NCBI GenBank assembly: GCA_019915015.1
Contig: JAHBBC010000010.1
Coordinates: forward strand, 1,488,001 to 1,552,000
From: Auriscalpium vulgare
Lineage: Eukaryota; Basidiomycota; Agaricomycetes; Russulales; Auriscalpiaceae
Direction: 5' to 3'
DNA length: 64,000 bases
Below the pieces are notes generated by a model. That model saw nothing but the letters and a program-made list of their open reading frames with translations, had not been told where the DNA came from and searched no databases. Of the stretch, positions 1 to 64,000 are shown piece by piece. A program made the position numbers and the translations under genes. Position 1 is the stretch's first letter. Each line of letters begins with the position of its first letter.

Positions 1-3000
1 TTCAGTGGGCACGCTACGGACTCGCCACATAATTCCTGGGAACCACATACGACAAATTCCCCTCACTCAGAACCCCAGTCTCGTGCTACGTTTATAGGCA
101 AGAAGAAGTACAAGCCAGTCGCACTCAAAGTGCGCCCAGTTCTCGGAACGCTCCCTGACGGATTCAGGATCGAGCGCAATATTCTTGGAGACCCGCTAGA
201 ATCAATGCCCCCTCTTGCCACACATCCCCCCGCATTCACGCCGACTGGTCGATACACACAGGAACGCCACGACGCCATGGATAACTTGCCCAATTTCGAA
301 TTCCTCACCCCCACCGAACGCGACCTCCTTCACGATGTCATTTCGAAACAAAACGAAGCGTTTGCTTGGGACGACACCGAACGCGGCAGCTTCAAAGAAG
401 AATACTTCCCTCCCATCAAGATTCCAGTCGTCTCCCACGTCCCGTGGGTAGAGCGGAATATCCCTATTCCCCCTGGAATCCACAATGAGGTCTGCGGAAT
501 TATTAGGAAGAAGATTGCCGCCGGTGTCTATGAACCCTCCAACTCCTCATACCGTTTGAAATGGTTTTGCGTTGCGAAGAAGGACGGGAAGCTCAGGATC
601 GTCCACTCCCTCGAACCGCTCAACGCCGTCACGGTCGCACACTCAGGAGTCCCGCCCATTCAAGAACACCTCGCTGAACAATTTGGCGGACGTGCTTGCG
701 GCGGTATTCTGGACCTTTACGTCGGTTATGACGAGCGCGTTATTGACGAGCGATCCCGCGACTTCACCACCTTCCAAACCCCATACGGCGCGCACCGACT
801 CGTCACCCTACCAATGGGTTGGACGAATTCCGTTCCTATCTTTCACGACGACGTCACATTCATTCTTCAAGACGAGATCCCGGACTACACCATCCCCTTC
901 ATCGACGACGTGCCTATAAAAGGCCCAGCTTCCGACTATAGAAATCCCGACGGCACCTACGAAATGATCCCAGAGAATTCCGACATACGGCGCTTCGTCT
1001 GGGAACATTTCCAGAACGTCAACCGTATCCTGCAGCGCATGCGTTATTCTGGCGGTACATTCTCCGGCACCAAGTCCATCCTCATCTCGCGCGAATTCAC
1101 CGTCCTCCGCCACCTTTGCACACCCGAAGGTCGCAAAGCAGATCCTACCACCATCTCAGCAATCACCAACTGGGGTCCGTGTAAAGATCTGTCGGACATC
1201 CGCGCATTTCTAGGGACTGTCGGAGTCTGCCGCATATTCATCAAGGATTTCGCCAAGCACGCATGGCCTCTCACAAAGCTCACTCGCAAAAGCGTCGAAT
1301 TCGAGTATGGCCCAGCCCAACTTGAGGCTCAAGAATACCTCAAGGACACTCTAGTGCATTCCGGAGCACTGAAGGCCATCGACTACCAATCCCCTGCTCC
1401 AGTTATCCTCGCCGTCGACACTTCCTATATTGCTGTTGGGTATATCCTCGCCCAACAGGATCTTGACAACGCCAAACGCCACCACTATTCACGTTTCGGA
1501 TCAATTTCGCTCAACGACAGGGAACGCCGGTTCTCCCAACCCAAGCTAGAAATCTACGGCTTATTCCGAGCCCTCCGTGCGCTCAGAGTATACCTTATTG
1601 GACTTCGAAATCTCATCGTCGAGGTCGACGCATCTTCCATCAGCGGTATGCTGAAGAATCCGGACCTAGTACCCACAGCAAGCATCAATCGCTGGATTAT
1701 AGCGATTCTAGCCTTCAAATTCCTGCTGCGCCACGTCCCCGGAATTTTTCACGGCCCCGACGGACTTTCTAGACGTGTCCGACAACCCGGCGATCCTGAA
1801 GAACCACTCGACGGCGATTTCGACGACTGGCTCGACAACTTATACGGATTTCTAGTTGCCACTGTTACCCCGAATGATCCAGAACCAGTCCCGCACTCTC
1901 CCATTTCCTCCCCCACAAGCCTCGCAGTTTTCGCCTTGACCGAGGACGGTCAAGATTTCAATAAGGAGGAGGAGCCAGGGCTCGAGTACAGCGAAGTACC
2001 ACGCACGGAAGGAGCGCGAAAAGCAGATCGCCGCCTCCTTGAAGTGCAGCAGTGGTTAGACAACCCCACTCGCCCCAGCAATATTTCCGACACCGCCTTT
2101 GGCACCTTCGTCCGCTACGCCACACGCTTCTTTCTCGACGGAAATCGACTCTGGAGAAGATCTGGAGACGGTGCACACAAACTCATTCCACATCCCAATC
2201 GCCGCATTGCTATCCTCACCGACTGTCATGACAAAGTCGGCCACCGTGGAGTATTCGCTACCCGCTCTCTCATCGGGGAACGCTTCTGGTGGCCCTCCTA
2301 TGAAGCCGACGCAATGTGGTATGTCCGGACATGCATCGTCTGCCAACATCGCCAAAAGCTACAGATCTTAATGCCGCCCACCGTCGCAATGCCCGCCTCA
2401 TTATTCGCCAAAGTCTACGTCGACACTATGTTTATGCCCGCGTCAAATGGCTACCGCTACATCGTCCAAGGCCGTTGCTCTCTTACGGCCTGGCCCGAAT
2501 TTCGACTACTCAAGAAGGAGAACTCTGCACAAATCGCCGATTTTGTGTATGAGAATATCCTCAGCCGATGGAACTCACTATGCGAAATAGTCACGGACAA
2601 CGGAGGACCTTTCGTCAAAGCGCTGGTCCAGCTAGAGAAGAAATATCACATCCGTCACATTCGAATCAGCGGCTACAACTCACGCGCCAACGGCATCGTG
2701 GAACGCTCGCATTACGACGTACGGCAAGCACTCGTCAAAGCAGCGGACGGAGACCAGACTCAATGGGAACGCCATGCTTATTCCGTATTCTGGTCCGACC
2801 GCATCACTACGCGCAAGCGTATGGGATGCTCGCCTTACTTTGCAGTCACCGGATGCCACCCGCTCATTCCACTCGATATTTCGGAAGCCACGTATCTCCA
2901 GCCGCCGCCCACCTCCATCCTCTCCATGACGGACTTAATTGTCCGACGCGCCGTCGCGCTCCAGAAAAGATTCGAGCAGCTCTCCCGCCTACGATCCAAC

Positions 3001-3423
3001 GTCTACGCCACTCGCCTCGCCAACGCACAACGCTTTGAAATAGAACACGCGCATACAATCAAGAATTACGACTTCAAACGAGGAATCCTAGTGCTCATGC
3101 GGCATACTGCGATAGAGAAATCCCTCAACCGCAAGATGCGTCCCCGCTACCTCGGACCACTTGTAGTGATTTCCCGCAACCGCGGTAGAGCCTACATCCT
3201 CGCAGAACTCGACGGTTCCGTGCTAGACCGACCCATCGCCGCATTCCGAGTCATTCCGTATTTCGCACGCTGTGAACCTATTCCCATCGACTTATCCCAA
3301 GTCGACATCGACACACACCGCCTCCGCGAGCTAGAAACCTCGGAGACCGCTGGAAATGACGATGAAGAAGAGCCTACCGCATTAGACACCCAAGACGACG
3401 ACAACCAAGTAGATGACGATTGA
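1..3423 (+). CDS. pol: Ty3/gypsy Pol polyprotein (reverse transcriptase, RNase H, integrase), 5'-partial
   Basis: The frame is open from base 1, so any start inside the window (such as the GTG at 130) is not the real one. The order RT, RNase H, integrase identifies Ty3/gypsy. The RT region lies at about 480-1130, with the catalytic box FIDD at 898-909 where YIDD or YVDD is usual; the D-D pair is kept. RNase H spans about 1370-1790 and ends in the linker GPDGLSRR. The integrase has an HHCC zinc finger (HDKVGHRG and CIVCQ, about 2226-2350) and a DDE core: YVDTM near 2415, TDNGG at 2593-2607 and the Glu of GIVERSH at 2701. A chromodomain-like fold was not evident; the C-terminus is acidic. There is no internal stop, so the element may be or recently have been autonomous. 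Confidence 0.93.
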   Translation, partial: FSGHATDSPHNSWEPHTTNSPHSEPQSRATFIGKKKYKPVALKVRPVLGTLPDGFRIERNILGDPLESMPPLATHPPAFTPTGRYTQERHDAMDNLPNFEFLTPTERDLLHDVISKQNEAFAWDDTERGSFKEEYFPPIKIPVVSHVPWVERNIPIPPGIHNEVCGIIRKKIAAGVYEPSNSSYRLKWFCVAKKDGKLRIVHSLEPLNAVTVAHSGVPPIQEHLAEQFGGRACGGILDLYVGYDERVIDERSRDFTTFQTPYGAHRLVTLPMGWTNSVPIFHDDVTFILQDEIPDYTIPFIDDVPIKGPASDYRNPDGTYEMIPENSDIRRFVWEHFQNVNRILQRMRYSGGTFSGTKSILISREFTVLRHLCTPEGRKADPTTISAITNWGPCKDLSDIRAFLGTVGVCRIFIKDFAKHAWPLTKLTRKSVEFEYGPAQLEAQEYLKDTLVHSGALKAIDYQSPAPVILAVDTSYIAVGYILAQQDLDNAKRHHYSRFGSISLNDRERRFSQPKLEIYGLFRALRALRVYLIGLRNLIVEVDASSISGMLKNPDLVPTASINRWIIAILAFKFLLRHVPGIFHGPDGLSRRVRQPGDPEEPLDGDFDDWLDNLYGFLVATVTPNDPEPVPHSPISSPTSLAVFALTEDGQDFNKEEEPGLEYSEVPRTEGARKADRRLLEVQQWLDNPTRPSNISDTAFGTFVRYATRFFLDGNRLWRRSGDGAHKLIPHPNRRIAILTDCHDKVGHRGVFATRSLIGERFWWPSYEADAMWYVRTCIVCQHRQKLQILMPPTVAMPASLFAKVYVDTMFMPASNGYRYIVQGRCSLTAWPEFRLLKKENSAQIADFVYENILSRWNSLCEIVTDNGGPFVKALVQLEKKYHIRHIRISGYNSRANGIVERSHYDVRQALVKAADGDQTQWERHAYSVFWSDRITTRKRMGCSPYFAVTGCHPLIPLDISEATYLQPPPTSILSMTDLIVRRAVALQKRFEQLSRLRSNVYATRLANAQRFEIEHAHTIKNYDFKRGILVLMRHTAIEKSLNRKMRPRYLGPLVVISRNRGRAYILAELDGSVLDRPIAAFRVIPYFARCEPIPIDLSQVDIDTHRLRELETSETAGNDDEEEPTALDTQDDDNQVDDD
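1937..1972 (+). promoter_or_regulatory. Internal hairpin-plus-polypurine cassette inside pol
   Basis: Thirty-six bases in the RNase H-integrase linker repeat the sequence just upstream of this element's 3' LTR (11,504-11,539) with two mismatches. The cassette is a short inverted repeat, TGACCG-AGGA-CGGTCA, followed by the purine run AAGGAGGAGG. The location resembles the central polypurine tract of some retroviruses, which primes a second plus strand. Function here is inference. Confidence 0.45.
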
Positions 3424-3765
3424 TTACGAATTACGGTCACCATCCAGAACTAGTACCACTTCCTATCCTCCCCAGCTGATACTGAATATCCCCCTTACGA
3501 TAGCAAGTCGCTCGCGTACATCGCTGAAGCGCAGGACTACTCAAGATAAAAGTCCTAAGTCAATGAAGGAATACTGAGACTTAAACAAAAGAATTCGAAT
3601 TTCGACTTAGGAGTTTAGACCTCAAATTCCTCAACCGTCGTTCCGAAATAATGACACATAACGCGCAACTTAGCTCAAGCGGTTATACGACCTCCACGTG
3701 TATTTCGAGGCATTCAAGAAATTGCTATTGTACAAGACGTCAACGTTGCCACCCGATCACTTCCC
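3424..3765. other. Convergent spacer between pol and the antisense gene
   Basis: No gene is seen. An imperfect inverted repeat, TCCTAAGTC (3553-3561) and GACTTAGGA (3604-3612), lies midway and could form a hairpin in transcripts of either strand. Pol and the antisense gene converge here. Confidence 0.4.
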
Positions 3766-5351
3766 CTACTCCCCCTGCCCATCGTACCGATTCCCATCCT
3801 CGTCGAAACCCTCTGGCACTATCGACCGCCAATCTCCCGCCTGGTAGTACCACTCCGGATAGTTCAAGAGGCTCAGCTGCGACAGCCAAGCCGCCTCTAT
3901 CGTCAGCGAGCTCGCGTACGCCCGTGCCATCGCGGTGTGGATCTCCGAGCGCTGTTCACGGACGGATTGCCTGAGAGCGGGATCAATGTCCGCGTCCTCC
4001 GGAACTCCGTTGATCGTCTCGTGCTGCTCGTGGAGCATTTGCGGCGCGCCGTCAATACGCCAAGCATATGGAGACGGACCAGGAGGCATCCTGCCCTTCG
4101 GAACACCGTTCTTGATGAACCACCGCATCACCTTGGCGTGCGCATGGATCTTACGCGCATGATCTACCGTCAAAAGAGAAGTCCAGATCAATACCATCGA
4201 CAAAAGAGGAAGACGAGCACATACCGTCTGGCACCACCTGGTTATCGTTGGCGTCCGGCACCTGCGGCGCAACATTGGCCACAGGCGCGGCCGCAACTGC
4301 CACCGGCTCCCGCGGAATCAAGTCCTCGCTCTTCAAGCTAGCGAGAGCCGAAGAGACCTCGCGCCCCCGAGTAGAGGGCCCCGCGATGTCCGCCATGATT
4401 TCGATATCGTCCGAACTGGCGGCGCGGTGTTCTAGAACCAAGACCGGAGGAGTTGAGCGCGGCTCGGACAAGAAGAGCGGCGTATGCCCACCCTGGATTG
4501 TCGCCTGCGTCTGCGAGAGCGGCCCCGAGTCCTCCACGATTTCGACCATCTGAATATCGGGTTCCACGGTCAACGCTACCTCGGGAACAGGAGCCTGGCG
4601 CGACGGCCCACTTGCCGAGCGCTCCGGCTCAGCGCGACCTAAGAAGAAATCAACGTCAATACCGAAATACACATTCCCTCACGACTACGCCACGTACCTT
4701 TCCTTTTGCCCGCCCCAGGAGGCTTCGAACGAATCACCACGGACATCATCGCCTTCACCTTTTTAGCAGGTGGCGGAGCGATGACTGCCTCCTCCGCGGC
4801 CCGACGCGCTTCGATCTCAGGCAGGAACTCCGCGATGACGGTCGATTTCTTGTCGAAATCGGCACCACGACCCAAATTATCTGTCCCAACTCGACGCATT
4901 CAATATCGCAATCCACGCAGATCAAGAAGAAGGACTTACTCGTCGTGTTCCGGCCCTGCCACTTGCACGGCTGCTTGTCCTTCCTGCACCGCGGACAGTC
5001 CACCGAAATACGCGGCTTGTCAAGGGTCCGCGACGGCGAACAAAGTTCCGCCCGCTCGTCCGAGAGGCGGCACGCGTCGCAAACCTATACCCAGCTCGAA
5101 ATCAGCGCTCAAGGCTTCCACTCCCCATCGAAATAACGACTCACCGCCGGATACCAATTCCCCTTCGTATCGTACCAAGCCGAGAGCCCGTTGTTCAAAT
5201 CCTCGAGGATATCGTCCGCCTGCTTGCCTTGGATGAACCGCCACTCCGCTTTGGTCAGCTTCCGCAGCTTCTCAACGAGCGTCGGAGGCTTGGCAGCCGC
5301 CTTCGCCTTGCCCTTGCCTTTCGAAATAGCGAGGGGCAGCGGAGACGATTC

Positions 5352-5355
5352 ACGA
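5352..5355 (+). repeat. Target-site duplication, left copy (ACGA)
   Basis: ACGA directly precedes the left LTR and matches the four bases directly after the right LTR. Confidence 0.8.
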
Positions 5356-6077
5356 TGATACGCCTGGTTCTGCGGTGTGCAGAGATCTCACTTCAATTTT
5401 CGAACTTTCGTCAAGTCGAGAGTTTCGCTTCGGAGTCACCTGACTTTGGAACTTGGCCAGCAGTTTCCGAGGTTTCAACCCAGTCACTTCCGAACTTTCC
5501 GAAGTCACGTGACTTCGGATTCCGAACTCGCACCGGTCTCGGCCCGCTAGCACAGCCTCCACGGATCTTTCCGAAGCGCCCGCACGTGATTCGGTCCAGA
5601 CTTTACAAAGCCCATCATCATCAGACACGCCCCAAACGTGATCCAGAGTCGAAACACTCACAGATTGTTGGGCTATGTCGCATCTAGGCCATATCCACTC
5701 CAGAACATTGCCCCCTCGTTCCCAGTATTGTCCCCTCCATTCCGACCCTACCTCGAGCCCTCCAGATGTGGTTCGCTGCGTTTCTAGCGGCGTCGAACCG
5801 CTATGCAACGCAATACTTCGGAACTTCGGACGATAGCCGCAGCGACTTCGGAACGCGTTCCGAAGTTAGGCGCACATTCCCACTGTGGAGTCCCGTATGT
5901 TTCATTGTCTTAGGTTTCATGACTACTCTTCTCAGGCTTCCTAGCAATGGCGTTCGACTTACCGTTTGCTTGCGACTTACTCATTTCTTGTGATCTTGAC
6001 CCACTTGCTTCATGTTTCGTTCTACTTATGCTCTTGTTTGTTCGCACGGTTGTATATTACTTCGGACTCACTCGTAG

Positions 6078-6085
6078 TATATATA
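6078..6085 (+). promoter_or_regulatory. TATA-like box in the LTR
   Basis: The run TATATATA lies about 650 bp from the LTR end and about 870 bp upstream of the Gag-like start codon. The identical copy in the right LTR is at 9424-9431. Promoter role is inferred from position. Confidence 0.5.
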
Positions 6086-6380
6086 GGACTTGTCAGTACA
6101 ATATCATATCATATCATATCATATGCCCCCTTCTTCCCCCTCATAGTGAGACTCACGCTAGAGACTCTCCTCGACCTCTCGCATTGTCAAAGCGTTTCTG
6201 ACTTTGCACCTTTCGACTTCGACTTCGACTTCGCCTTCGCCGCACGCCGCACGTATAGTATTTGACTTCGACTTCGGATCTCGACTCCGACTTCGACTTC
6301 GCCTTTGACACTCGTATCGTATTCGCCTTTCGTACCCTCCTTTGTCATTCAACTTCGACTTCGACTCCATCCTCGACCCA

Positions 6381-6468
6381 ATCACTTCGGCACTTCGGCT
6401 CCATCACTTCGGCACTTCGGCTCCATCACTTCGGCACTTCGACTCCATCACCTCGGCACTTCGGAACC
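6381..6468 (+). repeat. Four 22-bp tandem units in the 5' LTR
   Basis: Units start at 6381, 6403, 6425 and 6447 and follow the consensus ATCACTTCGGCACTTCGGCTCC with increasing divergence in the last two. The same array is present in the 3' LTR at 9727-9814. The CTTCGG core is also scattered through the interior of the element. Confidence 0.85.
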
Positions 6469-6740
6469 ACGGCATTCAACTTCGACTTTGCCTACGTTGC
6501 ACGACCACTCGACACCCCGCAGATCGTAACATCCCCACACTTCCTCGTCCTTCCTAGTTTGGATCACTCCCGAACTCACTGCTATCACGCTACGACCACC
6601 CCATTCCCACTTCGGAGACGCTCCCGGAGACTTCGGGATCACTGACGACTCGCCCCTCACACAACGGTACCGTGCACTGTGCTCTAGGGATAGGTATACA
6701 AGACATTACCGCCCTACTACCGGCTGGTACCCATCATTAT

Positions 6741-6758
6741 TGGAGCCCACCGCGAGGG
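6741..6758 (+). promoter_or_regulatory. Putative primer-binding site
   Basis: TGGAGCCCACCGCGAGG starts four bases after the 5' LTR, the usual place for complementarity to a tRNA 3' end (TGG pairs with CCA). Which tRNA it would match was not determined. Confidence 0.5.
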
Positions 6759-6954
6759 GACCAAGTCAGTATTCCTCCGAAGCCCTCGGACGTGTCCACT
6801 CCCTTTGATATAGGTGTCGCATCTCCAATCAACTTCGGATTTTGAGCGCTCGATCGCAACAACCATCCGAACCTAGGCCCGATACTTCGCCTCCGCACGC
6901 ATCATCCCTTCCACATCCCATTCACTTCGCCTCCTTCGCATCCCTTGTCTATTG

Positions 6955-9033
6955 ATGGCCTCGTATATGCCCCCTCGCCGCGCACGAACTGCACCGATGT
7001 TCGATCCCAAACAGCCCCGTAGGTTCTTCTCCGACCTCGAGAAGCTCACCATGTCTGCGAACATCACCAGTGATCGCGCCAAGAAAGATTGGGCACAGAA
7101 GTACGTCGAACTTGACGAAGCTGATTTGTTTGACGCGATGGAAGTGTTCTACGGTCCTGGTACCTACGACGACTTCAAGGAAGCAGTCGCGAACCTCTAC
7201 CCAGGAGCCGAAGAAGACATCCGAAACTTCCGAACCATCGATCCAATTATGTTCGACATTGCCCCAGTCGGAGGACCTCCAACTTCGCTCGTTTCCGAAC
7301 AAATCGAGGCTATCGACGCAGAGTTGGCCTGGCTGCGCGAGCAACAGGCTCTCGAACAAGAGTATGATGGCATTGCAGCAATGCACGAGCCATCCGAAGT
7401 ATTCGACACCGTTCCGAACCTCTGCTATGTCACCCCCGTTCCTGTCCCGCTCACATCTTCCCATCGTCGCGAACCAGAAAACTGCAAGATGACTTGGGTC
7501 ACTGTTTGCTTCGACGCTTCGGATCCAGCTTTCGCAAGCGAGACACAAGACCCCGCTGCCACGCCCTCGCTTTTGGAGCACTTCGCAAGCACCCCGGAGC
7601 TTCGCTTCGCACCCATTGCACTGCGTGCAACCATTGAACAAGTCCCGAACCAAGACGCAGAGATACGCAGCGACGCGAACAACACCATCCCACTCACTCC
7701 ACACCTCGGAACATTTCCGAGCTACCGAGGAGACGACGCACTACTTGTACAGGACATCCAAACTACCATCCCCAACTTCGACACACTTCGCCCCATTCCC
7801 AGTGACAGCTACAGCCGCATTCCAATCGAACACTCGCAGTTCCACGTCTCGACGTTCATCATGCCCCGCATCATCGACAAGCACCTCTCCAACCTCTTCC
7901 GAACTTACCAACGCATGTTCGACACTGGAGGCATGTTCTCTGGTACGAAGTCGATCCTCGTCTCACACGAACTCATCATCCTTCGTCACATCCTCTCGAC
8001 TGGCGCACACGACTTGCCTCTGTGGAACTTCGGATCACTTCGCAACTTCGACTTTGTCTCTCCAGCAATTGGCCACACTTCGACTTCACGTGGCATTGCG
8101 GGCAGCAATACCATCGTTCATAGCAACCCAGCGAAGCCGATGAAAGACTGCTACAATTGTTTCGGACCCAGTTCGCTTGGTTTTCGAGCACGCAGCTCGA
8201 CTCTGCCAACCTTCAAGTTAGGAAACTTCGGATTCTTTCGTGGACTTCGGACGCCTCACATCCTTAGGAATCACATCACAGACATCGACCTTTCCTCCGA
8301 CCACAGCATCTCGCACACCACAGCCGTCGCATCGACAGAGGAGTTACAACTTCGTCGCATCAACTTCGGAGTATTCCTAGGCTTCACGTCCCTCTTCCTC
8401 GCGTTCGATCGTCGATTCCCACGGTACTTCGGAAGTACCGCGCCTCCGCTCGACCTCTCAAACCAACATCCTGTCTCAACGCATTCCTCCGACACTTTGC
8501 GTTTTGCACATGGACGCATCACCATGACTCGCATCTTCCTCTTCCACGACGACGCACCCATCATCCTTTGCGACTTCGCCAAACTACTTCGGATCTTTGC
8601 CACATCACTTCGGAAACTCCATATGGCGCACCTCGGAATCCTCGCGCACGTCGCATGTTGGGCTCTGACCGTGGACGGTCAGTATCAAAGTATGGAGGAG
8701 GTGATACGCCTGGTTCTGCGGTGTGCAGAGATCTCACTTCAATTTTCGAACTTTCGTCAAGTCGAGAGTTTCGCTTCGGAGTCACCTGACTTTGGAACTT
8801 GGCCAGCAGTTTCCGAGGTTTCAACCCAGTCACTTCCGAACTTTCCGAAGTCACGTGACTTCGGATTCCGAACTCGCACCGGTCTCGGCCCGCTAGCACA
8901 GCCTCCACGGATCTTTCCGAAGCGCCCGCACGTGATTCGGTCCAGACTTTACAAAGCCCATCATCATCAGACACGCCCCAAACGTGATCCAGAGTCGAAA
9001 CACTCACAGATTGTTGGGCTATGTCGCATCTAG
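6955..9033 (+). CDS. Gag-like protein of the inner element with RT relic
   Basis: The 692-codon frame starts at ATG 6955 (MASYMPPRRARTAP). Its first ~120 residues resemble the Gag N-terminus of basidiomycete gypsy elements (MSANITSD followed by a YDDF...LYPGAE pattern). A short Glu-rich helix follows. Around 7900-7990 the frame contains FSGTKSILVSHEL, which aligns with FSGTKSILISREF of the RT region in the pol gene at 1060-1098. It therefore looks like a gag-pol internal deletion whose junctions keep an open frame. The rest is Ser/Thr/Pro-rich without recognised domains. The frame runs through the polypurine tract and 110 codons into the 3' LTR. No CCHC knuckle and no protease motif were seen. 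Confidence 0.6.
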   Translation: MASYMPPRRARTAPMFDPKQPRRFFSDLEKLTMSANITSDRAKKDWAQKYVELDEADLFDAMEVFYGPGTYDDFKEAVANLYPGAEEDIRNFRTIDPIMFDIAPVGGPPTSLVSEQIEAIDAELAWLREQQALEQEYDGIAAMHEPSEVFDTVPNLCYVTPVPVPLTSSHRREPENCKMTWVTVCFDASDPAFASETQDPAATPSLLEHFASTPELRFAPIALRATIEQVPNQDAEIRSDANNTIPLTPHLGTFPSYRGDDALLVQDIQTTIPNFDTLRPIPSDSYSRIPIEHSQFHVSTFIMPRIIDKHLSNLFRTYQRMFDTGGMFSGTKSILVSHELIILRHILSTGAHDLPLWNFGSLRNFDFVSPAIGHTSTSRGIAGSNTIVHSNPAKPMKDCYNCFGPSSLGFRARSSTLPTFKLGNFGFFRGLRTPHILRNHITDIDLSSDHSISHTTAVASTEELQLRRINFGVFLGFTSLFLAFDRRFPRYFGSTAPPLDLSNQHPVSTHSSDTLRFAHGRITMTRIFLFHDDAPIILCDFAKLLRIFATSLRKLHMAHLGILAHVACWALTVDGQYQSMEEVIRLVLRCAEISLQFSNFRQVESFASESPDFGTWPAVSEVSTQSLPNFPKSRDFGFRTRTGLGPLAQPPRIFPKRPHVIRSRLYKAHHHQTRPKRDPESKHSQIVGLCRI
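8660..8701 (+). promoter_or_regulatory. Hairpin and polypurine tract of the inner element
   Basis: TGACCG-TGGA-CGGTCA (inverted repeat) is followed by GGAGGAGG at 8694-8701, immediately before the right LTR. This is the expected plus-strand priming site and parallels the outer element's site at 11,504-11,539. Confidence 0.7.
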
Positions 9034-10082
9034 GCCATATCCACTCCAGAACATTGCCCCCTCGTTCCCAGTATTGTCCCCTCCATTCCGACCCTACCTC
9101 GAGCCCTCCAGATGTGGTTCGCTGCGTTTCTAGCGGCGTCGAACCGCTATGCAACGCAATACTTCGGAACTTCGGACGATAGCCGCAGCGACTTCGGAAC
9201 GCGTTCCGAAGTTAGGCGCACATTCCCACTGTGGAGTCCCGTATGTTTCATTGTCTTAGGTTTCATGACTACTCTTCTCAGGCTTCCTAGCAATGGCGTT
9301 CGACTTACCGTTTGCTTGCGACTTACTCATTTCTTGTGATCTTGACCCACTTGCTTCATGTTTCGTTCTACTTATGCTCTTGTTTGTTCGCACGGTTGTA
9401 TATTACTTCGGACTCACTCGTAGTATATATAGGACTTGTCAGTACAATATCATATCATATCATATCATATGCCCCCTTCTTCCCCCTCATAGTGAGACTC
9501 ACGCTAGAGACTCTCCTCGACCTCTCGCATTGTCAAAGCGTTTCTGACTTTGCACCTTTCGACTTCGACTTCGACTTCGCCTTCGCCGCACGCCGCACGT
9601 ATAGTATTTGACTTCGACTTCGGATCTCGACTCCGACTTCGACTTCGCCTTTGACACTCGTATCGTATTCGCCTTTCGTACCCTCCTTTGTCATTCAACT
9701 TCGACTTCGACTCCATCCTCGACCCAATCACTTCGGCACTTCGGCTCCATCACTTCGGCACTTCGGCTCCATCACTTCGGCACTTCGACTCCATCACCTC
9801 GGCACTTCGGAACCACGGCATTCAACTTCGACTTTGCCTACGTTGCACGACCACTCGACACCCCGCAGATCGTAACATCCCCACACTTCCTCGTCCTTCC
9901 TAGTTTGGATCACTCCCGAACTCACTGCTATCACGCTACGACCACCCCATTCCCACTTCGGAGACGCTCCCGGAGACTTCGGGATCACTGACGACTCGCC
10001 CCTCACACAACGGTACCGTGCACTGTGCTCTAGGGATAGGTATACAAGACATTACCGCCCTACTACCGGCTGGTACCCATCA
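8702..10082 (+). repeat. 3' LTR of the inner element
   Basis: A copy of 5356-6736 at a constant offset of 3346 bp with no difference noticed. It encodes the last ~110 residues of the Gag-like frame (stop at 9031-9033), then carries the same TATA run and 22-bp array. Confidence 0.95.
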
Positions 10083-10086
10083 ACGA
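10083..10086 (+). repeat. Target-site duplication, right copy (ACGA)
   Basis: ACGA follows the right LTR directly and equals 5352-5355. On the minus strand it falls in an Arg codon of the interrupted gene, after which the frame continues at 5351. Confidence 0.8.
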
Positions 10087-10735
10087 CTCTCAGGACGGAG
10101 CCTAGCCTTACCCTTGCCCTTCGAAATCGGACGAGGCGGCGGCGACAACTCGACGACCTCCGAGAGCTCGTCCTCACCCTCGTTACCCTCGTCTCCGACC
10201 TCCGACACAATCTCCGGCAGAGTCTCGACCGGCGGCAGCAAGAAAGCGTCCTCCCCAGGCGCGACCACGCTAGGTCCCGCCACCGGAGACGCAGCCGCGT
10301 CGACAGGATCCCCCGCAGCAGCAAAGAACGCGTCTACCGAGGCATCGAAATTGTCATACAACAGCGTTAGGAACGCCAGTCAAGCAGCACGACAACGAAG
10401 ACATACCTGGTCCATTTCGGGCACGACAGTAATATATCCGAAGGACTTGGCCTTCCAAGTCTCTTCTCCGTGTTGCCAGGCGATCTCCTTGAACTCCTGG
10501 ACGAACTCTTGAGTTCGTGTAGCGCCGTCCGGGAACTTATGCGTCTGGGCCTGTCGATCAAGAAGCATCAATCATCAAAGAAGACAAAATGATCAAAAGA
10601 AGCACTTACCAACGCTTGGGCGACACGCAGGCACCAGTTCAACTTGTCAGCTGAGCTGGCCGCAGGATCGAACTCGTTGAGACGCTTGCGGATGACGGCC
10701 AAGCAGGGTGCAATAGGAACAGGAAGGTCGGACAT

Positions 10736-11503
10736 GTGCAGTGAGCGCCAGGGAACAAGGACAACAAGAGGGAATGCGGACCAAAATATCGCATTCCGCC
10801 TCCTTTTATGCCTTTCCGCTCGGCCGCACGTCCCTTTCTATTTCGACTACTCCCGCGCACACACCACAGGCCACGACTTCGTCGCAATTCGTTTCAACTC
10901 GAAATCCCACGCAACATCCCCGCTGTCCACGCAGCTTCCCCGCCCTCTTCGACTTCAGGAAACCATCGTCGCCTTTTCGATCCTATTTCCAACGGCCCCA
11001 GACCACCGCCTCATGTCAAACTCAATCATGACGTCATCATTTCGTTTCAAGCATTTCGAGTCCCCCACGCAACACTTGCACTCCCACGACATTTGCCGAC
11101 CTAGGCTTACCACATTCCGACACAACTTCCTTCGCCTCCGGCAAACCCCGCTATTGGCTCCCACACTTTCGAAAAGTCTTAGAGACTTGCGACAAAAATA
11201 TCCGACGCTTCAACAATTCCTCCGCCGCAACACATCCTTCGAAAAGGAAAAAGAAGCCCTCGACGCAAGTATCTTATGGACCTGACACGCGACCACATCG
11301 CACATCTCGCATCAACGCCCAGAACACGACGCCAACACGCGCCAATCCCTTTTCGTAATACGCCACGCACATCTTCCTTCATTGCCGAAGCTCGGCATGG
11401 TCGGAGGCGGTTCAGTATGCCATCATGTACAACCTGGCGCCGACGACTTTCGTATTCCCTCCCGCCCGCGTATTCCTTTCGAGGCGTCGCTCCCTCTACA
11501 TGC
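10736..11503. other. Spacer between the antisense gene start and the polypurine tract
   Basis: About 770 bp without a convincing gene. Open frames on both strands are low-complexity and lack recognisable domains. By position it must hold the promoter of the antisense gene; no clear TATA box was seen. Confidence 0.4.
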
Positions 11504-11539
11504 TGACCGAGGACGGTCAGTATTTCAATAAGGAGGAGG
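11504..11539 (+). promoter_or_regulatory. Hairpin and polypurine tract of the outer element
   Basis: TGACCG-AGGA-CGGTCA is followed by AATAAGGAGGAGG, which abuts the LTR start at 11,540. It is the natural priming site for plus-strand synthesis and the reference copy for the cassette found inside pol. Confidence 0.7.
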
Positions 11540-12987
11540 TGATACGCCTGCCCAGCCGTCTAGCAGAGAAACACCCGAATTTTGGCATTTTCGGCATCTT
11601 CCGAAATCACGTGACCTCGGCCTGCCGGCCTCGGTCCGCACCATCAGGTTTCACTACCACCCCGCAGCGTCTATCGAAAGCGCCCCAAACGCACTCGAAA
11701 TAGCCTACACGCCCCACCAAGCGCCCCGAGCCACACGCCACAATCCTACGGCCCCGCACAACAAGTCACCCAGCGGCTATCTGACTCGGAGCCACACGCC
11801 ACAATCCTTCCCCGCCGTGATGCGCCGCTGTCAATCATACTTCCCTTCTGCGTTCCCCGATTTCTCGATATTCCCCACATCTTGATCCACGATACGGTCC
11901 CGCCTACGTTAATCCACAGCCGTCCGAGATAGGCAGGAGCGCTACACAACGAGCCAAGACCGCCCGTCGTACGTCCCTCCCTTCAATTTACACTCGAAAT
12001 ACATCGGATACCCCGCTCGACTTTACGATACACCACCAGCGCCTTACGATATAAGCGCTAGCGCGCTAATCGCACTTCGCCCCCTAGCGGCGATCGTAAG
12101 TCGGAACTAAACCTAAATCCGTCCGTAATTCAACGATCCTCTCTTGCCACATCCCTCGTATACTCACTCCCCCGCGTCCACTTCGTACACCCCGTGATAT
12201 CTGACCCACGTCTACCGCGTTTTAGATCGTATTTGTCTTCACTATGTCACGTCCGTACGATACGGATTTCTGACTCGCTTGTCGTACAAATAGTTCTGAG
12301 TCGCTAGACAGACAGAATAACAAGTTACTATTCCCCCTCGTACTCAGGATCTCGAAAGAGCGCCTGAAGTGGTCTGACTTCACCACAACCCGTCGCTCTA
12401 GCTCTTAGACGCACGAAACTTCGACACCAATACCACGCCGCAATATCAATACGAATACCAATACCGCGACCCTCGACAAATCCCCTCTTGCCCTTCGAAA
12501 TCTCCCTACGCCTCGCTACTCTCCCCCTCGACACCCCGCACCTTCAACGCAGAGATCAGGCCTATATACGCCCCTCTGTTCCTTCGTCACCGCCTCATAC
12601 TTCGTCCCTCTCGTCCTCGATATATTCCCCCGACCATTGCCACCGCTGCGTAATTCCCCTTCGACTCTCGAAATAGTCCTCGTGTCCCCTCCGACATTCC
12701 TAGCTTCCGTGACACATTCTTGGGAGCTCGCCCGTCGCGTCTCCAGCACTGTATCATTTCGGTGATCCGTGCCGTGTCTAGCTCTCGCACTATCGTCCTC
12801 TCCCCCAGCCTCTCGCGCCCTCCGATCCAAGTCCTAGTCACTGTGTCCCACTCGTACACTGAGCAGGATTTGCCGTGCGTAGTCTCGGGACCCTGACTGC
12901 GCTCCCTCAACTCGATACATTCACTACTGCGCTCTGAGGATTGGACATCAATATATATCCGCCTCACTACCAGTTGGACGCCCATCA
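11540..12987 (+). repeat. 3' LTR of the outer gypsy element
   Basis: The LTR starts TGATACGCCTG right after the polypurine tract and ends CGCCCATCA, like the inner element's LTR. Between the ends the two are clearly related but diverged: both have a CCGAA(A/G)TCACGTGAC block near the start, a GCGCCCCAAACG block and a CTACC(A/G)G(T/C)TGG block at the end. A TATATA run lies at about 12,951. The partner 5' LTR is outside the window, so identity could not be tested. Confidence 0.75.
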
Positions 12988-14623
12988 ATGCCTGCTCATG
13001 AGCTTCGCCAGTGCGCGGCAGAACTGGCGCTCCGCGAGCGTCGTCTCGAGTGCAAGGAAGTGAGTGAAGATCAATGATCACGAGCAGCTCTTCCGTTAGG
13101 TCACTAGATTGGGATTCCACGTTAGAATAGAAAAAGAGAAGGCAAACGGGCGGTGTACCTCTCCAATGGAGGGACAGGAGTCCGCGAGCGAGAGACCGAG
13201 GAAGCTTCAGATGGACGGGGACCTGAGTATCGTGTCTTCCCGACGCGCATGTACTAGGCATACAATGAGCGAGCTTCCTGCACGAATTAAACTGAAAACT
13301 CACCACGCCGCAGCGGCTCGAACACGCTGATGTGCACGCTGGACCGAAGCGCCGCGAGTCAGCCAGAGGGCCGCTGCAGCCCCAAAATACCACCGCTATG
13401 CCCCTCACGCTTGGTATGATGCTTCGTGGGTCCCCTTGGCGGCACTTGAGAGGGGTCTGGATAGAGAAGGAGCACCATTGAGAATTGCAGGAGACGACTG
13501 AAAGTGGACGACGACGTACCTTGCGCGCGGCGGCGCTCGGACAACCGACACATAACAGACTCCAACTATTGACACGCCTGCGTCCCTCGGGCATTCGTGA
13601 TCTTCAGCGCGCGTGGAGTTTGCAACGTTGAGGGTGATGGCATTGGAGGCGGAGGCACATGGAGGGGGCGGATACGCGCCGGCCAGTGTTGGGGCGGCGT
13701 GTGACAGCGCGGTGTTGACTGGCGCATGTCGAGCAGACGCAGGGGGCTCGGTCGCGCTCGCCATGTCGATGTGGGCCTGCGACTTTGGCGTGGGCGGTGA
13801 CGCGGGCGTGGGCTTGCGTCGAGCGGGTGCGGGGGACGCGGACGCGGGCGTGGGCGTGCAGCAGGGTGGTGGGGCGACGAGGACGGGCGCGGTTGCGGGT
13901 TTGGGGTTGTATAAGTCTCGCGGGACGCCTGCTCACCGGCCTCGAGCCCCTTGGGCTCGTCTCCTCGACCTGCTCCTCCTCTCTTCACTCCTTCGCCCTT
14001 CATCCTTCTCCTCCTCCCGAGCACGTGCGACACGGCTGACGTGGGGCCAGCGCGCGACACGTCGTCGAGTGCATGTCGATGCGCTGGCGCCACTGAGCGC
14101 GGTGACGTGGCGGCGGTGCATGGCACGTCGTTGGCGTTCGAGTGCATCTTGATGTGCAGTGCGTCGAGTGCATGCGCGGCAGTGCCGTGATGGCTCGGCA
14201 TCGGCCGGCAATTTTGTGACATCCAACTCTGTGCACGAAGGAAGAGAAGGCGGAGGGCCGTGGTGAGGAGGACGCGCGTGGGCGCGTCGCTGGTGGATGA
14301 GAGTGCAGGATGGAGGTGCCTGGTGAGTTGCGCGCGGCGACCGACAACGCGCGACGTGCAGGCAAGAAAACCTTCAGGTGCAAAGCGTACGACTGTTGGT
14401 AATGTGCGTCATGCATAAGCAGTTGGATCACATACTGTTGTGGCATAGTACACAAGTCTTGGAAGCCAGAGTATAGAATAGAGCCATGTGCATTGTGTCC
14501 GTGGTACGATGGGGATGGGCAGCATTGGTAGAACGCGGGCGCGAGGTCGGGCCGGCCGGACAAACACCACCGGATGGCGCCGGCAATCAAAAAGGCAATC
14601 AAACCGGCACCCGGCGACCATGA
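12988..14623. other. GC-rich stretch without a convincing gene
   Basis: Open frames here come from GC-rich, low-complexity DNA (for example the GGACGCGGGCGTGGGC runs at 13,800-13,860) and give Pro/Arg/Ala-rich translations with no domain. A TATAAG on the plus strand at about 13,908 has no obvious gene behind it. A minus-strand frame starting ATG at 13,764 (MASATEPPAS) is the least implausible candidate but is unsupported. Confidence 0.4.
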
Positions 14624-16480
14624 CCGAATAGATGCAGGCACGACCTCGAAAAACCCCCTAGTAAACGATTCAACTTCGTAAACTCAGGGAATCGTAATTT
14701 TCTCAAGGCTCATAATTTGTATTGCAAAGTTGGAGATCTGGTTGGTCAAGCAAATGCTCTTAGGGGACTGGGTGATCTTGCCATAAGTCAATCTGACTTG
14801 GATAGTGCAAGAGAAAGGTTCTCTGCTGCCCTAGCGGTGCAATTGATATCCAATGATACACGAGGAAGAGCATATAGTGTCTTCTTCTTGGGCAAGATAC
14901 ACAGATTTTGTTCTGAAATTGAGGCAGCCAAAGAGAGATTCACAGAAGCAATCAGTCTTCACAAAATTGCTAATGATATTTTAGGTGAAGCCAATGCAGT
15001 GATGAACATGGGAGAAATCTATATGCAATGCCAACAGTTGCCACAAGCTCAAGCTTTATTTGAAGAAGCCTTCAACTTATACATTAAGGCAGAAGATGCA
15101 ATGGGTGCAGGAAATACATTAGCACACCAAGGAGACATATTACTTCTTCTCTCTGACATTCCAAAAGCTAAGGAGACATTTCAACGGGCCCTTGACTTTC
15201 ACAATAAAAGTTGTGATAAAATGGGCATTGCTAGTGACTTGCAAAACCTTGCAAAGATAAGCTTGAGGTCCAATGATCTGACTGCTGCTCATTCTCAATT
15301 CCTGGAAGCATTGAAGATGCACAAGGAAACTCAAAATATTCATAATCAAGCCAATACCCATGAGCTTCTAGGTGAAGTGTATGCAAAGCAAAGTGATACA
15401 GAGAAGGCTAAGCTACACTACATGGAGGCCTTGAAGTTACATGAGCAAGTTGGCAATATACTGGGACAGGGCAATGCATATATGTTACTTGGCTCTATGG
15501 ATGCTGTAGCAAAGGAATGGGATACAGCTGAGATAAGATATAAAAAGGCCTTGTCACTGCATGAGCAAGCTCAAGACATCCTCGGACAAGCCAATGATCA
15601 CATGAAGCTGGGACAGCTAAAGGCTGATCAAAAAGATTTTGAGGGGGCTGAGTTGGAGTATAGTGAGGCTATGAAACTGTACAGTGAAGCTGGACTTACT
15701 CTGGGACAAGCCAATATCCAACAGTGCATCTGCCTCCTCCATGCTATTCAAGGACGTGTACCAGAGGCTTATGAATTTGGTTGTAAAGCTCTTGAGCTAC
15801 ATATTGCAGCAAATGATCCATTTGGGCAAGCACTTGATCAACAACGTCTTGGGATGATACTCTTATTTGGTTTGGAGAAACCAGCAGATGCAGCTGAAAG
15901 ATATCAAAAGGCATTGGACCTGCACACTGAACTCGATATTGTTTCTTCTCAAGTGCTAGATTTGAAAGGCTTACTACTGGCATATGAGAGGCTGTCAGAT
16001 GCAGAGAAGCTTCAAGATGCATTACAGAAGATATTAAAATGTTATATTTCTCTGAATAATACACCAGACCAAGGAAAAACTATGCAACACCTGGGGAGAG
16101 TATACATCCACATGGGCAAGCTCTCAGAAGCACAAGATATATTTACCCAAGCACTCTCCCTTCACAAAAAAACTGAGCAAACTTCAGAAGTTGCTGAAGA
16201 TTTATTATACTTGGGCATCTCATATTGGGACAATGGTCAGCAGAGTATAGGAGAAGAGAAAATTCTAGAGGCAGCCAATATGTATACTGCTGCAAAGTTA
16301 GTCCAAGAGCAGTTGAAAGCAATGCAAACACTGAGGACAAGATATGAAAAGATGATTGAGTTACTTGAAGATGACCATCCTGAAAGACAGGTTGCGGGAG
16401 ACAGGCTAGCAGAGGTGATAAGAGACATTGAAGATGTGACAAGTAAAATAAATCAAGGTCAGTCTAAATCCACAAACTGA
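14624..16480 (+). pseudogene. TPR tract, probably the C-terminal part of an NLR/STAND protein, 5'-truncated
   Basis: About 600 residues form tandem 40-residue tetratricopeptide repeats with the recurring pattern LGQAN..LGDL....A...F..AL.LH. The tract appears to contain some 13-14 units, such as LGEANAVMNMGEIY, LGQGNAYMLLGSMD and LGQANDHMKLGQL. In Agaricomycetes such tracts usually form the sensor end of NACHT- or NB-ARC-type proteins. No NTPase domain lies upstream: the frame is closed by a TGA at 14,621, there is no ATG near the first repeat (only a TTG at 14,717), and GC-rich DNA of another character abuts it. The sequence is clearly AT-richer than its neighbours and has no introns. I read it as a truncated copy; a short expressed TPR protein starting at an internal ATG is possible. 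Confidence 0.65.
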
Positions 16481-16612
16481 ATGACACTCTCCTTCTAACT
16501 GTACATCAAACAGATACAGACACCATTATTAGCTCTCCCGAATCAACGAGCACATAGCATGACACTCCATGATATTGATACATCCTGTAATTTGACATTT
16601 CATTTGTGACTC

Positions 16613-18571
16613 TTATAGGTTGACAAAGAGATCAGTTGCCTAGGGACAAGTATCAAGCAGTGAGCATGGGTGACAGGAAGCCTGTAGAGTATACATACTT
16701 CAACAAGTAAGTTCTGAATTCCAGGCTCACGTGAGGAGTGACCAGCATCGGGAACAATATGTAAGGTGATCTCAGGCCAGACCTGTCAGGGGGGATAGTA
16801 AGAGGAGGTAGGAGCATCAGCACATCAACCAATATGTGACCGACCTTCTTGAGATCATATGCAGTAGTGGCCTATGGCATAAATTAGTAACAACGACTAC
16901 AAGTTTCATTGGGCGACATACGGGGCACACAACATCGTACCGGCCTTGAACAACGATTGTCGGTATGTGGCGGCTGAATGCGTGGTCACTTGAGTGGCGG
17001 CGAGAAGAGACGCGCGACTGCATACATCTTATCGATCTCTTGCGGCTCCAGCAGCTGCCCATCACGCATGAATCCATCGTTTACAAAATAGTGATTCTCG
17101 ATCCTAGCAAAAGCGCTAGAAAGAAAGAGTAAGGTCAACGCAGGGGTAGGAGTAGGTCTGAGTACACACTTGGCCCAATCATCCTTCTCAGCACGAGCTA
17201 TGTCACTGGGATCGGTATACAGCTTGGAAGTTGACATTCTAGCACCGAGACCATGAGCTTCTGGCGCAAGGTAGCCCCCGGAGCTTCACTTACTCCCATT
17301 TCGACCAGGCTCTTGCTGCGCGCAGGCGCGTCTCGTCGTCAACGGAGTTCAGTTGCGCGTGGTAAGCAAGAACGAGATCGCCGCGCTCGCGCTCGGGGAT
17401 GGGAGCGAGATATTCATCCCTACACACAACAGTAAGTGCCGATCGCGCTGTACAGACCGAGGAACTCACCAAGCCTCAGGGAATATATGCGAAGCACCCT
17501 CCTGGTAGAACCACCTCAGCTCACTGCACGATGCGCTTCAGTCGAGGGTACTGTGTTGACTGCCCAAGACGTATTTTACCTCTTGCGCAATGTGAAGATA
17601 CCGCTTAAGAAAAATTGTGCAAACGTGAGCATGAGCCCAACTTCTAGCATGGGATATAACGCACCGGAGGACTAGGGTCTTCACCCGGTCAGGATGAGCC
17701 TATGAAAGACGTCAAGTAAACGTGCAATTGAGGGCAAGAGCCATACCTGAGCATATGCCAGTGCCAAAGTCGAGCCCTAGCTGCGTGTGAGATGCATCAC
17801 ACGGGAGAGAACAGGGGAGAACATACCCAGGAGCCACCAAAGACGTGCCACTTGTCAATCTTCAGGTGCACCCGCAGCCGTTCGACGTCCTTGACGAGGT
17901 CCCACGTAGTGTTGTCTTCGAGGCAAGCAGTCCTGTGGACACATTATTAGCTGACACGCCAGACGAAAAGGGGGCGAGGTGGGTGCGCTTACGGTGTAGA
18001 CTTCCCCGCGCCTCTTTGATCGAGAAAGATGACCTACGAGATGCGCGATAAGATCGCGCATTGGAAGAAAGGGTGAGCGCCAACTTTGTACTTGTCAGGA
18101 TTGAAGAATCCCCGATCCCTGGCATCGCAGCCGCCTCCAGGTCCACCTGCGGGGTTTCGACCACTCAGATCATGCCTGAGTGCCTTCACTAAACTCACCG
18201 TGCAGGAACACAACTGGTCGGCGCCAAAGAACAGATGAGATAGATCCCGAGAGCGCAACGATCGTCTACTTACCTGGAGCGCCGTCAGGCTTTCCAGAGA
18301 CTTCATAGCTGCACAGACTGTCAATGCAAGACCGTTGCTGTGCATAAGTCTCAACGTACTGAAGATCGTGGATGTCGGACACTTTCAGCTTCCCTGTCTC
18401 GAACGGTGAGGAAAACGAATAGACCATGCTTGTCGATCTCGGGTTTGCGCGCTCGTTGTGATGGCACCGGATCAATGATGTGTTCACTGGGCTGACTGTG
18501 GACTTGATGAGGCGACGAGTGTGTACAAAAGCGAAGTTACACGGCCGCAGGCAGCTGGAGATCGTGTGCAT
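16613..18571 (-). CDS. Proline iminopeptidase (alpha/beta hydrolase, S33)
   Basis: Splicing about a dozen short exons gives the family signature. The N-terminus reads DIHDLQ-YEVSGKPDG. It is followed by GGPGGGCD, VIFLDQRGAGKSTP, the nucleophile elbow GGSWGSTLALAYAQ, HPDRVKTLVLRGIFTLRK, ELRWFYQEGASHIFP, ARIENHYFVNDGF, IPTIVVQGRYDVVCP (catalytic Asp) and PDAGHSSREP (catalytic His). The last exon encodes ATDLFVNL and the stop at 16,613. The enzyme removes N-terminal proline from peptides. The conserved core can start at ATG 18,427, but an in-frame ATG at 18,571 adds 48 residues rich in Arg and Ser with one acidic residue, resembling a mitochondrial presequence. The gene ends 130 bp from the convergent TPR tract. 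Confidence 0.9.
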
Positions 18572-19225
18572 GAGCGGAAGCGGCCCGCTCTGCTTGACTA
18601 CCGTTTCCGGCGACTTCCGGACATAGCGTCGAGCTGATCACGTCATTACGCTGACTCAGCTCTGCCGGAGCGCCGGAGTCGCATCAACTCGTGACTTGGA
18701 GTTATGCTTTCTCGGATTCTCCTTGGATTCTCCAACTGCCTCTGCGGCAGCGTCGTCTGCTGACACCAGTCCGACAGAGGTCGGATGTCGACTTACGCGA
18801 ACACTCCACGAATAATTTCGACTCACGAATCTGCTGCTGCTAGCAAGCTAGGACTGGCTAGAGCCGCCTCCTCTGCGGCGTTGTACGAAGGTATCAGTAT
18901 TTCAACTCTTCAATGTGTCCTAACCTTTCCCTTCAAGCTTGAATCGTAGGAGGTCTTTGCTGTACTACTCCAGCAGCTGTCTGCTGCGGGCCTTCTGTCT
19001 TACGTCGCTGACATGATCACGCCGAGGGCGTACATATGATCCTCTTTCATTTGCCCATGCACACCTCATGAGCAACTCGGCGTGCGCGTGACCACCGTCT
19101 TGGACAACCGGTATGAATCATTATATGAATCAAATACCTGATGGACGACTTATAACGAGTAGCTAAGCTGTACTTTGAACGTTTGAACAACGCCTGCCCT
19201 CTTTGCCCGCTACCAGCTGCCTGCC
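18572..19225. other. Divergent intergenic region
   Basis: About 650 bp between two divergent genes (proline iminopeptidase and carboxylesterase). No further gene is seen; it should hold both promoters. Confidence 0.5.
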
Positions 19226-21619
19226 ATGTTTACTCCCCGGGCTGCGACACTCGCCTCCTTGGCGCTCGCAAGCGGCGCGCTGGCAAGCAGCCAGGCGCCG
19301 CCGGCTGTTCATCTCGACCGCGCAACCTTCATTGGCAACGCGTCCGGGGTGGTCACACAGTTCCTCGGCATCCCGTTCGCCCTGCCCCCGTATGCTCGTC
19401 ACCCCTCTAACCTGCCTGTACACTCACCCAACGCCCCGCCAGTGTCGGCGACCTGCGTCTGCGCCTCCCCCTGCCCAACGCGCCGTACACAGGTGTGCAC
19501 AACGCGTCGGCGTTCGGGCCCGCGTGTATCCAGCAGTTAGGGTCACCCTTGCCGATCCCGGCGGGTTTCTCGCCGGTGGCCCTGCAGTACCTGGAGGGCC
19601 TCGACTACGGCGCTGCCGTCGTGGACAGCGAGGACTGTGCGTGCGCGTTCTTTATTTAGCGCCTAAAGCGTGGCCGACGACGTATGAAGGTCTGACAATC
19701 AACGTCGTAAAGCCGGCGAGCGCTACGGAGAGCACAAAATTACCAGTCCTCGTTGTGCGTGAATCGTTGTGTTGGTCCACTTATCTTATCTAATGTTTAT
19801 GAGTCCAGTGGATATATGGAGGGGGATTCGAGACTGGGGCATCAGAGACGTATGTGTTCCATGCATTCGGCGCACAACGCTTCTCAGTGATTGCAGCTAT
19901 AATGGCTCTGCCATTGTAGAGCGATCCATTCAATTGGGCCAACCCATCGTCTACGTCAGTATGAATTATCGGTGGGTAGCATCCGTCTTCTTTGCAGCGT
20001 GCTGCACGCTGACATACACATTGTAGCCTGTCGGGTCAGCTAAATACCGCGTCTACGACCTAGAATATCTTCTGAAACACCCTCTTCTCAGCGCTTGGCT
20101 TCCCTGGGGGTGTGGAGGTTCAGAAGGCCGGTGTCGGTAATCTCGGCCTCCACGATCGTGCGTAGTTTCCCTCCATACTGTTCATCCTATGCCCTGATTC
20201 CAATAATACCAGAGAGACTTGCCCTGCGCTGGATCCAAAAGTACATACACGCATTCGGCGGCGACCCTAGCAAAGTAACCATGTAAGTTCCTGCTCGCTT
20301 CCACACGCCTCTCTAACCCTGCCTATCAGCTCTGGACAGAGTGCCGGTGCCATCTCCGTCTCACTGCACCTAGTCACGAATGGCGGGAACACCGAAGGCC
20401 TCTTCCGCGGCGCATTCATGCAGAGCGGTTCGCCCCTTGGGGTTGGCCCGGTCGCGGAAGGCCAGCCCTTCTACGATGCGCTGGTTGCGAACGTGAGCTG
20501 TGAGGCCGCGAAGGATACACTCCAGTGCCTGCGGGAGGCGCCGATCGACAGGCTGCGCACGGCTATTAATGCCTCGCCAGATATCAATACGTTTCAGGTG
20601 CGTTTAGTCGCTTAGTGTACTCGACTGGCTGGGGAAGTGACGATCATCGTGTATATTGTATGCAGTCTTTGAATTTGGCGTGGCAGCCACGCGTCGACGG
20701 AATATTCTTGAAGGACGATCCACAAAGATTGGTACTTCAAAACAGTGTTGCCAAAGTGCCGCTCGTATCAGGTGAGTTCTGCTCCCAATGCTAGCCAAAA
20801 ATTTAACAGCTAACAACCGTCATGCGTCATCCGACAGGCGACTGCGACGACGAGGGCACCCTTTTCTCGTTCTCCACGTCGAATCTCACGTACGCGCCCC
20901 TCCTACTGCACAACCTCCCTTCATGCTCACTCACTAGGTCTTTTAGCACCGACGCCGAAGTCCGCGCTTACGTCGCGGCAAACTACTTCAAGGGCGTGCC
21001 CAGCGCGAACATCGACGCGATCCTGGCGGCGTATCCGAACGACACCGCGCAGGGTTCGCCGTTCGACACGGGCGCGCTCAACGCCCTGACTCCGCAGTAC
21101 AAGCGCCTCGCGGCGCTGCAGGGCGACCTCGTCTTCCAGGCGCCGCGCCGGTTTTTCCTCCGGCAGCGTGCGAGCAAGCAGCCTTTGTTCTCATATCGTG
21201 CGCGATTTTTCCTGCTGCTCTCGTGTCGGTTGCTTACTGAATGACTTGACGCATATTCAGTGAGCAAGCGCCACAAGACACTGCCTGATGTTGGTTCGGT
21301 AAGACTGCATTTTGCATGAAAGGTTGAACGTGGAACCTGACAGCGATCTTGGGGGTAGTTCCACGGGTCCGACGCATACTTGTTATACGGGCCGAGCGAC
21401 ATGACGGACTACCTCATCCGCTTCGTCACGCACCTCGACCCGAACGTCGGTGCAAGCGCGGACCCACTTGCGAGCTTGTTTTGGCCGCCCTACACGACCG
21501 CGGCGCCGCAGTTGCTGACGTTCTTGGACGGCGCGGTACCGCTGAACATCACGTTGGACACGTACCGTGCGGAGGGTATGGCGGAGCTGACGAGGGTGTC
21601 GCTCGCACATCCTTTGTAG
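19226..21619 (+). CDS. Secreted type-B carboxylesterase/lipase
   Basis: The start MFTPRAATLASLALASGALA is a signal peptide. Exons then give VTQFLGIPFA, VGDLRLRLPLP, EDCLTINVVKPA, VWIYGGGFETGAS (oxyanion hole), YVSMNYR, GGDPSKVT and GQSAGAISVSLHL with the catalytic Ser. Further on come FMQSGSPLG, DCDDEGTLFS (acid residue) and FHGSDAYLLYG (catalytic His). The mature product is about 540 residues, normal for the family, and the stop is at 21,617. There are about ten short introns. Such enzymes hydrolyse esters outside the cell; the substrate cannot be read from sequence. Several N-glycosylation sites (NAS, NVS, NDT, NIT) fit secretion. Confidence 0.92.
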
Positions 21620-21927
21620 TGAACTCCTGTTACGAGCGAGCAGAGTCTCACACATCTTCGCGGCCGCGCAGCTCAACGAACCAGTGGGCCGGCTGGGGTC
21701 GGTCTGCTTCCCCCGTACGCGCCAACGTACTGCGCGTCCAGTACTACCTTACGAAGGGGTTGTGTTCACGTGCCGGAGTTTCCATGTCCGAGTATTTGAA
21801 ACTGTCGACAAGACCTTGAATTTCGATAGAGTCGTCACAAAAAGAAGACGCAGCGACTCTATTGAGGTGCAGATCATCTAGCATTATGCAGGTGGGTATG
21901 TATATGTACGACAGCAGGCCGGTTCGT
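21620..21927. other. Convergent spacer
   Basis: Short 3' flank between the carboxylesterase and the CRAL-TRIO gene; no gene seen. Confidence 0.5.
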
Positions 21928-23296
<1,369 letters not shown>

Positions 23297-23853
23297 GGGA
23301 CGGGTAGTGCGCGCGCGACGTGGACAAGGCGCGTATATATTTGCCCTCAGACACGAGGCGAGGACAAAGTATGTAAATGCCGGCGCTGGCGACTGGGAAG
23401 ATGTCGTACGACTCCGAACGAGATGCTGGTGAGCCTGTGTTACGTCACCAGCAGGTAAACTTTCCGACCTGCACCCGAATGAAACAACGGTAAGACGCAG
23501 CTCGTCAGCCTGTTGCATTGCCAAGGCAAGTTTGATTTGAGAGAGATTGATTTCTTAGCAGAGAGTGTATGCGCGGTGCTACCTAGTCAATGTAGCAAAG
23601 AGCTGCAAAAAGACCAAGAGATCGACGCCGAAAGCGAGGGTATGCGATAGGATGGGTACACAGCATGCCGAGAGCAAGTGCAAGAGGGGATGGTACATGT
23701 ACTTCGAATGCACGGGGTACTACTGTAAGTGCCAATAGCCATAATTACTAGTGTTCCGAGCCGGCGAGAGAGATATATTAATAAGGAACGAGAGGGTCGT
23801 GAGTATGTCGTTAGAAAGAGAATGATAGCGAGCCAACAAGTATCCTTGGCGAA
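23297..23853. other. Intergenic region with a dispersed 30-bp repeat
   Basis: Promoter side of the CRAL-TRIO gene and 3' flank of the SUN gene. No gene is seen. It contains one copy of an exact 30-bp repeat (23,464-23,493). Confidence 0.5.
23464..23493 (+). repeat. Exact 30-bp dispersed repeat, copy 1
   Basis: The 30 bases starting CCGACCTGCACCCGAATGAA are identical to 45,928-45,957, with different flanks on both sides. Confidence 0.85.
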
Positions 23854-26673
23854 CTATGCTTCAGCAGGGCCCGATTCTTCTGAGACGTCCGGGATGCCCT
23901 GCTCGAGCTTCTGGCCATGCACCCGCAGGCGGTACAAGCACGTGAACTCCCTGCCCCAATTGCTCCTGATGCGCAGGACCACGAGCCCAAAGTCGATCCC
24001 GAGGTCCTTGATCTCCTGCGCGACCGGGAACGTCTGCACGCTGTCCGGCGCGGCGATGTCGTACTCGAACTGCGCGACGCGGATGTACTTCGCCGTGCGC
24101 GGCAGCGTCTTCGGGTATTCGGGCAGCGGCTCGAGCTCCTCGGCGCTCGCCTTCTGTGCATGCGAGTGCTCCCACTCCGCGACCTTGCGCAGGTTGTCTG
24201 CGCCCTCGACGAGGCCCCATACCTCCATCTTCCTCGGGGCGGAGCGCATGTCCCATGCAATTTCCTGCGCGACGTGGTCGATGGCCACCTCGTCGATGCG
24301 CACCGGGTGGGCGAGCAAGACGCCCAGCTGACCTTCATTGCCAGCAAACGGCCAGCAGTACCCGTTGTTTGTCTCGTGATGAAGCGCGACTATCGGCGCG
24401 CGTCCAATAGCGTAGCCGTTGTTGGTGATTAAGCCGAGGAGTTGCTGGCGGAATGTTGGTGGGCGGACCTCCAGCGTCGGTGATGTGAGCGATGGGATGA
24501 TGGAGGCACCGCCTGAGTGCAGCGCGAAGTCGGGTTTCGCTAGCGTGTCCTTGGAACGATGAGAAACAGCCGAGTCGACGAGGTGTCCGATGAGCTCCGA
24601 CACATCCTGCCCGTCGGAAGACTTGATGGTCAGGCCCTTCTTTGACGACGTGATCTTATTCCACCACGCTGCTCCAGCGCTCGCCACGCCACCGACCTTC
24701 GCGGCATTGTGGCCGAGCTCCAAAGCCTCCCGGACGCCGCCTTCGACACTACCGATGCGAGCTTCGATCGCCGCAAGCTTGGCGCGAGCCTCCTCGTCAA
24801 TACCCGCTTTGCCGGCCTCATGCTCGCTGTGCTGCACGGACTTGACCAAGTCACGGAGGCTGTCCATCTCGTACCGGACAGCCTGTAAGCCTTGAGTCGC
24901 GGACGCGCGGTCGACGTTGCGCTCCTCAACCGCCCGCACACCCTCCTTCTGCAAACGCGTCTCGAGCGCGCCCAACCTGCCCACGACTTCCGATTGGGTC
25001 CGCGAACTGCTCTCTAACCGCGCGCGATCTTGTTGCGAGTCGATTGAGAGACCAGCCAGCGCGTTTTCCAGGGCTTGTAAACGAGCGGAAATCTCGGCAA
25101 TGTTGCCTGCGGGGATGTCGGGTGCTTGATAGGGTGCGGAAGGACGAGATGGAAGGAATGATGATAGGTCGGCTTTCCGAAGCGTGCCCCATGCTACGTA
25201 GATAATGGCGACGACGATCAGATACTTGAAGAGGGCAGCCAAAGGTGCAGAGTTCGCGCCATTCAACAAGCGGGCGGGTTTTTGGACGAGGAGTTCGAAG
25301 ACGCCACCAAGTACGCGACCGGCGAAGCCCATAATTGCGGCTAGCAGTCGGAAGATGATGGACACCGCGCCTAGTACGAGGCGCAATGCAAAGTGGACAA
25401 GTCTGCCCAGTAAGCCGCCTATGGAAGCCGATCTTGACGATTGCCGATATGAATGTGGCTGGATATCACCCTCGTCGTTTTCGGATATTGAGTGTAAACC
25501 CTGTTCATAGTCGTCCAGGGATGTGTCGCCGAGCTGCGCCATATCCTCGTGGAAGGGTATTAGCGGAGCAGGTGGAACAGAACCTCGTAGGCGAGACGGT
25601 GGCCGTGGCAAATCGATAGGTATAGGGCTCGTTCGTTTTGGGAGAATGCGCTGTGGACGGTTAGCATTCGTGAAGGGATTGGAAGGGGTATAGCCACATA
25701 CCTGCTCGCTGACAAGCTCCTCGCTCCCACTATCCCCTTCTTCGTCCTCTCCTCCGCCAGTTCCATCCGCCTTCGACCCCTTCTTCCGCCGCCTCCTCTT
25801 CTCGTACTGGGTGACCGGCAGAGAGGTCAACGGACCCCCTACGGACCCCTTCTTGGCCTTCCGTCTCCTCTTCTTCCCCTCGTCAGAAACATCCTCGTCC
25901 GACTGCTCCAGGTCCGATAGTGATGGCCGGTACGCTTTGTTGTCGACCGACATACGGCCGCGCTTGTGCGCCGCGCGCTTCGCATCCGCGGTCTGCTTCT
26001 GGTATTCGCGCTCCTCCGCGGCGTAGTCGTACGACGCATTGTTGTAGCCGTTCGTCGAGGGCTCTTGCGGCTGCTGCACAGGCTCCGGCTCCTGCGATGT
26101 TGTCCGGAGGTAGAACACGGTTTTCCGCGCGACGTCGACGACCGAGTCAAAAGGGCTCTTCCCACGCGTCTTCTCCGGCGGCGGCGCGCCCTCGTCCTCC
26201 GAGTCCGGGACGTACTTCACGGATTGCTGTTTGCTGAGTGGCTTGCGCGAGGCGCCGGATGAGGGGGCTGCGGGGGGGTTGAGGCGGCTGCGCGGCGCGC
26301 CGAGGCGACGTTCGGTTGTCGAGCGCGTCTGGCTCTCGTATTCCACGGACGTACTGCGGGGAAGATTCCTGCTTCCCGAGCCGGACGCTGCGGATGCCCA
26401 TGATTCGTTAGGGTTGTGCTGTGCCATGTCGTCTGCTGCTTGATGGAACGCGTTCGCGATCTGAACCGAGGTGTCCTTCACGTTCCACCTAGAGGGGTCT
26501 GCGGTTGTTCCTTGGCCCTGCTCACGTTCCTTCTGGCGGGAGAAGCGCACGAGGGCTGGGTCGTCTGCGCTGTTGTCCTGCTCACGCGATGAGGAGGCAG
26601 ATAACGGCTTCTTTGGCGGGGAACGTGTTCCCTGCGTGGGGGCGCTAAAAGCATCGAGGTAAGCGGTGGTCAT
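23854..26673 (-). CDS. SUN-domain (Sad1/UNC84) nuclear-envelope protein
   Basis: The start MTTAYLDAFSAPTQGTR is the first ATG followed by a plausible N-terminus; an upstream in-frame ATG at 26,724 adds 17 residues of unlikely sequence. The first ~400 residues are disordered and charged with basic clusters (KKRRRKAKK, KRRRRKKGSK), suiting the nucleoplasmic side. A hydrophobic region with a segment KYLIVVAIIYVAWGTL follows, then a coiled coil (ISARLQALENALAGL onward). The C-terminal SUN domain includes DFALHSGGASIIPSL, YCWPFAGNEGQLGVLL, APRKMEVWG and SNWGREFTCLYRLRVHG. SUN proteins pair with KASH proteins to link nucleus and cytoskeleton. A 51-nt stretch at about 25,650-25,701 with GTATGT and CACAG ends is probably an intron although it keeps the frame open. 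Confidence 0.9.
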   Translation of the reverse strand: MTTAYLDAFSAPTQGTRSPPKKPLSASSSREQDNSADDPALVRFSRQKEREQGQGTTADPSRWNVKDTSVQIANAFHQAADDMAQHNPNESWASAASGSGSRNLPRSTSVEYESQTRSTTERRLGAPRSRLNPPAAPSSGASRKPLSKQQSVKYVPDSEDEGAPPPEKTRGKSPFDSVVDVARKTVFYLRTTSQEPEPVQQPQEPSTNGYNNASYDYAAEEREYQKQTADAKRAAHKRGRMSVDNKAYRPSLSDLEQSDEDVSDEGKKRRRKAKKGSVGGPLTSLPVTQYEKRRRRKKGSKADGTGGGEDEEGDSGSEELVSEQVCGYTPSNPFTNANRPQRILPKRTSPIPIDLPRPPSRLRGSVPPAPLIPFHEDMAQLGDTSLDDYEQGLHSISENDEGDIQPHSYRQSSRSASIGGLLGRLVHFALRLVLGAVSIIFRLLAAIMGFAGRVLGGVFELLVQKPARLLNGANSAPLAALFKYLIVVAIIYVAWGTLRKADLSSFLPSRPSAPYQAPDIPAGNIAEISARLQALENALAGLSIDSQQDRARLESSSRTQSEVVGRLGALETRLQKEGVRAVEERNVDRASATQGLQAVRYEMDSLRDLVKSVQHSEHEAGKAGIDEEARAKLAAIEARIGSVEGGVREALELGHNAAKVGGVASAGAAWWNKITSSKKGLTIKSSDGQDVSELIGHLVDSAVSHRSKDTLAKPDFALHSGGASIIPSLTSPTLEVRPPTFRQQLLGLITNNGYAIGRAPIVALHHETNNGYCWPFAGNEGQLGVLLAHPVRIDEVAIDHVAQEIAWDMRSAPRKMEVWGLVEGADNLRKVAEWEHSHAQKASAEELEPLPEYPKTLPRTAKYIRVAQFEYDIAAPDSVQTFPVAQEIKDLGIDFGLVVLRIRSNWGREFTCLYRLRVHGQKLEQGIPDVSEESGPAEA

Positions 26674-28502
26674 GATCCAAGAGGTGTCGCACGCACCCGT
26701 ACGCGTAAGAAGTGGGGAAGGCACGCTCTGGCTGTGACGGAGGCTTCTGTGAACGCGAGGCAGGCGCGTTTAGGTTGGGGTTTGTTTTGTTGAGGAAAGT
26801 GTGGTGATCTAGACGTCTGCCTTGACCGAGCGGTGTGCCCGAGAATGACATGTACCGATGAGTGTGCGCTAGACGGGAGGGACACGCTGGTGCTGGATGG
26901 TTGGAGATGAGATGGGAGAAGAAAGCCTTGCTGCAAGCGCGTGTTGGCGGTCTGCAGTCGCCCCTTTGTTTGGCCTTTGTTTGTACGCTTGGACAATGGC
27001 CCTCGCACAATGCTGCGACACACTGTGGCCGCAACAGACCCTTTGAATGCAGAACAGTGGACGCTCGAGGAGTCGAGGAGAAAGCTGCGAGATCGAGAAC
27101 AAGGCGGTCTCCGCCACGGTCAAGGTGGTTGCGACGGCCCGACGAGGCGCGCATTCCCACATGTTGGCGCGCCCACCAGCGCAACTTGGTAGCCAATCCA
27201 AGGATAAATGTCCTTGCCATGACCACACAACGAGGTAAGTTAAGTCTGCATGTAAAGCTCTCACGGCGCACCCTCGTCCTTCGCTGCGACCACACGACAC
27301 AGTGGCCGACTCGGCCTCTACAGCTGGCAGCCCGTCACCGCGTCACCGTTGGGCGCGTCGCAGCAGCTGGAGCGCATGAGTGTTCGTATTCTCCTCGGGG
27401 CCCGAGCGCTGCAAGCCTGAGGGTACATCGAAGACAAGTCCACGGTCTGGAATCTCCACTTCTCACCGACATCGTACGTTTGCACTCATTTTCTGTCGTG
27501 TTCGATGTGACGATGTCAATCGCCTTTTAGGAGGACGCCGCTAATCTTTATAATGAGCACTACGACCTCATAAAACCACCACAACTTTTGCGGGCGGCAG
27601 TGGTGGCAACCGAGCACTGCGAGATCACGCGCGTCATTGACGTTGACCATATCATTCGCGAGGGAAAGGATACCGAGGTCTGTGCCGTCGAGGATGCGTG
27701 GTGGGTCAGCATCGGTGAGCGCTCTCTGCAGAGTTACTTGCTATGTGGTCCGACCGTCCCAGTCGCAGCTATCGATGGATGTCTATCAGCGACCATGCTA
27801 CTCTTCGGCTTCATGATCGCGCTGAGATCGAGCTGTCACCTGTTACTACTAGTAATGAAGTACTGATCTTTTTGCCCTGCTAGTCGAAGCTCCCCCGCAG
27901 GCCAAAGAACCAACCGACGACGATATATACAGAAGAATATGAAGCCCAGCATGAGGTAAAGCATGAGGCACCCTGGTCGGCGCCGAGCGCGCCGAAACAT
28001 TCCTCGCATGCAGCTTCAAGCTCAGCGCCATCGCGGAGGCCCCGTTCAATGATCTCCTCGAGCTCCCAAGGCGTAGAAGACTCCACAGAGCCGCCGATTC
28101 CCGTGTTCCGGTTGACGCAGAGCTCACGAAACCATCAGCTTCAGGCGGCGGTACCGTGGCTGCGTTCTTGCACCAGTGGCCGACAGCCGACCAAGCCGTC
28201 GTGTCGAGCGACAACCTTGTCTAACACGGCGTCGGCAAAACGCTTGACCTCGTCTGAATCATAGTTACATAGCGCCCTTGGTGGCAAGGTAAACCTCTAT
28301 CGACATTGAGTCTCTAATATAACCATGACATCTTAGCAAACTCATTCGGATTCGCTCGTACTCGCCATGTATGCTATATGTTGGTAAAAAGTAGTCGATA
28401 CATGAAATCTAAACAACAGTAAATCGGGGCATATACAAGCATACATCCATCCTATAAACATCCAAGAAAACCAATGCTCAGCGCTCAGCATTCACCTCAC
28501 AC
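26674..28502. other. Long intergenic region, with a doubtful plus-strand gene
   Basis: No recognisable gene. Possible plus-strand exons are described separately (27,423-28,264). The DNA at 26,700-27,400 shows only low-complexity frames and includes the promoter side of the SUN gene. Confidence 0.4.
27423..28264 (+). CDS. Possible small gene, unrecognised
   Basis: An exon-like segment ending LESPLLTDI, a donor GTACGT at about 27,474 and an acceptor TTTTAG at about 27,531 join in phase to EDAANLYNEHYDLIKPPQ, continuing to VCAVEDAWWVSIGER. A later plus-strand frame (ending LTSSES at 28,264) is Ser/Pro-rich. The first part has the composition of real protein. A start codon and the remaining junctions could not be settled, and minus-strand frames overlap the second part. 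It may be a gene remnant. Confidence 0.25.
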
Positions 28503-31500
28503 TTACTTCTTCTTCTTCTTTCCTCCGGCTCCACCAGCGTTGCCAGTAGCACCGCCCTTGACCTTCTTCTTCTTCACCGGCAACGCCCACTCATCATCTT
28601 CTTCGTCCTTCTTAGCCTCTTCGCCGCCTTCGCCTGTACCCTCAGCGCCCTCAACAGCAGGCGTCGTCAGACCCGACACCTCCATGCCCGAATTGGGGAC
28701 CGCAGACTCTGGTGCAGTACCACCAGCAACCTCCGTGTCCAGCTTCAGCGCCTCCTTGCCCTTCCCGCTCCCCGCGCTCTCAGTCGGAACGGGCGCTAGA
28801 CCCTGATCTCCTCCGTCGCCCGCCCCCATGAGATCCGCGGAAGACTCGTTTCCGCCAGACGGCCAGGCGTTGCCGAACGTGCTGCTCCCCCATCCCCCGC
28901 TGTCGCCTCCGCCAGCATTGGTGTCGGCATTGGTGTCGTTCCCAAGCGCGTTCCATCCGAACGCGGAGCTCGAGTCGGCGGCCACAGGTGTGCTCGGTTT
29001 CTCGGCGGCCGCACCCCAGGTAGAGGTTCGCTTGCTCGCCGCACCCGAGGCCGTACCCGCACCCCATGCAGGCGCAGCCGGCTTGGCAGCAGCAGCAGCT
29101 CCCCATCCAGGAGCCGCCTTCTTCACCTCAGGGACCGGCGTCGACGTACCGCTGCCGCCGCTGCCGCCGCCGCCGATACCCCAGCCGCCACCCCAGCCCT
29201 TCTTCACCGCGCCCGCAGCGCCGCCGAGGAATCCGCCCCCAAACGTGCTGGAGATGCCGCCAAAGGCAGACGTAAGGCCTGCCTCTTCTTTCGGCGGGGG
29301 CTCGGGAGCAGACATCGGGAACGCGCCCGGCGCGGCGGTCTCCATCGCGGTCTCCTCGAACAGGCTGACATGTGTGCTGTTGCGCGCGCTCCCGCCCGTG
29401 CCTTGGGCTTTGGGAATGTCAAGCGTGGCGCTCGCAGGAGGGTCGAGAAGCCCTCCAGCGGGTGCCGGCGACGGGGCCCTTGAAGGTAAGCGTGAAGTGG
29501 GCTTGTCGGCGGGAGGCGCCTCCAAAGAAGATGGCGCAGGCGGCTCCTCAACGGTTGGCGTCGGCGGGCCCTTCGGCGTCGGCACCTTGCTCGCGACTTT
29601 GCTGTTAGCCTTGCTCGCGTTCTTCTTTGCCAATTCAGCCTTCCGCTGTACAGCTTTAGACAGCTTAGGTTGTCCCCAGCTGCTGAACTCATCCTCGACG
29701 GCCGTCTCAGCGGGTGCTTCGATGGGCGGCTCGGTGGCAGGTGGCTCGGCGGCAGGTGTCTCGAAGGCGGGAGGAGCGTTGACAACATCCCAGGGAGCAG
29801 GTGAAGGCGACGGCGCGCGAGAAGGTTGGCGCGACGACGGGCGCGGGTCCAGGGTTGCAAGTGCGGTCGACGCAGGCTCTTCGAGATGCGTAGCCATCGT
29901 AAGTTCAGGAGGAGAAATCTCTGGCTCAGGCTCAACCACGGGCTCAGGCACGGGAGTCGCGATGCCCCGCGGCGTGGGCGCCTTGCTGGCAGCCTTGCTC
30001 GCCGCCTTACTCGCCGCGCGGGTAGCCGCCTTCGAGCCCTTCTTTGACGTCGTGCCCCACGCTGGCACAGGCTCGGGCTCGGGCGCAGGCTCAGGCTCAG
30101 GCTCAAGCACGAGTGTCAGTGGCCTGGGGGACGGTTCGCGGGGCGGGGCCTCGATGGCTGCAGGCTGCAGGTATGAGTCGGGTTGCGAGGGCGGCGGCGG
30201 CAGCACAGGTGAAGATGCGCCGTTGCGCGGCGTGGCGGCGGGCTGCGGTGTATGCGGGCTGTAGATGCCCCCTCTGGGTGTGCCAACGATCTTCGGAGAA
30301 GGTATGATGGGCGCGGGCACCTCCTCGGTTCTCGGCGTCCCCGCCGGGCGCGGCGACACAGCAGCGACTGACGCGGACGCGGAATGGCGTGACGGCGAAA
30401 TGGGTGGGCGCGGCGTCTCCGCCTTGGGTGTCCTCGTCGTGGGCGCGCGGTGCACCTCGGGCACGACGGAGCCCTCAGGCACGGGGGCGAGCGGGCTCAG
30501 CGCGCTGTACAGGCCGCTGTACGACTGTGGCGGCTCGAGCGGGGACGGGAGCACGGAGCCCGCCGCGGACGGCAGGTTTGACGGCGGGTTGTTGCCCCAG
30601 ACAGATGTGAGCGCGTCGCCGATGCGCCCGGACCCGCTCTGGCGCGACGAGGACGAGTCCGTCTGCACGATGGGGCCGGGCAGCTCGATGCCCGCGGGCA
30701 CGTTGCGCGACATAGGCCGCGAGGCCGCGGCGCTCGACACCCCGGTGCCGCCGCTTTCGCGGCGCCGGTGAGAGCGGACATCGTCGGGAGGGGATATTTG
30801 CGAGGTCGAGGAGGAGCGCGACTTGCGGGAGGAGGATGGGTTGGGCACTTCGAGGAGGGTCTGGTCGGCGATTGGGAGGGGCGCGTCCACGGGCGGGGCA
30901 GGTGTTGGGTCGCTCCGTGATGGCGCGAAAGAGACGGTGGCCGAACGAACGCGGTCAGGGGTGCGATCGTCGGCGGGATTGCTCTCCAGGTCATCTTCCT
31001 CGGCGCGTTGACCGCCTTCGTTGTAGACTATGGAAGCAGGTCCGCTGTGATCACAAATTAGCAACGCGTAGTCAGTGTAGTAGTAAAGTGTCCTTACTAT
31101 CTTGTCCGTCCCTGTATCATATACATTAGCAACGTGAATCTTCCAATGGCATTCGATATCACTCACATTGTCCACCCACTTGATCCTCGCCTTAAACTCT
31201 GTAAGACCGAAATGTATCTCCACGCTGAACACGATTGTCCAATACGACCTGCCAGCTTTGCCGGGCTTCGACTGCGCGGCACCAGCTAAAGGCGACAGAT
31301 CCGCCTGCACTACGCAAAGAGTGGAGAAGTTCTCTTGGCCGCGCTGGATCCACTGTGGGATGGCATCACCACCGCGATAGCACCATACCTCAACCTCGAA
31401 GACAGCCAACGTCGACAGGTTGGTCACTTCTGTGCAGTATTTTCGCGTGAAGACGTTGGACTCCTTCACTCGGATGCCCTGTGAGAAAATTGGTAAGAAA

Positions 31501-33396
31501 ATATGCAGATATATCGATTTATGTACTTACTCTGGCGAGGATGCAGTCGAATGCGTCTGCAAGGAGCTTCGGGCCTGATGGCAGCTCGCACATCCTTTCA
31601 CGCCTTGCAACGTGGTCTGGATTCATCGGATCATACTCCCGGAGGAACTCGACACCGTAAGAGTATTTTGACATGCGCGCAGACACATGATGGTCGCAGT
31701 AGAACCCAACAGCACCGTCTGCGACGGCCTTCGACCTATTGCGAATAAAAGTCAGCCAAACCAGCCCGAGCATTGAAAGACAGAGCACCCACGTCTGACT
31801 ATCAGGTCGGCTGACAGTGACACCGAGGGGGCCGAGACGCTCCTGGAGCTGGGTAAACAGCCATGGGCTCGCTGCGAAGCCACCGACGAGCCATACAGAC
31901 TGCAGCGACAAAGGCTAAGAATGCGAATATAACGGCATCGTGAGCAACAGACCTTCACAAAACCGCCTGTAGATTCTATCTGATATCGGATCGACGCGAC
32001 AGCCGCCTCTATCGAAGGTTCAAAGAGTGCGGCAACTTCAGCTCTGGAAGCATCATTCATTCAGTGACTGATAAGAGGGTAAGGGGCAGCACGCACCCTG
32101 TGAGCTTCAGCTGACCGCTTCGGATGCCGACACTCGTGTCCTTGTCTAGGGGCGACCCGAATAGGACATACTGCAAGTCCTTCTTGTCCCTGAACAACCG
32201 CTTCGTGGTTTCATCGAAGCGTTTCGTGATATGGTCTAATGTCTCCGGCGCGTTGTATTTGGACTTGCTGAGCTTCACTGAGACAAAGGTTCGATAAGGA
32301 GATCTTATCTATCAGCACGACAGAGAAGCGAACCTTCAAGGAATTCGCGCGCGCGACGGCTCACGAACACAGATCCGGCAAAGACGCCTGGCAGGCAGTC
32401 AGCAAAGCCGCGGGGGTATAACGGCCTGCACGACTCACAATCTGCCGGGGCAATCTCCTCCATAACTAGAGGATTGGTGCCGCGGATAGCATACGAGCTA
32501 ATATCGAGCGTGCCTCCACCCGCATCTGCGACGAGGAAGCCGTGACCGGCTTGGTTCTGAAATCCCGTCGGTCGGCCGCCTTTGCTCCATATCCTGAACA
32601 ACTCACCGAGAGCACTTCGTTTGCCAGACCGTTCAGCACGCACGCGTGCAGACTCGCCTCTCCTTCTGTGACGAAACGCACACGTGCCTTTCCAGCGTCG
32701 GTATCGGGTATTAGGCCACCATATACGGCGGCACGGCGCATTTTCGTCTGCTGCGCACCCTCCCAGCCATTTGGATGGCTGAGCACAATCTGCAAGTCGT
32801 CCTCTACGGCCTGCCATAGTCCAGAACCATTTGCGTGGGTATCCCTAATGAAGTTCTGCGTACAGCGGTAGAGGTATCCGAGGAAGTCGCCAAAGACCTG
32901 CACGGCGCCCTTGCTTCTGGGTAACGGAGGCAGGCGTATACCATTCATATTGAGCTTCATGGACGAGGGACGCAAACGCAGCTTGAACCTAGACCCAGCA
33001 TGTATGCGTTAGCATTGCGAAGGGCAAGTGAGCGACCGAGACGCACAGCTCCGCCTTTGTCCAGTGCTCGTCTAGAGCAAGATCGATGATGGCAGCGCCC
33101 TCCGCCTCTGCGCCTGCGGCCTGCATATTGCCGGCCCTGTCGTAGTACATGATTGTGGGGATTTTGGAGTTGCCCGCGACATGCTCCTGGCCGGGGAAGC
33201 TGCGGCAGAGCAGTCAGACCCACAGCTTGCGCGGCGGAGGGACGACGACGTACCGTGTTACGCCGTGAATCTTTGGGATCTCGCCGGGCTCAAGAATCGC
33301 GTAGGACACGCCGCTGAAGGTTGTGCCGACATCGAAGGCAAGGACGATGGCGCGTCTGTTGCCGCTGTACGGCTTGCGGGTGTCGGTTGTGAGCAT
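28503..33396 (-). CDS. HSP70-like ATPase fused to a long disordered WG/GW-rich tail
   Basis: The start MLTTDTRKPYSG (ATG 33,396) is followed by the actin-like ATPase signature AFDVGTTFSGVSYAIL. Next come GNSKIPTIMYYD, LSHPNGWEGAQQ, FVTEGEASLHACV, ADAGGGTLDISSY (phosphate 2) and SVWLVGGFAASPWLF (adenosine motif). The fold belongs to the HSPA12-like group abundant in Agaricomycetes. The C-lobe continues to about 31,020, across several introns. A single uninterrupted exon then encodes ~830 residues rich in Pro, Ala, Ser and Glu. The tail has repeated ASKAASKA and APSPAP motifs, about nine WG or GW dipeptides in PAWG, SSWG, GWGGGWG, TWGAA and GGWGSS contexts, and ends in DDEWALPVKKKK and a lysine run. 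The ATPase part is secure; the role of the tail is unknown. Confidence 0.85.
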
Positions 33397-33785
33397 TAGC
33401 GGGCGCCAAGCGGACACAACAGGTCGCAACGCGTGGGTGACGACGGAGAGCGCACGGACGCGCGGGGTGAAGAGTTGGAGGGGGGAGAAAACGAGCGAAG
33501 GTCACGGGCGGCATAAGAGCGGTGCGGGCGTGTCTTCCTCGAGGGCGACGACACGAGGCGGAAATATTCCATATTTGATGGGCAGGCGTCTGCAGGCGTC
33601 GGACGGGCCCATTGTGCGCGTTGCCGGGAAAGGAGCGTGGCCAGTGCCTGCAGGCAGTCTCACGGGATCCATCAGGAACTTCATGCTCTTCCTCCCCGCA
33701 ACTATCGTATTCCTATCGCACGCACAGCACAGGCATAAGCAGTCGGTGGCCTGACCCTCACTCTGTAGTCCGCTCTTCCGTCCAC
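33397..33785. other. Divergent promoter region
   Basis: About 390 bp between the divergent HSP70-like and coiled-coil genes. No gene and no clear TATA box seen. Confidence 0.5.
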
Positions 33786-35499
33786 ATGTACCCCGTCAAA
33801 GCAGCTAACATCCATCTCCAGGATCTCTACGGCGCGCAGGTCGAGGTCTTCACCGTCAGAAGACAGCTCGCTTCTCATCACCGTCACGATTCCCCCGATA
33901 AACGCGATAGAGACGACCCACCGTCGCGTGTCCAGAATTCCACCCTTCAACCCGACAAACTGACTCGCGGACGGGCCCCGAGACGGCGGAGGGGAGATGC
34001 AAGCTCGCCCTCGGCAGAGCGCCAGCTGGAGAAGGATGCATCGCCCGCACCCGCAGCCAGCATCCCCGCCGCGAAGCTCGCATCCGTGCGCAGCGAGCTC
34101 GATCTCACCCGCAGCGAGCTCTCCACCGCCCGCGCGGACGCTGCCAAGCTCGCGGACCGATGCGCCGCGCTCGAGCGAGCCTTGCGCGAGGCGAACGACA
34201 CGCTGCGTGCGCGCGAGCGGGAGGTAGAGAATCTCAAGCGAGAGCGCGACCGCGAGCGGGCTGCGGAGGAGCGCAGGTCGCGGGCGTACAGTCGCGACAG
34301 GGAGCAGTACGCCGCATACCGGCATAGCAGTCATGGCCGCACACCCGACTGTAAGTCGCTCGCTCACCTCGCTCGCGTCCGAGTCTTCAATGTCGGCGGC
34401 CAGATCGCGAAGAGGACGACGCGCTGCACCTCAGGGTGCGTGGGCCCTCTCACGGGCGCAGACCCAAATCCACTCCCCCTGCCCCGCGGTCCGCCGTCTC
34501 TCCAAACGGAGACGCTGCGCCGCCGCTACCCGGCCTCGACGTCTTCGTAACGAAGACCGACCACTGGTCCGGCGCGCAGGTCATCGAGGCCGTGCAGGAC
34601 CTCAACTCCGAGATCCTGCAGCTCTCCGCTGCGGCGACCGAGCTGGTGAACATCAGCGGGCGCCCCGTCGCGCCGGCGGGGCGCGTGAGCCAGGCGGGGA
34701 AGGGTGTCGCGTCGCGCCTCGGCGCGGCGTTCGCGCACGTCCTCGCCGCACGCGAGCACGAGCACGACCCCACGCTCATCCAGTTCGCGCTGCAAGCGTG
34801 CGTCGCGGTGTGCGCCGCGCGCCTGCTGTCCGTCTTCTGCATCGGCCTGCCCGTGCCGCCGAACGAGCTGTTCGCGCAGCTGCACTTCCACCTGCATGCC
34901 ACCGGTGCGTCGCCGCGTCCGTTTCTCCGCCCGGGTGCGCGTGCTGACGTTGCGGGCACGCAGAGCCGCAGGCCACGTCCTCGCGCTGGCGCGCGCTCAC
35001 GCTCAGCCACATCCGCGCGCTGAATCCGCGCCTCAGTGATATCGCCGTGCACGACTTCGTGGTGCAAGTCCTGCGCGCGTGGCTCGATATCTTCATCCTG
35101 TGCGGGTGCTCGAACCCGGAGGTCGCGCTGCTGTCCCTGGACGCGCTCAAGGCGCGCTTCGGGAGCCAGGCCCAGCGCATCGCGCGCGCGGCGTGCAGCC
35201 TCGCGCAGGTCGTCACGGAGGAGATCATGTCCACGAACTTTGAGGTCACTTTTGTGGACCAGGGCACGCCGTTCGACGAGAAGGGCATGAAGAACGTGTT
35301 TGCCGGATACGGCCCGTCGGATGGGGCCGTGTTATGTACGACAGAGTTGGGGCTCCGGTGCTTGACGAGGAAGAATGCACGCGCGGCAGCGAGCGGGCTG
35401 GCCGGAGAGAGCATTGAACGGACGACATTACTACTGCCCAAGGTGATACTCGAGACTGTACCACAAATACTTGACCACATGAGCGAGTCCAGCGGATGA
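33786..35499 (+). CDS. Conserved basidiomycete coiled-coil protein of unknown function
   Basis: The likely start is MYPVKAANIHLQDLYG at 33,786, in an exon that becomes basic and then a coiled coil (LASVRSELDLTRSELSTAR onward to about 34,300). After one or two introns a folded region follows: FVTKTDHWSGAQVIEAVQDL, LQLSAAATELVNISGR, CVAVCAARLLSVFCIGL, then after an intron LTLSHIRALNPRLSDIAVHD, VVQVLRAWLDIFILCG, and a C-terminus to HMSESSG. The WSGAQV module recurs in hypothetical proteins of Agaricomycetes as I know them, without assigned function. The start and first intron are uncertain. Confidence 0.65.
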
Positions 35500-37326
35500 A
35501 AAACAGGTGTCGGAGTAAATCCCATTTCGTTGCGTATTCTTCTTCTAATGATGTAGGAGCCCTCGGTCCGTCGATGTATACCCACTGTACTACATTCCTA
35601 TACGCACAGAGCTAAGTTACAAGGTTCATGAATTTCAAGGTGCCATCGAACGTCTTCAACGGTGTAAAAGCCACGTTGCGGGAGGAAGAGGCTGTGAATA
35701 CACAGCTTTTCGACCCTCGCAGCGGAGGCTTCACAGCCGAGGCAGGGTAGGGAGAGAAGTCGAAGGAAATGAGGATGAGAAGGAAAGAACGACGGGGGAT
35801 GAGAAGAGGAAATAGAGAATCGCTTGATATGACTGTTGCCCAGTTGATTGAGGAAGCCTAGCTAGCGTGCTGCAGAAGCTGAGACAAAGGTAGAGAGATG
35901 CGCGAAGCTCTTCCATTCAGTGTGCGACTCTTAGGCCAGATTCATGACAGACGAAACCTTGAAGCACACTGGCGGGCAGATTTGAATTCGACGTCGTAAC
36001 CAGACAGGCACTGCCCTGAGCTGTCGATTCTGGCGGGTAGATTGAGGTAGTCCAAGAAACTCGCAGCCAAGCTTTGCGCACTTCGGAAGTCGCCAAGCAG
36101 GCGCGACAAGGGCGCCCCGCCACCTAGGGAGCGTGGGGAAGCATTTCGGATGTTGAACAGCTGCCAGGGAGGGTCGACCATGCGTAAAGGCCAAGATCAG
36201 TCCGCAACAGGCGTTCCCTTGAGTTTTCATGCGGCGAGGTGACAGATGGAGGCCGCCCGACTTTCATACTTCATAAGAGGATTGATGTGCTTGTACGTTG
36301 AGCCGGTTGCGTCATGGTGCTGCCGATGGAGAAGATGTCGGTGTTCTTGTTGTTTCCCTGTGCGCCGAAGTCAGGACATTGGCAGGCAGCCGGAGACGCA
36401 CCAAGATCGAGGCTTCCATCAGCATACGAGGACATTCAGACAATGTGTGTCGCACAAATAACTTGAACGGTTGAAAGTCAGCAAGGCTCGAGCAGACAGA
36501 TCACGTACAGCAGCCCAGGTTGTCTTCCGTACGTCATCGAGAGTGTTGGAGCCGCGCATAGTACCCCACCCATGCCGAGGCTGGAGAGCAGTGAGACGAA
36601 GGACCATGTGGGGCGACGTACAGATGTCCGGTGTTGGTTTATCTTGAGGGTCTTGATGAGTGGCGAGCGGAACTAGTCGGGCCTAGCAGGTCAGCCATAG
36701 ATCGGATGCCCAGACCAGAAAGTTGTGTGGCGAGCGTCGGACCCCTGCGTGCGGCATCAGCGTCGTCGACAGCAAGTAACTCGCACCGCATCCAAGTGGT
36801 TCGCTGGTCGTGTGTTTCGAAGATGGGCGTTGTGTGGCGAGCCAGTCGGTTGGGTACAAGGCAGGCTAGGTGGCGTCGGCGAGATGCTTGTGACCACAGA
36901 GCAGCCAGCTGAAGACTTGCATCGTGGTCGAGGGGGAAAGGCGAGCAACTGGTGGTTTGAGGGAAAGCAGGATGACGAACCAGACACGAAGACGGGCGGG
37001 CTTATATAGACAGATTCGAGCGTGGCCGGTTGAACGGTGCCTAGCCGACCAGGACCAAAGCGGTCAGAATGCAACAGTGACAATGGCTCGTGCACCGCTT
37101 CGCCGCTTTGTGTCGCGTGGCGGCTGCTTTGTCTCGCCCGCCGCGTGGATACCGGAGTTCACGCGTCGGTGTGGTTGCTGCACGAGGCGCTGTACAATGG
37201 GCTGTGATGCTGTGTCCGTTCCTTTCCTCAGGCGTCGGACGTTCAGTCAGGGCAGACGGCAAGGGCCGAGCGAGTTGCAAGGGCCAAGCGGGCTCAACAA
37301 TTGCATTGCATCGGAGGACCAAGCAA
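35500..37326. other. Region without a recognised gene
   Basis: Both strands carry short, plausible-looking fragments. On the minus strand a TATATAAG at about 37,005-37,012 precedes an ATG at 36,922 (MQVFSWLLC). Further down are GNNKNTDIFSIGSTMTQP (about 36,310-36,365) and RIDSSGQCLSGYDVEFKSAR (about 35,975-36,035). They could not be joined into one gene. A degenerate or many-exon minus-strand gene is possible. Confidence 0.3.
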
Positions 37327-38644
37327 CTACTGGATCAAAATCATCCAGGCCAGTATGAAATAGAATAACCTGCATCGACCAGGTCAGCTCGAGCTTGATC
37401 ATCAACCGGGAAAACGTCGGCGAAGGACGCACAGTAGAGGATACACTGCCAGCAAAATGCGTTGGGCTTCAATTTTCGTTCCATCGAGGAAGTTGACGGA
37501 CGCTATGGATAGGGACAGTTAAGGGGAGGTGAGGATGGAGGAGAAGAAGGCGCGTACCCCATATGCACCACGCCCAGGCGAGGATGGCTACGGGCGCGCG
37601 GACGTAGATTACGCGGACGAAGCAGGAGACGAGAGCTGCGATGTTGAGAGGCGCGACGCAGTATCCTAGAACGCACAGACCCTGGAAGAAAGAGCTGCGG
37701 GAGTAGGTAAGCTTTCGCCACAACGCGTCGCGTCACACGTGGGTACTCACACTCGCCCTCCAAGGAGCTGAAGCGGCGTTAAAGTCAGTGGGTCGAATTA
37801 CAAGCGCATACTACGGTGTACGTACCTTCGCCTGAACAGTCACCACCAGCGAACCCAAGCAAACAATCATGATCACGGACGTGAAGACGCCTAACGCTTG
37901 ATTTGGCGGTGCCTGTCGGGGGTAGGGAGCGTGAGGGTTCAGCTACGAAGCCTCGTGATATACACGCACATTTACACTGAGCATGATACCCAAGAGCAGA
38001 CAGAGAATTAGAGGACCCCACAGATCCCAATCCCTGTAATGACGTGTGACGTTGGGCTCAAGACCTTCAGCTGTCTCATGGTGCTCACTTGAGCACCTCA
38101 CGTCCCGCTCCTTTCCGTATAGGATACAGGACCTGCACAAGCTTGTTGAAGATGGACAGCAAATCTCGGCCCTGCAGCGATTCGGTTAGCTCTGCGTTAC
38201 GGGTAGACACATGCACGCGCATACAATTGTAGCCGTAATGGGCTCATCGAGCGTGTCAACGCCGCCAAATCTGAGCGCAATGTGTAAGGAGAAGGTTGGG
38301 AGATTCAGGTATTAAAGCGCACCGCGTCTCGACCCGCACACCCCCAAGCATCTCCCGTGTAGGGCCCGCCGTAGTGCTCGAACTTCCAATATTCCCGGAG
38401 ACCCCTGGAAGTGGAGAGCCAGACGGCGGCGCTAATTGATCGATTGCGCGCCCTTTGCCCTTGTCTGGTACGGGCGAGGTAGCAGTGAGTGGTGTCGTGG
38501 GCTGGCCGAAGCCAGGGATGGCATCGTCATCAAAGTCTTCGTCGTCGTCTTGTAGTGATGAGAGCGACGACAACGAAAGGACCATAGAAATAGCTCACCT
38601 GCTTCAATGAAACGAGAACTAAGGGGTGTGGCAGCGGAAGCCAT
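37327..38644 (-). CDS. Yip1-family Golgi membrane protein
   Basis: The start MASAATPLSSRFIEAG is followed by an acidic, Ser/Pro-rich cytosolic part (DDDEDFDDDAIPGFGQP). The Yip1 domain is spread over short exons: FGGVDTLDEPI, GRDLLSIFNKLVQVLYPI, DWDLWGPLILCLLLGIMLS, PNQALGVFTSVIMIVCLGSL, SFFQGLCVLGYCVAPLNIAA, APVAILAWAWCIW, SVNFLDGTKIEAQRILLAVY and LFYFILAWMILIQ with the stop at 37,327. DLWGPL, GYC and the five hydrophobic segments are family hallmarks. The order of exons suggests the YIPF6/Yip4 subgroup. Yip proteins bind Rab GTPases and shape Golgi and ER-exit membranes. All junctions inspected keep the frame. Confidence 0.9.
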
Positions 38645-39022
38645 GGTGGTCGAATCCTATCCAGCGCACTGCGCCGCTGCGCTGGCTGAGGCTCGCGCTC
38701 AGTGCTGTGCGCGCGCGGTTTCACACGCGCACTACATATGTAGCAGGACCCTTGCGCCTCCTTCCTCCGTCGACTGCCCCTTCAAACGCGCCCTACAGTA
38801 CACGGAACACACGGCGGAGCTCCCACACTGCCGCGCGGCTGAAGATCAGTCGTGAGTGTTGCATGTGCCTGCCCACAAGTGCTCGACCTGAGTGCGCCGT
38901 GACCGTTCTCATGCCGTTGATTAGGTCTCCATGGGTTTGCCCCGGCGACGCATTCACGAGTCTACGTATTATGTACGTAGTCTCCTGGAAGCAGACTGAA
39001 CGCGGCAGCTGATGACAGTCGA
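38645..39022. other. Intergenic region with a diverged repeat
   Basis: No gene. A segment at about 38,866-38,965 resembles 43,948-44,035 (blocks CTGCCCAC, GACCGT(T/C)CTCATG(C/T)CGTTGA, CGACGCAT or CAACGCAT), suggesting an old dispersed repeat. Confidence 0.4.
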
Positions 39023-40107
39023 TCAACCTACCTCAGCTAGCTGCAGACCAAGAGGCTCGTCAAGCTCTTGTTCCGTTCCTGGGACACCCAGAGTGCACGC
39101 GACCTTGCTCGCGGAAATCTTAATATCCTCGAACCCCCAAGCCCTATGATTCCCGTCCTTCAAATGGCTCGCGTCCGCGACCAAATTCGGCGTCCAAGCG
39201 CCGAGCACCTTCTTCTCGCCGTCCTTCTTCTGGACAATCGTCAGCGAGCAGCACGCGATGCGTAACGGGATCGTGCGGTCGCCGAGCAGCTCGCGCGTGA
39301 GCGCAATGGCCGTCGCGGCGTGGCTGCACAAGAGGACGCGCTTGTGCGCACCCTGGTAGCGACGGTGCACTTCGGGGATGAGCGCGTCGAGGAAGCCCGC
39401 AGTGCGGTCGTGCACCTCTCCGACGTCCTCGCCCTTGCGCGACGGATACCAGATGGACGCCCACGAGTCGTCGATCTCGGGGAAGTACGCTTGAAGCGCG
39501 CTCGCGGAGGCGGGACGCGGGTGGAGGCCCGTGTTTGGCTCCACGGGGGAGAACCACTCGGAGAGCCCTGCATTGACGGGGAAGTTAGAAGCGGTACATT
39601 GGAGTCATGCATGGCGGCGAACCGTGCTCGGCGTAGATAGGCACGCCCAGGGCTTTGGACGTGGGTTTGATGGTCTGGAGACAGCGGTCTGGTACGTGTC
39701 AACATAAAGTTCCTGTCTCTGTAAAAGGCATGGCGCTCACAGTAGGGTGACGAGAAAATTGCGGTGGGCCGCTCATCCTCGGGCAGCGAGAGGAAGAACT
39801 GGGCCACTTCCTCAGCTTGCGACTACTTGGCCCCAATGATCAGCACCGCTCGACTGTCTCAGTTGGCGCAGATCACCTCTCCGAATGCCGCCAGTGGAGG
39901 ATCGCGGGGCAGACCTGTAACGCTCTTCCTGTACAACGCCAGCTTCTTCAGTAACGCCATCGACGGCCATGCTTCAATCGCAAGGTAGTGCGACTGACCA
40001 CGATGTGGTGACCCAGCTCAGCCTGAAGCCTGGGATCGGTGAGCACGACTTGAACAAGGGATGAGTGTGTCCGTACCATGTCTGAGAATGTATATTGTCT
40101 CGACCAT
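39023..40107 (-). CDS. Histidine-phosphatase (phosphoglycerate-mutase-like) protein, Tfc7/tau55 type
   Basis: The first exon reads MVETIYILRHG, ending inside the catalytic RHG motif. Exons continue FRLSWVTTSWSV, LPRDPPLAAFGE, AQFFLSLPEDERPTAIFSS, DRCLQTIKPTSKALGVPIY (the R of this block is catalytic) and LSEWFSPVEPNTGLHPRP. Then come DRTAGFLDALIPEVH and LLCSHAATAIALTRELLG, which holds the second catalytic His. The acceptor of intron 1 must be the first CCCAG; the nearer CAG would give an immediate stop. Relatives include fungal TFIIIC subunit Tfc7/tau55 and small-molecule phosphatases. Which one this is cannot be decided from sequence alone. A TATA-like run at about 40,172-40,178 lies upstream. 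Confidence 0.85.
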
Positions 40108-40541
40108 GCTGGACTCTGAAAAGAGCAGCGGGTTGGAAGCGGGGGATCAGTGGGATAGGTTGGGCTTGAGTAGTATATACAGAAACAGAACAAGTCCTAC
40201 AACTCTGAGTTTGTACAGAAACAGTACAAGTACTACAGCTCTGAGTTCATACAGAAACAGTAAGTTACGAGTACTACAACTCTCCTTCCGAGCACGAGGT
40301 TCGGAGGAGGCCCCACGCTGCGTCCCAGTGTTTGTGAAACGTATGGGGGCACGACCTGAGAGTCTCAGTCACGTGTGCAGGTTAGCCTGATTGGCTTCCC
40401 ACTATCCCATCTTATCCTATCCACACTGTCCGCTGGGTCGCCTCCGCTTAGGAGAAGGCGGATCCAAACAGCGGGCCATGACTACCGTGACTCAGCGCTC
40501 AGTCAGTGACTAGGGCCCATTGCGACTTCAACTCAACCATC
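40108..40541. other. Divergent intergenic region with a minisatellite
   Basis: No gene. It contains three 36-bp tandem units (40,176-40,283) just upstream of the histidine-phosphatase gene. Confidence 0.5.
40176..40283. repeat. 36-bp tandem repeat, three units
   Basis: ACAGAAACAG recurs at 40,179, 40,215 and 40,251, each followed by a similar block ending ACA(A/G)CTCTGAGTT in the first two units. The third is shortened and diverged. Confidence 0.8.
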
Positions 40542-41897
40542 ATGTCGGAGCCAGCCGCCAGCCCCTCTTCCAGTGACGTCCGATTTGTCCTCCTCGAAAA
40601 CACCGACGTATACCTTGATATACCGCTGTCTGTGCTCAAGACCCTCTGCAACTACCCGGCCAAATTTCTGCGGTGGCTCGCTTGGGCGATCCTCCACGTT
40701 GACGGCAGCCTGCAGCATGGCGAGACAACCGTCAGCGACAAAGACGAAATCATCGCTGGACGTATCTACGTGTTCCGGGCCGTGGACGATGGTGAGCGCT
40801 GGTGCAACTACTATGCCGCGCGTATGTACTCACTGTCCCAACTTGACAGATGATGGCATCGTCCTTGCGGAAGAGTTCCTGGGCAAGCGCGAGTCCGATA
40901 ACCTGAGTCACAAGTCCGACGACCCCGACGACCCTTTCTGCATAGCGCTCGAGAAGCGTGATATGCAGTGTGTGTTTACTGGGTGCACCACCAGTCAAGC
41001 GATGCCCATCGTTGATCTTGAGCGCGGCGATCACTGGGTACGAACCGATCGCGCCCTCCAACCTCCTCCAACATCCTGAACTTTGCTGATGAGACAGTCA
41101 GTGGCTTGATACTGTCATTCAGGCTCTCACAACGAAGCAGCGCCACGGTGAAGATGTTCATAGCGTGACCCTCGATGACCCGCGCAACGGTATGCTAATC
41201 GACCGCAACCTGCGTGGCGTGCTGGACTTGCAATTAGCGGCGATAGTTGTGGTCAGTCTGTTCTACGCATCACATGCTTAGTCGTTCTGAGTCCGTCGTG
41301 CAGACTCCGAACCACGTTCTCGACATGGCCGACATTCCCGACGGCGAAGTTCGACCGCTTGAGGACATGTGGAGAAGCAAGTGCTATTTTCCCGACGACG
41401 TCCGCTACACCATCCAAATGTTAGCCCCACGGAAAACCCTCGTCCCACACAACGGGCGCGCTGCATTCGTGCCAGACTCGGGAGTGCCTCTACCGAGTCC
41501 CCTCCTACTCGAGTTCACCTATGGGCTCACCGCGCTCCGCTTGTGGGGCCATAGCTCTCGACAGGCTATCAAACAGTCAAAGTACCGATTCGTCCCAGTA
41601 CCTGAGCTGGCGGACGGCGGCTCTGCTCTCGGGATGCAGCCGCGATCAGACGACGACCCTTCCGACTCTGCCGAGGGCACCCCCGAATCGTCTGTGAAGC
41701 ATCGTCGCCTCACGGAGGACGACTGTCGGTCTGTAGTCGAGACTTACGGTGTGGGTAGGCCGGAGTATCAGCTTAACCTTGCAAAGGTGAAGCAAGACAA
41801 AGTGACCGCCTGGGCTAGTGACATCATCCCCCATGTTTCGCCCAATAGTGGGACGGAGAGCTCTGACGGTGGCTCCGACACGTCATCACCTGTATAA
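40542..41897 (+). CDS. HNH-like domain protein of basidiomycete type
   Basis: The start is MSEPAASPSSSDVRFVLLEN. Exons include IIAGRIYVFRAVDDG and, after an intron, a core ALEKRDMQCVFTGC followed by IVDLERGDHW, then GMLIDRNLRGVLDLQLAA and a C-terminal ~200-residue part ending SDTSSPV. The arrangement (RD..CVFTG, an RGDHW box, then a LIDRNL helix) matches HNH-type proteins common in Agaricomycetes. In active members a His follows the Cys knuckle (A-x-H-I/L-x-P); here the place reads QAMPIVDL, so the first His appears lost. It may be non-catalytic. Intron boundaries between 41,040 and 41,310 are uncertain. The C-terminal tail is acidic and Ser-rich. Confidence 0.6.
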
Positions 41898-42148
41898 AGA
41901 GCATGTCGTGAGGGCAGCCTGAGGAGTGAAAGCGTTGTGTTGTCGAATAGCAGGATTAGTGCCAGCTCAATGCGCGCAGCCTAGCGCACTTGTAGATGTG
42001 CAAAGAACAGCAGCGCGAGCGTAGGCGCGATGAGATGAGATGACGAGGCGCACAACAAAAGTGAGCACGAACAATAGCATCATCCCTGGCGCCAATCCAT
42101 GGTCAATTGAGAAAGGGCGCTAAGTCAACAAACTGACGTCTACATAAG

Positions 42149-42765
42149 ATCGACGTAAACACCAACCTACGCCCGCGATCGCGACGCATGAAATAGTAAG
42201 GATCAATGTCAACTTCACTGTAGCTCAGGTGGCTGAACCCCTGTAGATGCTCAAATTATCTGGATATTTCATGTCACTGGCCGACACCCGCGAGTTCACC
42301 AAGCTCCTCGCTGTGGACGTCAGCTCGGCCAAAGACCAAGACCTTGAATGGTTGCTCAACACCTGGCTTTTCGAGAACAACATGCACCACATCCTCGCTG
42401 CCTTCACCGACCCCTTCAAGCAGACCTTCGATTCCGTAGATTAAATAGGAACCACGTTCATCGCAAACGAGGCAATCCAAAAATTCTCAGACGCAGAGCC
42501 CAAGATGGAGGAGACAGCCACAGTGATGAAAGTGAAGGAGTGGATCACGGACACCGTGAAGGACACACCACATGCGGGCCTAAATTATAGGTTCATCCAA
42601 ATGGTCGACTGCTGGAAGATGACCATGTTCGGCGTGCACCCGCGAGCGAGGCCGCCGCCGCCGACGCCAATAGTGTTGGGAAAGGAAGAAGCGGCGGAGT
42701 TTTTAAAGGAGAGAAGGAAGAGGTTCTTGGAGAGTCGAAGACGTGCAGTGTGATCTGGATACATA
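42149..42765 (+). repeat. Segmental duplication, copy A
   Basis: About 617 bp closely similar to 46,021-46,632. Homology starts near ATCGACGTAAACACCAACC, continues through upstream sequence and the small gene, and ends at GTGATCTGGATACATA just after the stop. Confidence 0.85.
42247..42753 (+). pseudogene. Copy A of a small hypothetical gene, interrupted by a stop
   Basis: It starts MLKLSGYFMSLADTREF and is collinear with the intact 163-codon copy at 46,129. Codon 66 is TAA (42,442-42,444) where the other copy has GAA. Beyond the stop the frame stays open and homologous (ANEAIQKFSDAEPKMEE, then FIQMVDCWKMTMFGVHPRA) and ends with a longer, basic tail (FLKERRKRFLESRRRAV). The retained frame suggests the stop is recent or that only part of the product matters. 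Family not recognised. Confidence 0.75.
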
Positions 42766-42828
42766 ATCAGATTCTTCCTCATTTCAACATTGTCGTCAAT
42801 ACGGACAGCTGGTTACGAGTACTACTAC

Positions 42829-42844
42829 GAGTACCCTGAGGAGC
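42829..42844 (+). repeat. Target-site duplication of the LINE, left copy
   Basis: GAGTACCCTGAGGAGC precedes the inserted LINE and recurs exactly after its poly-A tail at 43,753-43,768. Confidence 0.9.
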
Positions 42845-43518
42845 GCGTAAACCTGGAACGCGCACGCTGCGCGATCGAAGAATTCACAGGCGCCCTTGAA
42901 ACAGACGCAGCCCTCTGGAAGAACACGTACCGCCCAGAAATAAAAAAACCCGTCCAACAGTTCCTATTCAAAACAATCCATAACATATATATGGTCGGGA
43001 GGAGATGGCGCCACTCTATGCCCGAACGGGCCCCCTGCCCGCTATGCGGCGATCTAGATGAAAGCATGGAACATATCCTGACAGAATGTCCGAACTCACC
43101 AGTAATGGATGCTATATGGAAAGCAGCAAAAGAGCTTTGGCCACACGGGGAGAACTCATGGCCGCAGATATCCTTTGCCGCAGTGATCGGATGTGGTTCA
43201 CTGGAAGTGCCGACCCCAGAAAATGAGGGTCAAGAGGAAAGGGCGACGCGCGCTGCAAAATCACGCCTACTACGGATCATAATCTCCGAATCCGCTCACC
43301 TGATATGGGTACTGAGATGCGAACGAGTCATCCAGGAAAAGCAGATAACAACTAGGGAAGCCCTAGCGAGATGGACCTTCAAAATAAACCAAAGACTGAT
43401 CACGGACAAGATCCTGTCCTCAAGGAAACGCCGATCAAAAAAGCAAGATACTCGACCACACTCACCTGGACCGGTACCCTCCGCGATGAACGCGACCTGC
43501 CAGACGACTGGGCAGTAA
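42845..43518 (+). CDS. C-terminal remnant of LINE ORF2
   Basis: The frame begins inside the element (RVNLERARCAIEEF); the apparent upstream start codon lies in host sequence before the target duplication and is accidental. It contains PVQQFLFKTIHNIYMVGRRW, then the CPLCGDLDESMEHILTECP motif and a helical, basic tail (SSRKRRSKK). This matches the zf-RVT-like region at the end of Tad/R1-type ORF2 proteins. No catalytic part remains. Confidence 0.8.
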
Positions 43519-43752
43519 ACCCTGAGGTTTTAGTGGGTATACGGCCGCCCAGGGCTCCTATTTAACGGAGTGACCAGGCGGACAACCGGAGTCCCACAGT
43601 CCCCGGAGCTTTTGCTCCGGAACTGCGTAACGCATTTTCTCCTCGGACCGGCATACTCACCCGGGTATGCCGCCTTAGCGTCCCGTCAAAGGTGCTCTGC
43701 TTTCGTAGCAAGCGCCAGATGGATTATACGCTCGTCCAAAAAAAAAAAAAAA
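42845..43752 (+). mobile_element. 5'-truncated non-LTR retrotransposon (LINE)
   Basis: The insert is flanked by perfect 16-bp target duplications and ends in a poly-A run (43,739-43,752), the hallmarks of target-primed reverse transcription. It retains the last ~225 codons of the ORF2 end, including a CPLCG...HILTECP zinc-knuckle-like motif typical of the region after the reverse transcriptase. The 3' UTR has two perfect hairpins: CCGGAGC/GCTCCGG (43,603-43,620) and CGGCATAC/GTATGCCG (43,649-43,672). The RT and endonuclease are absent, so the copy is dead on arrival. Confidence 0.9.
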
Positions 43753-43768
43753 GAGTACCCTGAGGAGC
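43753..43768 (+). repeat. Target-site duplication of the LINE, right copy
   Basis: Identical to 42,829-42,844 and directly after the poly-A tail. Confidence 0.9.
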
Positions 43769-44553
43769 CCTGAGGGCGCGTCGACGGCGTGTGAAGCGGC
43801 AATTGAAGGCCAGCGCGGGCCGTCACGGTGACTCCGACTCCGGCGGGAGCATCGACCTTCCTCCGTCTACCACTCATTCAAGCACACGTGCACCCTAGGT
43901 ACCGGAGCGTCGAGACAGTCGCACGGCTGACAACTTCCAGTCCTGAGTTTCGCATCTGTCTGCCCACGCTAGAACGCGACCGTCCTCATGTCGTTGAGTA
44001 TTAGATCTTGCCTCGGCCTCGGCAACGCATCCTCGACCAAGGCCTGCCTGCTACTTAGTCTTAGTACGCGATCCCGAAGACCAGTTATGATTACGTCGGT
44101 TGGCTGCGGAGGCTAAGCGCTACAGTAAGTACTTACTCTGTCCTTGCTCTGGACAGCTGTCTCGCACAGGTCCGACTCTCAAGTGGTTCGCCCCACGCCG
44201 CTTGGTCTCCCAATCAACCTCAGACATCGTCGTCCTTCCGGTCCGATATTTTGCGGCAGTCTCTTGACACGCACAAGACGTATTAATGGCTGTCAACAAA
44301 GCCGTCTGCGTGCTTTCTGGAGTCTGGCTCACTATGCGCTGTCAGCCCACCCGGAATGGTGGCATTCCGGACGCCGCTGAACCTCTCCTGGACCTTCGGC
44401 CTTTCTCCACCACCGGACTCACAAGCCTAGATCCCTTTGCCATGCCGTTTAGCCCTCACCTCGGGTCGCGCTGGCGTATAAAGGGCTACCAGCCCCACTG
44501 AACAAGAGGCCAAATCACCCGCACACCTCACTCACTTCCTCCCTTGTTATACA
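43769..44553. other. Intergenic region
   Basis: No gene seen. It contains the second copy of the diverged repeat noted at 38,866, and a 14-bp perfect palindrome AGTAAGTACTTACT (44,124-44,137) also found at 51,733-51,746. A GTATAAAGG at about 44,475 could be the TATA box of the next gene. Confidence 0.45.
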
Positions 44554-45278
44554 ATGCCTATCGAGAAGGGAGATATCTTGCTCATCCCGAGCCCCGGAAC
44601 CGAGGCCCGCACCTGCAACACCATCGAATGGAGCCAGACGTTGACTCGGCAGACCGCCGGCTACATCGCCCTCGTCGTGCAGTCACGCCCGACCCGGAAT
44701 CCGCCCCCGCTCTTTGGTGCGCCGGCTCGTTGTTTTCCCTCTCTCTCCTCCAATGCTGACCCGGATCTGTTCGTGCACAGGCAGGGCCGGTGTGTTGATA
44801 TTCATCGCGGCTGAGTGGTTCACCGACGCCTATCTCGGGGGCGTCGCGCACAAGACCGCCAGCGGCGGTGAGGCTCTCTGTCGTTGCCCGCCCACGGACA
44901 CATTGCTAACGTAAAGGTGGATCTTGGTGCAGAGTACGAGTTGACCATCGACGACAAGTTCCAGTACGCGCAGCGGCGCCGCTCGGCCGACGAACATCCC
45001 GGAACCGAGCGCATCGTCGTCTTCGAGCGCTTCGTCGTCTTCCACGACAAGGCTCGCAAGATGCACCATGTACGAGAGTCTCCTTTCTTTCTCATGTCCA
45101 CGCCGCACGCCCCTGACAAACTCCTCAGCACCAGTTCCTGCAAACGTTGCTCACGCGCGATATCGATTGGGTAGGGACCGAGGCGGCCAACCCCAGTGTG
45201 CTGGGCTACGATACTGTCGAGCAGGCGAGGGCCAACTTCTCGAGTGATTTTACCGGGGACTACCTTCAAACGTTCTGA
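44554..45278 (+). CDS. Small hypothetical protein
   Basis: The start MPIEKGDILLIPSPGTEART is about 75 bp after a TATAAAGG. Four exons read IEWSQTLTRQTAGYIALVVQ, then GRAGVLIFIAAEWFTDAYLG (donor TTTG|GTGCGC, phase 1), VDLGAEYELTIDDKFQYAQ with HPGTERIVVFERFVVFHDKA, and FLQTLLTRDIDWVGTEAANP to the stop at 45,278. The product is about 170 residues, probably a compact beta-rich cytosolic protein without signal peptide. I do not recognise the family. Confidence 0.6.
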
Positions 45279-46020
45279 GCGTGTTTCCTCGTCCCCACCA
45301 CCGTGCTGACTTATATATATATTTGCATTGGCTCGTTGTATCTGGAAAAAGTCGAACGCGAGAAAAGGTCGTCGAGAAAAGGTTGTGGTTCGTTTTGGTG
45401 TTGCCGATGACGTCGAGCTCGCGAGGTATATACTGAGCCTGCGAGTTGAATCTAGCTACTCTGCCTCATGTCGGAGACTAGATGTATTGAGCTTCGCCAC
45501 CCCGGCCTATCAGAAATACAAAAGATTCCTGGCATAAAATAGGCCGCATATTTAGTACAGGTGTAAGCCTGCGTGCTTACTACGTACATTTTTTTTTTCT
45601 CTTTTTCTCTCATCGGACTCGTATATAGCATACATTCTCGTCTCCGTACTTACGCACTGGCGCGCCCCGGCAATCGCCGCGCCGCAGCCACGTCACAGTT
45701 CGCGTCGCGCTCGCTCTCGCTCTCTTACCTCGACTACTTATCTCTGTCTCTCCTGTATCCACGTACCCTCTGCTTCCTAGCAACTCAGACTCGGTTCCTT
45801 TCTTGTCGTCCGACTTCGTCGCTGAGTGTTTCCGCCGCACGGCGGTCTCCAACAGGTCAAACACAGCGATCGTCACGTAAACCACTATGTAAGTAATGAA
45901 TACGGATGCAATATTGATCCCCGCTCGCCGACCTGCACCCGAATGAAACAACGGTAACCCTCAGGCTAGACTGGCGCGGCTAATTTTTCAGTAGGTGGTA
46001 GGACCTCTCGGAGTCGACGA
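45279..46020. other. Intergenic region with simple repeats
   Basis: No gene. It has a TATATATATA run (45,313-45,322), a T-rich run near 45,588-45,608, CTCTCGCT-rich DNA near 45,705-45,730 and the second copy of the exact 30-bp repeat. Confidence 0.5.
45928..45957 (+). repeat. Exact 30-bp dispersed repeat, copy 2
   Basis: Identical to 23,464-23,493. It lies 63 bp upstream of segmental duplication copy B. Confidence 0.85.
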
Positions 46021-46632
46021 ATCGACGTCAACACCAACCTACACCCGCGATCGCGACGCACATCCAGTCACAAAATAGTAAGGATCAATGTAAATTTCAC
46101 TCTAGCTCAGGTTGCTGAACCCCTGTAGATGCTCAAAGTATCTGGATATTTCATGTCCTTGGCCGACACCCGCGAGTTCACCAAGCTCCTCGGGGTGGAC
46201 GTCAGCTCGGCCGGAGACGAGGAACTTGAAAATCTGCTCAACACCTGGCTTTTCCAGAACAATATGCATCACATCCTCGCTGCCTTCACCTACCCCTTCG
46301 AGCAGACCTTCGATTCCGTAGATGAAATGGGAATCACGTTCATCGCAAACGAGGCCATCCAAGAATTCTCAAGCGCAGAGCCCAAGATGGAGGAGACGGC
46401 CACAGTGATGAAAGTGAAGGAGTGGATCATGGACACCGTGAAGGGCACAGCACATGCGGGCCTAAATTATTGGTTCATCCAGGTCGTCGACTGCTGGAAG
46501 ATGACCATGCTGGGCATACACCCCCGAGCGTACCCGCCGGCGCCGACGCGAGTAGTGTTAGATTGGGACGATTTTTTGGAGGCGACCTTGGCAGATCAAC
46601 GAAGATTTGCAGCAATGTGATCTGGATACATA
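46021..46632 (+). repeat. Segmental duplication, copy B
   Basis: Matches 42,149-42,765 in the same orientation, 3.9 kb away. The upstream part of this copy has a short extra stretch (ACATCCAGTC) relative to copy A. Confidence 0.85.
46129..46620 (+). CDS. Copy B of the small hypothetical gene, intact
   Basis: The 163-codon frame MLKVSGYFMSLADTREF...LADQRRFAAM is uninterrupted. It contains VDVSSAGDEELENLLNTWLF, NNMHHILAAFTYPFEQTFDS and VMKVKEWIMDTVKG; the protein looks globular and mainly alpha-helical with no signal or membrane segment. A TAG directly precedes the ATG in both copies, which could be an intron acceptor, so an upstream exon is possible. The family is not recognised. Compared with copy A the middle is nearly identical while the C-terminus has diverged. 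Confidence 0.6.
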   Translation: MLKVSGYFMSLADTREFTKLLGVDVSSAGDEELENLLNTWLFQNNMHHILAAFTYPFEQTFDSVDEMGITFIANEAIQEFSSAEPKMEETATVMKVKEWIMDTVKGTAHAGLNYWFIQVVDCWKMTMLGIHPRAYPPAPTRVVLDWDDFLEATLADQRRFAAM

Positions 46633-46971
46633 CTCCCCAACTCAACACCGTACAGTACACGCCGCATCACAGTACAGTACACGCGGCAAATTGAATGGCT
46701 CCCGCACTGTCCGTGATTCTGTCAAGAGCCGGCAAATGTGCTTCCTGTGACTCTAAGCCAGCTTTCGACGACGAACTTGCCGGATCATATCTATTATCAG
46801 GCTCAGTTGGCGGAGTGTTGGCGGTCGCTGCCAGGCCCGCAGAGTGGCGACTCTCCGTCTCATGTGATTCTCCGCTTCCCTGCCGGGCCATACCCCACAC
46901 ATATGTAACTTACCTCGTCCACCGACGTCGGCCCTCTCACCCCATACCTCGCCGGATCCCATACCCCAACC
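46633..46971. other. Spacer before the citrate synthase gene
   Basis: About 340 bp; no gene seen, presumably the promoter of the citrate synthase. Confidence 0.5.
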
Positions 46972-49396
46972 ATGGGCCAGCCCGCAGATAGCAGCAGCAG
47001 CCAGAGCGACAGCCTCACCGTGCGCGACAACCGCACAGGCAAAACCTACACCGTCCCGTACGCCCTCGCTGATCCACGAATATGCGGGAGCTGACAGCGA
47101 CCCCCTGGTCTGTCTGTGCAGGATCAAGGACAACGTGGTGTCTGCGACGGCATTCAAGGCGATCGTCGCGCCGCGCAAGCCGCACGACCGCGAGGAGAAC
47201 GACCCCGAGAAGGGCCTCCGCGTGTCTGACAAGGGCTTCTTGAACACGGCCGTCATCCACAGTCAGATCACGTACATCGACGGGGAGGCTGGAGGTGCGC
47301 TGCATATATTCCGCCTACACTGTCCCGTCCTGACTTTGTGCCCGGTTACAGTCTTGCGATATAGGCAAGTGTCTTGCAGTGCTGCGTAGACGTCGAAGAG
47401 GTTGATGATGGACGGGCGTGCGCAGGGGATATCCCATCGAACAGCTCGCACTCCACTCGTCGCATCTGGAGACTGGGTACCTGCTCATCTATGGCGCTCT
47501 CCCGAGCAAGGCGCAGCTGAAGCTGTTCGAGTCGGAGGTCATGCACCATAGCATCGTGCATGCCGACGCGGAGAATTTCTTCCGCTCTTTCCGGTGCGCC
47601 CTTACTTTCTCTCAGCAACTCCAGGGAGATGCTGACGCCGACGGGTGACTTTGTAGGTATGATGCTCACCCTATGGCAATGCTCACGAGTGCCTTTGCGT
47701 ATCTCGGCTCATACTACAGCGAAGCGAACCCGTCACTACAAGGTAAACTCGTGCACCATCCTTCAGCGGTGGACATAACTGAACCTTCGTACGGCTGTTG
47801 CCAGGACAAAACTTGTTCACCAAGTCAGATCCGGTCTCGCTTGCGAACATGGACAAGCAAATATACCGCCTCATTGGAAAGGCCACCACCCTCGCCGCGT
47901 ACGCGCCCTCACCAAATTCTGTCTACTGGCGCTGACTGCGTACACGCAGCATGGCCTACCGTGTTCGACAAGGTCGCGACTTCGTCACGCCGCCATCTGG
48001 TCTGAGCTATACTGGCCAGTGCGTGCTACATCATCTAACCTTCATGCCCGAGATTTACAAATGGGCGTATGCAGGTTCCTCTACCAAATGGACCACTTAG
48101 GACAGGAGGATTATCGGCCGTCGCCTGTACTTGAGAAGGCGCTGGATGTGCTGTTCCTGCTGCATGCAGACCACGAACTGAACGCCTCCGCGACGACGGT
48201 TCTGCAAACGGGTAGCTCGCTGGTGGATCCTTATTCTGCGATTGCGTGAGTGTGTCTCTGAGATGTCTGACATCATTGAATGCTGAAGCGACTACTTGCC
48301 CACAGTGCTGGATGTGCGTCACTATAGTAAGCAGCGCATACATCGCCTCAAGATTTGTTCTGACTGTCCTGCAGTGGCCCGCTGCACGGAGGCGCCAACG
48401 AGGCTGTCATCCGCATGCTCCTTTCGATCGGGAGGTGCGTCCCTCCATACCTCCTGGTGCACTTGCGTTGTAAGCTGAGTACCGAACAGCCCAGAAAACG
48501 TCCCCGCATTCCTTGAAGCCGTCAAGAAGCGCGAAAAAGTCCTCTCTGGCTTCGGTCATCGGTAAGCCTAACTCAATGTTATGTTAAATCCAAAACTCAA
48601 TGATTGCTTGCAGCGTCTACAAGACAGTACGCGAGACGTCTCTGAACTATGACCTTGGCAGCTAATATGGTTTTCAGTCCGACCCGCGCTCATTTATTAT
48701 CAGGAAGACCGCTGACGAGGTGTTCAAAGTGTATGCTTTGCATGTCGTTACGAGAAAGCACTATCTGAACGGTAGCATAGAACCGGGAAAGATGAGCTGT
48801 TGGAGACCGCAATGGCACTTCACGATGCTGCAATCAAGGACGATTACTTCGTCAGCAGGCGGCTGGCCCCGAACGTCGACTTTTGGTAAGATAAGAGAAA
48901 CCGGCTCTCCAAGTTGTGGCTACTCATAACGTCTTGTCACAGGAGCGGCTTGATCTACCGGGCTATGGGTGCGTGGCTCCGAGCTGTCTTGGTACCACAG
49001 CCGATCTAACAGTTGCTCTAGGATTCCCGTACGACTTCTTCCCTGTCCTGTTCGCCGTGCCCCGCGTCGTGGGCTGGTTAGCGCACTGGAGACAGGTAAG
49101 CGACGCTGATCAAATTTCTTTGATATTCACGCTGATGCTGTGAACAGATGATGCTGCAGGAAGGCGGTGTCAAGATCTGGCGGCCAAGACAGATCTACGT
49201 TGGTGCTGCCAAGCGTGACTACGTCCCCACAGAAAAGCGCGAGGTGGTGGAGGGCGCGAAGAAGTCGCCCATCCCAGTTGTGCATGGAGGGTATGTTCTG
49301 TCTGTCTGTCTGTCCTTGTTGACCGAGATCTGACAAGCATTTAGGATCAGCAAGCGGACTGCCATGGCGGATTTCAAGGGCAAGTCGAAGCTATGA
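46972..49396 (+). CDS. Citrate synthase with peroxisomal targeting signal
   Basis: The start [20 protein letters not shown] leads into [19 protein letters not shown]. Then come [110 protein letters not shown] (catalytic His), [12 protein letters not shown] (second His), [20 protein letters not shown] (catalytic Asp) and [17 protein letters not shown]. The last residues GKSKL end in the PTS1 signal SKL, and there is no mitochondrial presequence. It should therefore act in peroxisomes or glyoxysomes, condensing acetyl-CoA from fatty-acid oxidation with oxaloacetate to feed the glyoxylate cycle. About twelve introns. A 2-methylcitrate synthase is an alternative but those are normally mitochondrial. 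Confidence 0.93.
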
Positions 49397-49745
49397 TGTA
49401 TCCGACTTGTCCTCGCGCTGTTATTTTCAGTGTTGTGCACAATGCAGTTCAATGTGACTGTGCGACCATGAGGGCCGAAGCTGCAGACAGCGGAGACTGA
49501 ACAGGCTGGAAGGACCGAGGCATCTGGGCTTCAGTGTTGGTACGCCCACGCCGTAGACGCCGCCACAGTAGGTCTTCTCCCGTTGTTCTCCCGCCCTAAA
49601 TTGAAGCAGGCACATCATGTATCTGCGCGTGTTTGACCTTTCCCCATGCATCGTTTGTCAATGCGGTTTTTGCACCTGAGCAAGGTGACACGCCCCTGGA
49701 GGCGCGTATCGAGTATAGGAAGGTACAGGTATTCTACGACTGTAA
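49397..49745. other. Convergent spacer with a repeat
   Basis: No gene. It holds the left copy of the ~90-bp direct repeat that also occurs beyond the flavin monooxygenase gene. Confidence 0.5.
49623..49711 (+). repeat. Direct repeat flanking the monooxygenase gene, left copy
   Basis: Shares TGCGCGTGTTTG, GTTTGTCAA, GGTTTTTGCACCTGAGCAAG, GTGACAC and CCTGGAGGCGCGT, in order, with 51,915-52,007. Confidence 0.8.
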
Positions 49746-51526
49746 TCAGTAGTAGCCATATGCATCGTCAACATTATCGGAGAACCCCTCCTCTCCCTCG
49801 ATGCCCTGTTCCCATTCCACAAGCCTCACGATCAAATTTGCCCAGTCCTCTTCCGTCTCGGCACCTTCCAACCATCGCCTCACTTCTCCATCACCCTCTT
49901 TCTCAATTCGCGTCCATGCCCTCCTCAAGACAGCCGTATGCGCCATTCCATAAGTCCGCCATGACGGCGTGAACTTCTGCCCTAGCGGCGGCACGCCCAG
50001 GTGTCCTGGGAGCCCGCGCACCTGGAGATACTCGACCAGCCCGTCTTGATACGCCGTCTCACCGCCGGGCCGCACGAGCCGGTGGCCGACATATGCTGGG
50101 TCGAGGCCGACCGCGCGCTGACTCGCCTCGTCCGCGCGCAGATGCTCGAGGAACTCAGCGCGCGAGGCTAGCAGATGTGGATAGGCGATCGTGTACGCGA
50201 CGAAGAGCCCGACTGCGGCGTCGGTGAAGCCACTGTTGCTGTCGGTCGGGAAGCCGACGCCGTACAGCGCGCCGAGCGGGTATGCGGTGTCGAGCGAGAG
50301 GGTGTGCTCATAGAGCGGCCGGAGACGCCGGAGATTCGTCGTGAGGTGCTCCTCGCCCTCGTTCTCGTCCGCGACGATGTCGAGGTGTCCGCCCGCGGTG
50401 AGAAAGGGGAAGCGGTACTCATACCCGGTGGCGAGGACGACGGAGTCGATGTCTGAGACGGTGGAGTTGTCGACAAAGACGACTTCGTTCGGTGTGAAAT
50501 GATGAATCTGCTTCTTGAAGGTGAGGCCTGGAAGCCTTGGAAATGGGAACCTCGGGTGGTCTTCAGGCTCAAATTTGAGGGATACGTATGTCTACAGGTT
50601 CAATGAGTGCGCGAAGACGTTGAGCCGTAGCGACATACAGAGTTCGCATGTTGGATAACCTGCCGTGCGATTTCCCGTCCGCTGCCACTGCCGCCAAGTA
50701 CAATGACGTTCTTACCGTCGTAGTCTGCAGGATCGCGGTAATATATAGAGTGCACGACCGTGCGGTTCGGTGCTGCTGCTTTCCACTCGTATAATCCTGA
50801 GATGTCGGGTTCGTGGGGGTAATGGTCATGTCCGGTGGCGACGACGAGATGGTCGAACTCAGATGCGAAAGACGTGTTCTGTTCGTGATTTCGTCCTTGC
50901 ACGCGCCATTTTCCAGCTTCAGAAGTCCCGACCCATTGAGTCTGAGTAACTTCATGATTAAGGTAAAAGTACGACGACAGATTCCAGTGGTGGACGATGT
51001 CTTGATGGTACTGCCAGACCTGCGAATGGTGTGGGAAGAGATCCGTGTACGGCTTGAACGGAAAATTGGGCATCGTCACTGGAAGAATGGGCTTGAGCAA
51101 GGGATGGGGGTCCAGATATAAACACGACGCACTGATGGGATGCGGTCCATTCGTCCTCATATGTCCATAAAGCGGCGTCTCGGGAAGTTCAGGGGGACGG
51201 GGGGGATTGAGGTCTGGCAGCCTGTGAGACGGAGAGTTGCAGTTAGCTCTTTGTCAGAGTAGCAGCTCAGAATTGTTGACGTACCACACACCACCAATGT
51301 CTCCTCTCTGCTCGAACACGACGACCTCCCATCCCGAGGTAAGCTCCTCTGGCAAAACACGTACAAGAGTCCTCAGAGTTGCAATACCTCCTGTTCCTGC
51401 CCCAATGATTGCGATACGCTTGTGCGTGGCTCCAAGTGGCTCCTGGACATTGTCGAACAGCGATGCAGCGTGGCCAAGACAGATGACGCCGAGGAGCATC
51501 AATGCCAAGTTTGCGAGAGTGCCCAT
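49746..51526 (-). CDS. Flavin-containing monooxygenase, secretory-pathway type
   Basis: The start MGTLANLALMLLGVICLGHA is a signal peptide or membrane anchor; a minus-strand TATAAA lies about 70 bp upstream. The FAD-binding motif is RIAIIGAGTGGIATLRTL and a second dinucleotide motif is VIVLGGSGSGREIA, which binds NADP(H) in this family. Other family blocks are EVVVFEQRGDIGGVWY, LVVATGHDHYPHEPDISGL, and SVVLATGYEYRFPF after the second motif. Three or four exons; the C-terminus ends DNVDDAYGYY. Such fungal FMOs oxidise nitrogen, sulfur or carbonyl substrates; the substrate here is unknown. It stands alone, with no secondary-metabolite genes beside it. Confidence 0.9.
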
Positions 51527-51914
51527 CCTCGCGGATTTGCCTACAGTTGTGTCAGACGATGGATTATAGAGATATTTTGGTTTCCACGGCAAGGTTTATA
51601 TGCAGGGTTTCGCAAATTTCGCTAGAGATGAGTGCTCAATAGTTAAGATGCTCAGCCTTCGGGCCACGAATTCAGACCAGGACCGTACTTTGAAGACGAA
51701 CCCTGTGGCGGAATATAATATCGAGACTCGAGAGTAAGTACTTACTATGGCCAGTGGGGTGTCGATGGACTAGGATGTTGAGCGCACATGGCAGAGTTGA
51801 ATCGCGTCACGGTAACTTGTCTGCTGTGCCAAGTCAACCGCACTAAGCAGGTTATTACCTTGCCATTCGCCACGACGCCAAGGTCGAATCATTTGAGTCA
51901 GGCAGAGTATATAT

Positions 51915-52007
51915 TTGCGCGTGTTTGCAGACCTATCCTTGTTTGTCAAAGTCAATGTCACGGTTTTTTGCACCTGAGCAAGGTGACACAGGCCTGGAGG
52001 CGCGTTT
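51915..52007 (+). repeat. Direct repeat flanking the monooxygenase gene, right copy
   Basis: Counterpart of 49,623-49,711 in the same orientation, 2.3 kb away. The flanking bases also show weaker similarity upstream (CAGGCA...AT(C/T)TGCGCG). Confidence 0.8.
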
Positions 52008-52262
52008 TGAGTGACTACTGAGTACTCTCTGTGATTTTCGGCGGTAGAATGATGATACGACTGAGGACTCGTCGAGCTGTGGTTTGTGCACGTGTGCACG
52101 CTTAGCGCCGGGGAAAATAGGCCGAAATGCGTGGGAGTAAGCTGCCTAAAGCGGAGCGAAGGGGTGTGCCGTCAACTGGCGTCGAGAGCGTTTTCATTTC
52201 TAGCATCAACCTCCATCTTCAGCGCCCCGCCCGTCTCCCTTCCGCCTCCCGTCCCTCTCTCA

Positions 52263-52269
52263 GTATATA
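52263..52269 (+). promoter_or_regulatory. TATA box of the secreted-protein gene
   Basis: TATATAT lies only 17 bp before the start codon at 52,280, unusually close, so either transcription starts very near the ATG or the element is coincidental. Confidence 0.35.
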
Positions 52270-52279
52270 TCTGCGAAAA

Positions 52280-53100
52280 ATGCTCGCCACACTCCTTTCG
52301 GCCACCTTCCTTTCCCTCCTCGCCGTTGTCCGCGCAGACTTCGCCGTTAACTCCCCCGTCTTCACCCAGGTAGGCAATCGTCGCGTCTTGGCAACCGCCC
52401 GCTCACGCCCCGCCTTCTCTTTTTAATCTTCGCCTTAGTGCGCCCCTGTGCAACTCTCTTGGGGCGAGACGACGGGACCGTACAACGTCCTTGTCGTTAA
52501 CCAGGACGATCCCTGCTCTGACGCGCTGTGAGTAACAATGTCATCTCCTTGTTTTCCGGGCAAAATATGAATATGTGCTTGCGTTCTCAGCGTCGACCTT
52601 GGCGACCACAACGGCACCCAGATGACGTGGAACGCCGTCTCCCTCCCCGCCGGCAAATCGATCCTCGTTTCCGTGGAGGATGCCACGGGCGACGAGGCCT
52701 GGACCCAGAACGTGAGTGCTTGGCTGCAGGCAGCACGATCGTCGCTGATGTGCTCGTTGCTACAGATCACCGTCAAGGCCAGCAACGACGTCTCCTGCCT
52801 GTCTGCTAAGGACCGTGCTTCCCTCAGCTCCTCGGCTATCCCCTCCTCGACGGCCTCCTCCACCGTCCTGTACGTGCACCTTGTCGTGTTTGACAGATAT
52901 CGTTGACATCACTTTGCTTTCGTAGCCCGTCTGAGACTCCCTCTACGTCTGATGGCAGCGTTGCCCCCGTTGGCGCAGCCAACGCCGGTGCGGATCCTCT
53001 AGGCGATTCCAAGAGCAACGGCGCGTTCTCCGTGCACCGGTTGTATACCCCCGCAATAGCCCTCGGCGCCCTCGGCGCAGCTCTTGCCCTCGCGCTCTAA
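52280..53100 (+). CDS. Small secreted Ser/Thr-rich protein, probably GPI-anchored
   Basis: The start MLATLLSATFLSLLAVVRA is a classic signal peptide. Short exons then read DFAVNSPVFTQ, CAPVQLSWGETTGPYNVLVV with NQDDPCSDAL, MTWNAVSLPAGKSILVSVED and ITVKASNDVSCLS. A Ser/Thr/Pro-rich linker (SSSAIPSSTASSTVL) leads to LYTPAIALGALGAALALAL at the very C-terminus, a hydrophobic tail suited to GPI attachment. The Q-C-x-P-V-x-x-x-W pattern after the signal occurs in fungal Kre9/Knh1-like wall proteins. It is likely cell-wall or plasma-membrane bound. Confidence 0.85.
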
Positions 53101-53745
53101 CCGAACCCAATATTTGTGCCACACGTACTTATACCCCCCGTTTGAACTTCCCTCCTCCCCACACTACCCCTCACGCGTTGTTGTATGATCGCGCTCCACG
53201 AAGGGCCTTCTGGCGAGGTTCTTGTCTGTCTTTTCCGGGTTGCTGTTGTTGATGATGAGGTGCTTGATTTTTATTCTTGATGGATGAATGAAGCACGTTG
53301 ATGGTGTTGATGACGTGCATGCGGTGTTGGTGTCCCGGCGGCCCCATCTCAGTGTGCTTCTCCGTCGTCTGTCGCGGGTAGCACCTTGATGGGCAGCCTC
53401 GACGGCCACTGTCTACCACACGAGCTTCGAGGTGGATATGTAGCGGGTGCATCTAGCAGTACATCTATTTTTTCATTCCTTGATCAATATCTTTATTGCG
53501 ATCTTCCGAAGGACTTCGAAACCAAGCGCAAACCAAGCGACGTAGATCAGTCGTAGATCTCCCGGATGCATGTCAAGCCCTGAAGATCATTTGCCATGGT
53601 GACAGTACTAGCGGTGAGCATGGCCGGCCAGCTCGAGAATACTCTATTTTGCGGGCGTATACAAAGCAATAACGACACAGACGAACAGCATATACTTAAG
53701 TAGAATGCAAACACACAAGCACGCGACACATTTCGACATGAGTCG
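53101..53745. other. Convergent spacer
   Basis: About 640 bp between two convergent genes; no gene seen. Confidence 0.5.
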
Positions 53746-55519
53746 TCACTTCAGAAATTGCGGGAAGCCTGGGTCACTCCGGAAGATCGGCGTGGGAGGC
53801 ATGGACGGCCGGAACGCACGACGGCCCCAACCTATGGGCGACTCTGTCACTAGCGGGCTTGTTGCGCGCGACGCGGCGCGCGAGGCCGCGCGGGACATCG
53901 CGAGGAAGAGCGCGTTCGAGCCGGTCGTGGTGAGGGATATGCGGGCCGCGCGCCCCGTCAGCGTGTCGGGGTCGAGCAGCTCCTTCAGCCCGTCCATGTC
54001 CTCCTCTCCCGGCAGAGTAGCAATACTACAACAGGCCATACGTTGTCAGCGGGCTGTTCGAAGGGCGGGGGAAGTGGTACTTACATGCTCTGCAGAGTCG
54101 GCAGGACAAGGAAGCCATCGCGGAAGACGTCGTACTCTGCGACCTCATCGAGCGCGTGGCGCGTGTCGTCCGACTCGAGGGCGCGCAGGAAGTCGGACGT
54201 GGGCCCGTCGACGGCGGCAATGGTCTGCGTGTAGACGCCCGCGAGGCGCTGCGTGCGGTCGTCGTTCTGGCCGGAAAGCGACGGGAGAAGCCAGTACGGC
54301 AGCCGCGCACACCGCCAGAGCGGGCGCGTCGTGATCGACTGCCAGTCGACAATCGACACCTGCATTCCGTGGCACGTCAGCGGTGGATGTGCGGGCGGGA
54401 GGTGCGAAACGTACGATTTTCGTCGGGTCCTCCTCGCTCACGACGATGTTCTTCAGCCCCAGCTCGTGCAGATCCAGGCTGAACCGCGAGAGCGCCTTGT
54501 CGTCCGCATCGAGGCCATCGCAGCGCTTGATGAGGTCGCTGAGCAGCCCGACGCTGCGCTCGACCTGCAGCTGCGCCTCCTCGAACTCGCGCTGGTAGCC
54601 CGGCGGCGCGCCCTGCGTGAACAGCGCGCGGGTGGAGTCGAGCTCGCGCTGTGCGCACGCGTCGAAGTACTCGCGCACGGTGTCGAACGGCCCGCGCGCG
54701 AGCGGGAGCGACGCGCGCCCGTCGATGTAGAATGCCGGGTGCGCGAGCGGCCCGAGCGGCGGGAGGGACGAGGAGGCCATGGGTGTGGTCGGCGAGGCAG
54801 GAGGGGACGAGAGCGCGTTCGGCGAGGTAAGTTTCAGGCTGCCGATCGCGGGGAAGGTGAAGCGCGAGACTTCGAGCACATATTTGGCGATTTGGGCGAC
54901 GAGGAGGTCCTGGGATTGCGGGGGCAGGTCGTCGAAGATGGCCTCCAGCCGTACGCCGGGCACCTGACATGACGCGATAAGCCTCGAAGCCCACTGACAC
55001 TCAGGTTGAAAGCATCTGCTCACCTTCTCGCTTAGGACGTGTGGTCCTAGGGGATGGCGTGGGTCGAGCTCGTAGGCAAGGACTTGGGGCAGGGGAATGG
55101 ACGTGCGTTCGCGGATAAATCTCATTGTCGCGACCTGACATGGTACGGTCATTCGAAGCCCCACACATGAACATGACGAGCAGTGCGCACCTCGGCTTCA
55201 ATGATGAGCGGCGGAATATTTGCCGTGCCCACGCGTGCCATGACGAAGCTCCCATCTTGGAGTGCAACTGAAAACGACTACCCAGAGCCAGCGTCAGTAC
55301 ATCGCGAGCAACGCATAACATACACAGCTGAGCCTTACTTTGCTGAGCTCGTCTGGGGAGGAATAAGGATCCGGATCGACATCGATGACGATCAGAGCGC
55401 GCACCTCTGCCCACAACATCGATCGACTTCACGGGCTTGCCCAGCGTGTCGGTGACGGTCCGGCTGAGCTGGCCAAGTTCCACATCTCCTGGAAGCAGCA
55501 GCGTCGGCACAGAGTACAT
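53746..55519 (-). CDS. Aminoglycoside-phosphotransferase/choline-kinase-like protein
   Basis: The start MYSVPTLLLPGDVELGQLSR leads into an N-lobe (SFSVALQDGSFVMARVG, then the helix ATMRFIRERTSIPLPQVLAY and HPLGPHVLSEKV). The C-lobe carries the brace FSLDLHELGLKNIVVSE with catalytic-loop His and Asn. After an intron follows VSIVDWQSITTRPLW with the metal-binding Asp. This is the APH fold widespread in fungi, where substrates are mostly unknown. The C-terminus adds ~90 residues ending DPGFPQFLK. About six introns. The His-to-Asn spacing fits fungal APH relatives; whether phosphate transfer occurs is untested. Confidence 0.85.
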
Positions 55520-56298
55520 GGCGGATGGGCTCGGAGACAAGGGGTTCAAGCCAAGCGGTGGACGCCTCCCCCACCTATATTATATCGCACGCCGCAAGGG
55601 CTCGGTCGTAATCAGCGCGTGGTGGAGCTAGAGGGCACCGGGCAACACGTGCAGGTCAGTCGCGCCCGCGCACAGGAGGCCAGGAGATGCTGCTGCTGAA
55701 TTGTCGGGGAGGCGAGGGGATAGGGTTGTTCTGGTACCGCCAGCCAATGAGCGAGTTTCCAGCGCAGGCCTGCTTCGGCGAAAGACTCGAGCCTCGAGGA
55801 TGGGATATAGTGTTCCCTCTTGTGCCTCGACACGCCATATCGATCGCCAGGCATTAGCGGCGAGGCAAGGTGCGCATCTTCCCTCTGGGTATATTGTCCG
55901 AGACCATCCGGCAGAAGCTGGGCATGCGGCGGGCTCGAGGACGTTGACGAGCAGAGCAAGTTGCGGCGTTGCGACACGCGGTACATATGTAGTACATACC
56001 TATGGGCGCTACAGTTAGATTTAGTCGAAAATGCGTCCAGTGTACTGACAAGACCGTTCGTCCTGTTGACTTTGTTTGTAGCGTCGAAAGACATTTCGAT
56101 GGCTGGCAGTTGGCTGTGTACTGTGATGGTCACACCAACTCACACTTCGCTCGTCCCGTCACTCTATCACCTGTCTTCCGAACTCCTTGCTCGCTGCCCA
56201 TCCAACCGCTCCTACCCCTCACCAGGCCGCATCACCACGCGCAGTGCGATGTCAATGCACTGCGGCAAATACTCGTCGAAGTCAAATCCGCATGGCTT
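55520..56298. other. Intergenic region
   Basis: No gene could be supported. A CTATATTATATC run near 55,574 may be the TATA region of the phosphotransferase gene. A plus-strand frame ending at 56,322 is not recognisable. Confidence 0.4.
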
Positions 56299-56374
56299 AG
56301 TTTTGACGTAGTCCTGCCTTGACAGTCTGAAGTTGCTCGGGCGAGATCATCGGCATCAGGACTACGTCAAAACT
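56299..56374. repeat. Perfect 18-bp inverted repeat with 40-nt loop
   Basis: AGTTTTGACGTAGTCCTG (56,299-56,316) and CAGGACTACGTCAAAACT (56,357-56,374) are exact reverse complements. The hairpin stands immediately before the NAR1-like remnant. Confidence 0.9.
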
Positions 56375-56404
56375 GAGAAGGATAGGCTATCTTACTGCAT
56401 CTTT

Positions 56405-57655
56405 CAAATCGCCCCCGCCCCCTTTCGCAAAGGTCCTCTCGCGCGTACATGAATTTGTGCGGACACTCGGCTTCGACACGACGTTTGCCCGCGAACTGGC
56501 TCTCCGCGAACATATTTCTTAGTGTGAGGAGGGCAAACGCAGAGGTGAAGGCGCGCTGCCAATGCTCGCGAGGGCATGTCCTGGATGGATCTGCTATGCA
56601 GAGAAGACCCACGGCGAGATGCTCCCATTCATTGCCTGGACGAAGAGCCCACAGCAGGTCATGGGAGCTCTAGTGAAGGAGTGGTTGTCAGTCAAGTGGC
56701 AGAAGCGGTGCGTTTCCTGAATGTCAAACTGTCTGGCGCGTACTTACGACCCGCTCCAGGCCGTATCAGAGATACCATGTCACTGTGATGCCTTGCTACG
56801 ACAAGAAGCTCGAAGTCTCGCGCTCCGATGTTCATGATGACATCTATGCAACCCGAGACGTTGACTGTGTGATCCCGACGGGGGAACTCGACCGGCTGAT
56901 GCGCGAGAAGGACTGGGATCTCACTGCACCTTCTCCATCTTCACCGTCCTCCTCGCTCTCTCCCAACCCCTTTCCAATACTCCTCACACCCCCGGGCACC
57001 TTGTCTGGCTCATACATGCACTTCCGAGTCCTCCCCCGCCCCCGTTCCCCTCGCGCTCACCACACACCTCCCGCGCGCCGTGCAGGTTGATTTCGAGGAG
57101 TACACGCTCTCCACATCCGACGGCACGCACGTCTTCCGCGGCGCGAAGTGCCACGGCTTCCGCAACCTGCAGAACATCGTGCGCAAGGTCGGGCGCGTCG
57201 CGGGTGTGCAGGTCGGGCGCGGGGCGGCAGGACGGCTCGCAGGCAGTGCGCGGCGGCCCGTGCGCGCGGGCCAGGCGGACGCGGCGTACGACTACGTTGA
57301 GGTCATGGCGTGCCCGGCGGATGCGTCCACGGCGGCGGGCAGCTCAAGCCCGCACAGACGTGGCTCGACGCGCGCGACCCCGAGGGCTTTGCGCGCGATT
57401 GGCCCGCCCGTGGCGGGCCCGGGCGACGCGAGCGCGCGCTGGGGCGATAAGTCGTGGACCCGCGAGGTGGAGAAAGCCTATTGGGACGGCCGTGAGCCCG
57501 CGTTCGGGCTGCCGGCCGCGCCTGCGTCGCCGACGATGGGCGGGGGTGGTGCGGAGGATCCGCTGAATGCGCTTGCGGGGCGCGTGCTGGCGGATCTGTG
57601 TCTACCGCGCAACGGGGCGACGTCGGTGCGGTGGTATGAGCAGATGGATGAGTAA
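56405..57655 (+). pseudogene. NAR1: Broken copy of NAR1 (cytosolic Fe-S assembly, iron-hydrogenase-like)
   Basis: Plus-strand frames give unmistakable Nar1 blocks: [119 protein letters not shown] and WGDKSWTREVEKAYW. The copy is damaged. The N-terminal third with the first Cys cluster is absent. An in-frame TAG lies at 56,520-56,522. Near 57,314 a one-base loss shifts the frame within the conserved CPGGC-type cysteine region, and a later compensating shift (around 57,430) restores it. The TAG could in principle be an intron acceptor, but no matching donor or upstream exon was found. NAR1 is essential, so an intact gene should exist elsewhere. Confidence 0.8.
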
Positions 57656-58877
57656 GCGGAGGACAGGAGAAGGCGGTGTTTCAGGACAGAGTACCATCAA
57701 GCAAAGTCGCCCGATTTATAGAAGTCGAGACATCGCTCAATGTACGTGACAGGGAGCTTTGAACCTGACTCGATCAATTGCTCGAATTTGTGTGCAGTTT
57801 GTTTTCAGCGATGCCATAGTGGCTTATATCATTTGGGCACGCAGGCGGCGCGTCCTTCTCGTCCCTCTTGTGCTCCTGGTCACGCTGATCATGTCACTAA
57901 ACCGAATCATCTGCATGAACACTACTGATTTCGATGCATTATCTAGTCTCGTTCCAATTGCATACATGATCAGTCTATTCGCATCACTTGGACAACGTTA
58001 CGGCCCGGGTGACTGGACTCATCGGGTACCGTGCTCTGTATGTCATTGATTCCATCGTGGTCTCTGTGATGAGGCTGACCGTGTACGGCAGCACTATCGC
58101 TCTTCCTCCGAGGTCGAAATTAGGGTTCACCGGGATCGTTCACAGGCGATCCTCCCACTTCTTGTGGAAATGGGGGCGTTGTCCTGCGCCTTTTGGTATG
58201 CCCGGACACTTCAGTGCTCCTTCTATGATTAACGCTTTGACAGAGGTTGTGGCGATAGTAATTGGCTTCGCCGTAGGCACTGTATTCAGTGCCAACTCTG
58301 TGTGTGTTGAGGTACAGGGGTCCTTCGGCAGAAACCACTCCTGTACCCCGCTCCGGTGAGCTTCGTACGCCAAGGCTTGTGGCATATCCCACGTTTATCT
58401 GCAAGTCTGCTCCCTTCTGCTCCGTGCTGTCCGTGAAGCAGCGGAAGAAAGTGCGGAGAAACAGTGACACGAGCCCATCGTGTGCCCTTCCTGCTTTTTG
58501 CCGTAGCCCTGTGCGCCGCCTACCGCCTTCCCGAGCATCTACATCAAGGGAGTACTAGTTATGATACACTGGGTTGCCTACTCGCGGGGCGGCGCACACC
58601 TCACGTACAACGCGCGAGTGATCCTGAGACTGTCAATAAGCTCAGCGACACGCTCGAGAAGAATTACGTTGGGACTGAGAAGGCGATGCAAAACGAGATC
58701 AGTACGCCCCCGGCCGCACGCCGCGTGTGCTCGCAATGCTGACCGACCGCCTTACTAGATGATTGATCTCCGATCAGCAGCGAACTCTTCAAAATACGCG
58801 AACACCTAATTTACATGACTCGGATATTGTGTTCAGCCTCTGACGGATCTCGTTGCATGATAGGATATGTACGGACC
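57656..58877. other. Region with remnants of a possible membrane-protein gene
   Basis: A plus-strand frame (57,759-58,049) reads VFSDAIVAYIIWARRRRVLL and VPLVLLVTLIMSLNR, like one helix pair of the multi-spanning hypothetical proteins common in Agaricomycetes. Later pieces (ARVTGLIGYR near 58,000-58,030, VAYPTFIC near 58,375-58,400) could be further helices in other frames. No complete gene could be assembled; a degenerate copy is the best reading. Confidence 0.3.
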
Positions 58878-61036
58878 CTACACGAGAGAGTTGACAGGTA
58901 AATAATAGTACCTTGTCACCATCTGTAGGACGGGGCCGTGATTCGCCGAGAGAGAAGGACCAGGCTGGGCAGCGCCGGGCTGGGGAGCGTCGGACTGGGG
59001 AGCGCCGGGCTTGGCCGCAGTTTTGTCGACCAAGTTGACGTCCAAACCGTTGGGGACCAAGGCGACGTACTGGACACTGCGCGGATGGACCTTTTTCAAC
59101 AGCCACTCCAAGCCACTGCGTACGATATCGTGTTTTTTCCCCACTGTGATTTGAATGACGGTGACTTCGCGGGTTTCGGAAACATAGAAAAACGAGTCGA
59201 ACGTCGCCGCCGAGGCGGAGGCTGGAATGTAGTACGTGCGGGACGAATACTCGAGGACGTCTTCGGATTTGTACATCCGAACGCCGGGCCGGCCGGTGTT
59301 GTGCACTTGCGACCGAGCGATGCTGAGGCCAGCCGACCCTACAGTGAGATAGGCATCCGGTTCGGAAGTTCTCTCGTTCGCCTTCGCCTTCCAGTGAGGA
59401 TAGTCTTGAGTCTGAGAGCGACCCAGCGTCCAGATTGGCCATGAGCCGCCAGCCTTGATCATGTCGTGGCCGTAGTACTTACTCAAGGATGTACCCTGCG
59501 GTAACCTTCGTGCGGCTGTTCATCATGAACAGTTGGAACATACGATTCTTATCCGCCATCTCCCTCAGGTGCAGAATGTGAGCGATATAGGCAGTCGGAA
59601 TGGTGGCGATGGCCACATCGCGGGTAGTCCCTGGCGAGACGAGTGCGAGATGATGGGATATGAACGTTTGTTCGCCAGCAATCCCCACATTACCCGCCGA
59701 CTGGAGCGTGGATTCGAGTAGGTCTAGGGTCATGTCCTGCGCCTTGGTTTGCAATGAGCGTGCGTATGCACCTCGATCTTCTTTTTTCTCATACAGGACC
59801 CGGATCGAGGGCGCATACTTGCGAAAGAAGTCTTCCATTCCTTTTCGGAAACGCGCTCGGACTCCACACGACAGCTCTGCCTGATGTTTTCATCAGCATA
59901 TCATTCGTACTTATGAACCAACGACATTACCCTGCGATGGTCTCTGCAACCGTCCAGTGCTTCATCACATACACAACTGCACGCCTTTTGCTCACCCACA
60001 CCATACGCTCCCACCTCGCTGACGGGGCCTGCAAAATGAAACAGAAGGCGTCTTGTAGACTCTTAGGCACGTCGATGAGATGCTGGTTGGAATCGAGGAG
60101 GCACCATGTATTCTGAGGCAGGCCGTCGAACACGTCATTCTTCGGGTCGTACACGGTCACTCCGTCCTCATCGTAGTAGAACAGTCGGTCCGGGTTGTCT
60201 TGCCAAATGGTGGGCAGCCCTGCTAGGATGCGGAGCCACAGCACAAAGAGTAACGACAGCGATTTTCCTGCGCAGACACGTCAGTTTCGCATACTTGTGC
60301 TAACCATGTAAAATACATCATACCAATGCCTGGGTGGCCAGTGAGGCACATGCCGCCTCGCTTCGGTGGAGCATCCAACAGGGATTTGAACAGGCCTTCT
60401 AGTTCCGACAAAGCGGGGGGCGTCTCGTCATCGCCGGTGAGGGGGCTCTCCCAAGTCTCGTCGTCGTTGAGTGTCGAGCGACAGTACTCCAACACGTCCC
60501 GAAGTAATTCGATATATTCGCGCCTAACAAGGATGCTGTCAAGCATTATAGGCATGAGCGCCTTGGTGCTCCTGAGCTTCATGACAAGACACGCTCCCGG
60601 CACTGAAACGTCAGGGATAGGATCTTTTTCATCCCGAACGACCTCGATCATTTCGAAGATTCCCTTCCAATCCCGGGTATTCCAGAGCTCCTCCCAGATC
60701 TCCAGATGGAGCTCCACGGCGGGACGCGCCACTCGTCTGCAAAGCGTTTTCAACATTAAACAAGGAGCGTCATGGAAGGACGACGTGCTTACTTTTTTTG
60801 CGCGGCTACGCGCTTCTTGCCCTTAGTAGTGCGAGAAGTTCTTAGGAGAAGTCAGCGGCGGAACAGCACAATGTGTCCAAGCCATGGACGTACTTCGCAG
60901 GAGGGGCCAGGTCCTCGGCTGGCTCGGCAGAGTCGCGATTGCGCTTGCGAGACGATGAGGTGCCAGCCTGGTTATTGCTTTTGGAAGCCGAACGGAGACG
61001 GAGACTGTACAACGAATCGGACGATTTGGGAGACAT
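58878..61036 (-). CDS. Crinkler/RHS-like P-loop ATPase
   Basis: The likely start MSPKSSDSLYSLRLRSASKS begins a basic, Ser-rich exon with a nuclear-signal-like RKRNRDSAE. Exons continue VELHLEIWEELWNTRDWKGI, VPGACLVMKLRSTKALMPIM and CLTGHPGIG-KSLSLLFVLWL. The Walker A motif GHPGIGKS is split by a phase-1 intron at about 60,323-60,269. Then come RLFYYDEDGVTVYDP, NTWCLLDSNQHLIDVPKSL and RMVWVSKRRAVVYVMKHW, then MEDFFRKYAPSIRVLYEK and a C-terminal part ending LPVNSLV. This combination is typical of the Crinkler and retrotransposon-hot-spot ATPase group found in many fungi. Their activity in saprotrophs is unknown. Splicing near 59,480 and the exact C-terminus are uncertain; no internal damage was noticed. 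Confidence 0.7.
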
Positions 61037-61364
61037 CTGGGCTGTGCGTTGGTTTCTGGATCCCGGAAGTGTAGTTTCGAGGTCGAAAGTCTCGCCGAAG
61101 GTGTCTGCGGTGTCCACTAGACGCGTCCACGATAGCGTACCCACACCGGTGTACGGGGTCCTGCCCGCAACTGACCCGAGGCAGGCTAGTGACTCACCTA
61201 CACCTGATCTTTTCGGTTCTGCTCTGCATCATCATTTCCTCATGTGCGTAGAGTCTCCATGGCGAGCAAGATAATTTGTGAGTCTCTCACTGTCGTCTCC
61301 CTCGAAAACCTCTCGAATGCCAACGTCAATAAATAAATAAGTAGTAAACATAGCTGTATGCGTT
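61037..61364. other. Intergenic region
   Basis: No gene seen between the Crinkler-type gene and the transporter remnant. Confidence 0.4.
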
Positions 61365-62760
61365 ATCCTTCTACAATGTCCGCACAATGAAGCCACGACC
61401 GATAAATGCAAGATCGAGATATAAAACCGGAGCAACATGCAGATTTTGGCGTCACCTTCATGCGACCACACCTTCCGGAGTGCGACAGCACCGTCACAGC
61501 CGCGCCGAACGCCACACAGACGTACGCGGGGAGCAGCGCGCGCGAGCGCCAAGACTTGTCCTTCCCGGTGAGCTTGATGTAACATGCGGCGGGGAGATGA
61601 AGGCGAGGGCGGCTGCGGACACGCCGCCGGTAATTTCGAGCATCACACCGAGGTCGCAGGTCATGAGCGCCACTGCAGAAGCTCGGTGGTCAGGGCGCTA
61701 TAGCTGGAGATGGCAAAAGAAGAGTGTGCGCACACAGCATGGAGGCAAATAGGATCGCGGTGGTAAAGAAGACGTGGCGTTGCATGCTAAAGGCTCATGA
61801 GAGAAGAAATACTGCTCAACTACCTGTAGGAAGGCATTAGCACACTTCATAGCGACAACTCAGAGTCACATACCTCTCGGCAGACAAAGAGCTCCAGGGG
61901 TAAGGTCGTGAACATGTTGAGCCCGAAGCAGAACCTCGCTACGCTGATTAAGGTGTCAGTCTGATCTTCGTCAGCGAGAAGCTCATCTCAGGACATAGCA
62001 AAAGACATACCTCAGAGAAATTGTTCACGATGTTGCTCTGCATCCGATCCGTGAAGACGACGTACCCCGACACCGCCATCGTCGTACACGCCATCAGCAA
62101 GATCGCCGTCGATATATGCGTCACCTTCGCGAACCTGTCCATCGTCGGCGTGCGCAGGCTCCCATAAATCAGCAGCGAATTGTGATGACACACAAACGCA
62201 AAGCTGATCACGCTGATGGCCTGGAATACGCCAGGCAGGCCAGGCTCGATGATGGAGAAGCGCTTCGCGGGGTCGCCCTTCAGCAGCGATGAGACGAGCG
62301 GGCCTTCAAAGATGACGGACCCGACGATGATGAGCATGCCGCAGAGGGCGAGGCCCGACGCGATGGAGAGCTTATGGATCTCGCGGTAGAGCGAGAGCGG
62401 GTAGGAGACGCTGATCGTCGCGATGACAAATCGGCGGTTGGTGAGGAACGGGTATCGTGGAGAGGGTGGGGAGCACAAAGCGAATGACATGCGGGATCGC
62501 GTCGCCTGCGTCAGGTCGGGTGTAGCAGGATGTACATACCGATGATGATTCCGAACGCACACATCCCTGCGCACTGAAGTGATCACTGACTATTGAGGCG
62601 TCGAGGTAGGGCGGGGACTCACCTCCGAAAGCAAAAGCAAATTGAAACAAAGAGACAGCAGCACGGCAACCCACGGCTTGACTCCCGGTGAAAAGCCCGG
62701 CGGTCCTGTCGCGATCGTGTGGATTTGCAGAGGACCTGTCACCGGAAATCCTGTAGAGAA
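61365..62760 (-). pseudogene. Amino-acid transporter (AAAP/Avt, SLC38-like), truncated and frameshifted
   Basis: Exons include LLSLFQFAFAFGG, MCAFGIIIG, DAIPHVIRFVLPTLSTIPV, FLTNRRFVIATISVSYPLSL, YREIHKLSIASGLALCGMLI, AISVISFAFVCHHNSLLIYG, HISTAILLMACTTMAVSGYV and GGVSAAALAFIFPAACYIKL, in the order of fungal Avt transporters. Two faults stand out. The first transmembrane segments are missing: upstream of 62,760 on this strand the opposite-strand PCC1 gene begins within 130 bp. Near 62,448 the frame changes between STIPV and FLTNRR, as if a few bases were lost. An unrecognised intron is the alternative for the second. The C-terminus beyond VTVLSHSGR is doubtful. Likely a decayed copy. Confidence 0.65.
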
Positions 62761-62891
62761 ATAGACAGCATGACCCCGGCGTACCTATAGTGAGGTTCGA
62801 CCCTTGAGGATTACGAGTCAGTCAGACAGACGGTCGTAGTACAAATCAATGAAGACGAAGGCGGCCACGTGCGACCTTGCCCCCGACCACC

Positions 62892-63287
62892 ATGGCCTCC
62901 GCCACCCAAGACACCGAATGGCACACCATGTGAGAGACATCGGCCTCTGATCCTCGGAACTGCGTGTGCTCAAACCTGAGCAAGCTCTGTGCGCATCCCA
63001 TTCGCCACCGCCCACCACGCCAGCATCGCGAAGCAGGTCATCGAGGTGGATCGCGAGCTGCAGCCGCAAGCCGTGAAGCGAGTTTTAGAGGTGCAAGATG
63101 ATGTACTAGTGGCGTGAGTTACGTGCCCTGCGGTGATGAAATCTTTCTGATCGTTGTGCGCAGGACGTTCTCGACGCTGACGGTGCGCTTAGCGCGTCTC
63201 ACGCTCAACGCGTTTCTTGAGAACGTGGACTTGGTGGTCCGGACGATCAGCGAGTTCGGCGCAGACTCTGAGCGACGACGAACATAA
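62892..63287 (+). CDS. PCC1: EKC/KEOPS complex subunit Pcc1
   Basis: Three exons: MASATQDTEWHT, then (phase-2 junction) ISVRIPFATAHHASIAKQVI with EVDRELQPQAVKRVLEVQDD, then TFSTLTVRLARLTLNAFLEN with VDLVVRTISEFG and the stop at 63,285-63,287. The ~105-residue product matches the small Pcc1 family: IPF..A.HA.IAK, ELQP, and the NAFL..L.LV.RT..EFG helix. Pcc1 dimerises inside KEOPS and is needed for the universal tRNA modification t6A and for telomere maintenance. Both introns have good ends and all junctions keep the frame. Confidence 0.88.
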
Positions 63288-63372
63288 CAACCTCTCGTCA
63301 ACAACACTTGTATTTTATGACACTATCCAAGTACTTCTCGCATCATCGCGTTTCATGTCGTTAGTCCGCCGC

Positions 63373-64000
63373 TCACGCTGCTTCACCCTCGCCATCGGCC
63401 TTCTTCTTGTTCTTCTTTTTCGTCTCCCGCAGCTTCTTCGTCAGCAGCTCCTTCAGCTCCTCATCCTCCAGATCCTTCTCCGTCTTCACAAGCTCCGGCT
63501 TGTACCACACCGGCGGATGTGTCAACAACGACGGGCCACCGGCGAGGAGCGCGATCGTGAAATGGAAGCCGGCGACGAACGTATTCGAAGGAGTGTAGCT
63601 GCAAAGGGGATGGATGTCTTAGCGTCGACCTACGCGGGGTATGTAAAACGATGGACTGACATGACTTCATAAGGCTTGACCAAACCATGCTGGACCGCCT
63701 CCTGCAGCCCGAGACGCCCACGCTTCTCATCCTCCAACACCCGGACATTGAAAGGGAACGGGCCGGCCTTCGTCTGCACCTCGCTGAACACGGCACGCGA
63801 CGTCTTCATCTTCAATTGATACGTAACGGTGTGGTCCCTCTGGTAGATGGTCGTCCGGGACTCCTCTAAACGAGCCTAACGTCCCAGCGTCAACCACCAC
63901 CAACTGCAATAAGCCGCACAAACGCACCTTCCCATCCTCACCCGACGAAATCAGGATATCAATGCCGTAGACCTCGTTCTCTGCAAACGTCACCGTTTCA
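63373..64000 (-). CDS. PA2G4/EBP1-like (pita-bread fold) protein, 5'-partial
   Basis: The visible C-terminal part reads FAENEVYGIDILISSGEDGK, RTTIYQRDHTVTYQLKMKTS, RAVFSEVQTKAGPFPFNVRV, LEDEKRGRLGLQEAVQHGLV, KPYEV-IYTPSNTFVAGFHF and THPPVWYKPELVKTEKDLED, then LRETKKKKNKKK and the stop at 63,373. The RTTIYQRD block, MKTSRAVFSEV and the lysine-rich tail fit the PA2G4/EBP1 (fungal CDB4-like) family, relatives of methionine aminopeptidase that lack its metal ligands and act in ribosome biogenesis. Two introns are visible; the first half lies outside the window. Confidence 0.88.

What the first reader, a model, noticed from the sequence alone, without database searches (positions are those of the whole stretch)
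3766..10735. Intron-containing antisense gene lodged between pol and the 3' LTR of a gypsy element
Seen: a seven-exon minus-strand gene with consistent splice phases lies between the pol stop (3423) and the polypurine tract (11,531) of one plus-strand gypsy element. Known: some plant Ty3/gypsy lineages carry extra ORFs, including antisense ones, in this position. Inference: this is an accessory ORF of a fungal gypsy lineage, perhaps a captured host gene with a metal-binding Cys module. Introns in an antisense gene survive the retroelement's RNA cycle because they are not spliced from the sense genomic RNA.
Basis: partly seen in the sequence, partly recalled or inferred. Interest (0 to 1): 0.8.

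Follow-up and report, generated by a model that had tools for sequence, protein, structure and literature searches.

The report
Intron-rich antisense gene in fungal retrotransposons
Several families of a jumping element in a fungus carry an extra gene that is read backwards and is cut up by introns, and a lone relative of this gene sits between ordinary host genes, so the element may once have picked it up from its host.

Summary
Between pol and the 3' LTR lies a minus-strand, seven-exon gene at 3766-10735 (629 aa in complete copies). One correction: its exon 3 is split here by a separate 4.7-kb LTR element (5356-10082), so the window's copy of the gene is broken. The gene is part of the element. 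By my hand tally it lies next to pol at 51 of 53 listed loci of three families (A, B, C). Their pol proteins are about 75% identical, their antisense proteins only about 25%, yet the three copies that I spliced all have seven exons with phases 0,0,0,1,1,1, a six-cysteine module and a TATA-like box. Constraint is clearest in one pair of family B copies (22 silent, 10 replacement changes); other pairs show it weakly. More distant families E, F and G carry a probable homologue. Family D lacks it (0 of 27 by search; two loci read directly). Auriscalpium vulgare encodes two relatives. A single-copy homologue with the same exon phases, and no gag, pol or LTR detected within 7 kb, lies between host genes; its last exon is frameshifted. 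Antisense genes in this position are known (Grande, Retand, Boty brtn); I found no report of this intron-rich architecture in the papers searched. Function, a nuclear accessory regulator, is inferred.

The parts
1..3423 (+). gypsy pol (3' part; RNase H, integrase H2C2); stop at 3423
   Evidence: RT and integrase core were not matched by Pfam at E 1 or better
3496..3602 (.). about 106-bp block between the pol stop and the antisense stop, 81-86% identical among A, B, C, against 69-72% for the last 300 nt of pol
   Evidence: not found in D-G loci or by the C1 homologue; no Rfam match; fold z -0.11
3766..4163 (-). exon 7, C-terminal helical-looking region and stop
4225..4638 (-). exon 6, with the SQTQ..T..G....LFL motif shared by A, B, C and the two A. 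vulgare proteins
4698..4880 (-). exon 5, with a basic stretch (AKKVKA)
4940..5084 (-). exon 4, six-cysteine module CX2CX9CX14CX2CX6C
5145..5355 (-). exon 3, second part (after the nested insertion)
5356..10082 (+). nested LTR element inside exon 3 (LTRs 5356-6736 and 8702-10082, identical; TSD ACGA)
10083..10355 (-). exon 3, first part
10407..10550 (-). exon 2
10610..10735 (-). exon 1 with the ATG
10804..10809 (-). TATA-like box (ATAAAA), 74 nt upstream of the ATG; the same kind of box lies at -94 in B and -70 in C
11519..11539 (+). polypurine tract of the gypsy element
11540..12987 (+). 3' LTR of the gypsy element (TGAT...ATCA); the rest of the 5' LTR lies upstream of the window, 900 of 903 bases identical

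Best explanation
An accessory gene that belongs to a clade of fungal gypsy elements and is encoded on the strand opposite to gag-pol. Shown by sequence: its place, its seven-exon plan, its spread over families and its constraint. Inferred: it is transcribed from its own promoter near the 3' LTR, in integrated DNA, and spliced by the host. Its introns survive because the element copies itself through sense RNA, in which the antisense splice signals are reversed and not recognised. Inferred with less confidence: the product, a six-cysteine protein with basic and acidic stretches, works in the nucleus in trans on the element's DNA or RNA, as a regulator of LTR transcription or a helper of nuclear entry or chromatin targeting, comparable in role to retroviral accessory proteins. 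My odds: element-borne, protein-coding, spliced antisense gene about 0.93; nuclear nucleic-acid-binding regulator about 0.4. The figure below is for the whole statement.
For: Full-length copy without the nested insert reads LTR, gag, protease, pol, antisense gene, LTR. Hand tally next to pol: A 9 of 10, B 16 of 16, C 26 of 27. Same seven exons and phases in A, B and C at about 25% protein identity, E 1e-14 to 1e-24. Six introns kept in 7 of 7 A copies. Family B pair L029/L031: 22 silent against 10 replacement changes, dN/dS about 0.13, Fisher 5e-8. TATA-like box at -74, -94 and -70. Two A. vulgare proteins, 70% and 58% identical to A and B, so that another annotation group drew spliced products of the same kind. 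Families E and F: phases 0,0,0,1 around a similar Cys exon. Nuclear regulator: basic stretches and Cys module, plus analogy to Grande gene23, described as nuclear and transcribed from its own promoter (PMC7264820, parts read).
Against: No RNA or protein evidence. Family D thrives without the gene: 0 of 27 loci by search, two read directly, so it is not indispensable, unless it acts in trans. Constraint is weak in family A: dN/dS 0.28-0.59 over 21 pairs, and 0.46 and 0.65 in the other two B pairs, which involve a decayed copy. Only 2 of 7 A copies have a complete frame. No Pfam or PDB relative. Structure model useless, mean pLDDT 34.9. No TATA-like box by the same patterns in E, F, G.
Confidence: 0.6

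Rival explanations
1. The active product is the antisense RNA: it pairs with gag-pol RNA or feeds RNA silencing, and the reading frame matters little.
For: Antisense transcripts can act this way in other elements (PMC7264820). The most conserved DNA near the gene is a non-coding block between the two stop codons. Constraint on the protein is weak in family A.
Against: Exon phases, six cysteines and motifs are kept across families while the DNA of the Cys exon is only 43-57% identical; silent changes exceed replacement changes in B L029/L031.
Confidence: 0.12
2. A passenger: a host fragment or another transposon that was trapped once and is merely copied along.
For: Many A copies are broken (5 of 7); D does without it; nested insertions sit in the gene in several copies.
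Against: Found in A, B and C, with the same exon plan and purifying selection in one B pair; probable homologue in E, F, G. No terminal repeats of its own were noticed, though this was not searched for exhaustively.
Confidence: 0.06
3. On origin: the solitary homologue on contig C1 is a relic or domesticated copy left by a vanished element family, not the source gene.
For: Its last exon is frameshifted; the gene family is otherwise element-borne here; the tree is unrooted.
Against: No gag, pol or LTR was detected in 7 kb, single copy, exons 1-6 open at 26-30% identity to A-C, shortest of the long branches in the tree.
Confidence: 0.5
4. The gene products of E, F and G are unrelated and arose by a second capture.
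For: Profile comparison is weak: E 2.4e-4 with probability 44% (E+F), E 1.2e-3 with 19% (E+F+G), Cys module only. Search with E-G found no protein.
Against: Same place and strand, phases 0,0,0,1 with a phase-0 intron before the Cys exon, similar six-Cys spacing.
Confidence: 0.3

Closest known systems
Antisense aORF-3R genes of plant gypsy elements (Grande gene23, RIRE2, Retand ORF4/TRP28)
   Same: Antisense, between pol and 3' LTR, kept in most copies and several families; Grande's is described as nuclear with its own promoter (PMC7264820, parts 1-2 read; PMC11963269, passages only).
   Different: No TRP28 (PF04195) or other Pfam match here. Here seven exons; the word 'intron' did not occur in the Retand paper's text. 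Fungal host.
brtn of Boty-like elements in Botrytis cinerea
   Same: Antisense additional gene in a fungal gypsy element (cited in PMC7264820, PMC8365987, PMC4227169; passages; the original, Zhao 2011, was not seen).
   Different: No sequence comparison could be made; whether brtn has introns is not known to me. Boty is described with 5-bp duplications and a chromodomain (PMC4227169, passage); here 4 bp and no chromodomain match.
HBZ and other antisense retroviral genes
   Same: Antisense gene of a retroelement, nuclear regulator (as described in PMC11963269, passage).
   Different: Promoter is placed in the 3' LTR for HTLV (PMC7264820); here a TATA-like box inside the internal region; no sequence relation found.
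Zn(II)2Cys6 fungal regulators
   Same: Six cysteines in two CX2C-led halves (pattern recalled).
   Different: Spacing CX2CX8-10CX9/14CX2CX6C instead of the recalled CX2CX6CX5-12CX2CX6-8C; no Pfam match at E 10.
Antisense homing endonuclease genes with spliceosomal introns in group I introns (PMC9548176, search listing only)
   Same: Antisense, intron-bearing gene carried by a mobile element.
   Different: Different element and protein.

Membership tests
Ty3/gypsy LTR retrotransposon (carrier element) | Two LTRs, target-site duplication, polypurine tract | tested here: met
   TSD 4 bp
Ty3/gypsy LTR retrotransposon (carrier element) | Order protease, RT-RNase H, integrase | tested here: inconclusive
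   RNase H then integrase H2C2 match Pfam; protease only below the cut-off; RT and integrase core not matched, seen by eye only; no RT phylogeny made
Antisense aORF between pol and 3' LTR (aORF-3R) | Antisense coding gene between pol and 3' LTR | tested here: met
Antisense aORF between pol and 3' LTR (aORF-3R) | Present in most copies of a family | tested here: met
   51 of 53 listed A, B, C loci (hand tally)
Antisense aORF between pol and 3' LTR (aORF-3R) | Own promoter, transcription | not testable with these tools
   Only TATA-like boxes seen in A, B, C
Retand TRP28 proteins | TRP28 domain (PF04195) | tested here: not met
   No such match at E 10 in 4 of 4 proteins
Boty brtn | Sequence similarity to brtn | not tested
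   brtn sequence not at hand; the protein searches returned only A. vulgare
Zn(II)2Cys6 domain | Cys spacing and Pfam match | tested here: not met
   spacing counted by eye; the canonical pattern is recalled
Captured host gene | Orthologue at a host locus, older than the element's copy | tested here: inconclusive
   Solitary homologue found; age and synteny in other species not testable

The most novel reading that the evidence does not exclude
The lone seven-exon homologue on contig C1 descends from the host gene that gave rise to the element's gene. An ancestor of this gypsy clade captured an entire intron-bearing host gene in antisense. Because sense-strand replication cannot splice it, it kept its introns, and the clade has since turned it into a fast-evolving accessory protein.
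Probability: 0.3. Interest if true: 0.85.

Novelty: new variant of a known kind. Interest (0 to 1): 0.66.

Why it matters
Antisense genes of LTR elements are known in plants and in Boty, but their function and origin are called unknown (PMC7264820). Here the same exon plan is kept in at least three families of one genome, which makes it possible to test selection, splicing and origin directly. It shows that a retroelement can carry a multi-intron gene for a long time without losing the introns. One family without the gene (D) and one solitary homologue offer natural comparisons. The antisense position means that only integrated DNA can express the product, a built-in switch between genome copy and messenger, if the inference is right.

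Tried and rejected
Led nowhere: Pfam, PDB and Rfam searches of the gene and window; AlphaFold2 on the two A. vulgare proteins, mean pLDDT 34.9, so no fold search was made; protein search with the E, F, G alignment, no hit; RNA folding of the 106-bp block, z -0.11. A supposed match of that block in the nested LTR came from my misreading a row (contig C2 taken for C10); searches showed nothing there and the row belongs to family C. Literature: eight searches; none of the listings showed an intron-rich antisense gene in a fungal gypsy element; most subscription papers are not held.

Considered and rejected: the 4.7-kb stretch as a giant intron (it has LTRs and a target duplication); a sense env-like gene (the constraint, the cysteines and the phases follow the minus strand; no transmembrane test was run).

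Limits of the counts: one search scored 150 of 227 candidates, searches scored 70 of 77, 79 of 98 and 75 of 105; loci were sorted into families by me from identity and neighbours. Of the 150 rows, 10 A, 16 B, 27 C, 27 D and 10 E were classified; two rows (C53, C90) were left out and the remaining 58 (F/G group) were not tallied. At least four tallied loci have further DNA between pol and the gene or within it (C10:382414, C10:1621146, C88:13579, C17:948515). Intact copies of the gene exist.

Full report
What is there. The window's left end holds the 3' part of a gypsy pol frame that stops at 3423, with RNase H and integrase zinc-binding matches. The 3' LTR runs from 11540 to 12987 after a polypurine tract. 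On the minus strand in between, exons at 10735-10610, 10550-10407, 10355-10083 plus 5355-5145, 5084-4940, 4880-4698, 4638-4225 and 4163-3766 form a gene with phases 0,0,0,1,1,1. Exon 3 is cut by a nested LTR element, 5356-10082, whose two LTRs are identical at 1381 of 1381 bases, with ACGA on both sides. The C14 copy has the uninterrupted sequence. The window's gene is therefore broken.

It belongs to the element. The C14 copy reads LTR, gag, protease, pol, antisense gene, LTR without a boundary between pol and the gene, its two LTRs 1438 of 1447 identical. Exons match at 10 further loci of the fetched DNA. In 7 aligned copies all six introns are present with GT and AG; 2 of 7 have a complete 629-aa frame, 2 have one premature stop, and 3 have length changes.

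Other families. A search with the antisense protein and reading of neighbours showed two more families. Family B (L029; inserted in the focal element's 5' LTR, its own LTRs 1584 of 1584 identical) and family C (L014) have homologous antisense genes of 546 and 583 aa. Both have seven exons and phases 0,0,0,1,1,1. Pairwise protein identity is 24-25%, while pol is 74-76% identical over 372 columns. Shared features are the exon-1 region, the six-cysteine exon ending CXW, a basic stretch and the SQTQ..T..G....LFL motif. A TATA-like ATAAAA lies 70-94 nt before the ATG in A, B and C. From capped lists I tallied the gene next to pol at 9 of 10 A, 16 of 16 B and 26 of 27 C loci.

Family D, E, F, G. Two D loci read directly have LTR-start sequence about 250-265 bases after the pol stop and no gene; none of 27 D loci had a hit with the A, B or C proteins, a search that would miss a very diverged gene. 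One locus each of E, F and G has an antisense multi-exon gene in the same place. E and F have five exons with phases 0,0,0,1 and G three with phases 0,0; each has a six-cysteine exon. E's gene stands next to pol at 9 of 10 loci. Homology to A-C is probable, not proven: hhalign E 2.4e-4 but probability 44%, over the Cys module only. In the unrooted pol tree D lies between A-C and E-G, so either D lost the gene or the root lies on D.

Selection. In family B, copies L029 and L031 differ by 22 silent and 10 replacement changes, dN/dS about 0.13, Fisher 5e-8. The other two B pairs, which involve the decayed L030, give 0.46 and 0.65. The 21 family A pairs give 0.28-0.59, and A exon 7 against the diverged exon 7 of the C2:387k copy gives 0.55-0.58. 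So purifying selection is clear in one young pair and moderate elsewhere, as expected if copies decay after insertion.

Introns. Introns of A, B, C, E, F and G are 49-71 bases long; 19 of 28 carry CTRAY in the last 45 bases against 4.1% of exon stretches. That they persist follows from established knowledge: reverse transcription uses sense RNA, where an antisense intron has no splice sites. This is an inference here; no RNA was seen.

Relatives elsewhere. Of three protein searches, two found one protein each, both from Auriscalpium vulgare: 70% identical to A over 97% and 58% to B over 97%. The third, with E-G, found none. These searches score only about 8,000 candidates each, so wider spread is not excluded.

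A solitary homologue. Contig C1 (L043, 4515-2693, minus) holds a homologue with the same seven exons and phases; exons 1-6 are open and match B at 4.8e-31, C at 2e-27 and A at 6.5e-22. Its seventh exon is frameshifted, the C-terminal similarity continuing in another frame. No family A gag or pol, no X protein and no direct repeat was detected in 7 kb. Neighbours are an RRM/CID gene (both matches near the cut-off) and a KH-repeat gene; I recall such architectures from U2SURP-like and vigilin-like genes. It is the only copy at 88% or more; other hits are 39% or less. It has the shortest of the long branches in an unrooted tree. It may be the source gene, a domesticated copy or a relic.

How it most likely works. 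The antisense gene is read from its own promoter in integrated DNA, spliced, and its protein acts in the nucleus on the element, by binding through the Cys module. Place, structure and conservation are shown; promoter, splicing, location and binding are inferred, the last two from basic stretches and from analogy with Grande gene23 (PMC7264820). That D does without it suggests a helper that is useful but dispensable, or one supplied in trans by A-C.

Comparison. [quoted passage not shown] Boty brtn in Botrytis). What appears new, within eight literature searches, is a multi-intron gene with a conserved plan across families of one fungal clade, a six-cysteine protein without known relatives, and a solitary homologue at a host locus. 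I file it as a new variant of a known kind.

Noticed in passing
window 1933-1975 and 11500-11540; also B (L029), D1 (L038/L033), D2 (L039/L034): A palindrome-plus-purine box (TGACCGNGGACGGTCA ... GGAGGAGG) stands before the 3' LTR and again inside pol between RNase H and integrase; the spacer is family-specific and agrees or nearly agrees between the two sites in A, B, D1 and D2, like a central polypurine tract evolving in concert. Not seen in the C, E, F and G pieces examined.
   Followed up: partly
window 5356-10082: Nested LTR element with identical LTRs, a gag-like frame (6877-9033) and only remnants of pol, probably non-autonomous.
   Followed up: partly
window 3496-3602: Non-coding block more conserved among A, B, C than the end of pol, absent from the D, E, F, G loci examined; role unknown.
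   Followed up: partly
L035 4452-3094, L036 4408-3194, L037 3781-2798: A second, long antisense frame upstream of the Cys gene in E, F and G; E and F are 31% identical (E 4e-43), G not significantly similar; no Pfam match.
   Followed up: partly
L027, C2:387k copy: Exon 7 is 76% identical in DNA to the other A copies while the other exons are 95-99%: a mosaic, probably by recombination between families. P0001 also looks mosaic.
   Followed up: partly
L043 2033-2058 and 2632-2657: 26-bp perfect inverted repeat around about 0.6 kb beside the solitary homologue, MITE-like.
   Followed up: no
C10:1471278-1484024 (L029, L009): A complete-length family B element lies inside the 5' LTR of the focal element in reverse orientation.
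   Followed up: partly
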